A stretch of 44,998 nucleotides of DNA from contig VGOE01000014.1 of the NCBI GenBank assembly GCA_016876035.1, positions 1-44,998 on the forward strand, read 5' to 3'. Below are positions 1 to 44,998 of the stretch, in pieces; position 1 is the stretch's first letter; each line of letters begins with the position of its first letter. The notes below the pieces were generated by a model that saw nothing but the letters and a program-made list of their open reading frames with translations, did no database searches and was not told the DNA's origin. Both the position numbers and the translations under genes were made by a program. This DNA is from Chloroflexota bacterium (GTDB lineage Bacteria; Chloroflexota; Dehalococcoidia; UBA2247; RBG-13-53-26).

Positions 1-141
1 ACGCCTCCCATAGGCCGCGTGGGCAGGCCAGACGAGATCGCAGAAGTTGTCTTGTGGCTGTGCTCAGAGGCAGCGTCATTTGTCACTGGCCAAGCCATTA
101 TTATCGACGGTGGCGCAACATTACCTATGTTCAGGATGTGA
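1..141 (+). CDS. SDR-family oxidoreductase, C-terminal fragment (5' end outside window)
   Basis: Frame 1 is open from the window edge to TGA at 139-141 and encodes the last 46 residues of a short-chain dehydrogenase/reductase. The segment GRPDEIA, then a hydrophobic VVLWL helix, a short S-FVTGQ segment and the I-I-I-D-G-G end are the classical C-terminus of SDR proteins, where the chain closes after the final beta strand. Substrate cannot be read because the catalytic Ser-Tyr-Lys part lies outside. It precedes a second complete SDR on the same strand after 137 nt, so the two may act in one pathway. The family call is firm; function is open. Confidence 0.85.
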
Positions 142-278
142 TGTGCAAGTGGGCAGCGGAGAAACAGCCAGACACTTAGTTGCAGACAGAGACCGTAGCG
201 GCTGGTGCTAGACCTGGACACAGAGTGGGTGCTGGTTTCAAGGGCGCACTGGGGCACAAGAGGAGAGGAGATCGCAGA

Positions 279-1184
279 ATGGACCTGAAACTAAGGGACA
301 AAGTAGCCATAGTGACTGGTTCAGGCAGGGGTATCGGCAGAGCGGAGGCCATTGCCCTGGCAGCCGAAGGAGCCAAAGTAGTAGTCAATGGGGTAACACG
401 GACACCGGAGCTAGGGCATGAACTTGCACCTGTAGATGAAACAGTCGCTGAGATTAAGAAAAAGGGAGGCATTGCAATTGCTAACTATGACTCGGTGGCT
501 ACTGCCGTGGGTGGTGAAGCCATTGTCAAGGCCGCAGTCGACAACTTCGGTAGGCTCGACATACTGGTGAATAATGCCGCCATTGTTCGCGATCGGATGG
601 TGTTCAACATGACCGAGGAGGATTGGGACTCAGTCATGAAAGTGAATCTGTACGGACACTTCTTCACTACCAAGAATGCCTGTGTGCTCTTCAAGCAGCA
701 GCGCAGCGGGCGTATCATCAACACTTCCTCACAGGCGGGATTACGGGAAGGAACCGTTCTCGGTCAGGCAAACTACAGTGCTGCCAAAGAAGGAATCATC
801 GGTTTCACCAGGCAGGTGGCGCGAGAGATGGGCCCGTACGGAGTGACATGTAATGCCATCCGTCCCAGTGCCGGTACCAGGCTCAACCTGAACGATGAAA
901 TGAGAAGGGCATGGGAAAAAGCAGGCAAGCTAGACCTCATCAAAACGGTGGAAGCCATGAAGACGGAGGATGTTGCGGCTTTCGTAGTGTGGCTAGCCTC
1001 GGACAACGCTGCTAACGTTAACGGCCGCACCTTCTACGTACAGACTGGGAGGATAGCCCTGTATTCAGAGCCAATAGAAGAGAAGACACTGGTTGGCTGG
1101 AGTACGATCGATGACCTGTTCAAATTCATGCCTGTGACCCTGGCTGCAGGGCTTGTCAATCCCGTGCCGCCTCAAAATCATTGA
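279..1184 (+). CDS. SDR-family NAD(P)-dependent oxidoreductase
   Basis: Protein of 301 residues. The nucleotide-binding motif TGSGRGIG is at residues 13-20, the NNAA motif near 98-101, the catalytic Ser at 150/151 and YxxxK at Tyr166/Lys170, so the enzyme should be active on an alcohol/ketone or acyl-CoA-type substrate. It is about 50 residues longer than a minimal classical SDR. The extra sequence is at the C-terminus after the usual D-N-A-A-N-V-N-G-R-T end, resembling the longer SDRs related to multifunctional beta-oxidation/HSD17B4-type dehydrogenases (inference). The frame is open upstream to 180, but the start at 279 is preferred: AGGAG/GAGGAG lies 9-18 nt before this ATG and the protein then begins directly with the Rossmann strand. 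Same-strand neighbours suggest a catabolic unit. Confidence 0.9.
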   Translation: MDLKLRDKVAIVTGSGRGIGRAEAIALAAEGAKVVVNGVTRTPELGHELAPVDETVAEIKKKGGIAIANYDSVATAVGGEAIVKAAVDNFGRLDILVNNAAIVRDRMVFNMTEEDWDSVMKVNLYGHFFTTKNACVLFKQQRSGRIINTSSQAGLREGTVLGQANYSAAKEGIIGFTRQVAREMGPYGVTCNAIRPSAGTRLNLNDEMRRAWEKAGKLDLIKTVEAMKTEDVAAFVVWLASDNAANVNGRTFYVQTGRIALYSEPIEEKTLVGWSTIDDLFKFMPVTLAAGLVNPVPPQNH

Positions 1185-1251
1185 CAGCAAATAGTACCTC
1201 GATCTTTTGCTGCAGAAAATGTACCAAGGCAAGAAGCCAGGAGGTAACAAA

Positions 1252-2088
1252 ATGGCTATCAGAATACTGTTCCAGGATCTTTATACCAGGGTGCATCCCG
1301 GATTCGATAATGTAGGAGGTGGTTATGCCGCTGTCGATGCAGGGATGATGCAGGTAGCCAAGAAGGTAATCCGGCCAGATACCGTCGTTGTTCACAGGTG
1401 GATACCCAGGTCTACCTATAACACGGATATGTTCTGGCCAGAGATGCTAAACAATACTGAGACAGTGCACGAAATAATCAAAGCCGACAAGGAAGGTGGC
1501 TTTGATGCCGCCATTATAGGCTGCGGTAATGATCCCGGATTGGAGGCTGCCCGGGAAATGGTCCAGATGCCTGTAGTAGGAGTGCTGGAGACAGGAATGC
1601 TTATCGCTTGTATCCTGGGGGCCAAGTTTGCCTGCATACTCACAGACCCAAGATGTATCCCACTGGTGGAGCGCAAGATCAAGCTTTATGGGATGGAGGA
1701 CAGGGCGATATCGTATAAGCCGGCGCGAGCAGCGGATTGCCATCCCGAGAATGTACCCCTATGGTTTGAACCAACTGGAAACGCCAAGGATGTAATGATC
1801 TCCTCTTTCGACAAGGCCGCCAAGGAGTGCATTGCGGACGGAGCAGAGGTGCTGGTCACCGCTTGTGCTTACTGGTCTGCCTTGACATTGCACGGGCATC
1901 TGAAAGTGGAAGGCACGGAGGCTCCTATATGCGAAGGTTTTGCCCTCGGCATCAAAATGGCTGAGTACCTGGCTGACATAAGGAATATATTGGGCATCTC
2001 CACGAGCAGGGTACTGACCTATGCGCCTTGTCCTTGGGTCCCCAAGGAGGTTATTGAGGGATTGACGGAGGCTTTCTTCCAGAAGTAA
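1252..2088 (+). CDS. Asp/Glu/hydantoin racemase-family protein
   Basis: Protein of 278 residues. The strongest family mark is the motif C-G-N-D-P-G-L-E-A-A-R-E at 91-102, the first catalytic-cysteine box of the hydantoin/aspartate racemase superfamily. The second expected cysteine is Cys205 in LVTACAYWS. Two cysteines acting as acid and base on opposite faces of the substrate are the known chemistry, so racemase/isomerase activity (or maleate-isomerase-like decarboxylation chemistry) is possible. Start at 1252: a strong AGGAGG at 1239-1244 precedes it by 7 nt. It sits between an SDR and a molybdenum enzyme on the same strand. Whether the substrate is a hydantoin, an amino acid or an aryl malonate cannot be told. 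Confidence 0.83.
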   Translation: MAIRILFQDLYTRVHPGFDNVGGGYAAVDAGMMQVAKKVIRPDTVVVHRWIPRSTYNTDMFWPEMLNNTETVHEIIKADKEGGFDAAIIGCGNDPGLEAAREMVQMPVVGVLETGMLIACILGAKFACILTDPRCIPLVERKIKLYGMEDRAISYKPARAADCHPENVPLWFEPTGNAKDVMISSFDKAAKECIADGAEVLVTACAYWSALTLHGHLKVEGTEAPICEGFALGIKMAEYLADIRNILGISTSRVLTYAPCPWVPKEVIEGLTEAFFQK

Positions 2089-2219
2089 GTCGTAGCTTGG
2101 ACCCAGGTGCTGTTTGCACTCAAGGTTGTTGGGCTGCAAGGGACCCTTACATTATGTCTTTACGCTAGCGAGATTGATATCTCTATCACCTGTAGGAATT
2201 ACAGCCGGGAGGTGATCTT

Positions 2220-4400
2220 GTGACCGACAAGAGAGTTAGTGGGGAAATCATACTTCCCACCACATGTGCCAGCCACTGTGGGGGGGCGTGCCTGCTGAAA
2301 GTTCACGTTAAGGATGGACGCATTACACGACTTGAGCCTGACGACGGCGAGGAGCCCCAGCTCCGGGGGTGTCTTAGGGGGTGGGCTTACAGGCAAAGAG
2401 TGTATGCACCGGACCGAGTGCTGTACCCAATGAAACGGGTGGGAGAGAGAGGAAAGGGGAACTTTCAGCGCATATCCTGGGAAGAGGCCCTGGATAAGGT
2501 GGCGTCGGAGATAAAGCGGGTCAGGGACACATACGGGCCGAAGTCTATCTTGTATCTCTATCTGGGCGGAGACCTTGTGTGGCTGAACGCAAGCAGCATT
2601 CGAAGGGTATTAGCCATGGCGGGTGGCTTCAGCACTTGGTGGGCGATCACCTCCTTTCAGGGTGGGATGTTTGCAGCCTACTTTTCTTACGGGACCGTGT
2701 TCGCAGCCAATACGCGAGATGACCTGCTTAACTCCCGCCTCATAGTGATGTGGGGCTGGGACCCCGCCACCACGATCAGTGGCTGCAACAGTGCGTGGTT
2801 TCTGACACAAGCCAAAGAGCGGGGCGCGAAGATCATTGCCATTGACCCCTGGTATTCTGATTCAGCTGCCGCCCTTGCTCAAGAATGGATACCCATCAGG
2901 CCAGGCACCGATGCGGCTATGGCTATTGCCATGGCGTACGTCATGATTAAGGAGAACCTACAAGACCAGGGATTCCTGGACACGTATACCGTAGGTTTCG
3001 ACAAGTTCAAGGACTATGTCATGGGCCTTGAGAACCAAGTGCCCAAGTCGCCGACCTGGGCTGCAGCCATAACCGGCGTTCCCGCCTCCGTCATTGAAAG
3101 GATCGCTCGGGAATATGCAGTCACAAAACCGGGAGCCCTTATGTCCGGAATCGGCCCTGGGCGTACCGCCTTTGGAGAGCAGTTCCACCGGGCCACCATC
3201 ACCTTGGCCGCCATGTCCGGTAATGTCGGCGTGCATGGCGGCGATGCGGCCGCCAGAGCCTGGGAGTCTTTGGCGGGCGGGTATCCTTACCCGCTAACTA
3301 TAGGTCAGGCTTTGCCCTGGATCCCTAATCCTGTGGAAGAACCTCCCAAGTCCGGGCTCCTTTGTGATTACACTTATCCCCAGGTGCACTACGCGAAGGT
3401 GGCTGATGCCATCCTCAAGGGCGGAGCCGGCGGCTACCCTTCGGACTACAAACTACTCTTCGTGGAAAATACCAACTATTTGAACTCCCTCCCCAACACA
3501 AACAAGATCGTCAAAGCTTTGAACAGCCTGGAATTCATTGTGGTACTGGAGCAGTGCATGACCGCTACCGCCAGGTATGCGGATGTTCTTCTCCCCACCA
3601 CGACCTTCCTGGAAAGGAACGATATAGCCCCCGGAGTTGGCTTGGCCTTTATCGGCATGCAGAACAAGACCATCGAGCCTTTAGGGGAGTGCAAGAGCCA
3701 GATGGAGATAGCTAAGGCGTTGGCCGAACGCATGGGGATCGAGGGCTATGACGATAAGACCGACGAGGAGCATCTGAGAGACCTAGCGACGGCGGCTGGC
3801 ATCCCAGACTATGAGGCCTTCAGGAAGAAGGGCATATACCGGCTGCCCTTATCCGAGCCATATGTTGCTTTTAAGAAAGAGATCGATGACCCTGAGAACC
3901 ACCACTTCCCCACCCCTTCTGGCAAGATCGAGATATACTCTGGCCAGATAGCAAAAATGGGCAACCCTTTGATCCCACCTATTCCCAAGTACATCGAGCC
4001 CTGGGAAGGTCTTAATGACCCATTGGCGAAAGAGTATCCTCTCCAGCTCATTACCAACCATCAGAAGAGGAGGGCTAATGCTCAATTCGATAATATCCCC
4101 TGGCTAAGGGAGCTTATGCCTCAGGCAGTAGTAATGAATGCCGGGGATGCCGAGGCCAGAGGAATAAAGGATGACGATGTGGTGCGGGTGTTCAACGACA
4201 GGGGAGAGGTGAGGGTGCCAGTTCGGGTGACCCAGCGCCTGATGCCGGGCGTGGCCATCCTACCTGCAGGTGCCTGGTATGACCCAGATGAGAAAGGAAT
4301 AGACCGCGCAGGTTGTGCCAACGTCCTGACCAAGGACGAGCACTCGCCTGGCGGGTCATTCCCCTACAACAGCGCTTTAGTCCAGATCCAAAAGGCCTAG
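2220..4400 (+). CDS. Molybdopterin-dependent oxidoreductase, DMSO reductase family (catalytic subunit)
   Basis: Protein of 726 residues starting at GTG 2220, with an almost ideal GGAGGTGAT at 2208-2216. An N-terminal [4Fe-4S] site is visible as C16-x3-C20-x3-C24-x26-C51 followed by L-R-G, typical of the family. The body has the long molybdopterin domain (for example the LIVMWGWDP strand and G-A-K-I-I-A-I-D-P) and the C-terminal molydopterin-binding barrel (LITNH, then the A-x-x-R-G-I-K-D-D-D-V-V segment). Ser156 in AAYFSYGT is the likely Mo ligand by position, which is inference. Unlike periplasmic DmsA-type enzymes there is no twin-arginine signal, so it should be cytoplasmic. The next gene resembles its Fe-S partner; no membrane anchor gene follows. 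The substrate is unknown; DMSO/polysulfide reductase-like or hydroxylase/hydratase-like activity are all possible. Confidence 0.9.
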   Translation: MTDKRVSGEIILPTTCASHCGGACLLKVHVKDGRITRLEPDDGEEPQLRGCLRGWAYRQRVYAPDRVLYPMKRVGERGKGNFQRISWEEALDKVASEIKRVRDTYGPKSILYLYLGGDLVWLNASSIRRVLAMAGGFSTWWAITSFQGGMFAAYFSYGTVFAANTRDDLLNSRLIVMWGWDPATTISGCNSAWFLTQAKERGAKIIAIDPWYSDSAAALAQEWIPIRPGTDAAMAIAMAYVMIKENLQDQGFLDTYTVGFDKFKDYVMGLENQVPKSPTWAAAITGVPASVIERIAREYAVTKPGALMSGIGPGRTAFGEQFHRATITLAAMSGNVGVHGGDAAARAWESLAGGYPYPLTIGQALPWIPNPVEEPPKSGLLCDYTYPQVHYAKVADAILKGGAGGYPSDYKLLFVENTNYLNSLPNTNKIVKALNSLEFIVVLEQCMTATARYADVLLPTTTFLERNDIAPGVGLAFIGMQNKTIEPLGECKSQMEIAKALAERMGIEGYDDKTDEEHLRDLATAAGIPDYEAFRKKGIYRLPLSEPYVAFKKEIDDPENHHFPTPSGKIEIYSGQIAKMGNPLIPPIPKYIEPWEGLNDPLAKEYPLQLITNHQKRRANAQFDNIPWLRELMPQAVVMNAGDAEARGIKDDDVVRVFNDRGEVRVPVRVTQRLMPGVAILPAGAWYDPDEKGIDRAGCANVLTKDEHSPGGSFPYNSALVQIQKA

Positions 4401-4410
4401 GCGGCATCGC

Positions 4411-4953
4411 ATGCAAGCAGGATTGTATTTGGATCAGATTGGCTGCAGGGGGCATTTCACGTGTACCATGGCCCGCAGATTAGAGGGTGGGGTGAACGCA
4501 GATCGAGGCAGATATTCTCGGTACCTTGTGGCTTCTCGGTCGATTATCTGTTATAGCTGCGTTCAGCCAGGCTGCATATCAGCTTGCCCAATAAGCAAAA
4601 GCAAACATGGTGGCGCCGTGACAGTAGCCTTAGTAGACAGGGAGACATGCCTGGTGAGAGGGCATAGCCAGATCCGTTTTGAGACCTGCCCTCACGATGT
4701 GCCACAGACTGTGGCCGAGCGGGACGCCAAGGTGCAGATGTTCAATTCATGCCTGGAAAGATGCCATGGAAGAAAGAAACTAATCTGCGTAGGCATCAGT
4801 CTTGCCAAGGCGTGTCGCCCCAATGGGATGATCCTGATGGCAGTTCTACAGCAGGTCGCGGCCTCGACACCAGATCATTCTCGTCAGTACTCCAGAGCAT
4901 TGGCACAAGGCATCTATGATTTGTGCAATCAGAGTTGGGACGCTATACAATGA
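4411..4953 (+). CDS. DmsB/NrfC-like Fe-S subunit with degenerate cysteine motifs
   Basis: Protein of 180 residues, ATG 10 nt after the molybdoenzyme stop, with only a weak AGGCGG ahead. Its layout follows the four-cluster ferredoxin subunits of DMSO-reductase-type complexes: an N-terminal LYLDQ-x-x-C start, an intact C47-x2-C50-x4-C55-x3-C59-P, a D-R-E-T-C80 box and a C-terminal C-L-E-R box. Several expected cysteines are replaced: the first box reads C12, H15, C18, R22; the box at C80 has R83 and a spaced C93-P; F111 replaces a cysteine before C114; S130 replaces one after C126. About half the usual ligands remain. Either it is a partner subunit with fewer clusters or a gene that is decaying while still open. 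Assignment rests on pattern and position, not on a database match. Confidence 0.6.
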   Translation: MQAGLYLDQIGCRGHFTCTMARRLEGGVNADRGRYSRYLVASRSIICYSCVQPGCISACPISKSKHGGAVTVALVDRETCLVRGHSQIRFETCPHDVPQTVAERDAKVQMFNSCLERCHGRKKLICVGISLAKACRPNGMILMAVLQQVAASTPDHSRQYSRALAQGIYDLCNQSWDAIQ

Positions 4954-5011
4954 AGGTTGACGACCGTGCACGAAAATAGGTTTACCACTGAATAACAAGA
5001 CCGAGGTAGCC

Positions 5012-6421
5012 ATGTCCATAGCCAATGATTCGCTTTCTTTCATTTCAGCCTCAGAACTGGTGGATCTTGTTAGAAGAAAAGAGATTTCTCCGGTTGAGAT
5101 CGTAGATCAGTTGCTACGAAGGATCAGCGATATCAATCCAAAAATCAACGCTTTCCTCACTGTGGCTGAAGCAGAAGCACGGCTTTTTGCCCAAGCAGCT
5201 GAGGTAGCTGTGATGCAAGGATCTGAGCTACCGCCATTACATGGCGTCCCTTTTTCCATTAAGGATCTTCACTTCACCAGGGGAACACGCACGACTGGGG
5301 GCTCTCTGGTCTACAAGGACTTCGTCCCTGATGAGGATGCTATAGTTGTTGAGCGACTGCGGCACGCCGGCGCCATCCTCATTGGCAAAACGAATACACC
5401 TGAATTCGGGTTGTCAGCAACCACCGAGAATCGTTTGGGTGATGACTGTCGGAATCCCTGGGATCCAAGGAGAACATCGGGAGGTTCGAGTGGCGGTGCT
5501 GCCGCAGCGGCGGCCGCTGGGATCAGCCCCATAGCCATTGGCAGCGATCGCGGCGGCTCTATCCGCATTCCGGCCGGGTTTTGCGGTGTGTATGGCTTTA
5601 AGCCTACTCATGGCCGTGTGCCGCTGTACGCGGCTTTTGCTGGGCCAGCGTTCACTCACATCGGCCCCATTGCTCGAACCGTCAAAGACGCAGCGCTTAC
5701 CCTCAGCGCCATCGCTGGCTTTGATAGGCGTGACCCCACTTCGCTGCGAGAGCCTCCACCGGACTTCGTTGGTGCCTTGGAAGGCAACGTCCGGGGCTTA
5801 CGCATGGCTTTCTGCCCCAACCTTGGTGGTGCCACAGTTGATGCTGAGGTTAAGGAGATAGTTGAGTCGGCAGCCATGGCATTTGAGACTTTTGGCTGTT
5901 CAGTCGATGAAGTGACCTCACCGATTGATGATCCTTTCATCGCCACTCCCATAGTGCTGGCTGATCAATATGCCTGGTCTGGGCACCTTCTTGACGAACA
6001 CAGTGGAGAGCTAACCCCTGAGGTCAGGCAAATCTTAGAGAGCGCCCGCACGATCCCAGGATACGTTTGCTCTCGGGCACTGCGCAAGTTGGAGCGTTTC
6101 CGAATGGAAATGGCGGATTTCTTCGAGCGGTATGACCTCCTGCTCACGCCAACAAACCCCGTTCCCGCTTTCTTGCTCAGGCAAAGACCTGAGAAAATCA
6201 ATGATCAGCCGGTGAACCCTGTATGGAACTCAGCTTGTCTGACTACGCCCTTCAACCTGACAGGCGCACCAGCTGCCACAGTGCCTTGCGGGTTCTCATC
6301 AGAAGGGTTGCCGATGGGGCTGCAGATCGCTGCTGGCTGGGGACAAGACGAGGTGGTAATAAAGGCTTCAGCAGCCTTCGAGAGAGTAAGGCCTTGGGCA
6401 AACAAGACGCCTCGCTGCTGA
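5012..6421 (+). CDS. Amidase (amidase signature family)
   Basis: Protein of 469 residues, the usual length for the family. The Ser-cisSer-Lys machinery is complete: Lys84 in F-S-I-K-D, the serine pair at 159-160 in S-G-G-S-S-G-G, and the nucleophile Ser183 in G-S-D-R-G-G-S-I-R. It would hydrolyse a carboxamide or carbamoyl bond in the cytoplasm; the same fold includes GatA, but no GatB/GatC neighbours exist and the context is catabolic, so a general amidase is more likely. ATG 5012 has GAGG at 5003-5006. An arginine at residue 180 inside the nucleophile motif is less common than Gly/Ile/Thr. It is the last gene before the accessory island; 58 nt separate it from the Fe-S-like gene. Confidence 0.92.
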   Translation: MSIANDSLSFISASELVDLVRRKEISPVEIVDQLLRRISDINPKINAFLTVAEAEARLFAQAAEVAVMQGSELPPLHGVPFSIKDLHFTRGTRTTGGSLVYKDFVPDEDAIVVERLRHAGAILIGKTNTPEFGLSATTENRLGDDCRNPWDPRRTSGGSSGGAAAAAAAGISPIAIGSDRGGSIRIPAGFCGVYGFKPTHGRVPLYAAFAGPAFTHIGPIARTVKDAALTLSAIAGFDRRDPTSLREPPPDFVGALEGNVRGLRMAFCPNLGGATVDAEVKEIVESAAMAFETFGCSVDEVTSPIDDPFIATPIVLADQYAWSGHLLDEHSGELTPEVRQILESARTIPGYVCSRALRKLERFRMEMADFFERYDLLLTPTNPVPAFLLRQRPEKINDQPVNPVWNSACLTTPFNLTGAPAATVPCGFSSEGLPMGLQIAAGWGQDEVVIKASAAFERVRPWANKTPRC

Positions 6422-6708
6422 GTCCCAAGAGGTTTAGAAGTGAACTGCCGAATGTCGTGTTGTTTGAATTCCATAGCATAGAGACACGAGGGGAGTCTCC
6501 CAACAAACCAAGCTGCGTTTCCAAGGTGCCAGGGTCGGGAGAAGTGGAGTATGACAAATACTGAAGGCAGTTGCCAACGTAACCAAAGCATCAATACCCA
6601 CCCAGTGTCAAATGCTGGGACGGTAGCACTTCGCAACCCGTCGAATCTGCAATACAGTCAACTGAACACTGTGCAGTTGGGGTCACCTTTGCTTGTATTG
6701 TTGACTGA

Positions 6709-6725
6709 ACGGAAGCCTGTTCTGT
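6709..6725 (+). repeat. 17-bp inverted repeat, left copy
   Basis: ACGGAAGCCTGTTCTGT here is matched exactly, in reverse complement, at 12000-12016. The match stops at 17 bp on both sides. The two copies enclose all of the accessory genes (recombinase to sigma-like protein) and their terminators and nothing else, so they are candidate element ends or recombination sites. Confidence 0.6.
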
Positions 6726-6937
6726 TACCTTACAGTGTCCCGACAACGCTTTGTTCCGCTGCTTGAAGCCATATTATCCCAGCTTCGCCCGGAGCCTGGT
6801 CCGAGTAATAATATGTACCAGCCACTGTCATTAGAGCAGTTCGAAAAATACTTGTAGATTTTGCTGTGGAAAAGTTCTCTTTGGTGGGCCAAACAAGACT
6901 TTTGCAAAACCAGAAACCTTTTTTGAACTTTCTATAG

Positions 6938-6969
6938 AGCCTGCTTCCTCTTTACAGAGGGGGCAGGCT
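6938..6969 (+). promoter_or_regulatory. RNA hairpin covering the recombinase ribosome binding site
   Basis: Left arm AGCCTGCTTCCTC (6938-6950) pairs with GAGGGGGCAGGCT (6957-6969): 13 base pairs with two adjacent G-U wobbles and a six-base loop (T6951-A6956 can add a fourteenth pair). The right arm contains the only Shine-Dalgarno-like sequence of the gene, and the ATG starts 1 nt after the stem. In RNA this should hide the ribosome site. There is no T-tract, so it is not a standard terminator. Confidence 0.55.
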
Positions 6970-6970
6970 T

Positions 6971-7699
6971 ATGGCCACTCCTGAGCACTACTCTCAAAGC
7001 CGAAAGACGAGTAAGGTTTACTTAGAACTTGACGAGGTAGCTCGTCTCGAGAAGACCCCCACCAATCTCAGGGATCAGTTGCTTATCAGGCTACTGTTTC
7101 GTCTGGGGTGCCGTGTCTCTGAAGCTCTGGCTATAACAGTGGACGATATTGACTTTGGCACGGCTGTCGTCACCATCCAGCACCTGAAGACAAGAATGAA
7201 GCTGTCATGCCCCCGGTGTAGCACAAGGCTTGGCAAGAGCCACACCTACTGTCCGAAGTGCGGGGCGAAAGTTGAGAGGTTGGTCGCCGAGGAGAAAGAG
7301 CATCGCCGGGTGAGGACGCTGCCCATCGACGATGACACCCGAGAGATGCTCAGAGAATACATCGAGCGTGGCGGCCCTGTGCTACGCCATGGGAAAAACT
7401 CAATCTTCGGCATCAATCGCCATCGGGCCTGGCAGATTGTTAGAGACTGCGCCGATAGGGCTGCTGTGGGCGAGTTGGTGAACCCGGAAACTGGAAGAAG
7501 GCGCGGGGTGAGTCCCCATAGGCTGCGAGATGCCTTTGCCGTGCACGCTGTAAAGCTCGATGATTCCGGTGATGGACTGAGGCTACTTCAGGAGCACCTT
7601 GGTCACCAGAACTTCAATACCACAGCGAAGTACAGGAAGGTGGCTGGAGAGGAACATCGGGAGTGGTACGACAAATTGTGGGGCGGGGGACACAAATGA
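6971..7699 (+). CDS. Tyrosine recombinase/integrase with internal zinc ribbon, lacking an N-terminal arm domain
   Basis: Protein of 242 residues. The catalytic set of tyrosine recombinases is visible: Arg48 in G-C-R-V-S-E, His183-x2-Arg186, His212 in L-G-H-Q, and the nucleophile Tyr221 in T-A-K-Y-R-K. A four-cysteine zinc ribbon, C80-x2-C83 and C94-x2-C97, lies between the strand ending H-L-K-T-R-M-K and the strand R-V-R-T-L-P-I, where other family members have the short hairpin carrying the catalytic lysine. The chain starts almost directly with the catalytic domain; the SAM-like core-binding domain of XerC/D or phage integrases is missing. Such short forms may be solo catalytic proteins or use the zinc ribbon for DNA contact (inference). 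A GAGGGGG site precedes ATG 6971, inside a hairpin. It is the first gene of the accessory island. Confidence 0.88.
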   Translation: MATPEHYSQSRKTSKVYLELDEVARLEKTPTNLRDQLLIRLLFRLGCRVSEALAITVDDIDFGTAVVTIQHLKTRMKLSCPRCSTRLGKSHTYCPKCGAKVERLVAEEKEHRRVRTLPIDDDTREMLREYIERGGPVLRHGKNSIFGINRHRAWQIVRDCADRAAVGELVNPETGRRRGVSPHRLRDAFAVHAVKLDDSGDGLRLLQEHLGHQNFNTTAKYRKVAGEEHREWYDKLWGGGHK

Positions 7700-7727
7700 G
7701 CGCTCTGTTGCTTGGTAAAGGAGACCC

Positions 7728-8243
7728 ATGGCACCCCTCCGATTAAAGCCATCCAGGGGCGGTTTTCTCCGTCCCTTTGGCTGCGGCTGGTTCATCAGGG
7801 AGTTTCTTCTGGGCCACGGCCCCAATGGCTCACCCGAGATAAACCCCAGTGTGGGCGCCCCCCAGGCAGACATCTTTCGTCACTACAAGATGTCGCTCAT
7901 CGAAGCTACAGCTCTGGATAGGGCTACCAGGCATGAGGAACGAGAGGCTCGGCGTGAGAAGAGGGCCATAAGCCCAGATAATATCGAGAGGCTGACCAGA
8001 CGATATCTGGCCCGTATTCCATACAAAACCACGAGCTGCCGCTTTCACTCCTTTGTGGTCTACTTCTCCACGCTGGAAAGGTTAGGCTGGGTAGAGCCTA
8101 CCGGGCGGGAAGAGCCCTCAGCCTTCCAGTACCATTACCCACCAGGCCCACCCAGAAGATACTACCGGCTCACTGATGCAGGGAGGTTGGCCTCCGACGC
8201 CGCCTGGTCAAATCCCCATGTTGCTCTGTATGGGAGTGGCTAA
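7728..8243 (+). CDS. Hypothetical protein with winged-helix-like C-terminus
   Basis: Protein of 171 residues; AAAGGAG (7717-7723) precedes ATG 7728 by 4 nt, and the gene begins 28 nt after the recombinase. I do not recognise the whole protein. Residues about 1-50 are rich in Gly/Pro, 60-90 form a charged helix, and the C-terminal third has the look of a winged helix: a helix ending F-S-T-L-E-R-L-G-W-V-E, a beta-wing stretch rich in proline, then R-R-Y-Y-R-L-T-D-A-G-R, a string common in PadR/MarR-like regulators. It may be a DNA-binding regulator of the island. An overlapping frame from 7712 is not preferred because it has no ribosome site. Confidence 0.6.
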   Translation: MAPLRLKPSRGGFLRPFGCGWFIREFLLGHGPNGSPEINPSVGAPQADIFRHYKMSLIEATALDRATRHEEREARREKRAISPDNIERLTRRYLARIPYKTTSCRFHSFVVYFSTLERLGWVEPTGREEPSAFQYHYPPGPPRRYYRLTDAGRLASDAAWSNPHVALYGSG

Positions 8244-8377
8244 AATGTCACTTGAAGAACAGTATGCAGTTGGCCTGGATTTGGTGGCTATGGGCAGAGC
8301 TTCTAGGCTCGCCTTTCCCCTTACTGTTCAGTAATTAAAACCAGCGACTGCCTGGGGGTCAAGCAGTAGAAGATATG

Positions 8378-8411
8378 AGTCAAATCGTCAAAACATCAAG
8401 TCAAATGGTCA
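8378..8411. repeat. Two 13-bp direct repeats 21 bp apart (operator candidate)
   Basis: AGTCAAATCGTCA (8378-8390) and AGTCAAATGGTCA (8399-8411) match at 12 of 13 positions. Start-to-start distance is 21 bp, two helical turns, so both copies face the same side of the DNA. They lie 48-81 nt upstream of the start of a gene whose product begins with a helix-turn-helix, which suits an autoregulatory operator. Confidence 0.45.
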
Positions 8412-8458
8412 GATGGAAATAACTTTGCGCTTTACTATACCACTCAAGGAGGTTAAAG

Positions 8459-9688
8459 ATGAAGGAAATATCAAGAGTGCAGAGACTTGAAGTAGCCCAG
8501 TACTATCTCTCTGGCTATTCCTACGGGGAGATAGAGGCAAAGACTGGAGTATCCCACGGCAGTATTGCTAACATTGTTAGGGAACTGGAGAGCGGCAGAT
8601 TGACTATTCCTGGCACCCTAGTTGACCAGCTCAATGATGTTCGCCGGCTTTCTTCTGACCTCAGAAAGAAGGACTTACAGCCGTCTCAAGCCTTATTGGG
8701 TCTTGTGTTCTTTGAAAGGCTTCGGAGTTTGGAGATTACTCCAGAGCAACTGGACATCTGGGCTGAGATTATCGAAGGATTTGCCCATCCGAACTTCTCT
8801 CCGAAAGACTTTTTCGAGACAGCTTTCAGGCTTCGTGAGCTTGAAGAAAGCCAGGGCAAACCTTTTGAGACTCTGGCCGAGGAGTACACGAGGTCTAAAG
8901 AGGCTTTAGACAAACTCAAGGCAGAGGTTGACTCGTTAGGTAAGCATAAGGCAGAACTCACCAAAGAGGTAGAGCCGCTTCGCCTGCAACAGGAGTTGCT
9001 GGAAAGAACCAAGAAGAAGCTTGGAAGCGAGGTGGAGATACAGACAACTAAGCTGCGGGAACTCAAAGAAGAGGTGAAGGAAGCTGAAGAAGAGAAGAAG
9101 CGAATCGATAGGGATACCAAGGACCTTCAGAGAAGGAGAGCGAAACTCTCTTCAGAGGTAGATGGCAAAGAAGAGTCGCTAAGAAAGCTTGACGACCTGG
9201 GCTTATCTAACGAAGACCTTCTACGGCTTACCTCGTTCATGGAAAGGACAAGTAGAAACGAAGGCATCAGCGGGAACCAGGTGAGAGAAAGGTTCTTCTC
9301 GGTACTGAGCCTGGTTGAAGATGCTTCCGGGCTGGAGAAGCGGCTGAAGGCGGAAGAGGAGCAACTAAGTGAACTCGTTAAGAAGCACTCCACTGTGGCC
9401 GGTGAGATAGTCGAGCTTGAAAGGAAGAAAGGCTTCCTGGAAGGCGAGATCAGCGAAAGTGTTTCGTCAGTCTTGCAAGGGATAAGGAATAGCGGGGCAC
9501 AGGCCGTCTCAGACATCCAGCAAAAGGTGACCGCTATCGAGAGTCAATTCAATGCCTTATTGGAATATACCCTGAAGGCAGGGGAAGCCGTGGGCGAGAT
9601 GAGACAGCTGGTGAAAAAAGGCGAGGAGTCGGAAAAGATCTTGAGCAGTTTCCTCACAGATATGCGAGGCAGATTAGGGAGCAATTGA
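8459..9688 (+). CDS. HTH and long coiled-coil protein, function unknown
   Basis: Protein of 409 residues with a strong AAGGAGGT (8446-8453) 5 nt before ATG. Residues about 8-45 form a helix-turn-helix of the resolvase/sigma-region-4 style (Y-S-Y-G-E-I-E-A-K-T-G-V-S-H-G-S-I). Residues 50-130 are a helical domain with several Leu-Pro steps. Two long heptad-rich coiled coils follow (about 130-225 and 285-330), separated by a small N-E-D-L-L-R-L segment. I know a similar layout (HTH, then R-x-L-S-x-D-L-R-K-K) mainly from archaeal hypothetical proteins; that is recollection, not a search. The next gene overlaps its stop in TGATG, so the two are probably translationally coupled and work together. 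Function is unknown: a DNA-bound scaffold, partitioning factor or regulator would fit. Confidence 0.75.
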   Translation: MKEISRVQRLEVAQYYLSGYSYGEIEAKTGVSHGSIANIVRELESGRLTIPGTLVDQLNDVRRLSSDLRKKDLQPSQALLGLVFFERLRSLEITPEQLDIWAEIIEGFAHPNFSPKDFFETAFRLRELEESQGKPFETLAEEYTRSKEALDKLKAEVDSLGKHKAELTKEVEPLRLQQELLERTKKKLGSEVEIQTTKLRELKEEVKEAEEEKKRIDRDTKDLQRRRAKLSSEVDGKEESLRKLDDLGLSNEDLLRLTSFMERTSRNEGISGNQVRERFFSVLSLVEDASGLEKRLKAEEEQLSELVKKHSTVAGEIVELERKKGFLEGEISESVSSVLQGIRNSGAQAVSDIQQKVTAIESQFNALLEYTLKAGEAVGEMRQLVKKGEESEKILSSFLTDMRGRLGSN

Positions 9689-10269
9689 TGTCACGCAGCA
9701 ACTGGAACCAGATCCTGGTTAATCTGAAGAATGAACTGGCTTCCATGAAAGGTAGAGCTGAGGAGATATCAAATCGCTTTGAAACGTTAACCAGACAAGC
9801 GGAGCTATTGAAAATCGAATTGCTCGAGCATTCTCTGGAGGAGCAGAGGAGATCTGAGGCACGTCGCAGAGGAATGGTGTCACTTATCAGGGGCAAGAAA
9901 AATATAGGGACCACATTAGCGGTGGGATTGGGCGGGCTAATTCTAGGTGGCTTAGTAACCAGAGACAAATATGTGGCTTTGAACACAGGAATGTCAGCTC
10001 TTGATGGTATGCTTCAGGGGTATGGAGCGACACAATGGGCAGTGTCCTTGGGAAAAGAAATCGTCGTCACGTCAAAGGATGAACTCCCATCGAAAGGAAC
10101 GTGGGTTACACTGGAGAGTCTCAAGAAGGCTATAGAAGACCTGAAGAGAGAAGCCTCTGAAGGGCAGCAACTGGGCAGCTTTGACAACGTCATTCACAGA
10201 CTCAAACAGTCCAGAAAACTAATCTACTTTGGCACGCCAATTTACGTATTAGGTTACACACGGGAATAG
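9688..10269 (+). CDS. Coiled-coil protein with glycine-rich hydrophobic segment, partner of the HTH/coiled-coil protein
   Basis: Protein of 193 residues starting at ATG 9688, which shares one base with the upstream stop (TGATG); a TTG one codon earlier is possible. Residues about 5-60 form an amphipathic coiled coil, followed by a basic patch (R-R-R-G). Next comes a hydrophobic glycine-rich stretch of about 20 residues at roughly 68-88 (L-A-V-G-L-G-G-L-I-L-G-G-L-V), which could be a single membrane segment or a glycine-zipper core. The rest is soluble, mixed alpha/beta. I do not recognise a family. Coupling to the preceding gene suggests a complex through coiled-coil pairing, possibly linking DNA to the membrane (inference). 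Confidence 0.65.
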   Translation: MSRSNWNQILVNLKNELASMKGRAEEISNRFETLTRQAELLKIELLEHSLEEQRRSEARRRGMVSLIRGKKNIGTTLAVGLGGLILGGLVTRDKYVALNTGMSALDGMLQGYGATQWAVSLGKEIVVTSKDELPSKGTWVTLESLKKAIEDLKREASEGQQLGSFDNVIHRLKQSRKLIYFGTPIYVLGYTRE

Positions 10270-10651
10270 GACTTAAGGGCAGGGTGGTGTTCCCGTGACC
10301 ATCTCACTCGTTATTGCCCTCAACAGTCCTTTGGATCAAGACTGAGCCTCTTGCCTCCCGCCCATCACCTCCCTCCGCTGGCATCGCACTCAGTCTGTTT
10401 AGCCCTCATCGTGCTGGTTGCCCTCCCAAGAGGCAAGACCCTATTCCCACTGGCTGGCCTGTACCCCAGGAAGCCAGATGCCTGACCCGTAGAGGAACGA
10501 TAGTCCGTCCTGCTTCTTGTGCTTGAGAAACAGCACTCTCCAAACCTATCACGAAAATATAGGTTCGTTTTGTTGATGAACTTAAGGACATTTTGTTCAA
10601 TACTGGTAATAGATCGCTTCTGTTTCGCACCTTAACAATCGAATAGCGAAA

Positions 10652-10666
10652 GTCCAGAGCCTTGCC
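10652..10666 (+). repeat. 15-bp inverted repeat, copy upstream of the sigma-like gene
   Basis: GTCCAGAGCCTTGCC recurs exactly in reverse complement at 11468-11482. The two copies flank the sigma-like gene (10742-11377). A related box ACAATCGAATAG (10635-10646) recurs in direct orientation as ACAATTGAATAG at 11481-11492. Confidence 0.5.
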
Positions 10667-10684
10667 TTGCTGGTAAATAGAAAC

Positions 10685-10714
10685 GCCCTGGCTAGTGGCA
10701 ACCTAGACCAGGGC
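10685..10714 (+). promoter_or_regulatory. Leader hairpin of the sigma-like gene
   Basis: GCCCTGGCTAG (10685-10695) pairs with CTAG-A-CCAGGGC (10703-10714) with one bulged base and a seven-base loop. It lies 27 nt before the start codon and just upstream of the AAAGGGAGGG ribosome site, with no T-tract. It could modulate translation or transcript stability. Confidence 0.4.
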
Positions 10715-10741
10715 AAGTCTAACAAAGGGAGGGTATCCACA

Positions 10742-11377
10742 ATGCTAGACCATGTTGACTATATCACACAGGTTGACCACCATCAAGGCAATGGCAACGG
10801 GGCTGATCCACTATCCTATGACCATCTGGAGGGCGATTGGGCGTTATTCTATAAGGTAGCCAGAGGCTTTAACCACAAGGTGAAGCCAGAGGATAGACAG
10901 GACGTCTTGCATGACCTCATGTTGACGATGGCCAAAGTAAAGGCAAAGTATGATCTGGCGGGTAAGCCTTTGACCGAAGCGGGGTTAAAGAGGGTTGCCA
11001 GCTACCAGGTAGCCGACTACTGGCGGAACCAGTATAGGCTTATCAACTGGATAGACTGCGGAAGCTGTAGCCAAAAACAAAGGCACGGGTGCAAAGACAA
11101 CGGGCGATACTCCGAATGTCCGAAGGCTATCAGGCTGGAAAGCCTTGACAGGCTGATAGAGGACGGCAATGGTGGTAAGACCGAACTCTATCAGATGTTG
11201 GCTGACGATAAGGCTCCTGACATAGTGGCTATGCTGGATGCAAAGCACACCCTCAAGGGTTACCCTACACGGGCAATCCAGATTGCTTACAAAAGGTATA
11301 GCGGCTACCCGTTAGATAGCCATGAGCAAAGATACCTCAACCGCTATCGCAACAAAGTTCAGAAAACCTTAATTTGA
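10742..11377 (+). CDS. Sigma-70 region-2-like protein with four-cysteine insert
   Basis: Protein of 211 residues. Residues about 30-100 read like sigma-70 region 2: a helix D-W-A-L-F-Y-K-V-A-R-G-F, the acidic P-E-D-R-Q-D-V-L-H-D-L-M helix (as in region 2.2), and V-A-S-Y-Q-V-A-D-Y-W-R-N-Q-Y-R (as in regions 2.3-2.4). A likely zinc knuckle follows directly: C106, C109, C117 and C126. The C-terminal part (about 165-211) is a basic helical region that could replace region 4, but no clear HTH is seen. ATG 10742 is chosen because AAAGGGAGGG lies ahead; the frame is open from 10667. The leader is hairpin-rich. It may be a divergent ECF-type sigma or a DNA-binding relative used by a mobile element. 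The family call is moderate, function is inferred. Confidence 0.6.
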   Translation: MLDHVDYITQVDHHQGNGNGADPLSYDHLEGDWALFYKVARGFNHKVKPEDRQDVLHDLMLTMAKVKAKYDLAGKPLTEAGLKRVASYQVADYWRNQYRLINWIDCGSCSQKQRHGCKDNGRYSECPKAIRLESLDRLIEDGNGGKTELYQMLADDKAPDIVAMLDAKHTLKGYPTRAIQIAYKRYSGYPLDSHEQRYLNRYRNKVQKTLI

Positions 11378-11449
11378 TGTCCGATTTGCAGACTTTTTCC
11401 CGATATATACAGTGAGAGGATAAAACCTCTTGCAGAAGACTTGAACGAT

Positions 11450-11465
11450 GCCAGCGCATTGCGGG
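11450..11465 (+). repeat. Stem-loop repeat element, copy 1
   Basis: GCCAGCGCATTGCGGG matches 11598-11613 at 15 of 16 bases. In this copy ATGC-CAGC-GCAT forms a small hairpin with a CAGC loop. Confidence 0.45.
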
Positions 11466-11467
11466 TC

Positions 11468-11482
11468 GGCAAGGCTCTGGAC
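11468..11482 (-). repeat. 15-bp inverted repeat, copy downstream of the sigma-like gene
   Basis: GGCAAGGCTCTGGAC is the exact reverse complement of 10652-10666. Confidence 0.5.
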
Positions 11483-11597
11483 AATTGAATAGTGCGGGCT
11501 TTTGATTCGGGGTGAGGCTTGCTTTGGGCGATTAGCCTTGCTCTGGCTAATTCTATCTGTACCAAGCCGTCTTGAGGGTTAGTCCTCAAGCAATAGT

Positions 11598-11613
11598 GCC
11601 AGCGCACTGCGGG
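11598..11613 (+). repeat. Stem-loop repeat element, copy 2
   Basis: GCCAGCGCACTGCGGG. Here the hairpin is AGTGC-CAGC-GCACT (11595-11608); the outer pairs differ from copy 1 but pairing is kept. Confidence 0.45.
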
Positions 11614-11751
11614 CTATTGATCAGAGGCTTGAGAGGATCAGAGAGCCAGACCAAAAAACAAGGCAGTAATCACTCGGATGATATAGGGTGAGTCTTACCT
11701 GTTCACGGTGCAGCGCCAACAAACCAAAAGCCCACAACAGAGACAATTACA

Positions 11752-11796
11752 GGCAAAGAAGCCTCTAACGCATGAGGGGTTTCTTTGCCTTTTTTT
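11752..11796 (+). terminator. Rho-independent terminator
   Basis: GGCAAAGAA (11752-11760) pairs with TTCTTTGCC (11781-11789), extended inside by CC-TC against GAGG, and is followed by seven T residues (11790-11796). This is a textbook terminator for + strand transcription out of the accessory island. Confidence 0.85.
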
Positions 11797-11807
11797 GTCC
11801 CTTCAAC

Positions 11808-11843
11808 GGGGTTAGCCTGAGCAAATCGGGCTAACCCCTTTTT
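11808..11843 (+). terminator. Second Rho-independent terminator
   Basis: GGGGTTAGCC (11808-11817) pairs perfectly with GGCTAACCCC (11829-11838), followed by TTTTT (11839-11843). It lies 11 nt after the first terminator. Confidence 0.85.
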
Positions 11844-11945
11844 GTTTATCAAACAATGTCCTCAAGAGCTGGCCAGGGACTTGACCAGGCAGCAGAATCA
11901 GGGAAATTTCATCACCAAGTTTGAAGAACGGACTAGAGCGATCTT

Positions 11946-11983
11946 AGGGGCTCTACCAGTTAACCAACTGGGGAGCCCCTTTC
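11946..11983 (+). terminator. Third stem-loop, probable terminator
   Basis: AGGGGCTC (11946-11953) pairs with GAGCCCCT (11973-11980), and inside it CCAGTT (11956-11961) pairs with AACTGG (11966-11971). The T-tract is short and broken (TTTCTTGT). It ends 16 nt before the right 17-bp inverted repeat. Confidence 0.6.
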
Positions 11984-11999
11984 TTGTATCCAGCATCAC

Positions 12000-12016
12000 A
12001 CAGAACAGGCTTCCGT
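12000..12016 (-). repeat. 17-bp inverted repeat, right copy
   Basis: ACAGAACAGGCTTCCGT is the exact reverse complement of 6709-6725. It lies between the last island terminator and the 3' end of the polysaccharide operon, as expected for an element boundary. Confidence 0.6.
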
Positions 12017-12124
12017 GACTTTTGCTCAGTTTGGAAGCCGCTTTGGCAGGCTCTCTGGATCTGATTGTGGCTCATCCCTTTATCGAATCAAACGTTTGGG
12101 ATTCACTGTCCAGATTCCCTATCC

Positions 12125-13405
12125 CTATTTTGGGAGATGATGTAGCACCCCTCTGGTGTCCACCACCAGTTTGGCCCCCTCAGCGACCTTGGCATAATCG
12201 ACGCCGCCGTGGTCGGTGATGATGACCACGCAGTCGCTTTGCCCCAAGAGCTCATCGGATAAGAGCGCTCGGGTGTACACCTCCTCACCTACCCTGAACC
12301 TGGGGATAAAGGGGTCAGAATAGCAGATTTGGGCGCCCCTCTCCCTCAAGAGCTCTGCTATCCTCAGTGCCGGGGAGTTGCGCACATCAGCCACATCCCT
12401 CTTGTAGGCCACCCCCAGGAGCAGGATGCGGGAGCCATTGACGCTCTTCTGGTGGGTATTCAAAGCTTCAGCCACTTTGCCCACCACCCAGTAGGGCATG
12501 TTTTCATTGATATTGCCGGCAAGCTCAATGAACTGGGTGTGAAAATCATACTCCTTTGCTTTCCACGAGAGATAGAAGGGGTCAACCGGGATGCAATGTC
12601 CCCCCAGTCCCGGCCCGGGGTAAAAGGGCATGAAACCAAATGGCTTGGAGGAGGCCGCCTCGATAACCTCCCAGATATCTATCTTCATCCGGTCACAAAG
12701 CATGGCCAGCTCATTTATCAGGGCTATATTGACACAGCGAAAGATATTCTCCAGGAGCTTGGTCATCTCAGCCGCTCTGGGTGAAGAAACAGGCACCACC
12801 TGTTCCACAAACTGCCCATAGAAGAGATGGGCGAGCTCCGTGCATCTTGGCGTTACCCCTCCTACCACTTTAGGGACATTTCTTACCCCATACCTTCTAT
12901 TTCCGGGGTCTATTCGCTCGGGAGAGAAAGCCAGGAAGAAATCCTTCCCTACCTTGAGCCCACCAGCCTCCAGAATGGGTAGAGTAACCTCCTCGGTGGT
13001 AGTGGGGAAGGTGGTGCTCTCCAGGATAACCAGCTTCTCTCCGCCCGCCAGATGTGGGGCAATGGTCTGGGAGGCTTCTACTATGGAAGAGATATCGGGT
13101 TCCTTCGTCTTGGACAAGGGCGTAGGCACGCAGATAATGACCACGTCCAGTTGGGCTATGATGCCGGGGTCGGCGGTGGCCTCCAGTCGCCCTTGCTTCA
13201 CCAGGTCAGCCAGGAGGTGTTGGGGGACGTCTTCGATATAGCTCTGTCCCTCCCTTATTCGCTTAACCTTCTCGCCATCCTTTTCCATTCCCACCAGCGG
13301 GAAGCCCGCCTGAGCTATCTCCACTGCCAGAGGCAACCCCACGTACCCCAACCCCATAACCCCAACTCGAGCAGACCGAGAGAGAATCCTGTCAGCGAGA
13401 GTCAT
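12125..13405 (-). CDS. wbpA: Nucleotide-sugar 6-dehydrogenase, WbpA type (UDP-GlcNAc to UDP-GlcNAcA)
   Basis: Protein of 426 residues in the UDP-glucose/GDP-mannose dehydrogenase family. The NAD-binding motif G-L-G-Y-V-G-L-P is at 18-25, Lys216 lies in A-A-E-M-T-K, and the catalytic Cys271 is in G-G-H-C-I-P-V-D-P. The enzyme oxidises C6 of a UDP-sugar twice to the uronic acid. WbpA (UDP-GlcNAc) is chosen over WecC (UDP-ManNAc) because the same operon encodes WbpB-WbpD, WbpE and WbpI homologues, the other steps of the UDP-2,3-diacetamido-mannuronic acid route. GGGAGG precedes ATG 13405 by about 8 nt. It is the last gene of the operon, 56 nt after the second VanZ-like gene. Confidence 0.9.
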   Translation of the reverse strand: MTLADRILSRSARVGVMGLGYVGLPLAVEIAQAGFPLVGMEKDGEKVKRIREGQSYIEDVPQHLLADLVKQGRLEATADPGIIAQLDVVIICVPTPLSKTKEPDISSIVEASQTIAPHLAGGEKLVILESTTFPTTTEEVTLPILEAGGLKVGKDFFLAFSPERIDPGNRRYGVRNVPKVVGGVTPRCTELAHLFYGQFVEQVVPVSSPRAAEMTKLLENIFRCVNIALINELAMLCDRMKIDIWEVIEAASSKPFGFMPFYPGPGLGGHCIPVDPFYLSWKAKEYDFHTQFIELAGNINENMPYWVVGKVAEALNTHQKSVNGSRILLLGVAYKRDVADVRNSPALRIAELLRERGAQICYSDPFIPRFRVGEEVYTRALLSDELLGQSDCVVIITDHGGVDYAKVAEGAKLVVDTRGVLHHLPK

Positions 13406-13461
13406 CCTTTTCCTCCCTTGGCAAAAGCCTGACCATGAATTCCTGCTGTGAGTAACTCAAC

Positions 13462-13908
13462 CTACTCTCCACTCCTCCCAGCCTTTTGTAAGCCCCTCAA
13501 GCACAAAAACAATCCTGTAGGACCAGCACCATCAGCCATCCAGTCCCACAGGGAGAAATGACGGGTTTCCGTTAGATGTTTCTGGGCAAATTCCATGCCT
13601 AGCCCAAAGAGAAGGCAACAGCCCACAATAGCTCCAAAGGCAGTATAGAAACTGCACCGCACCGTGCGCCGCAAGGCGATGAAGAGGAGGAGGGCCAGAA
13701 GGAGATAGGCGAGGCCATGGTTTACGTAGTCGGGCATCAAGGTGCCTCCGCTCGGCACCTCTTGGTTTTCCAGAACACTGAGCTGAAAGATAGCCCACAT
13801 CCAAGCTGCACTGAGAAGCCAGAAAGAGACGGTAATCCACTTCTTCATGGCAGGCCCTTCTGGATAAGAGGTGCGGCCAAGCTTCTTCAACTTTTCAATC
13901 AGACGCAT
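13462..13908 (-). CDS. VanZ-like membrane protein (second of a tandem pair)
   Basis: Protein of 148 residues with about four membrane helices and the VanZ-family marks: an N-terminal helix A-A-W-M-W-A-I-F-Q-L-S, then D-Y-V-N-H-G-L-A-Y, E-F-A-Q in the third helix and the closing segment R-H-F-S-L-W-D-W-M-A-D-G. ATG 13908 has a very strong AAGGAGG...GAGGG stretch; a later ATG (13848) would remove the N-terminal 20 residues. It overlaps the preceding gene by 10 nt and is a clear paralogue of it. VanZ confers low teicoplanin resistance in enterococci, but most homologues have no known role; polysaccharide context suggests an envelope function. Confidence 0.82.
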   Translation of the reverse strand: MRLIEKLKKLGRTSYPEGPAMKKWITVSFWLLSAAWMWAIFQLSVLENQEVPSGGTLMPDYVNHGLAYLLLALLLFIALRRTVRCSFYTAFGAIVGCCLLFGLGMEFAQKHLTETRHFSLWDWMADGAGPTGLFLCLRGLQKAGRSGE

Positions 13909-14414
13909 CCCTCCCCCTCCTTAGCAAGGCAAAGGTTTCGCTTTTTGTCACTTCCTTCCAGAACGGAGTAGACTCGCTTCCCTTTGTTTCCAGCCTTTTG
14001 CAGGGCAAGCAAGATGAGAAAAAGCATCGCCACCCCGACGCCGTTAGCTAGCATGTCCCACCCGGAGAAATGTCTATTAGTATGCAGGTAATGCTGATTT
14101 ATCTCGTTGCCCAACCCAAAGATAATGCACCAGCCAAAAACGGCGCCGCAGGTAATAGCAAAGCTGGAGCGAAAAGTACGCTGCCAGGCAATGAAGAGGA
14201 GGAAGGCCAGAAGGAAATAGGCTGCAGCGTGGTTTACGTAGTCAGGCAGCCAGTTGCCCGACTGTGGCAACTTCTCCAGGGGTAGGCCAGATATATAGCC
14301 AGGCAGGGGGGTGCCTGGCGGCACCGGCTCCCTGGGAAGGGCAGAAAAGTAGAAGATAACCCACATCCACGCTAAGGCAACTAACCATAAAAGGACAAAT
14401 ATCGCCTTCCTCAT
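13899..14414 (-). CDS. VanZ-like membrane protein (first of a tandem pair)
   Basis: Protein of 171 residues, paralogous to the next gene: A-L-A-W-M-W-V-I-F-Y-F-S helix, D-Y-V-N-H-A-A-A-Y, E-I-N-Q, and R-H-F-S-G-W-D-M-L-A-N-G. It is longer by a 20-residue loop (about 37-55) after the first helix. Four membrane segments are expected. Its ATG overlaps the stop of the dehydratase gene (ATGA), with GGAGGGGG ahead, so translation is coupled. Role unknown; see its paralogue. Confidence 0.82.
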   Translation of the reverse strand: MRKAIFVLLWLVALAWMWVIFYFSALPREPVPPGTPLPGYISGLPLEKLPQSGNWLPDYVNHAAAYFLLAFLLFIAWQRTFRSSFAITCGAVFGWCIIFGLGNEINQHYLHTNRHFSGWDMLANGVGVAMLFLILLALQKAGNKGKRVYSVLEGSDKKRNLCLAKEGEGCV

Positions 14415-16318
14415 CTTTCCCCCTCCGGCCGGTAAGAAGGGACAAGCTCCTTGAGCTTGCTCCTTATTCCCTGGCTGTCTCTTGACCGTGCCAGCCTCTC
14501 CAGCTCCGCTATTCCCCCAGCGAGCTTTTCCATGTCCACCCCCTCCAGTTTGGCCAGGAAGATCTTCTCGTATCGGGTGACACTTATCCCTTCCATCTCG
14601 GTAAGTGTCTCCTCATACAGTTTCTCCCCTGGCCTCAAACCAATAAACTTGATTTCGATATCCTCCCCCTCCTTCAGCCCGGAGAGCCTGATCATATCTC
14701 TGGCTAAGTCAAGGATCTTCACTGGCTGGCCCATGTCAAGGACAAATATCTCTCCCCTGTTGCCCAGGGCAGCCGCCTGAATAATGAGCCGGACTGCTTC
14801 GTCCACTGTCATGAAATAGCGCACTATCTCCTGGTGAGTCACCGTGATGGGCCCACCTTGAGCAATCTGCTTTCTGAACAGGGGGACGACGCTTCCCTGG
14901 CTTCCCAGCACATTGCCAAACCGCACCGCCACAAACTTGGTCTGGCTTTGCCCACTTCGCCCTTGAATCATCATCTCGGCCACCCGCTTGGTAGCTCCCA
15001 TGATGCTGGTGGGGTTGACGGCCTTATCCGTGGAAACGAAAACGAATCGGTCTACGCCATGCTGGGTGGCGGCCTCTATCCACACCTTGGTGCCCAGGAT
15101 ATTGTTCAGCACCGCCTCATCAGGGTTATGCTCCATCAGGGGGACGTGCTTATGGGCGGCGGCGTGAAAGACAACCTGGGGCTCATGAAGCTGCATCACT
15201 GTCTCAGTCTTACCCTTGCTCCTGATGTCGCCGATGACAAACTCCATACTTAGCTCCGGGAACTGGCGGCGCATCTCCAGCTCTACTTCATAGAGGCCAT
15301 TCTCATTCCAATCCAGAAGGACGAGACAGGCTGGCTCGAAGCCGGCTATCTGGCGGCACAGCTCGGAGCCGATGGAGCCGGCGGCGCCGGTGACCAGAAC
15401 ACGGCTTCCTTTCAGATACAAGGCTCTCTCCCTCAAATCGGGCTGATAGGGCTCTCTTCTCAGAAGGTCTTCTATCTCGACCTCCCTTATTCGATTCACC
15501 GTTACCTTTCCATTAACAAGCTGATATACCCCCGGGAGAGTCTTGAACTTGGCATGGCTTTCCTGGCATTGGGCCACAATGCGGCGCATGGTCTCGCCAC
15601 TGGCGGAAGGAATAGCGATAAGTATTTCATCCACCTTATTCTGGCTTACTATGCTAGGGATATCCTGCACTGTCCCCAGCACAGGCACCCCGTGCACCCT
15701 CTGCCCCACTTTCCTCAGGTCGTCATCCAGGTATCCTACCAGGCGATAGCCCAGTGAAGGGCGCTTGTCTATCTCCCGGCTGACCACCTCGGCCGCATCC
15801 CCGGCGCCTACTATGACGAGCCTCTTCTGGTCTTCGCTACCGGTCGACAATGCCTGCCTGGCGCTATACTCCCGCCACAACCTGATAAAGAGACGTTCCC
15901 CGCCTACCAGAGCCATGACCACTAGCCAGTCCACCACCAGCAAAGTCTCGGGGAAAGCAGAGCCTTCCACCCCGGCTACTATGCCACCCAGCACCAGCGA
16001 GCTAACGGCGATAGCCAGGGCGAGGTAGAAGACCTCTCTCACCCCCATGTAGTACCACACCCAGCTATAGAGCCCCAGTAGCCAGAACACAGTTATCCGC
16101 ACGCCTACACCCAAGGGAATCACCCACCAGAAATCAGACAGGTTCTGCGCTGCCTCTTCACCGGAGAAGCGCACGAAGAAGGCAGCGCTGGCCGCAGCAG
16201 CCACTGTCATGGCCTCTATGCCGCACAGGGCGTACATGCGACCGTCGTTTACCCTCGGCCACAAACGAATACGGGCCAGTTTCTGCAGAGACTTCTCCAC
16301 CAAAGCCATCTCCCTCAA
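14411..16318 (-). CDS. FlaA1/WbpM-type nucleoside-diphosphate-sugar 4,6-dehydratase, membrane-bound
   Basis: Protein of up to 635 residues. About four N-terminal membrane helices are followed by a nucleotide-binding CoA-like domain (V-I-V-G-A-G-D-A-A near 170) and a full SDR domain with T-G-A-A-G-S-I-G-S-E near 312. The active site reads S-T-D-K-A-V-N-P-T-S-I-M-G-A-T-K: Met takes the place of the usual Tyr, as in WbpM, FlaA1 and PglF. These convert UDP-GlcNAc to the 4-keto-6-deoxy sugar, here probably feeding the DegT aminotransferase upstream. The first codon is TTG 16318, with GGAG 5 nt ahead; ATG 16309 is an alternative with poorer ribosome spacing. It ends in an ATGA overlap with the first VanZ-like gene. 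Confidence 0.9.
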   Translation of the reverse strand: MREMALVEKSLQKLARIRLWPRVNDGRMYALCGIEAMTVAAAASAAFFVRFSGEEAAQNLSDFWWVIPLGVGVRITVFWLLGLYSWVWYYMGVREVFYLALAIAVSSLVLGGIVAGVEGSAFPETLLVVDWLVVMALVGGERLFIRLWREYSARQALSTGSEDQKRLVIVGAGDAAEVVSREIDKRPSLGYRLVGYLDDDLRKVGQRVHGVPVLGTVQDIPSIVSQNKVDEILIAIPSASGETMRRIVAQCQESHAKFKTLPGVYQLVNGKVTVNRIREVEIEDLLRREPYQPDLRERALYLKGSRVLVTGAAGSIGSELCRQIAGFEPACLVLLDWNENGLYEVELEMRRQFPELSMEFVIGDIRSKGKTETVMQLHEPQVVFHAAAHKHVPLMEHNPDEAVLNNILGTKVWIEAATQHGVDRFVFVSTDKAVNPTSIMGATKRVAEMMIQGRSGQSQTKFVAVRFGNVLGSQGSVVPLFRKQIAQGGPITVTHQEIVRYFMTVDEAVRLIIQAAALGNRGEIFVLDMGQPVKILDLARDMIRLSGLKEGEDIEIKFIGLRPGEKLYEETLTEMEGISVTRYEKIFLAKLEGVDMEKLAGGIAELERLARSRDSQGIRSKLKELVPSYRPEGER

Positions 16319-16337
16319 GTTGGCTCCAGATCCGCGT

Positions 16338-17459
16338 TCACAGAAGCTGCCTCAGGTTTTCTGTCACCTGTCTTACCTCGTCCTGGGTAAGGTTGTTGTA
16401 GAAGGGAAGGGCGATAGTCCTTGAGGCCACCGCCTCGGTGACCGGGAAATCCCCTTCTTTATAGCCAAACATCTCCCGGTAGAATTTCTGGAGGTGAATA
16501 GGCGAGAAGTAATTGCGGCAGCCTATCCCTCTTTGAGTCAGCCCCTCGAGGATTCTATCTCTGTCCTCTCTCTTGTATCGCTCCCCCAGCAGCGCAACGT
16601 AGACGAACCAGCTTCTCTTAATCTCCGGTGCGGAGCACGGCACCCTTACCCCTTCAATCCCCCGTAGCCGCTCGTTGTACCACAGCGCCACCCTTCGCCG
16701 CTTTGCCAGGATCTCCTCCAGCCTCTCCAGTTGCGCCAGCCCCAGGGCGCAGTTTATATCACTCAGGCGATAGTTGTACCCCAACCTCTGGTGCTCCAGC
16801 CATCCGTCGCCCTCCCCCCTCCCCTGATTCCTCATGTTCTTACACAGCCCGGCGATTTCCTCACTATCAGTTACGATAATCCCTCCCTCCCCGGTGGTCA
16901 TCTGCTTATTGGGATAGAAACTGAAAATGGCCGCCTCGCCAAAAGTCCCTGCCTTTCTGCCTTTATACTCCGCCCCCAGCGCCTCGCAGCTATCCTCTAT
17001 GAGCTTAAGGTTGTGTCTTTGGGCTATCCTCTCCAATTCATCCCAGTCCGCCGGGTAGCCGAAGACGTCCACCGCCAGGATGGCTTTTGTCCGTGCCGTT
17101 ATTCGCTGCTCAATCTTGTTAACGTCTATATTGAAGGTCAGCGGGTCAATATCCACAAAGGCCGGTCTTGCCCGTTCAAACAGAAGGCAGTTAGCCGAGG
17201 CGACGAAGCTGAAGGGGGTGGTGATGACCTCGTCCCCTTCCGCAATCCCCATGGCGCGGATGATGAGGTGCAGGCCCGCAGTACCGCTATTCACTGCGAT
17301 GGCATATTTTCTGCCCACATACGCTGCCATCTTCTGCTCGAACTCCGCCAGCTTCGGCCCCAGGCTCAGGTTGGGGGTCCTGAGCACCTCGGTGACATAC
17401 TCTATCTCCAGGTCCGTGATATCCGGGCGGGAAAGTGGGATTAGCATGTCAATGCTCAC
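16338..17459 (-). CDS. DegT/DnrJ/EryC1/StrS-family sugar aminotransferase
   Basis: Protein of 373 residues, GTG start (ATG at 17447 is an alternative). The PLP lysine is Lys185 in S-F-Y-P-N-K-Q, with E-D-S-C-E-A-L-G-A preceding it as usual for the family. These transaminate keto-sugars bound to UDP or dTDP. Since the next gene is a UDP-GlcNAc 4,6-dehydratase, a C4 amination giving a bacillosamine- or QuiNAc4N-type precursor is the likely reaction. It is distinct from the second aminotransferase of the operon (WbpE, ends at 27933). It lies 6 nt after the epimerase stop. Confidence 0.9.
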   Translation of the reverse strand: MSIDMLIPLSRPDITDLEIEYVTEVLRTPNLSLGPKLAEFEQKMAAYVGRKYAIAVNSGTAGLHLIIRAMGIAEGDEVITTPFSFVASANCLLFERARPAFVDIDPLTFNIDVNKIEQRITARTKAILAVDVFGYPADWDELERIAQRHNLKLIEDSCEALGAEYKGRKAGTFGEAAIFSFYPNKQMTTGEGGIIVTDSEEIAGLCKNMRNQGRGEGDGWLEHQRLGYNYRLSDINCALGLAQLERLEEILAKRRRVALWYNERLRGIEGVRVPCSAPEIKRSWFVYVALLGERYKREDRDRILEGLTQRGIGCRNYFSPIHLQKFYREMFGYKEGDFPVTEAVASRTIALPFYNNLTQDEVRQVTENLRQLL

Positions 17460-17465
17460 TCATTT

Positions 17466-18401
17466 CTACTCTATCCCTCGGGACGCGAAGCGGCGGTGGT
17501 AATAACTGACGGTCTGTAATAATCCTTGCCTAAGGCTTAGCTGAGGCTGCCAGCCCAGCTCCATCCCTGCTAAGGAAGAATTCAGGCAAATGCGGTAAAT
17601 CTCTCCTTTCCTCACCGGCTCGTACCGTGGGACATCCTTGTAGCCCAGGAGCTCCGCCAGAGTATCGAACATCTCCTGGTCTGTCGTTTCCACGCCGGTA
17701 CCGATGTTATAGATGCCCTTTCCCCTTTCCATAGCCAGAAGATTGGCTCTCACCACATCTGACACGTGGGTATAATCTCGCGTCTTGTTGCCCTGGCCAA
17801 ATATGGTAGGTGTCTCGCCTCTCAGCATCTGACGGGCGAAGATAGCCACCACCCCTGCCTCCCCCTCGGGATTCTGCCGTGCCCCATAGACGTTAGCATA
17901 TCTCAGCACCGTGTAGCCTAACCCGTATTGTGTCTCGTAAACATGCAGATAGTGCTCAACAGTGTGTTTCGAGACCCCATATTGGGAAACGGGGTTTACC
18001 GGGTAGTCTTCCTTCACTGGGAGCCGCACCGGATCGCCATAGACGGCTCCCCCCGAGGAGGCATAGATTATCTTTTTCACCCCGAAGCGAACACAGTTGA
18101 GGATGACATTCAAGCTTCCCAGAATATTCTCCTCAGCATCGAAGATTGGGTTCTCTACTGACTTCTGTATCACCATCTGCGCCGCCTGATGGTTCACCAC
18201 CTCTGGCCTTTCCTGGGCAAATAATTCCTCCAGATTAGCATCACAAATACTCATCGTGTACAATCCAGCCTGGCGGTTGACATTCTGTGCAAAGCCTGTG
18301 GACATATTATCCACTACCACCACCTCATGTCCCTGTTCAAGGAGTGCATCAACTATGTGGGAGCCGATAAACCCCGCTCCCCCGGTAACCAGCACCTTCA
18401 T
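17466..18401 (-). CDS. GalE-like NAD-dependent nucleotide-sugar epimerase
   Basis: Protein of 311 residues, an extended SDR. T-G-G-A-G-F-I-G-S-H is at residues 6-15, the catalytic region is S-S-G-G-A-V-Y-G with Y-G-V-S-K, and R-Y-A-N-V-Y-G-A-R-Q follows. That set is typical of UDP-glucose/UDP-GlcNAc 4-epimerases (short GalE type) and related RmlB relatives. The product would be UDP-Gal, UDP-GalNAc or a galacto-configured relative for the repeat unit. ATG 18401 is 10 nt after the phosphoglycosyl transferase stop. Confidence 0.87.
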   Translation of the reverse strand: MKVLVTGGAGFIGSHIVDALLEQGHEVVVVDNMSTGFAQNVNRQAGLYTMSICDANLEELFAQERPEVVNHQAAQMVIQKSVENPIFDAEENILGSLNVILNCVRFGVKKIIYASSGGAVYGDPVRLPVKEDYPVNPVSQYGVSKHTVEHYLHVYETQYGLGYTVLRYANVYGARQNPEGEAGVVAIFARQMLRGETPTIFGQGNKTRDYTHVSDVVRANLLAMERGKGIYNIGTGVETTDQEMFDTLAELLGYKDVPRYEPVRKGEIYRICLNSSLAGMELGWQPQLSLRQGLLQTVSYYHRRFASRGIE

Positions 18402-18411
18402 GTTATCCTCT

Positions 18412-19038
18412 TCATACTTTGCTCCCCCGCCCCTCCCACCTCCCCCTGAAGCTTACCCAGAATGACAGCAGTATCAGCTTCAGGTCGAGCCAGAAGCTCA
18501 TCTTCTCTACATACACGTTGTCATAGTGGAACTTACTCTGGTGCTCTATATCCTTGGGGGCACAAACCTGGGCTAGACCGGTCAGCCCGGGGCGCGCCTG
18601 GCTCCTCATCTCGTAGCCGGGAACCTCTGCGATACTCCCATAATGAGAAGCCACTTCTATCCGGAACGGCAGTGGCCTTGGGCCCACGAAGCTCATTTCC
18701 CCTTTGAGGATATTTATCAGTTCGGGCAGCTCGTCCAGAGCCATTGCCCGGAGCAGCCTGCCGACCCTGGTGACCCGCGGGTCTTCCTCCAAATCTACAT
18801 CCAACCGTGCTTCGCCTTCCTTAGGCACCTTCATCGTCCGGAACTTTATAGTCCGAAAGGCTTTTCCCTCCTTGCCGCACCGCTCTTGGAGAAAGAAGAC
18901 CGGCCCCCTGTCCTCTGCGTATATCGCCAGAGAAAAGGCAAGCCACAGGGGCGAGGACAAGACCAGGCCTAGAAGCGCCAGAGAGAAGTCGAAAGGCCGC
19001 TTGAGGAAAGGTTCTTTTGTTTGTATAAACAGGCTCAC
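18412..19038 (-). CDS. Small monotopic phosphoglycosyl transferase (PglC/WcaJ catalytic type)
   Basis: Protein of 208 residues from GTG 19038. It starts a polyprenyl-phosphate-linked repeat unit by moving a sugar-1-phosphate from UDP-sugar to undecaprenyl phosphate. The K-R-x-F-D-F entry, the re-entrant hydrophobic hairpin (about 17-40), K-F-R-T-M-K, the catalytic Asp-Glu pair D102-E103 in A-L-D-E-L-P, and V-G-P-R-P are all present. The frame is open to 19338, but that would run back through the preceding glycosyltransferase. GTG 19038 overlaps its TGA (GTGA) with GAGGGGG ahead, and gives the usual PglC-like size. With a 4,6-dehydratase and aminotransferase nearby, UDP-diNAcBac or a similar sugar is a likely substrate; UDP-GlcNAc is the alternative. 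Confidence 0.9.
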   Translation of the reverse strand: MSLFIQTKEPFLKRPFDFSLALLGLVLSSPLWLAFSLAIYAEDRGPVFFLQERCGKEGKAFRTIKFRTMKVPKEGEARLDVDLEEDPRVTRVGRLLRAMALDELPELINILKGEMSFVGPRPLPFRIEVASHYGSIAEVPGYEMRSQARPGLTGLAQVCAPKDIEHQSKFHYDNVYVEKMSFWLDLKLILLSFWVSFRGRWEGRGSKV

Positions 19039-20171
19039 CACCCCCTCGGTTGCCAGGTGACCACCTTCTCCCCCCGGCAGACTTTCCAGATAGCCATCAG
19101 GCAGGCCAGATTTACCAGACAGAAGTAGAAGGGGACTCGAAGCAGTTTGACTCCCTTTCCCCTTTGGGATAACAGGAAAGCCAACAGAGCGCTCAGATAA
19201 AACAATATCTGAAGTGACATGGTAACTTGGTACAGGAGTTGGTCTAGAAGAAATGCATTCATAATCAGGGCAGCAATCAAGAACACCGGAACCAGCCATC
19301 TCAGAATCTTGTGTGACACGATATTGAAGGTTAGCCAAAGCCTGGGGAACATAAGCTTCAGCCCCAGCAGTGTCCAGGCATCCCTAACTATGATCCGAAC
19401 CTTGCGTCTGAATTCATTCTCAGCTTCAGTGGAAGCCTGCTCGTAAGCGACTGCTTTAGGTTGATAGATAACCTTATGCCCAGAGGCGGCACATCTCAGT
19501 GGTACTACAGTGTCATGGTCATACCTAGGGTCTACAGGGGTATAAAGGGAACTACGAACTGCATAGATAGCCCCAGTGGCAAAAAGGAGAGCCCTAGCTG
19601 TGCTTTGCTTTTGTTTCAGGAAATTATCATATCTTTTGTAAAGCGTCTCCCCATAACTTGTAGCTGAATCTCCGGGGTTGATATACCCATGGTTCCCCAC
19701 TACACAGCCCACATCACGGTCAGCAAATGGCTCAACCAGCTTGCCAATGGCATCCCTTGCGTACATGGTTTCCGCATCGGAAAAGACGATTATATCTCCC
19801 TTCGCCTGGGGGGCAGCGTAGTTCTGAGCCCCGGTCTGTGAGCCCCTGGTGGGGCGACGGATCAGCCGTACTCCTTTATCCTGATACTCAATGGCGATCT
19901 TGTCAGTGCTATCTGTGGAAGCATCAGAGGCGATGATTATCTCCAGCTTATCTTTCGGGTAGTCCAGAGCCAGGCTATTCTCGATCTTTTGCCTGATAAC
20001 CTTCTCCTCATTGTAAGCAACAATAAGAAGGCTGACCGTCGTCAACTCCTGCAATTCAGGATACTCTCTTTTCCCTCTCAGACTGCCCAGGGCAACCAGC
20101 AAAGCAGGGTAGCCAAAGTAAGCATAAGCCACCAGACCGACAAAGACCCAAAAGAGCACTTCTACTACCAC
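19035..20171 (-). CDS. Family 2 glycosyltransferase with C-terminal membrane helices
   Basis: Protein of 378 residues from GTG, with GAGGGG about 7 nt ahead. A single N-terminal helix leads into a GT-A domain: V-S-L-L-I-V-A-Y-N-E-E, A-S-D-A-S-T-D, the metal-binding S-D-A-E in place of DxD, and an acceptor-side D-H-D motif (Y-D-H-D-T-V-V). Three or four C-terminal membrane helices follow, as in processive or lipid-acceptor GT2 enzymes of the BcsA/IcaA style. It probably adds a sugar to the lipid-linked repeat at the inner membrane face. It overlaps the phosphoglycosyl transferase gene by 4 nt. Confidence 0.88.
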   Translation of the reverse strand: MVVEVLFWVFVGLVAYAYFGYPALLVALGSLRGKREYPELQELTTVSLLIVAYNEEKVIRQKIENSLALDYPKDKLEIIIASDASTDSTDKIAIEYQDKGVRLIRRPTRGSQTGAQNYAAPQAKGDIIVFSDAETMYARDAIGKLVEPFADRDVGCVVGNHGYINPGDSATSYGETLYKRYDNFLKQKQSTARALLFATGAIYAVRSSLYTPVDPRYDHDTVVPLRCAASGHKVIYQPKAVAYEQASTEAENEFRRKVRIIVRDAWTLLGLKLMFPRLWLTFNIVSHKILRWLVPVFLIAALIMNAFLLDQLLYQVTMSLQILFYLSALLAFLLSQRGKGVKLLRVPFYFCLVNLACLMAIWKVCRGEKVVTWQPRGW

Positions 20172-20238
20172 AGAGACCCCTCACCAATGACCTTGCCTTG
20201 TGAAGCAAAGAGATCGTCTTTGCCCCTATTCATATTCT

Positions 20239-21387
20239 TCACCCTTTTCGCCATGACAGATTCTCGTAGGCAGCCAATAGCTCCTTCACTGAGATATCCC
20301 AGTTGTATTTCTCCTTGATTGCTTTTCGCCCGTTCTCACCCATTTCCTTTCTCAATTCGGGGTTGTCTATGAGTTTACCCACGGCACTAGCGATACTCTC
20401 CGGGGTGACCTCGTCAAGCACCAGACCGCAATTCTCCTGTTGCGCAATCGTGCCCATGTATCCGGTGTTGCTGACAACCACTGGTTTGGCAAAGCAGAGG
20501 GCTTCAAAGAATTTGGTGGGGGTCAAGTAACCCGAAAACGACGATGGGTCAGTGGGCATCACCCAGATGTGGAGGTCGTCATAGAGTTTTCCCAGTTCCG
20601 AGTACTCGTAGCCCGGGATGAACTCTGCCGCGCTGCCAAGAGTGGCAAGCTTCTGAAGCAACAAACGCCTATCGGTACACGCAGTGCCCCCCACTATCTT
20701 CAGGGAAATATTGTCGTATTTTTCGCGCATCAACGTAAAAGCATCAATAAGGTGTTCTATTCCTGAACCCTCGTGGAGTGCGCCAATCCTGCCTATGACA
20801 ATGCGGTTTCTCTCCACACTTAATGGTTTGGCTGCCATCAAACTCAAGTCAGGGTAATTAGGTACCAGCCGTACATTCTTGATTTTCATCTCATGGTATT
20901 TACCCATCTGATAATCATTCACTGCTAACACAGCTTCAGCCCGTCCGGCTAGCCGTCTTTCTAGCACCTTGCCTGCGCGTGTAGATAGCCAACGAAGTCG
21001 CTGGGCGTCGCTATAGTAATCTGCCTCATGAGCGTCGAAAATCACTCTAGCCTTCGTCAACTTCCCAGCCAGCAAGCCGAGGGGTAGAGTCTCCAGATCA
21101 TGGCAGTGAATGACGTCAAATCTGCCGCGATTAAGGCGAGGTAAAACCTTGCTGTAGAAAAGAAGCAATGCAGGAGCCTGTAATAATCCTCGGCCATAAG
21201 TTGCCTTCGCCGCTATTCTTTCAATGTGCATTCCCTCTCGATGCTCTTTTTGGGGATGCGTGCATTCCCTGTCCCAGGCAAATACGGTCACCTGGTAGCC
21301 ATTGTCTACCAGCGTCTTCGCCTCCTTATATACCCTGGGGTCATTGGCGAAAGGGTTGGAGAGGAGCATAGCTACTTTACGCGGCAA
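20239..21387 (-). CDS. Family 4 glycosyltransferase
   Basis: Protein of 382 residues. TTG 21387 is taken as start because AAGGAGG lies 7 nt ahead; ATG 21369 is an alternative. The N-terminal Rossmann half holds H-C-H-D-L-E-T-L-P-L; the C-terminal half has the GT-B signature I-G-R-I-G-A-L-H-E-G-S-G-I-E-H-L and T-P-T-K-F-F-E-A-L, whose Glu binds the donor diphosphate. This is a retaining sugar transferase of the GT4 group; donor and linkage are unknown. Its start overlaps the end of the preceding GT4 gene by 16 nt. Confidence 0.88.
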   Translation of the reverse strand: MPRKVAMLLSNPFANDPRVYKEAKTLVDNGYQVTVFAWDRECTHPQKEHREGMHIERIAAKATYGRGLLQAPALLLFYSKVLPRLNRGRFDVIHCHDLETLPLGLLAGKLTKARVIFDAHEADYYSDAQRLRWLSTRAGKVLERRLAGRAEAVLAVNDYQMGKYHEMKIKNVRLVPNYPDLSLMAAKPLSVERNRIVIGRIGALHEGSGIEHLIDAFTLMREKYDNISLKIVGGTACTDRRLLLQKLATLGSAAEFIPGYEYSELGKLYDDLHIWVMPTDPSSFSGYLTPTKFFEALCFAKPVVVSNTGYMGTIAQQENCGLVLDEVTPESIASAVGKLIDNPELRKEMGENGRKAIKEKYNWDISVKELLAAYENLSWRKG

Positions 21388-22559
21388 CGCTTGCCCTCCT
21401 TGGAAAAAAGAGTTAACACTTCTTGGTAAATTCCATCCAGCCTCTTCCCTACGGCTTCATAGCTAAACTTTTCTCTAGCATAAGTAGCAATCTTTTCCGC
21501 AGAGTAGTCCTGGTAATGGTCGAGCATGAAATCAATAGCCTCAGCTAAAGCGTTTACATCCTTAGGCGGAACCAGAATCCCTACATCTGAGTTGATGAAC
21601 TCATTGGGCCCGGGAATATCGGTAGCTATCACGGGTTTTCCACAAGCCATGGCTTCAATATAGACTACTCCAAAAGTCTCGAATAAACTGGACTGAACGA
21701 AGAAATGGCAGCTTTTCATGAACTCAGCCACCTCTTCTTTGGGTTTTGCTCCATGGAATCTCACTATCTGCGCCAGTCCCAAATTGCTGGCTGTCTGGTC
21801 ATAATCCTCCCTCTTTGCCCTCTTTGCTCCCTCGCCAATCACGTCCAAAGAGAAGTCAGACCTCCTCTCTTTGATCTGGCTTAAGGCTTGCAGCAAATAG
21901 GGGATACCCTTTTCTGGAGAAAGATTGGCTACCAGCAGGAGCCTCTTTATGCCCTCCTCGCTGTCTTGATCAGGAGAGGGATGGAACAATTCAGTATTGA
22001 CCACATTGGGCACAATTTGTAAGTCATTCTTTATACCATAAGCCTCTATCTGCCTTCTCAAGTGCTCACTCACTGGCAGAACTACCTTTGCTCTGTTCAG
22101 AACAAATCTGGCTGCCAGACGTCGCTCCCAAGTCAGCTTGTGCAGGATAAACCAACTCCAATGTTCGGTGATGACTACAGGAATACGGTAAAGCCTGCCC
22201 AGGATGAGCGCTGGCAGAGCCGCGGAGTAGACATGAGCATGAATGATATCTGGCCTCCAGCCCTGTCTCATGAAACGCCGGAGGTAGGACAATGTGCTCC
22301 ATAAGCGAAGCAGGCGGGACACGGAAGAATCGCCTTTGGCAGAAGGAGAGCGATACCTCACCCTGACAGTCCTGATCCCATCCTCTATAGCTTCAGAGGC
22401 CTCATAGAGCCCTTTTATCTTACGACCAGGGCTATGGTAGGCGTACACCACCACAATATCATTGTATAAGGAAGCTGCCCTAGCATGCTCTCTGATAAAT
22501 ACCCCGCTCAGTGGGTTAACCTCTGAGGGGAACCAGGCGGGAAGAAAAAGAATCTTCAC
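21372..22559 (-). CDS. Family 4 glycosyltransferase
   Basis: Protein of 395 residues, GTG start with AAAGGA 7 nt ahead. Clear GT4: W-F-P-S-E-x-N-P at the N-terminus, H-A-H-V-Y-S, V-A-N-L-S-P-E-K-G-I as donor loop, and S-L-F-E-T-F-G-V-V-Y-I-E-A-M-A-C-G-K-P-V as the EX7E region. It should transfer a hexose or amino sugar to the growing repeat unit in the cytoplasm. It is separated from the preceding GT4 by an unusual 138-nt gap. Confidence 0.9.
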   Translation of the reverse strand: MKILFLPAWFPSEVNPLSGVFIREHARAASLYNDIVVVYAYHSPGRKIKGLYEASEAIEDGIRTVRVRYRSPSAKGDSSVSRLLRLWSTLSYLRRFMRQGWRPDIIHAHVYSAALPALILGRLYRIPVVITEHWSWFILHKLTWERRLAARFVLNRAKVVLPVSEHLRRQIEAYGIKNDLQIVPNVVNTELFHPSPDQDSEEGIKRLLLVANLSPEKGIPYLLQALSQIKERRSDFSLDVIGEGAKRAKREDYDQTASNLGLAQIVRFHGAKPKEEVAEFMKSCHFFVQSSLFETFGVVYIEAMACGKPVIATDIPGPNEFINSDVGILVPPKDVNALAEAIDFMLDHYQDYSAEKIATYAREKFSYEAVGKRLDGIYQEVLTLFSKEGKRCRVK

Positions 22560-22697
22560 TCGTGTCCTTTCAGCATGTCGTCACACACAGAATGTACGCT
22601 CCACTCTTCGGCCAGTTCCACCGATGATTCGCAGGAAATGCTGAACAGGGCCGACCGTGTTCACAATGCTTGTCTTCGCCGCAGCCATAGCCACTGT
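22560..22697 (-). other. 138-nt gap inside the operon, possible gene remnant
   Basis: Most operon genes here overlap or nearly touch, so this gap stands out. A 35-codon open frame (22581-22688, - strand) has no good ribosome site; it could be the leftover of a deleted gene. No promoter or terminator is evident. Confidence 0.25.
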
Positions 22698-24068
22698 CTA
22701 TGCTTTTCTTTTCTTTGCCCTAGCGACAGAAATCTCGTCTAGAGTTTTGGCGAGTTCTCCGGTCAGTCTGGTTCTTTCAAATCGCTGGATTACTGCCCCA
22801 TCAGGCTGAAAAGGAAGCCCTAGCTTATGACCAGAATATAGCTCCAGTATGGCTTTCTTGATTCCCTCTACATCATCCGGGGCTACGACGATGCCTGCCC
22901 TTGCCTCCCTGATCAAATCTGCAGCAACCCCTGTCGGGGCTAGAGCCAATATGGGCTTTCTTGCGCCAAGGTAATTGAATATTTTTCCGGTAAAAACGGC
23001 TTCACTTGTCTTTGAGACATTAATGATTAGCAGCAAGACATCGGAAGCTTTCATATATTCTAGGCTCTGTTTGTAGGGCACATGAGTCAAAAACTCCACT
23101 ACTCCCTTTAGATCCGAATCATGCAAGTCATATGAGCTCAAATCAGATCCTGAACCAACCTTGCCAACAAAGGCAATACTGAGCTTAGCTTGTAATTCTT
23201 TATTCTCCTTGACCAATTCATTGACAGCATTCAAGAACCGCTTAGGATCGCTTGACGGAGTAACAGCCCCCGTATAGGTGACCTTAAACTTATCTCCTAG
23301 CGAGTGCTCCGAGCTGGCAAGGGTCACAAAATCCTCAGGATCGAATCCGTTGGGGATGACTACGAACTTGCTCCTCTCCTCTTCAGCAAGGTAATGGCGA
23401 TTCTTGAAATCATTAATAATTGGTTCTGAGACCGAGATAACCCTATCCGCATGCTTTAATACTGCAGATTCCATCCACTGTTCAATCCTTAGCCTCCATT
23501 TTGGTCGCCACACAGCCAGTGCGGAGAAATGTCCCCAGGTCCAAGGATCCCTAAAATCTGCCACCCAGGGCTTCCCCGTCATCCTTTTCAGAAGGTAAGC
23601 AATTAAATGAGAGGTATGGGAGAAAGAAACAGAATAGATTACATCAACCTTGTCCTTCTTGATAACCCTCAAGCCCCTAACCAAGGCAAAGGGTAACCAA
23701 CCGATACAGTGATCGGGGATAACGAACACGCCTGCTACAAAACTAGCAATCTTTCTAAGCAGACCTTTTCTGGGCACAGCAATCTCATCCACCCCATGTA
23801 CACTTCTGGAGCTTTTGCCTACCAGCCCTAACAGGCTCCTGAATAGCCTCACCAATCTTACAGGCTCGATAGAGAACGTTCTGTAAATGTGCACTGCTGG
23901 AGGGACTTCGTCAAGGAGGGCATGATTCTCGCCTAGATGATGATATCCTTTGCTGACAGTGAGTATGACCGGTTCCCAGCCACATCCTGGCAGGTACTTT
24001 ACAAACTTGAGAGTTCTAAGATTGACCAATGGAGGAAAGTAATAATCAACCACTAGTACCTTTTTCAT
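22698..24068 (-). CDS. Family 4 glycosyltransferase (WbuB-like)
   Basis: Protein of 456 residues from ATG 24068 (AAGG 8 nt ahead; GTG 24074 is an in-frame alternative too close to that site). V-D-Y-Y-F-P-P near the start, an F-R-D-P-W motif, V-S-E-P-I, I-P-N-G-F-D-P-E-D and a donor loop T-Y-T-G-A-V fit the GT4 WbuB/WfgC-like group found in O-antigen and capsule clusters. The usual EX7E is replaced by a segment around F-T-G-K-I-F-N-Y-L-G-A-R-K-P. Probably adds an amino sugar; specificity unknown. Confidence 0.85.
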   Translation of the reverse strand: MKKVLVVDYYFPPLVNLRTLKFVKYLPGCGWEPVILTVSKGYHHLGENHALLDEVPPAVHIYRTFSIEPVRLVRLFRSLLGLVGKSSRSVHGVDEIAVPRKGLLRKIASFVAGVFVIPDHCIGWLPFALVRGLRVIKKDKVDVIYSVSFSHTSHLIAYLLKRMTGKPWVADFRDPWTWGHFSALAVWRPKWRLRIEQWMESAVLKHADRVISVSEPIINDFKNRHYLAEEERSKFVVIPNGFDPEDFVTLASSEHSLGDKFKVTYTGAVTPSSDPKRFLNAVNELVKENKELQAKLSIAFVGKVGSGSDLSSYDLHDSDLKGVVEFLTHVPYKQSLEYMKASDVLLLIINVSKTSEAVFTGKIFNYLGARKPILALAPTGVAADLIREARAGIVVAPDDVEGIKKAILELYSGHKLGLPFQPDGAVIQRFERTRLTGELAKTLDEISVARAKKRKA

Positions 24069-24085
24069 TCCCACCGCCTTCTAAT

Positions 24086-25444
24086 TCAGGTAGGCTTTTC
24101 CCCTTTCGCGACACGATGGCGACTTGTTATGCAGAGTGCGGTAGCAAACAAGAACCAGACAAATAACGCTCCGACCAGCCCACTGGAACTCAGGCAAGCT
24201 ACAGAGAACATCGCCAGGGAGATGAATGTGGCCAGTGAAACTGACTTCAATAGCAGGCTTTCAGAACGGCGGTAAATCCGGTACAGATTCCAGAGGAGTC
24301 CGATGTAGAATGCCAGAAATAGAGCGAAAATCAATACCCCATAGTCTACCAGAATCTCCAGCCACCAGTTATGGGCATTGGTGATTCCCCAGGTGTAATA
24401 AACAGAACCTTCGGCCATGTGGCTCTCGAACCCCCCTGCTCCCACTCCCAAGAAGTGGCTGCCTTGCAGGAGGGCCAAACCGTTCCTCATCAAATTTGTC
24501 CTTGTCTCTGTAGAAACATCGTCAAGATTTAGAGATGAAACTTGCCGCGGTATATCCCGGAAGACGTCAAAGTAGGAAGACATGGCTGGCGAGGACAGAG
24601 CATACCCCAAAAACACTATCACTACCACCACCATCAATATTGTAGCTACCGGTTTAAGCCTATCTCTCACTCTGGGAAGGAGGAATATCAAGGATACACC
24701 GAGCATCAGGGCGATGATATTCGCCCGGGAAGAAGCGAGTCCGATGAAGTAAAGACTGGTCAACATGAGCAGTACCACCAGGACTTTGGGGAAAGCGCTC
24801 TTAAGAAAGCTCAGCCCTATGAACATGAAAGGGAAGGACAAGCATAGGAAGGTGGCAAAATCGTTGGGATTGACAAATACCGCCGAGGGATATGTTGATC
24901 TAATCCCAACATATTGCCCCTCTCGTGAAATACTCAAATGGCTTCCTGTTACTGCCTCCCATATGCCTATCCCGATGACGATGACGGCAAAGGTTACCCA
25001 CAAACCATAAATGCTTCTGATGCCCTTCTCAGTGTTAAGAAACAACAGGCTGAAGAGTATCAACAGGATGCCGCTAGATAGCGCCACGAGATGCCTGGCT
25101 GTGCCGACAGAGGGAGAAGCCCAAAACAGGGACATAACAGCCCAAAGAAGCCACAGAGCCAGAAATAACAAGTATTTACCCACTTTAGGATCAAAACCTA
25201 TTCTCCCTTGATGAACGCAAAAGGCGAGAAAAAACAGGTATACGTATAGTGGCATTAAGACTCTGAAGGGAGTGAGGTGAACATCGCCCACAGCTATGGC
25301 AAAAAGCGCGGGACCCAGGAGAAACAAGAATAGCATTACCACCCATAGCTTCCTCAGCCAAGCGATATGGTTTACCAAAGGTAATGCTCCTGATGCCTTT
25401 GCTGAATGTGCGGCTGTCATCGTCTGCGCTGGGTGATGCCACAT
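24086..25444 (-). CDS. wzy: O-antigen polymerase/ligase-family membrane protein (Wzy/WaaL type)
   Basis: Protein of 452 residues with about 11 to 12 membrane helices and one large exported loop (about 290-340) holding the family marks: S-S-R-A-N, T-R-T-N-L-M-R-N-G, L-G-V-G-A-G-G-F and A-H-N-W-W-L-E-I-L-V-D-Y-G. The H-N-x-x-L-E-x-x-x-x-x-G pattern is shared by Wzy polymerases and WaaL ligases. Next to a Wzx flippase and a Wzz/kinase, a Wzy polymerase is the natural reading. ATG 25444 has a poor ribosome site; a later methionine (residue 9) is possible. Confidence 0.83.
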   Translation of the reverse strand: MWHHPAQTMTAAHSAKASGALPLVNHIAWLRKLWVVMLFLFLLGPALFAIAVGDVHLTPFRVLMPLYVYLFFLAFCVHQGRIGFDPKVGKYLLFLALWLLWAVMSLFWASPSVGTARHLVALSSGILLILFSLLFLNTEKGIRSIYGLWVTFAVIVIGIGIWEAVTGSHLSISREGQYVGIRSTYPSAVFVNPNDFATFLCLSFPFMFIGLSFLKSAFPKVLVVLLMLTSLYFIGLASSRANIIALMLGVSLIFLLPRVRDRLKPVATILMVVVVIVFLGYALSSPAMSSYFDVFRDIPRQVSSLNLDDVSTETRTNLMRNGLALLQGSHFLGVGAGGFESHMAEGSVYYTWGITNAHNWWLEILVDYGVLIFALFLAFYIGLLWNLYRIYRRSESLLLKSVSLATFISLAMFSVACLSSSGLVGALFVWFLFATALCITSRHRVAKGEKPT

Positions 25445-25454
25445 ATAGTACTAC

Positions 25455-26786
25455 TCACTTCACTCGGGAATTGCCTGTAGCTAACTGAAAACGGCTGTTT
25501 ATCTTTGCCAGTACACCGGTGTAGATCCTCAGGTCTTGAGGTTTCACAACAACGGTGTCAACCCAGCTATTCTTTGATATCCGCAGAAAGGCAGTCAGCA
25601 CTATGACGGCGGTGACGGTATAGGAAACGCTGGAGGCAAAGGCGGCCCCGGAAATCCCCCACCTGGGGATGAGCAGGAGATTTAGCAGCACGTTTACCGC
25701 CAGTGAGACCCCAGCCGCATAGGCATTTATTATGGGCTTTCCCCTACCTGCCATTTCGTTGGCCAGCACCTTCCAGATGACCAAGGCCACAATGCCAGGG
25801 AGCAAAATCCATAAAGGCTTAAGGGCAGGAAGGAAGGCAGAGCCCCAGAAGATCGGGATGATGTACCTGCTCAGACCCAAAAGGGCAAGCGCAGCCAGAG
25901 CGGTGATAAAGAGGGTATTGCGGCAGATCCGTGGCGTTGTCCTGTTGGCTTCCTCGGCGCTCAGCCCGGGGGTGCGAGCAAAGATTATGGTGCCTACCGC
26001 TGCCGGGAAGTACCACAGCGTCTCCGCCATGGCAACGGAAATGGAATAATAGCCGACAGACGCCGTGGTCATGAAGTAAGCCACCATGAGCATATCCAGG
26101 CGGTAATTGAGAAACTGAATGACATTGCTGAGGTAGCCCTGGACGCCGAACCTGAGAGACTCCTTGAATACGCCAGGATGGAAGGCCCAGGTTATCCTGG
26201 TTGCTTTGCGCACCAGCAGAGCGGAGAGAAGAGCGGATACAAGGGCAGCGGTGACAGAGGCAATAATAACGCCGAGAATCCCTCCACGGAAGGCTAAGAG
26301 GAGAGTGAGTATAAGCACCAGACTGACGACACCCGGCGCCACCTGTAGCAGGTTGTACTGCCGTATTCTACCCTGTCCCAGCAAAATCATGCTGAAGTAA
26401 CCCGTTAAGAGGCTGAAGGGGACTATGAGTAGAGCGATCACGATGTAGTGCGGCTCGATGTCCCTGAGGAACGAAGGGTGGAAAACGAGGAAGTAGGCCA
26501 GAAAAGCCAGGGCCAAGGGAATTCCCAGTGCGACTGCTGATACCAGGGAGTTGGAAGCCAGATCAGCCCAGTCATATTTCTTCTTGCCGCCGTAGTAGAC
26601 ACTGGCAATGCCTATGCCCAGGTTGCCCACCAGAGCCAGCAGGGTGGGAATCAGGATGATGAGGGCGTAAGCCCCCTTCCCCGAAGGGCCCAGCACCCTG
26701 GCGACCACGATGGTGACTACCAGCGCCAGGACAACGGCGATTATCTGCGCCGTGAAGGTGGTCAGAGTGTCCTTTATGAATTTCAA
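25455..26786 (-). CDS. wzx: Wzx-type polysaccharide flippase (MOP superfamily)
   Basis: Protein of about 443 residues with 12 to 14 hydrophobic helices, L-G-P-S-G-K-G-A-Y-A in the first loop, and an overall pattern of the RfbX/MurJ-like exporters. It would flip undecaprenyl-linked repeat units to the outer face for polymerisation. The start is TTG 26786, which has GGGAAGG 6 nt ahead; the frame is open two codons further (TTG 26792), where the site is too close. It lies between the WbpI and Wzy genes. Confidence 0.88.
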   Translation of the reverse strand: MKFIKDTLTTFTAQIIAVVLALVVTIVVARVLGPSGKGAYALIILIPTLLALVGNLGIGIASVYYGGKKKYDWADLASNSLVSAVALGIPLALAFLAYFLVFHPSFLRDIEPHYIVIALLIVPFSLLTGYFSMILLGQGRIRQYNLLQVAPGVVSLVLILTLLLAFRGGILGVIIASVTAALVSALLSALLVRKATRITWAFHPGVFKESLRFGVQGYLSNVIQFLNYRLDMLMVAYFMTTASVGYYSISVAMAETLWYFPAAVGTIIFARTPGLSAEEANRTTPRICRNTLFITALAALALLGLSRYIIPIFWGSAFLPALKPLWILLPGIVALVIWKVLANEMAGRGKPIINAYAAGVSLAVNVLLNLLLIPRWGISGAAFASSVSYTVTAVIVLTAFLRISKNSWVDTVVVKPQDLRIYTGVLAKINSRFQLATGNSRVK

Positions 26787-26819
26787 GAGCAACCTTCCCT
26801 ATTTTTCGCTTCCGTCATT

Positions 26820-27923
26820 TCATCCCGTACTAGCTCTACACACCAGTGCCTCCACTATGCGCTCCGCTGCTCTACCGTCGCCGAAAACATTGCCTTGCTC
26901 CCCATTTGGCTCAAAGTGTTTTATCGCCTGACTGATTTTGTCTCTATTTGCCGATACCAGAGTGTTCCATCCATACTCCACCGTCTCTACCCAACCTGTT
27001 GTTTCATCGAGGGTAATACAGGGCACTTTGCTGAAGTACGCCTCCCTTTGAACACCACCTGAATCCGTCAGCACCTTCTTGGCATTCTTAGTCAACACGA
27101 TGGAATCAAGATAGCCCACCGCCTCTACCACCCGAACGTTTGAGGCAGCCCTCAGCTTATCATACAGTCCGTATTGCCTGAGATACTTCTCCGTTCTGGG
27201 ATGCACCGGAAAGACTATTGTCTCACCCGCCTCCGGGAAGGCAGCCACTATCTCCTTCAAGTTCTCTTCTTCATCCGTATTCCGCGCCCGGTGTACCGTG
27301 GCCAGTAGATACCCTTTTCTGCTCAGCCGCAGTTCCGAGAGTATTCTTGAGTCGCGGTCCGCAATGGGAGAGAAATGCAGGAAGCTATCCAACATTACGT
27401 CGCCGCTAAGGTATACCCCGTTTACTATGCCCTCCTTTTTGAGGTTGTCTACCGCAGTTTGCGTCGGGGCGAACAGCAGGCTGGACACGTGGTCGGTCAA
27501 TACCCTGTTGACCTCCTCAGGAATACGCTTGTCATACATGCGCAGCCCCGCCTCCACGTGGGCTACCGGGATATGCAGCTTTACCGCCGTTAGGGCAGCG
27601 GCCAGGGTGGAGTTGACATCGCCCACCACCAGAGCAATGTCGGGTTTCTCCTGAGAGAGGACTTTCTCCAGCTCCATCATGATCCGGCCCGTCTGCTCCG
27701 CGTGGGTCCCGGAGCCGACACCGAGGTGGAAGTCCGGCTCAGGCAACTCCAGGTTTTCGAAGAAGACTTGGGACATCTGGTAGTCGTAGTGCTGGCCGGT
27801 GTGGACCAGAACAGGCTCAATGGGATCGGCGTTAGGAGAGAGGTTGTGCCTTTCTATCGCCCTCATTATGGGGGCGACCTTCATGAAATTGGGTCTAGCT
27901 CCACAAACCAAAATGGCTTTCAT
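26820..27923 (-). CDS. wbpI: UDP-GlcNAc(3NAcA) 2-epimerase, WbpI/WecB family
   Basis: Protein of 367 residues, non-hydrolysing epimerase fold. G-A-R-P-N-F-M-K (residues 8-15), T-G-Q-H-Y-D, A-H-V-E-A-G-L-R, T-V-H-R, H-P-R-T and D-S-G-G-V-Q-R-E-A are present. Two details favour WbpI (acting on the 2,3-diacetamido glucuronate) over WecB: T-G-Q-H-Y-D-Y-Q-M-S in the N-half, and T-T-G-W-V-E-T-V-E-Y-G-W-N where WecB enzymes have a T-E-R-P-E box. This is by recollection of the families. It inverts C2 to give the manno sugar, the last step of the UDP-ManNAc3NAcA route. It lies 9 nt after the WbpE gene. Confidence 0.88.
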   Translation of the reverse strand: MKAILVCGARPNFMKVAPIMRAIERHNLSPNADPIEPVLVHTGQHYDYQMSQVFFENLELPEPDFHLGVGSGTHAEQTGRIMMELEKVLSQEKPDIALVVGDVNSTLAAALTAVKLHIPVAHVEAGLRMYDKRIPEEVNRVLTDHVSSLLFAPTQTAVDNLKKEGIVNGVYLSGDVMLDSFLHFSPIADRDSRILSELRLSRKGYLLATVHRARNTDEEENLKEIVAAFPEAGETIVFPVHPRTEKYLRQYGLYDKLRAASNVRVVEAVGYLDSIVLTKNAKKVLTDSGGVQREAYFSKVPCITLDETTGWVETVEYGWNTLVSANRDKISQAIKHFEPNGEQGNVFGDGRAAERIVEALVCRASTG

Positions 27924-27932
27924 TTCCTAAAC

Positions 27933-29138
27933 CTAGATTGAACTTCGAGATTGAAGCGTAGTCTGAGTTTGAACTTCAGGACTAGCCAGAAATTCCTTGA
28001 TTGTCTCCACTATCCTCTCTATCTGTCCCTCTTCAAGCTCTGGGTACATGGGCAGGGAAAGAACCTCTGCCTGGGCACGCTCACTATCTGGGAAGTCGCC
28101 TGGATTGTAGTCCAGTGATCTATAGACTTCCTGGAGGTGGAGGGACAGGGGGTAATAGACCGCTGTGGCAATGCCCTGAGAGCTCAGAGATTGCCTCAGC
28201 CTGTCCCGGTTTAGCTCGGAGCCGCTTAGGCGGATGGTATAGTAGTTGAAAACGTGATAGACATGAGGCGCCACGTGAGGCGGCGCGATGTCAGGTACGG
28301 GTGCAAGACGCCGGGTGTAAAGCTGTGCCTTCTGCCGCCGCTGCTCGATCCACTCGTCAAGATGCTTCAGCTTCACCCGCAGAATGGCTGCCTGCAGGGC
28401 GTCGAGGCGGCTGTTGAATCCAGGGAGCAGATGATAGTATTTCTCGCGGCAGCCGTGATTCCTGAGCATCTTCACCTTTTCGGCAATGTCAGGACTATTG
28501 GTCACCACCATCCCCCCGTCCCCGTAAGCCCCCAGCACCTTCGAAGGAAAGAAGCTGAAACAGCCAGCATCACCCAGAGAGCCAACCTTGCCGTGATTGG
28601 TGATTGCTGATTGATGATTGGAGTAGGTGGCCCCCAGAGCCTGGGCACAGTCTTCGATGACCTTGAGGTTGTGCTCCCTGGCCAGATTCAGGATAGGCTG
28701 CATGTCGGCTGGCTGACCGTAGAGATGTACAGGGAGGACGGCTTTGGGAAGTGATTGGTGAGAAGATTTGTTCTGCAGAAGATCAGCCAGCTTCTGGGGG
28801 TCAAGGTTATAGGTTCTTGGGTCGATATCGACAAATACCGGCGTAGCACCACATTGAGTGATAGCTTCGGCCGTGGCAATGAAGGTGAAGGGGGTAGTGA
28901 TGACCTCGTCCCCGGGCCGTATGCCGCAGGCCAGAAGGGCGAGCTGGAGGGCTTCTGTGCCCGAGGCTACGCCTACGGCATATTCCACGCCCAGGTAAGT
29001 GGCCATTTCCGTCTCGAAGGCTTCGACTTCGGAGCCAAGAATAAACTCGCCTCGCTCGATGACCCTGTGAATAGCCGCGTCGATCTCCGGCTTGATAGAG
29101 GTATACTGGGCTTTGAGGTCAACCAGGGGAATGTTCAT
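27933..29138 (-). CDS. wbpE: WbpE-type sugar aminotransferase (DegT/DnrJ family) with inserted repeat-coded segment
   Basis: Protein of 401 residues from ATG 29138, which overlaps the preceding stop (ATGA). N-I-P-L-V-D-L-K at the start and the PLP lysine Lys200 in F-F-P-S-K are typical. WbpE transaminates C3 of UDP-3-keto-GlcNAcA with glutamate. Just before G-K-V-G-S-L-G-D, residues S173-H182 are an extra stretch coded by four tandem heptamers (28594-28621); a shorter related stretch (N-K-S-S-H-Q-S-L, near 123-130) sits in another loop. Both avoid the active-site core, and the frame stays open, so the enzyme is probably functional. The 11 C-terminal residues are Gln/Thr/Ser rich. Confidence 0.9.
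28594..28621 (-). repeat. Four tandem heptamers inside wbpE
   Basis: On the + strand TGATTG is followed by G, C, A and G in four consecutive 7-bp units. The unit length is not a multiple of three, so a gain or loss of one copy would shift the reading frame of the aminotransferase. Confidence 0.8.
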
Positions 29139-30727
29139 ACTCGCTGCGCCTGCCACCCCTCGCAGCACCGGATTTCCTCAGTGCCCTGGCGCTCATAGAT
29201 TCTTCGGCAGCCAGCACATTGAGCCTGGGCTGTGGAACCAAAATCGAGCTTCACCCCGCACTGGCAGACCCAGCCCTGGCGACGGGCGGGATTGCCATAG
29301 GCCAGGGCATAGTCCAGGACATCACTGGTTACCACGGCACCCGCACCAATGAAAGCGTACTCGCCGATGGTATTACCACAGACAATCGTCGCATTGGCGC
29401 CAATTGTGGCCCCCTTTTTCACCAGCGTCTCCCTGAATTCACTCCGCCGTGATATGTGGCTGCGGGGATTGATAACATTGGTGAAGGTGCAGGATGGACC
29501 GCAGAAGACGCCGTCTTCCAGGGTTACCCCTTCATATATGGAGACATTGTTCTCGATCTTGACGTTGTTGCCTATTTTCACTCCCCTGCCGATAAAGGCA
29601 TTCTGGCCGATGACGCAGTTCTTGCCGATGCTTACCTCGGGCATGATATGGCAGAAATGCCATACCCTGGTGCCCTCTCCTATCTGCCAGGGCTGTTCCA
29701 CTATGCTTGTCGGGTGGACAAAGGGTTGGGTTTCCCTGGATAAGGACAGGGAGACGACCGTGCCCTTTTCCTGAAGTGACCTTTGGCAAGCATCTAGAAT
29801 CTGTAATACCCTTAGTCCACTATGGCCGTCGGTTCTCGGCCGCTGGCGGGCCTCCATACACTCCAGGAAATGCTGGCATTCCAGTCGCAAGGGTTCAGCC
29901 ATGGTGAACTCCATGGGCTGGGCGTCCTCCTGACGCGGGACCGGTAGCCTCTCGATCCAATCTACCCGGTGATTATAGACTACCAGCTTCTCTTTTGGAG
30001 CCACATCATCAAAGAGCACCATCTTTTTGTCACCCACGATGACCATCCTTTGTTCCTTGTAGGGATGCAGCCAGGAGACGAAGATATGGGCGCGTACGCC
30101 ACTGGCGAAGCTCATGGTGGTCAGAGTCACATCGGCTATGTCATTATTTAAGTAATAGCCGCCGTGGGCGGAGACCTCCTGGGGCAACTCGTGCAGGAGC
30201 AGCAGGATGACTGAGATATCGTGAGGGGCGAAACTCCAGAGGATGTTCTCCTCGGTGCGGAACTTGCCTAAATTCAACCGGTTGGAGTAGATATACTGGA
30301 CTTTCCCCAAGTCACCATGGTCTATTAGCTCTTTCAGTTTGATAACGGCCGGGTGATATTCCAGGACATGCCCCACCATCAGGATTCGCCCCTTCTCTTC
30401 GGCTAGGGCAACCAGCTCCCGGCCCTCTTCCACTTTCAAGGCAAGGGGCTTCTCTACCAGGATATCCTTGCCAGACAGAAGAGCTTCTTTCGCCATCGAA
30501 TAGTGGAGAGCGGCTGGAGTGGCAATGACCACACCACGGATTTCGTCTCTGCTTAGCAGCTTAGTGAAGTCTGTTTCCAGGTTAAGCCCTGGATAGAGGG
30601 CCGCCTGTTGTTGCAGCCTTTCAGAATCGGTATCGCAGATAGTATGGAGCGCCCCGAGCTGGGCAAAATTGCGCACCAGGTTCTTCCCCCAGTAGCCACA
30701 CCCCACAACGGCGATGTTTTTGTTCAT
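29135..30727 (-). CDS. Fused WbpB-like sugar dehydrogenase and WbpD-like N-acetyltransferase with C-terminal zinc ribbon
   Basis: Protein of about 530 residues. Residues 1 to about 320 are a Gfo/Idh/MocA oxidoreductase: [10 protein letters not shown] at the Rossmann turn and the E-K-P-L-A-L motif near 90. Residues about 330-490 form a left-handed beta-helix acyltransferase with repeated I-G-x-x-x hexapeptides and the G-N-P-A-R end. The tail carries C-x-C and C-x2-C pairs, a likely zinc knuckle. WbpB oxidises C3 of UDP-GlcNAcA and WbpD acetylates the 3-amino group after WbpE; here both are one chain. ATG 30727 gives the usual start; GTG 30739 and ATG 30736 overlap the kinase stop. The next gene (WbpE) overlaps by ATGA. 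Confidence 0.9.
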
Positions 30728-30735
30728 CGACCCCA

Positions 30736-32406
30736 TCACTCCTGACCAGATCGCCCGGAGTCCTGTTGAACCCCGGTTTCCTCTCGTGTTTCCTCTCTGG
30801 CTTCCTCTGTGCTGGCGGAGGGGTGGCGGCGCCTTCTCCTTCTCTTGTGCCCATCATCACTGTAGTAGTCATAGTGGTAGGGGTAGCGGTAATGGTAGTA
30901 GTAGCCACCTCTGCCGGTTACGTTCACGCGGTTAAGCACCGCACCCAGGATAAGAACATTCCCCTTAGATAGAGCCTCCTTGGTCTCTACCAGTGCCTCC
31001 GGTCTGGTACGCCCTGCCTCCACTACCAGTATTGTGGCGTCGAGCTTGGCTGCCAGAACAGGAGCGTCGGCTGCCACCAGGACAGGGGCGCAGTCGAAAA
31101 GGACGATATCTGCCTCCTTCCTTAGCTCCCCCACCAGGAAGGAGATACGCGGTGAGCTCACCAGCTCGGCGGGGTTATGGGGGCGCGGGCCGCCAGTGAG
31201 GACCCTCAGCCCCTCAACCTTGGTCGGCTGGAGAAAGCCAGCCACATCGGGCTGCTGAGCCAGCAGAAGGTTAGTGAACCCTATCTCATTGGAAATCCCA
31301 AAGAGCTCGTGTAGATGGGAGCGTCTTAGATCAGTATCCACGGCGATCACCTTCTTCCCCGTCTGGGCAAGGCTGACTGCCAGGTTAGCCAGGACAGAGG
31401 TCTTCCCCTCATCGGGACCAGCCGAGGTTACCAGCAGCGTCTGGGCTGGCCTATCCAGGGTGGCAAACTGAAGGTTGGTGCGCAGCATACGGAAAGCCTC
31501 GGCGATCGAGCTACGGGGATGGGCCTCAGCTATAAGGCCTCCCTTTTCTCCCGGGTTCGACTTGAACCTGGCTATCACCCCCAGGGTAGAGAGCCCGGTG
31601 AGCTGGCTGACATCCTCGGCAGTTTTCACCGACCGGTCCAGGTACTCCTTCAGGAAGGCAGCCCCGGTGGTTACCACCAGGCCCAAGACACACGCCAGCA
31701 GGACATCCTGGGTTGTCTTGGGGCTCACCGGCGAAGTGGGCAGAGAGGCTGATTCACCCAGGCTGATTCCCCCGGCAGCCAGGGCCTGGGCAAGCTGGAA
31801 GTTCCACAGCAGCCGCAGATTCTTGAGCTGTTCCAGGTCACCTTTGAGAGTGGCCAGTTCCTCCTCTTCCGCAGAAGTAAGCCCGGTGGTGGCCTTCTTG
31901 AGTTCCAACTCATTAATGCTGGCTGAGGCCGCGTTTATTTCGCTCTGGATTTGGCTCAGGGAAGCCTCCGCATCAGCCCGCAGTCTATCGCGGTGCTGCT
32001 GGATATATACCGCAATAGTGGTATTGGCTATCTGTTGAGCTACAGCTGGATTGTTGTCCCTGGCCTTTATCTTCACCAGCGGCGACTGGAGCTTGGTGCT
32101 GGTGCTGACCTTGCTGACCAATTCCCCGGCGGAGTAATATATGCCCAATTGCGCCAGCTCGCTGCTCACCCCTTCCATGACCGAGGGCGTCTCAATGAGT
32201 TCGGCATGAGTGGTAACCGCTGGTTGGCTGTACTGATAGCCCGGGATAGGGCTGGTAGTCTCGGTGACCACTAGGGTGGCGGTGGCCCGATAGGATGGCT
32301 CCATCCTGTCGCTGAGGACGTAGCTGATACAACCGGCTATCACGGTGCCGATGAGGATCAGCGGCAGCCATTTCCAGATTATTGCCCAGTAACGCTCTAG
32401 TTCCAT
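30736..32406 (-). CDS. Wzz/Wzc-type chain-length regulator fused to BY-kinase
   Basis: Protein of 556 residues. Two membrane helices (about 13-30 and 235-252) flank an extracytoplasmic coiled-coil Wzz domain, with the P-T-S-P-V-S-P motif just before the second. The cytoplasmic kinase has Walker [10 protein letters not shown] (329-337), Walker A' V-I-A-V-D-T-D (353-359) and Walker B I-V-L-F-D-C-A-P (434-441). The C-terminal tyrosine cluster (about nine Tyr between 502 and 515) is the expected autophosphorylation site. After it come K-R-R-R-R-R-R-H (521-528) and an acidic, Thr/Glu-rich tail, which is unusual. It should control polymer length and export. ATG 32406 has GAGAGG 7 nt ahead. Confidence 0.92.
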
Positions 32407-32602
32407 TGATGAACCTCTCTTTCAAAAACGCCCAACCTAAAGAGTCATACCAGGTGCGCTCTCAAGGAATCGGCAAACGGAGACCGGCTTTGTCCCGCAA
32501 TAAGTAATATGCTGGAAGGCCAACCCCATCGGCACCCAGTGTTCATCTCCTTTCAGACTCTGATCAAACCCAGACTGTTCCACCGAATATCTCGTACCTC
32601 AC

Positions 32603-34369
32603 TTATTTCACAGTCACGGACTTGGCAAGATTGCGCGGCTTATCGGGGTCTTTACCCCGAGCCACGGCTAAATGATAGGCCAAAAGCTGAAGAGGTACAA
32701 TAGACACCAGGGGATAGAAGATTTCCTCCGTTTGCGGAATCTCAATCCACTCATCGAAGAGGGGATTTCTCTCTTCAGAGACCCCAATGACAAAGGCTCC
32801 CCTGGCCTTGGTTTCCGCAGCGTTAGCCAAGGTTTCGTCACAAGTATAGTCCTTGGGGCAGATGACCACTACCGGGGTTCCTTCCTCAATCAAGGCTAGA
32901 GTGCCATGTTTCAACTCGCCTGCTGGCATACCTTCAGCATGAATATAGGATAGCTCTTTCAGCTTGAGAGCTCCCTCAGCGGCTATAGCGAAATTGATGC
33001 CCCTGGCTATGTAGTAAAAATCATTCCTGCCGTTGGTCCACTGCGCCACTCTCTCTATTTTATGACCGTTTGTACGCAGGTTTTCCTCAATCCCCGAACA
33101 GATAGCCCCTATCTTCTCCACTTCCTCTGGTCTATTAGCCATGGTGAAAGCTAAAAGGTAGAAGATGGCTAGCTGGCTGACAAAGGACTTGGTGGCTGCC
33201 ACACTGATCTCCGGCCCACAATTAAGGTAGAGCACTCGGTCGCTCATCCTGGCCAGGGAAGAGCCCACCACATTGACCAAAGAGAAGATTCTAGCCCCGT
33301 TTTCCCTGGCCCTCTTCACCCCCTGAATCACGTCGGCTGTCTCCCCGCTTTGAGAGACAGCTATCACCAGGGTGTTCCTGTCAACAGAATCGGAGAAATA
33401 TTGAAATTCGGAAGCCATGACCACCTCGCATAATTTGCCGGCGAGCTTGGAAAAGAGAAACCTGCCCACCAGAGAAGCATATCGCGAGGTGCCGCAAGCA
33501 GTAATTACCACCTGCCTTGCCCGTAGAATATCCATGGCCATCTCTAGGATTAGCTTCTTGTCCTGCATCAGGGCACAGCGTATCGCCTGAGGCTCTTCCA
33601 TTATCTCCTTCATCATGAAGAAGTCATAGCCCGTTTTAGCGGCCTCAGCCCACTTGCAGTCGCAGGTGGTGAACTCTTTTTCGATCCGCTTTCCTTCTTT
33701 GTTGAGGAAGGTTATGCCCCTGTTTATCACCACTATCTCGCCGTCTTCCATGAAGGCAACCCGGTTGGTGTGCTCCAGAAAAGCCAGGGCATCACTGGCA
33801 ATGAAGGCTCTTTTGCCGTCCGACCCCACCACCAGCGGGCTGTCCTTGCGGGCGGCGACCATCTTTTCCGGCTCCCTGGCTGAGATAGCAATCAAGGCAT
33901 AGGAGCCCCGAAGCTGATAGGTGGTCTCAAGGACGGCCTGCTCCAGGGACATGCCGGCTTTGATGTAGTCCTCAATAAGGTGAGTGAGCACCTCGCTGTC
34001 AGTCTCGGAAACAAAACGATGCCCAGGCTCAAGTTGGCGGCGGAGCTCTTGATAGTTCTCTATGATTCCATTGTGGACCAGTGCAATTTCCCCTTTGCAG
34101 TCGAAGTGAGGGTGAGCATTTGTCGCGGTGACGGTGCCATGCGTTGCCCAGCGAACGTGCCCAATGCCTGTGTTTCCCGGAAGCTGATCGAGGTGGTGTT
34201 TCTGCTGCACCTCGGCTAGCTTGCCTTTATCCTTCCCAAACCAGATCCTGTCGTCGGCGACCGTGGCTATGCCAGCAGAGTCATATCCTCTGTACTCCAG
34301 GTTTCCCAGCGCCTTTAAGAGGAAGGGAGCTGCGGGTTCTTCACCGACAAATCCGACTATTCCGCACAT
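32603..34369 (-). CDS. glmS: Glutamine--fructose-6-phosphate aminotransferase (isomerising)
   Basis: Protein of 588 residues, full length. Cys2 after Met in M-C-G-I-V-G-F is the N-terminal glutaminase nucleophile, with G-H-V-R-W-A-T-H-G following. Two SIS domains are visible (S-Q-S-G-E-T-A-D near 350 and the second half with the A-E-G segments), and the chain ends D-P-D-K-P-R-N-L-A-K-S-V-T-V-K, the classical GlmS end. It makes glucosamine-6-phosphate, the first step to UDP-GlcNAc. It overlaps the GlmU-like gene by 13 nt, so precursor supply is tied to the operon. A 196-nt gap follows before the kinase gene. Confidence 0.96.
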   Translation of the reverse strand: MCGIVGFVGEEPAAPFLLKALGNLEYRGYDSAGIATVADDRIWFGKDKGKLAEVQQKHHLDQLPGNTGIGHVRWATHGTVTATNAHPHFDCKGEIALVHNGIIENYQELRRQLEPGHRFVSETDSEVLTHLIEDYIKAGMSLEQAVLETTYQLRGSYALIAISAREPEKMVAARKDSPLVVGSDGKRAFIASDALAFLEHTNRVAFMEDGEIVVINRGITFLNKEGKRIEKEFTTCDCKWAEAAKTGYDFFMMKEIMEEPQAIRCALMQDKKLILEMAMDILRARQVVITACGTSRYASLVGRFLFSKLAGKLCEVVMASEFQYFSDSVDRNTLVIAVSQSGETADVIQGVKRARENGARIFSLVNVVGSSLARMSDRVLYLNCGPEISVAATKSFVSQLAIFYLLAFTMANRPEEVEKIGAICSGIEENLRTNGHKIERVAQWTNGRNDFYYIARGINFAIAAEGALKLKELSYIHAEGMPAGELKHGTLALIEEGTPVVVICPKDYTCDETLANAAETKARGAFVIGVSEERNPLFDEWIEIPQTEEIFYPLVSIVPLQLLAYHLAVARGKDPDKPRNLAKSVTVK

Positions 34370-35691
34370 TGGAGCCCATCCAGCTTCTTCATAAGTTCAC
34401 TTTTCTTTCTCTCATCAAGCTCGTCTTCCTTGTTGAGAACCCTCGAGCGGAGCTCGGGCAGAACCATCTTGTTCGGTTGCAGGTCGCTGATCAGGCAAAC
34501 GTGGGGGCCAACGAAGGAATTGGGCCCGACTCTCACCCCAGGCATAATGCCGGCATGGATACCGGTCTTAGAATTGCTTCCTATGATGGCGCCCAGTTTA
34601 TCCAGCCCCGTATCAACCACCTCATCCCCCACTCTCACTGAGATATTCTTTTCATCAAGGCGGAAGTTGGCCAGAACGGTGCCGGCAGCAAAGGAGCAAC
34701 CATCAGCTATTATAGAATCGCCAACGTAGCTGGAATGAAACCAGCACCCATCCCCGATGTAGGAGCCTTTTACCTCAGTGGAGTATCCCACCACACAATC
34801 GGCACCGATATGGCTGTAGTCACGCACCAGGGCATTGTTGCCAATGATGGAGCTTGAGCCAATGTATGCCGGCCCCCTTATCACCGCATTTTCCAATACC
34901 CTGACGTTATCGCTTATGATCACCTTTCCACTAATGGTGGCTCTTGGCGAGATTTGGGCCGATGGAGAGATCTGGGGCTCGCTTCGGTCGAGGAAGTATT
35001 TCGCCGCGGCCAGGATATGCCAGGGGTACTTGATAGCTGCCCAGAAATCGCGGTAGGGGACCACCTTAATCCTCTGCCCATTTCTGGCCATGGCATCCAG
35101 GGCGCACTCGTAGACGTCGTCCCTGAGGGTTTGGACGTTTTGGACCTCTTGGAGGAGCTTATTTATACTGGTGTGTAGATGAACCAGGATGTTGACCATG
35201 TTGCTCGGTTCTTCGCCTACTGCAGGCTTTTCCACAATTTGCCTTAGCCCATTTGTGCTGTCCACCACGAGGTATCCCCCCGGGAAGTATTCCTTTACCT
35301 CATAGCCCACTAGATAGGAAAGGGCGGAGTCCTTCTTATGCTCCTGGAGAAGGCCGGCATAGGCCGAGCTTTCGAAGATGTCATTGGGGTTCACCACGAT
35401 GACCTCTTCTGTTAGAAGGTGCTCGGCGCTCTCCAATGCGTTGGCAATCCCCAGAGGTTTTTCCTGAACAGCAAGCTCAATCTCGGCCCCGGAGATGCTC
35501 CTGGTTATTTGTGCCACCTTTTCCGCATTTTGCGGATTGGCCACCACCACCTGCCGGCTCATTCCCGCCGTCACCGCCCCGGCTATCTGATGTTCCAGCA
35601 GGCTCTTGCCCAGGAATCTGAGCAGGAACTTGTCCTCTGTGAAAGGGAACATCCTTTTGCCCACCCCACCACAAAGGAACAGCGCCTTCAT
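34357..35691 (-). CDS. GlmU-like bifunctional sugar-1-phosphate nucleotidyltransferase/acetyltransferase
   Basis: Protein of 444 residues from ATG 35691, which overlaps the GlmM stop (ATGA). The first half is a nucleotidyltransferase with the loop L-C-G-G-V-G-K-R-M-F-P-F-T (6-18); the second half is a left-handed beta-helix with hexapeptide repeats (I-G-x-x-x-x-I-G). This arrangement fits the archaeal-type bifunctional enzymes that acetylate GlcN-1-P and form UDP-GlcNAc, more than bacterial GlmU of E. coli type. Between glmM and glmS that is the natural role. An N-terminal extension to 35724 is possible but lies inside glmM. Confidence 0.87.
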   Translation of the reverse strand: MKALFLCGGVGKRMFPFTEDKFLLRFLGKSLLEHQIAGAVTAGMSRQVVVANPQNAEKVAQITRSISGAEIELAVQEKPLGIANALESAEHLLTEEVIVVNPNDIFESSAYAGLLQEHKKDSALSYLVGYEVKEYFPGGYLVVDSTNGLRQIVEKPAVGEEPSNMVNILVHLHTSINKLLQEVQNVQTLRDDVYECALDAMARNGQRIKVVPYRDFWAAIKYPWHILAAAKYFLDRSEPQISPSAQISPRATISGKVIISDNVRVLENAVIRGPAYIGSSSIIGNNALVRDYSHIGADCVVGYSTEVKGSYIGDGCWFHSSYVGDSIIADGCSFAAGTVLANFRLDEKNISVRVGDEVVDTGLDKLGAIIGSNSKTGIHAGIMPGVRVGPNSFVGPHVCLISDLQPNKMVLPELRSRVLNKEDELDERKKSELMKKLDGLQCAE

Positions 35692-37043
35692 TTCCCAGCT
35701 ACCTCGATGAGGGGTTGGACGCACTGGACGCCTCTCTGGAGCAGTTCCTGGGTTTCCGCCGTCGATGTTGACTCGGCTATTACCCGGATAGCCGGCTCAG
35801 TCCCGCTGGCTCTGATAAGCATCCAGGAGTTAGCGAACTCAAGCCTTACGCCATCCAGGGTATTGAGGGCCTCAGCCCCCAAAAAGCAAGCTTTCCCCTT
35901 CACCTGCTCCATGACAGTCTCTTTGAGCTGGTTCGGACAGGAGACCTTTCGTTTTTCAAAGAAAAGCCTGGGCATCTCGCTGAAGAAATCCCTGATCTCA
36001 GCCGCCTCCCTTATCTGGCTGAGGAGGGAGAGGGTAGCAAAGATGCTATCCGGATAGTAACCCGCTTGCGGGATGATGTATACACCTACCTGCTCGACGC
36101 CGATGGCAGCATCAAGCTCCTGCGTCAGGTAGGCCACATTGGCGTCGCCTACCCTCCCGCGCACCACTGTTGCACCCAGATCCTCTACCGCCAAATCCAA
36201 GAGCTTCCCGGTCTCCACTGTGGAGACCACCTTCTTACGCGGGCTGTGCTCAATAGCTTTTCTGGACATAAAGGCAATTGGCTCGTTAAATCCCAGGAAG
36301 CCTTCTCTATCGCAGAAGACAACCCGGTCAGCGTCGCCATCGAAGCAAACAGCCAGGTCTGCCTTGGCCTGTCGGAGGAATTCCACGGTGCCAAGAAGGG
36401 TGTCTTCCTTTGGCTCTGGATTCCTCCCCGGGAAATGGCCATTGGGGGAGTCATTAATGGCAAGAACGCGGAAACCCATTTCAGCAAAAAGCTCGCTGGC
36501 GAAGCCTGCAGCAGCGCCGTTGCCGGGGTCGACTACAATTCTCAGATGGCCACCAAGGCCCTTTCTGGGTAATCTGCTTTGAGCAAAGCGAAGATAGCTT
36601 TCCTTCATCCCCTCCCCTCGATAGCAGCTCCCCTGGCTGCCCACCCTGAATTTTCCTTCGCCGTATATCTTCTCTATCTGCTGCTCCTGGATCCGGCTAT
36701 ATCCCAGCGAGTCCCTGTTGAAGAGCTTAATGCCGTTGAACTCTGGGGGGTTGTGAGAGGCGGTAACCATTATCCCGGTGTGAAAGCCCCCTTCTCTGGT
36801 TATGAAAGCCAGCACCGGGGTGGGAATAATACCAAGATCGGTTACCTCGACTCCACAGGACACGAGGCCAGAGATGATGGCCTGCTTAAGCGTCTCCCGG
36901 CTGGCCCTGGTGTCAGTGGCCACACAGATCCTGGCCCCCACCGGCAGGATGGTGCCCAAGGCTTGCGCCACTTCGTGACAGAGTTTCGGGGTCAGGTCTT
37001 GGTTGACTACACCTCTGATACCGCTCGTGCCAAAAAGAGACAT
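35688..37043 (-). CDS. glmM: Phosphoglucosamine mutase (alpha-D-phosphohexomutase)
   Basis: Protein of 451 residues. F-G-T-S-G-I-R-G at the start, the phosphoserine loop T-A-S-H-N-P, the metal loop D-G-D-A-D-R, and the phosphate-binding R-A-S-G-T-E-P at the end are all present. The sugar-binding loop reads E-Q-V-G-V, not the common E-x-S-G, so substrate range could differ. Assignment as GlmM (GlcN-6-P to GlcN-1-P) rests on linkage to glmS and the GlmU-like gene; phosphomannomutase/phosphoglucomutase activity is the alternative. It lies 58 nt after the first gene of the operon. Confidence 0.9.
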   Translation of the reverse strand: MSLFGTSGIRGVVNQDLTPKLCHEVAQALGTILPVGARICVATDTRASRETLKQAIISGLVSCGVEVTDLGIIPTPVLAFITREGGFHTGIMVTASHNPPEFNGIKLFNRDSLGYSRIQEQQIEKIYGEGKFRVGSQGSCYRGEGMKESYLRFAQSRLPRKGLGGHLRIVVDPGNGAAAGFASELFAEMGFRVLAINDSPNGHFPGRNPEPKEDTLLGTVEFLRQAKADLAVCFDGDADRVVFCDREGFLGFNEPIAFMSRKAIEHSPRKKVVSTVETGKLLDLAVEDLGATVVRGRVGDANVAYLTQELDAAIGVEQVGVYIIPQAGYYPDSIFATLSLLSQIREAAEIRDFFSEMPRLFFEKRKVSCPNQLKETVMEQVKGKACFLGAEALNTLDGVRLEFANSWMLIRASGTEPAIRVIAESTSTAETQELLQRGVQCVQPLIEVAGK

Positions 37044-37101
37044 TTTGAGTCATCAATCTGCCAGGCACTGGGACAGGTCACGCTTGACCCGAGTCAGGGC
37101 G

Positions 37102-37731
37102 TTAGCTAGTGCGCTCCTTGTGTTTTTGAAGAGACCTTCTCCGGACCAGCCAGACTATCAAGGCTAACCAGAGCAGCCCCAGGGCTACACCACCCCATAG
37201 GGAGATGCCTGGAACTCCAACGGGATGGGTGACCGTGTAATACTTGGCCGGCTCGGATGTCTCGGTGTAGCCAGCATCATCGGTATATCTGGCAGTGACA
37301 GTATAGCGATGCTCAGGCTTGAACAACCCCAATGTGTTATAGCTAAAAGTGAAGTTGGGAGAAGAGCCGCCTACCGTGGCTGCCACCCAAGCCTCGGCGT
37401 CCTGCCAGCTGGTGCCATTCCAGTACTTAGTTTGGGAGTCTCTCTTGATCCTCACCTCCGCTGAGGCCACGGAGCCGGCCGTGATGACGCCTCGAATCTC
37501 GCTTGTGCTGGCGTCGACGATGGCCCCATCCGGGGGATCGGTTATGGCGATAGTGGGGATGTACCCGAAGATGCCTTTTTCGACCTCATTGCCCAGAAGC
37601 AAAGAGGGGCTGGCGCCGGAAGTCCCGGCAAGCCACAGCATGGCGCTCACGGCAATCGTCAGAGCCACCGCCACTGGCACCGCGTGGGAACCTCTGACGC
37701 ATCTTATCACCGAGCCGATGATCCTCTTCAT
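37102..37731 (-). CDS. Exported protein with Ig-like domain and C-terminal membrane anchor (CTERM-like)
   Basis: Protein of 209 residues with AAAGGAG 9 nt before ATG 37731. A signal peptide or anchor helix spans about 17-37 with a likely cleavage after T-S-G-A (40). The exported part has a beta-rich, Ig-like look (P-P-D-G-A-I-V, R-Y-T-V-T-A-R-Y-T-D-D-A-G). The end is V-P-G-I-S-L-W-G (173-180), a hydrophobic helix (181-196), then R-R-R and a basic tail: the tripartite plan of IPTL/PEP-CTERM-type sorting signals, though the motif is not a standard one. It is the first gene of the polysaccharide operon, so it may be decorated by, or anchor, the polymer (inference). Confidence 0.7.
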   Translation of the reverse strand: MKRIIGSVIRCVRGSHAVPVAVALTIAVSAMLWLAGTSGASPSLLLGNEVEKGIFGYIPTIAITDPPDGAIVDASTSEIRGVITAGSVASAEVRIKRDSQTKYWNGTSWQDAEAWVAATVGGSSPNFTFSYNTLGLFKPEHRYTVTARYTDDAGYTETSEPAKYYTVTHPVGVPGISLWGGVALGLLWLALIVWLVRRRSLQKHKERTS

Positions 37732-37917
37732 GAGTACACTCTCCTTTCCGCAAGGGGGACGTTCGACTTCTCAGATTAGCTTCGATTTTGAGTGTTTTTG
37801 GGTACCTTCACCCCCAATTCAAATCACACCTACTGGCTTCACTTTCACCCTTGAGCTACCAGAACCTCAAAGCTATCAATCAAACACCATCACATGGAGA
37901 CAAAAACACAAGCCTAG

Positions 37918-37946
37918 CCTATAGCATAGAATACCATAAACACCAA
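37918..37946 (-). promoter_or_regulatory. Possible sigma-70-type promoter of the polysaccharide operon
   Basis: On the - strand TTGGTG (37946-37941) is followed after 17 nt by TATAGG (37923-37918). Spacing is ideal but each box has two or three mismatches to consensus, so this is only a candidate. Confidence 0.3.
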
Positions 37947-37987
37947 TATAATATCACGTGACCTGTTCAGGCGGTGATGGGCACTGT

Positions 37988-38033
37988 GCTGATTAGGTTG
38001 TAGGACTTTTGCTGATTAAGTTGTAGGACTTTT
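37988..38033. repeat. Tandem 23-bp direct repeat
   Basis: Two adjacent copies (37988-38010 and 38011-38033) differ at a single internal base. Each contains GTTGTAGGACTTTT. They lie about 40-90 bp upstream of the candidate operon promoter, a position that suits an activator site. A decayed transposon end is an alternative. Confidence 0.7.
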
Positions 38034-38062
38034 ACTTACAAGGGCTGGCAACAACCCTGCTT

Positions 38063-38110
38063 GGTGGTCAGCGGAGCGGCCGCCGGCCATGGCTGAGACG
38101 GAGGACCACC
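38063..38110 (-). terminator. Stem-loop after the response-regulator gene
   Basis: GGTGGTC (38063-38069) pairs with GACCACC (38104-38110) with further GC-rich pairing inside (CAGC with GCTG). It begins 4 nt past the stop of the gene. No T-tract follows, so it may be an RNA-stabilising or weak terminator structure. Confidence 0.35.
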
Positions 38111-38114
38111 CACT

Positions 38115-38747
38115 TCAATCGACGAGCCCACTGCGTATGGCATAACGAATCAGCTCCGCATCATTCTTCATACCCATTTTTCGCCGCAGGCGAGACCGAT
38201 AGGTGTTAACGGTCTTTGTTGCCAGGCAGAGTTCCTCAGCGATCTCCCTTGCTATTTTCCCTGAAGCAATCATGCGCAGCACTTCATATTCGCGGTCGGA
38301 TAGGGTCTGGTGAAGCGGTCCATCATTGCCGTGCGCCACTTGCCCGGCCATTTGTTCCGCCAGGGAGGAACTGACATACTTTGTTCCGAGGGATGCTTTC
38401 CTGATAGCGGTTATTAGCTCCGTTGGGGCGCTTTCCTTGGTCAAGTAGCCGGAGGCACCCAACCTCAAGGCTCTCAGCGCATACTGCTCTTCCGGATGGA
38501 TGCTGAGTACCAGAATACGAAGTTCAGGTTTTCGCTCCTTGAGCTCAGCCAGTATGTCGAGCCCTCTGCTCCCGGGCATGGTGATGTCGAGTAAAACCAG
38601 ATCGTAGTCGCGTTTCAGTGCTTTTTCCAGGACTTCAGGACCGGAGCTTGCCTCGTCAACCACTTCCATGTCAGGAGCATCGGCCACAATTTGCCTTATC
38701 CCCTGGCGCACTACCGCGTGGTCGTCAGCTACCAGTATTCTTATCAT
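38115..38747 (-). CDS. NarL/FixJ-family response regulator
   Basis: Protein of 210 residues. An N-terminal receiver domain has the acidic pair D-D-H, the phospho-acceptor Asp in L-L-D-I-T-M-P-G (about residue 54) and the conserved Lys in L-T-K-E. A LuxR-type helix-turn-helix follows (L-S-D-R-E-Y-E-V-L-R-M-I-A-S-G-K ... V-N-T-Y-R-S-R-L). It should bind DNA when phosphorylated by the histidine kinase encoded just upstream; the two genes overlap by 23 nt. Its targets are unknown, but the nearby polysaccharide operon with its 23-bp repeats is an obvious candidate. Confidence 0.95.
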   Translation of the reverse strand: MIRILVADDHAVVRQGIRQIVADAPDMEVVDEASSGPEVLEKALKRDYDLVLLDITMPGSRGLDILAELKERKPELRILVLSIHPEEQYALRALRLGASGYLTKESAPTELITAIRKASLGTKYVSSSLAEQMAGQVAHGNDGPLHQTLSDREYEVLRMIASGKIAREIAEELCLATKTVNTYRSRLRRKMGMKNDAELIRYAIRSGLVD

Positions 38748-41088
38748 CCGATTTCATCCCTCGCACCATTGGGATAGCTACCGTCAACACTGTTCCTCTA
38801 CCTCGGCGGCCGACGATCTGGGACGCACCTTCCAGTAGAGCGGCCCGCTCCCGGATTCCGACCAGCCCCAGGGATTCTGGAGAGGAAATCTGGTCCTTCT
38901 CGATACCCCTGCCGTTGTCGCTCACTTTCAGCAACAGCTCACCATCTCTTTGCAGTAGACTCACTTTGACCCTGGTTGCCCTGGCATGTCTGTTAACGTT
39001 GCTGAGCGCCTCCTGAAGAATGCGGAAGATTCCGGTGTCAAGCTCCGCGTCCTCCGGCAACTCTTCGCAGCCGTCCAGATGGAGCTGGCACTTGATTTTG
39101 GTCCTTTTTTGAAATTCTTCTGCCTGCCACTGGACTGCAGCGACGAGGCCGAGATCATCTAGCAGTGGCGGGCGCAGGGTTGTTGAAATCCTTTTCACTG
39201 CTTTGATGGTATTGTCAATCGCCTCTGACATTGCTCTTGCCTTATCAAGCAGGGTAACATCGGTGGGGTGCAATCTCGCCTCCAGCCAGGATATGTCCAT
39301 TTTCAAACCTATCAGGGCCTGCCCCAATTCATCATGCACCTCGCGTGCTATGCTTATTCTCTCCTCCTCTCTCACGGACTGCAAACGGCGATAGAGGCTG
39401 CGCAACTGTTCGTAGGAGTTTCTTAACTCATCCAGCGCCTGCTTGCGCCCGGTGATGTCGATCAAGAAATTCAGGGTGGCGGGTTTACCTTTCCAGGAGA
39501 TCAATACGGCACTAATCTCCAGCCATTTGGTGTTGCCAGCTTTATCAACGATTCTAAAGGGATAGACGCCAGGGAACTGTTCGCCCCTCAGTCTTCGCAC
39601 ATGACGTTCAGCTACCATCTCTCTGTCATCTGGGTGGATGAAGTTGACGAAGGGCGCGGATGTCAGTTCCTCTTTTGAGTATCCTGTCATCTCTGTGGCC
39701 TTGGAATTGACAAAGCAGAGAATGCCATCGCAGGCCACGGAGATGGCCTCGTTGGCATTCTCGATCAGTAGACGGTACTCTTCTTCCCTTTGCCGGAGCG
39801 CTTCTTCCGTCTGCTTGCGCTGGGTGATGTCCTTGACGGTTGCGAAGTAACTGATTGCATTACCCCGCTTGTCCTTTACCCAGGAGGGAGTGACGATCAC
39901 CGGAAAACGCTCACCGTCCTTCCGCATGAAAGTCATCTCCAAGTCGCCGAATTCACCCTTCAAGACCTTTTGGAAAGCTGTCTCCATCTCTTCGAGTGAC
40001 TCCGGTGGCCAATAGGGGTGCGGAGGCCCCGTCCCGATGAGCTCCTCCCTGGAAAAACCAGTCATGTCACAAAGGGCAGGATTGACCTCAGTATGAACAC
40101 CGTTGCTGTCCAGGATGGAGAGCCCATCTTGCATGGAGGCGATGAGACTATCTGTGAACTCTTTTGCCTTCTGCAGCGCTTCTTCTACTTGCTTGCGCTC
40201 GGTGATGTCCCGTATCGCCCCAAGATGCCCGATCAGCTTGCCATGGCGATCGCGCAGGTAGGTCAAATTGGTATCAGTCCAGACTGTGGAGCCATCTTTA
40301 CGTCTCAGCTCCATCTCGAATCGCCGTGTCCTGGGGCGGTTTTCGCTCCCCAGGCTTTCCAGGGCCTGATCTTCCCTGATTGCCTTGAGGGCGACATCAA
40401 GGGAGGCACTGGTGAGATATTCTTCCTTGGCGAGAGGCAGCATTTCCTCTACGGTGTAGCCCAGCAGACCGGTGATAGAGGGACTGACGTAGGTGAACCG
40501 GCCGTTCGTATCCGTCGTGTAGATGATATCTGAAGAGGCCTCTGCCAGCAGGCGGTAGCGCCCTTCATTCTCTTTCAAAGCTTCCTCTGCCCGCTTGCGC
40601 TCCGTAATGTCTGTCACAGAGATGGCCACCCTGGCTACCTTCTCCTCCGCGCCAAAGACAGGCTGAACACTGTAAGCACAGTATCTCCCTCGGCACATGC
40701 CTTTGAATCTAACCGGCTTGCCTGTACGAATGCTCTTGTCAACACGCCTTCTCAGACGTTCAACCACTTCAGGGGGAAAGAGGTCAGATAGCGAAGAACC
40801 GATGACTTCACTGAGGCTTTTACCCAGGCTTTGGGCCAGTGCTTCACTGGCCACAATTATGGTTCCCTGGGTATCCATCATGAAGGCTCGTTGGGACATG
40901 GCATGGAGAAGGGCACGCCACTCCTCTTCCCTCCCTTTTGGTGCCCCGGTGTCCTTTGGCACTATCCCGTCCCTGATCTTGTCTCGTGCCCCATTAGGGG
41001 CAAGGCAGTGTGAACGTCGACGCGAGGGTTGCTTCATCCCGACATCCCTATACTGATGACGTGATGACTCAATCTCTTCTCGAGACAT
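38725..41088 (-). CDS. Cytoplasmic multi-PAS sensor histidine kinase (HisKA_3/NarX type)
   Basis: Protein of 787 residues from ATG 41088 (AGGGGG about 9 nt ahead; GTG 41097 is open but too close to that site). Four PAS domains lie in series (roughly 55-165, 170-300, 305-425, 430-550), three of them ending in the D-I-T-x-R-K PAC signature. Next come a HisKA_3 dimerisation domain with the phospho-acceptor His in A-R-E-V-H-D-E-L-G-Q and an HATPase domain with N-V-N-R-H-A-R-A and D-N-G-R-G-I. No membrane helix or signal peptide is seen, so it senses an internal cue such as redox state, gas or a small ligand. No haem- or FAD-defining residues are obvious. Confidence 0.94.
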   Translation of the reverse strand: MSREEIESSRHQYRDVGMKQPSRRRSHCLAPNGARDKIRDGIVPKDTGAPKGREEEWRALLHAMSQRAFMMDTQGTIIVASEALAQSLGKSLSEVIGSSLSDLFPPEVVERLRRRVDKSIRTGKPVRFKGMCRGRYCAYSVQPVFGAEEKVARVAISVTDITERKRAEEALKENEGRYRLLAEASSDIIYTTDTNGRFTYVSPSITGLLGYTVEEMLPLAKEEYLTSASLDVALKAIREDQALESLGSENRPRTRRFEMELRRKDGSTVWTDTNLTYLRDRHGKLIGHLGAIRDITERKQVEEALQKAKEFTDSLIASMQDGLSILDSNGVHTEVNPALCDMTGFSREELIGTGPPHPYWPPESLEEMETAFQKVLKGEFGDLEMTFMRKDGERFPVIVTPSWVKDKRGNAISYFATVKDITQRKQTEEALRQREEEYRLLIENANEAISVACDGILCFVNSKATEMTGYSKEELTSAPFVNFIHPDDREMVAERHVRRLRGEQFPGVYPFRIVDKAGNTKWLEISAVLISWKGKPATLNFLIDITGRKQALDELRNSYEQLRSLYRRLQSVREEERISIAREVHDELGQALIGLKMDISWLEARLHPTDVTLLDKARAMSEAIDNTIKAVKRISTTLRPPLLDDLGLVAAVQWQAEEFQKRTKIKCQLHLDGCEELPEDAELDTGIFRILQEALSNVNRHARATRVKVSLLQRDGELLLKVSDNGRGIEKDQISSPESLGLVGIRERAALLEGASQIVGRRGRGTVLTVAIPMVRGMKSDDKNTGS

Positions 41089-41280
41089 CCTATCCACCCC
41101 CCTAAATACCAGGTATTCGTATAACGCCCGGGTTTGGTGCTAACAGGGCAACTAGCGGATTTGAACCTAGTTTAGTTACTGATCGCCTGGTTGTCAATAT
41201 AGGACGCCAACGAGGTGGTGCATACTGGACATAAGTCCGATGGTGCCCGAGAACAAGCGGCACGTCCCCAGAGGTCCGTT

Positions 41281-43050
41281 TCACGGCTGCAGTTCCTTGG
41301 GCACTATGTAGATCCCCTGTCTTACTTCCTCCAGGTCAGGGTTGTCCACCGGGAGATCGGTATACACGATATCTATCCCCCGCTTAATGAGCCAGGATGT
41401 GTCCGAGGCATTCCCTTCGAAAAATGTCTGTACTTCTTTAATCCTCGAGGCTGAAAACAACTGGGCCGCATTGCTGGCATAGACTGACTTCCCCGTGAGA
41501 GGACTGAAAGCAATGGCTATGTGGGGGTTGACCACCGCCTTTTGGTAGCTACTATCCAGATTCTCCCTGATCCACAGGCAGTCATGGTACTGGCTTTCCG
41601 TGATCAGGCGGTAGTAAGGCACGTCAAACCGCGAACTAACGCTCAGTGATCCAGCGGCTATCACCAGGGCGAGGGCCAAAAGTAGAGACACCAGAAAAGC
41701 CTTTCTGGTGAACCGACCAAGAAAACCAGAAAGCCATAGCCTGAGGTTTTTGAGAGCAAACCCGGCGATTGTCCCGGCCAGAAGAAAAAGGTAGATGAAA
41801 CTGCGGTCATAGAAACTGGGTACCCTCTTGACATTGAGCCAGTTGAACATAAACACGATAAGGAGGAAAGCCAGGGAGGAGAGAAGGAGCCCCCAGGACT
41901 TCTTGCCCCCCACAAGTGCCAGAAACCCCACCCCTGCCGCAAACAGGGCCAAAGGGATGAGGCCAAACTCGAGCAGGGCATCAGACAGTAGGGGTAAGCC
42001 CCTGCTCCCCGGCTCACCTAGTCCCGTGAGGGTTCCAGTTATCGCTTCCCAGTTCCTCGTCAAGCCGAGGGAAGCCGGAACCAAGACGGCCCCCCAGATT
42101 AGAAGAGGGCTCTGCCACCTTCTGATGCCTCTTTCCTCACTCTCCCAGAGAATCGTAAATCCATAGATGAAACAGACTATTGTAGCCGCGACAGCGGTAA
42201 TGGGGTGACACAAGAAGAGAAAGCCAAGAAGAAGCAAAAGAATAAAGGCCTTGGTGGCGTTCATTTCGAAGTGATGAAGGAGGAATACGATCATGGCCAG
42301 GAACAGCAGCCCCACTGCTACGGGTACCAGAAAGGATGGCCCCAGGAAGCGGACGGTGGTAGGGATGAGGGCCACAAAGAAAGCGGCCTCAAGACCATAG
42401 TTGGCCCGCCGCCCGATGGCATAAGAGACGAGAACGGCGAGCATGAAGATGATGCCGGGAAAGACGAGAAAGATGTTGACCCATGATAGCCCGGTGAAAA
42501 GCTTCATCTCACTGAGAAAGAGACGGAATCCAATCTCGTAGTGGTCAGAGACCGTTGCCTCCCCATAGAACGGATCGGTGTAGGTTATGCTCTGGGCCTG
42601 GGTCAGCGCCTGGCTCTGCCCAAAGGCAGACCACTCGTCGACGTGGATGGGATATGAATAGCCGAGATGTGGTATGAAGGCCATGAAGAAGGCCCAGGCC
42701 AGGATGGCGGCCAGTCCAATGTACTCCATTAGCTGGCGGCGTGAAATTTCGATGTGGCCCGGAAAAGAGAGGCGGCCAAAGGCCCTGGCTCTCATGAGTG
42801 CCACCACTATGGCCAGGCTGATGATGATAGTAACAACTATGGAGGTGGCCAGGCTTATCTTGATGTCAAAGAGCTTGTTCAGGGCAAAAAGCGCCACGGT
42901 GATGATGCAAATGCTGAGGACAAAGCTTAGAGGTATCCTCTCCAGCAGGCTGACGTGTTTACCCCGGAAGAATAGCAGAGTCAGGAGAAGACCTGGGAGG
43001 AAGAAGAGAAGCATCCCGCCAAATGCCCTTAGAACCTGGGTCAAATCCAT
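41281..43050 (-). CDS. Polytopic membrane protein, GT-C glycosyltransferase-like
   Basis: Protein of 589 residues with about 12 membrane helices and a soluble C-terminal domain of roughly 120 residues. After the fourth helix the exported loop carries I-H-V-D-E-W (His136, Asp138, Glu139), the place and kind of the acidic metal/acceptor motif in GT-C enzymes such as ArnT, PMT and STT3. The C-terminal part (W-I-R-E-N-L-D, V-Y-A-S-N-A-A, R-G-I-D-I-V-Y-T-D-L-P) resembles the end domain of some YfhO/PMT-like proteins. It may transfer a polyprenyl-linked sugar outside the membrane. GGGAGGAG lies 8 nt before ATG 43050. Its gene is not joined to the polysaccharide operon. Confidence 0.75.
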   Translation of the reverse strand: MDLTQVLRAFGGMLLFFLPGLLLTLLFFRGKHVSLLERIPLSFVLSICIITVALFALNKLFDIKISLATSIVVTIIISLAIVVALMRARAFGRLSFPGHIEISRRQLMEYIGLAAILAWAFFMAFIPHLGYSYPIHVDEWSAFGQSQALTQAQSITYTDPFYGEATVSDHYEIGFRLFLSEMKLFTGLSWVNIFLVFPGIIFMLAVLVSYAIGRRANYGLEAAFFVALIPTTVRFLGPSFLVPVAVGLLFLAMIVFLLHHFEMNATKAFILLLLLGFLFLCHPITAVAATIVCFIYGFTILWESEERGIRRWQSPLLIWGAVLVPASLGLTRNWEAITGTLTGLGEPGSRGLPLLSDALLEFGLIPLALFAAGVGFLALVGGKKSWGLLLSSLAFLLIVFMFNWLNVKRVPSFYDRSFIYLFLLAGTIAGFALKNLRLWLSGFLGRFTRKAFLVSLLLALALVIAAGSLSVSSRFDVPYYRLITESQYHDCLWIRENLDSSYQKAVVNPHIAIAFSPLTGKSVYASNAAQLFSASRIKEVQTFFEGNASDTSWLIKRGIDIVYTDLPVDNPDLEEVRQGIYIVPKELQP

Positions 43051-44035
43051 GGTTCGAAATCTCCTCCCATGAAAGGGATATCGAAAGGTAGGAGATTATA
43101 ACAGAGGGGAGACTCGTGTCACAACCCGCCCTCGACTCTCGGCCACATCTCAAGTAAGTCAAAACGGGGCTATCCATTTCTGGGGTAATGTGCGGGCGTG
43201 GGGTTCTGTTCGGTTTGAGCCGGTGGAAGCTGAAGGGCATGAGGAAAACAGCATGACAACCGGCCCTCATCGAGCAGAACCTCCACCATGATCTTGGGGG
43301 CAGCTTTACCACTGAAAACACCGACCGGGTTGGTAGGCCAGCCAGGAAGAGACATGAGGTGGCCGGGGAACGCCTGGAAATAGCCAGGGAAGCGCTCAAT
43401 TCCTTTTCCCGCGTCCTCTTTCAGAGGTTGGCGTCAATGACCGGGAAAAGCGTGAGGGCAGGCTTGAAGAAGAAGGAACCGGTCCAGGCCTTTGCTCCAC
43501 CTGCTATCCCTATAGCTTGTTGGTCAGGCCACATTTCATCTTTCAGTGCAGCGAACTAAGTAAATCATCCTGCCTTCTCCAAATCTGTGACAACGGGCCA
43601 GCTACCTGACTGTCCCTCGGCATGATGATTTACTCTCCCCCTACCAAATGTATGCCCAGCCGATGAGGATAGTAGAAACCCAGTGTTCATACAGCGTTTT
43701 TGACCTGGTTTGGGAGGTGCCTGCCACGACCTCAATCTGGTCTGCGAATCGCTCGTACTCTGGGGACGTAGGATTGCCATCACTGCTGTTGTTTATCGGC
43801 GTTGCTGTTCGGCATTCATGTTCTCCCTGTGCAAATGTATCCATGGTTGGTCAAAGGGCGCCGAATTCCCTGTACTCCAGGGAGTGTTTCACCTACTTTG
43901 ACGTCCTAGATCGGAGTGACGCCCGTCGTCCATTGGTTTCCTCGAGTGTGGTTACCCCCCTGTAAGTTGATCCGCCCGGTCATTGTGGAGATTCCCACGC
44001 AGCCTGTTGCGAACTTCCAAGCAGAACGAATGCCC
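43051..44035. other. 985-nt region without a clear gene, possibly decayed coding DNA
   Basis: No frame has a convincing start and product. On the - strand, protein-like sequence runs in one frame (about 43510-43430, with S-F-F-F-K-P-A-L) and then another (about 43430-43170, with V-F-S-G-K-A-A-P-K-I), as a frameshifted remnant would. Perfect 11-bp inverted repeats AGTAAATCATC (43559-43569) and GATGATTTACT (43624-43634) enclose 54 nt. A 67-codon - strand frame at 43641-43844 lacks a ribosome site. I cannot name a parent gene. Confidence 0.35.
43559..43634. repeat. 11-bp inverted repeat pair, 76-bp unit
   Basis: AGTAAATCATC at 43559-43569 is the exact reverse complement of 43624-43634. It could be a tiny transposon-derived element or a long hairpin; no flanking duplication is evident. 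Confidence 0.35.
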
Positions 44036-44944
44036 TTAGCCAAAGGGGCTCCAGCGTTTGCCGCTGCATACTTCCTTTACTACCTGCTTCGCGTCCATGG
44101 CCTCGAATCTGGCATTGCCCTCATGATGGAGAGCGGCCAAGCTGTTTCGGATGCGGCGCCAACTCCTATCCCCGAGGATCTGCCAGTTCTCCTCAGAACT
44201 CAACCGTCTACCTGCAAGCAAGCTCAGGCCTACCTCCTCCTCTGGAATCTCCTGTCGTTCCCGTGGAATTCTCCCTGTCTTCAGCCACTTAAGCGCGTCT
44301 GTAATCTCGTCGCTGAAGATTTCGTCCGAGGTTGACATCTCGGTGCCCTTCTTTTTAACCAGGCTTCTGGCTTCCTCCAGCGCGCTCTCCATAGCCTCCT
44401 TCGAATCTCTGGCCGGTTTGCCGATGGTATGTCGTGAGGCTTGGTAGTAGATTGCTTCTTCTATTGAACTCAACTGATTCTGTAGCTTCGCGGGCAGTAG
44501 CCGCATGCCACGGTACATGAATTCGAAGCCGCCTTCGTAGGCATTATCCACTAGGTCTCTAATGCAGTTTTCAACCACCAGTTCTGGATGTCCGGCGATC
44601 TCTGCCCACTTTCTCAAGTACATGCTGTCGTAAGATTCCCCTATTCCCTCAACAGCCTCGGCCACACAGTTCTCTTCAAATGGCGTCCCTTTGTACCAAT
44701 TCTCATCAGAAACCCCGGCCAATTGACTCAGAGCCTTGATCCCGGCTGACGTCCAGTGGGGCAACTCACGCGTGGAACTCCACGGCCTAACCATAGTGAG
44801 CAGGCCGCCCTTGATGCCCATTGCCAGAGCCTCCTTGACTTTGTACGGCGACCAGATCCAGGTCGACAGAAAGGAGTCAACTGTGCCAATACCGCCTAGC
44901 GTCCAGATGTGCGCTTTCACTGCTGATTCAATCACCTTTGGCAT
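44036..44944 (-). CDS. Hypothetical protein, mostly helical
   Basis: Protein of 302 residues from ATG 44944, chosen for the excellent AGAGGAGGT (44951-44959) 6 nt ahead; the frame runs on to 44968. I do not recognise a family. The N-terminal half contains a G-G-I-G-T-V-D segment and alternating helices, and could be a small-molecule or regulator-like domain; W and Y are frequent. Around residues 120-150 is V-V-E-N-C-I-R-D-L-V-D-N-A-Y-E. Residues about 185-215 are charged and helical, and the C-terminus is basic. There is no signal peptide or membrane helix, so it is likely cytoplasmic. No same-strand partner is adjacent in the window. Confidence 0.7.
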   Translation of the reverse strand: MPKVIESAVKAHIWTLGGIGTVDSFLSTWIWSPYKVKEALAMGIKGGLLTMVRPWSSTRELPHWTSAGIKALSQLAGVSDENWYKGTPFEENCVAEAVEGIGESYDSMYLRKWAEIAGHPELVVENCIRDLVDNAYEGGFEFMYRGMRLLPAKLQNQLSSIEEAIYYQASRHTIGKPARDSKEAMESALEEARSLVKKKGTEMSTSDEIFSDEITDALKWLKTGRIPRERQEIPEEEVGLSLLAGRRLSSEENWQILGDRSWRRIRNSLAALHHEGNARFEAMDAKQVVKEVCSGKRWSPFG

Positions 44945-44998
44945 TTCAGCACCTCCTCTATGTGCCATGGTCAGCTGCTCCTATCCTATGCGGTTAAT

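Follow-up and report, generated by a model that had tools for sequence, protein, structure and literature searches.

A 17-bp inverted repeat around a five-gene island in a Chloroflexota genome: a possible relocated relic of a tRNA-associated integrative element

What does a perfect 17-bp inverted repeat mean when its two copies stand at the edges of a small accessory island? We discuss this question for the window, the whole stretch of 44,998 nucleotides analysed here (contig VGOE01000014.1). On the whole, the reading we favour, with a probability of about one half, is that the island represents the defective remains of an integrative element of Dehalococcoidia associated with tRNA genes, relocated with a piece of the flank of a tRNA-Leu gene, and that the repeat is a homology used in the joining or a scar of it. 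The features concerned are as follows.

5012 to 6421, plus strand: amidase gene, the left neighbour, convergent with the right neighbour
6709 to 6725, plus strand: left copy of the 17-bp repeat, ACGGAAGCCTGTTCTGT; 6715-6725 belongs to the copy of the tRNA-Leu flank, and 6709-6714 (ACGGAA) lies outside that copy
6715 to 6888, no strand assigned: 174-bp copy of the DNA 3' of tRNA-Leu(UAG), 100% identical to pieces of contigs C73 and C66
6882 to 6888, minus strand: last 7 nt of tRNA-Leu (CCCACCA), an attachment-like junction between tRNA flank and island
6971 to 7699, plus strand: int, a tyrosine recombinase with the catalytic domain only and an inserted zinc ribbon, part of the conserved module of the element family
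7728 to 8243, plus strand: orf2, the conserved partner of int in the family, with a weak winged-helix (PadR-like) match
8459 to 9688, plus strand: coil, with an N-terminal HTH and a long coiled coil; a diverged homologue (27%) lies beside int in genome G051
9685 to 10269, plus strand: memb, the partner of coil, with relatives in 4 of 392 other genomes of the class
10548 to 10645, plus strand: conserved non-coding leader upstream of the sigma-like gene, common to L047, L051 and L052 and weaker in L038, L039 and L048
10742 to 11377, plus strand: sig, a sigma-like protein kept in the element family
12000 to 12016, minus strand: right copy of the 17-bp repeat, ACAGAACAGGCTTCCGT, the presumed right edge of the relocated DNA
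12125 to 13405, minus strand: UDP-sugar dehydrogenase gene (ugd), the right neighbour, convergent

The sequence-only reading described 6709-6725 and 12000-12016 as a perfect inverted repeat, and the two are indeed exact reverse complements. They form the sole exact 17-bp inverted pair of the window, and a search at up to 2 mismatches finds only these two copies of the 17-mer in the 2.53-Mb assembly. An unplanned match of this length had been called only mildly unlikely, which agrees with the outcome of 40 dinucleotide shuffles, as an exact 17-bp inverted pair occurs in 3 of the shuffled windows (mean 0.125). These shuffles, together with other long inverted pairs present in the window, are what could be said for the view that the left 17-mer overlaps a junction by chance and that the pair is meaningless. 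However, the left copy spans 6714/6715, where a 174-bp segment 100% identical to a second locus starts, and because this junction is defined independently of the repeat, we place the repeat above chance. By our own estimate, the chance of a 17-bp pair landing on the junction is 0.125 x 2 x 16/45,000, or about 1e-4, and mere coincidence is considered improbable. The symmetry stops abruptly at 17 bp, with matches at 13 of 60 positions outside and 17 of 60 inside, where 15 are expected. A target-site duplication sought outside the 17-mers amounts to a match of only 2 bp, and no direct att repeats are found across both island edges, the longest direct match being 12 bp and lying off the edges. Elsewhere in the island, an exact 15-bp inverted repeat (10652-10666 and 11468-11482) flanks the sigma-like gene; it is probably a chance pair, since it is not kept in relatives.

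The second locus emerges from a genome search with the region. Positions 6715-6822 equal C73:10745-10852 at 100% identity, with C73 stopping five bases further (TGTAA), and positions 6819-6888 equal C66:12870-12939 on the other strand, again at 100%. The C66 match adjoins tRNA-Leu(UAG) at C66:12792-12876, the single gene of its kind in the genome, and takes in the last seven nucleotides, CCCACCA; it ends precisely at the end of an IS, an end which recurs at many contig ends. The C73 and C66 matches overlap by the 4 bp CAGC, as a 4-bp target duplication would. We infer a single locus, interrupted by the IS and so divided between C73 and C66, of which the window carries a second, IS-free copy of 174 bp; the IS and the 4-bp duplication are found only in the C73/C66 copy. 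In the window, the tRNA-Leu end occupies 6882-6888 and the remainder of the tRNA is missing, leaving a remnant junction, with the island starting directly after the tRNA end at 6888. Seven nucleotides of a tRNA 3' end followed by the island have the form of an attachment junction, which points to a former integration at tRNA-Leu. The 174-bp piece contains an open frame of 46 aa, for which neither a Pfam match nor a homologue outside the source genome was found. As for the functional boundary that had been thought plausible at both edges, the left one is demonstrated independently by the junction at 6714/6715, which the 17-mer spans, whereas the right one is conjectural; no significant second copy of the right-edge region, 11378-12124, is found elsewhere in the genome.

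A misassembly of the contig from strain variants, at 6714/6715 or across the 174-bp repeat, might produce such a picture, as the assembly of the genome consists of 159 contigs and may mix strains, and a 174-bp repeat could mis-pair its flanks if k was shorter than the repeat. Yet a typical k-mer assembler would not make a join on a match as short as 11-17 bp, and the IS-split copy pairs C73 with C66, leaving the amidase with the island as the other molecule. Such an error is quite improbable in our opinion.

The sequence-only reading proposed a terminal-inverted-repeat (TIR) unit or an invertible segment, and perfect inverted repeats bracketing a recombinase gene do recall a transposon with 17-bp TIRs or a segment flipped by the island's own tyrosine recombinase, all the more as an 11-bp arm with a 6-bp spacer resembles tyrosine-recombinase sites. 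Our results go against both. The island shares with TIR transposons the exact inverted repeats at both edges, but it has no transposase and no target duplication, and its repeat is not common to relatives. The reported lack of a DDE transposase is borne out, with no such domain in any of the five island genes, and so is the placing of all genes between the repeats on the plus strand; among the three terminators described, two are strong (11751-11790 and 11808-11838), while the third is a hairpin near 11947-11979 recognised by eye. As TIRs the 17-mers were rejected on the ground that the identity with the tRNA-Leu locus begins at 6715, inside the repeat, so that 11 of its bases form part of DNA flanking a tRNA at another place in the genome. 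An invertible switch is not supported either, because the island lies between two convergent genes, and flipping it would not alter these neighbours and would switch nothing outside; no sign of inversion is seen, and int seems to be without a core-binding domain. A classical att pair fails in that the 17-mers are inverted, with no direct-repeat att sites across the edges. In addition, relatives carry the island genes without the 17-mer: in 268 kb of int-carrying relatives there are 7 matches at up to 4 mismatches against 6.6 expected, and no exact 11-mer. The sequence-only reading had itself named such relatives among the findings that would speak against it. The search for an empty site covered 9 genomes of the same family and 80 named amidase loci, the best with 60% identity, none of which provides a congener. 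A TIR transposon or an invertible segment is very improbable.

The relatives show which family the island genes belong to. int, orf2 and the sigma-like gene make up a module found across Dehalococcoidia, and the window island keeps the family gene order int-orf2-(cargo)-sigma-like. The element family with this zinc-ribbon tyrosine recombinase module is apparently undescribed. Fuller members are the IMG/VR viral contigs L047, L051 and L052 and two copies in genome G027, with the order tRNA 3' end, serine recombinase, HTH gene, int, orf2, cargo, sigma-like gene and sliding-clamp-like gene (the L051 contig does not include the tRNA end). Like the window, these five have int (62-67%), orf2 (49-74%), the sigma-like gene and the non-coding leader; unlike the window, they have serine recombinase and clamp genes and no 17-mer. 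The G027 elements are much larger, with many extra genes between recombinase and int, and G027 also encodes a Gp3-like directionality factor. The serine recombinase converges on a tRNA gene, being tRNA-Asn or tRNA-Val in G027, tRNA-Val in L033 and L052, and, for L047, the tRNA with which the contig starts; the tRNA-adjacent position in L031 is taken by a conventional tyrosine integrase, and int is probably not the chromosomal integrase of the family. Gene order in the relatives continues beyond both island edges, with serine recombinase and HTH gene before int and the clamp gene after the sigma-like gene, so that the window island is a truncated version. Compared with relatives, the window copy is without the tRNA-adjacent integrase, the directionality factor and the clamp gene, and because of these missing genes we regard it as a truncated relic rather than a functional member.

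A known system of the same class offers a comparison, namely the Dehalococcoides serine-recombinase genomic islands that sit at ssrA (McMurdie et al. 2011, PMC3146451). Both systems belong to Dehalococcoidia and insert at the 3' end of an RNA gene, and the fuller family relatives have a CcrB-like serine recombinase embedded at the attachment site, the L047 product matching CcrB. Unlike the ssrA islands, the family targets tRNA genes and has the module int-orf2-sig-clamp, and the window copy is without the recombinase and flanked by an inverted, not a direct, repeat.

Several observations concern other elements. The cargo slot from orf2 to the sigma-like gene differs between the two G027 elements (C1:270090-273404 and 769377-773008; L039 and L038), with one 1104-aa protein in one copy and four minus-strand genes, regulator- or membrane-protein-like by eye, in the other. 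In G012 (L040, 7857-7990 and 10502-10630), a split int homologue lies between direct repeats with exact stretches of 43 bp and 28 bp, about 2.65 kb apart, which are possibly the att repeats of an int-only unit. The source genome G000 itself has two genes for large serine recombinases, on contigs C79 and C28 (L174 and L176), that extend at their 3' ends into tRNA-Ala and tRNA-Asp, and we read these loci as further tRNA-integrated elements.

The best alternative to short-homology joining takes the 17-mers for a pair of recombination half-sites, cut at a GC core by a serine recombinase acting in trans. The site of the circular form would be ACAGAACAG-GC-CTGTTCTGT and the target ACGGAA-GC-TTCCGT, giving 9+2+6 = 17 bp inverted at the ends; the circular junction ACAGAACAGGCCTGTTCTGT and, in an uninterrupted amidase-ugd gap, the palindrome ACGGAAGCTTCCGT would then be expected. 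The identity with C73 does start exactly at GC, further large serine recombinases are encoded in the genome, including the two that extend into tRNA genes, and serine-integrase attP sites are pseudo-palindromic (PMC3783163). When the repeat is compared with serine-integrase att pairs, in which an extended imperfect dyad surrounds a shared central dinucleotide, a GC core and a perfect inner dyad are found with no symmetry past 17 bp. Against this alternative, such sites have long and imperfect dyads, whereas here the symmetry is exact over 17 bp and drops to chance level beyond. It would also be unusual for the core to be palindromic, as this removes orientation control. Besides, the island has no serine recombinase, and family members use tRNA ends, not a site in the amidase gap. 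Overall, we hold this alternative to be unlikely. In a related form, the 17-mers would be composite sites with a palindromic GC core at which a resident serine recombinase moves the integrase-less element in trans and in either orientation, the same end having been joined to the amidase gap and to C73; this seems decidedly doubtful. On the minus strand, 6719-6736 resembles the tRNA-adjacent arm motif (ACTGTANRRTANNCAGAAC-like) of the serine recombinases in the family; the resemblance was set aside and not relied on, because the pattern scanned was built partly from the window, needs a gap and points the opposite way.

Another explanation is that the insertion split an ancestral hairpin, such as a bidirectional terminator in the amidase-ugd gap, and that each 17-mer is one of its arms. 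The convergent neighbours agree with this, and a 17-bp stem is normal for a terminator, the flanking inverted copies then following automatically. A coincidental or homology-driven match is still required, though, as 11 bases of the 17-mer run on into the copied tRNA-Leu flank; moreover there is no clear T tract on either side, and the hairpin was not found in relatives. A split hairpin is rather unlikely on this balance.

We return to the relocated relic. Its ancestor would have been integrated at tRNA-Leu, and a piece made of the 174-bp flank and the int-proximal part of the element, without the integrase, may have moved into the gap where amidase and ugd converge and been joined there; at both edges of the join, the 17-bp inverted repeat would most likely be a short homology or a scar. 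We favour joining at short homology on two grounds: the copy of the tRNA-Leu flank itself supplies 11 of the 17 bases, and the perfect match breaks off abruptly. The relocation is consistent with an exact 174-bp duplication that starts inside the left 17-mer and ends in tRNA-Leu, with the position of the family's fuller members at tRNA 3' ends, and with a perfect repeat that has no symmetry beyond it and no target-site duplication. Against it, the 174 bp could be an element end left at tRNA-Leu, and it is unusual for a join to use an 11-bp match on one side while the other shows 17 bp in inverted order. The ancestral copy of the 174 bp may be that of the window or that of C73/C66.

Two non-coding stretches are conserved in the family. 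The leader of the sigma-like gene lies at 10548-10645 in the window, 4310-4405 in L047, 3690-3775 in L051 and 4377-4465 in L052, with the motif TATAGGTTCATTCTTTTAATGAAC in L047/L052-type rows and TTTTGTTGG and GCACNTTAACAA across rows. It is likely a regulatory element; Rfam gives nothing above gathering scores in L047, L051, L052 and L038, and RNAalifold finds no structure in an alignment with some rows trimmed too short for a fair comparison. A second conserved stretch (TATATATAGTGGRAGCA...GCTTACTACTAG...) is present between the sigma-like and clamp genes in L038, L039, L047, L048, L051 and L052; it is hairpin-rich by eye and possibly a structured RNA.

If the relic reading holds, the donor site can be named: a fragment of a mobile element would have carried a scrap of its old tRNA neighbourhood along, which makes the rearrangement traceable. 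The analysis also links the island to an apparently undescribed element family of Dehalococcoidia, and it speaks against spending effort on an inversion switch.
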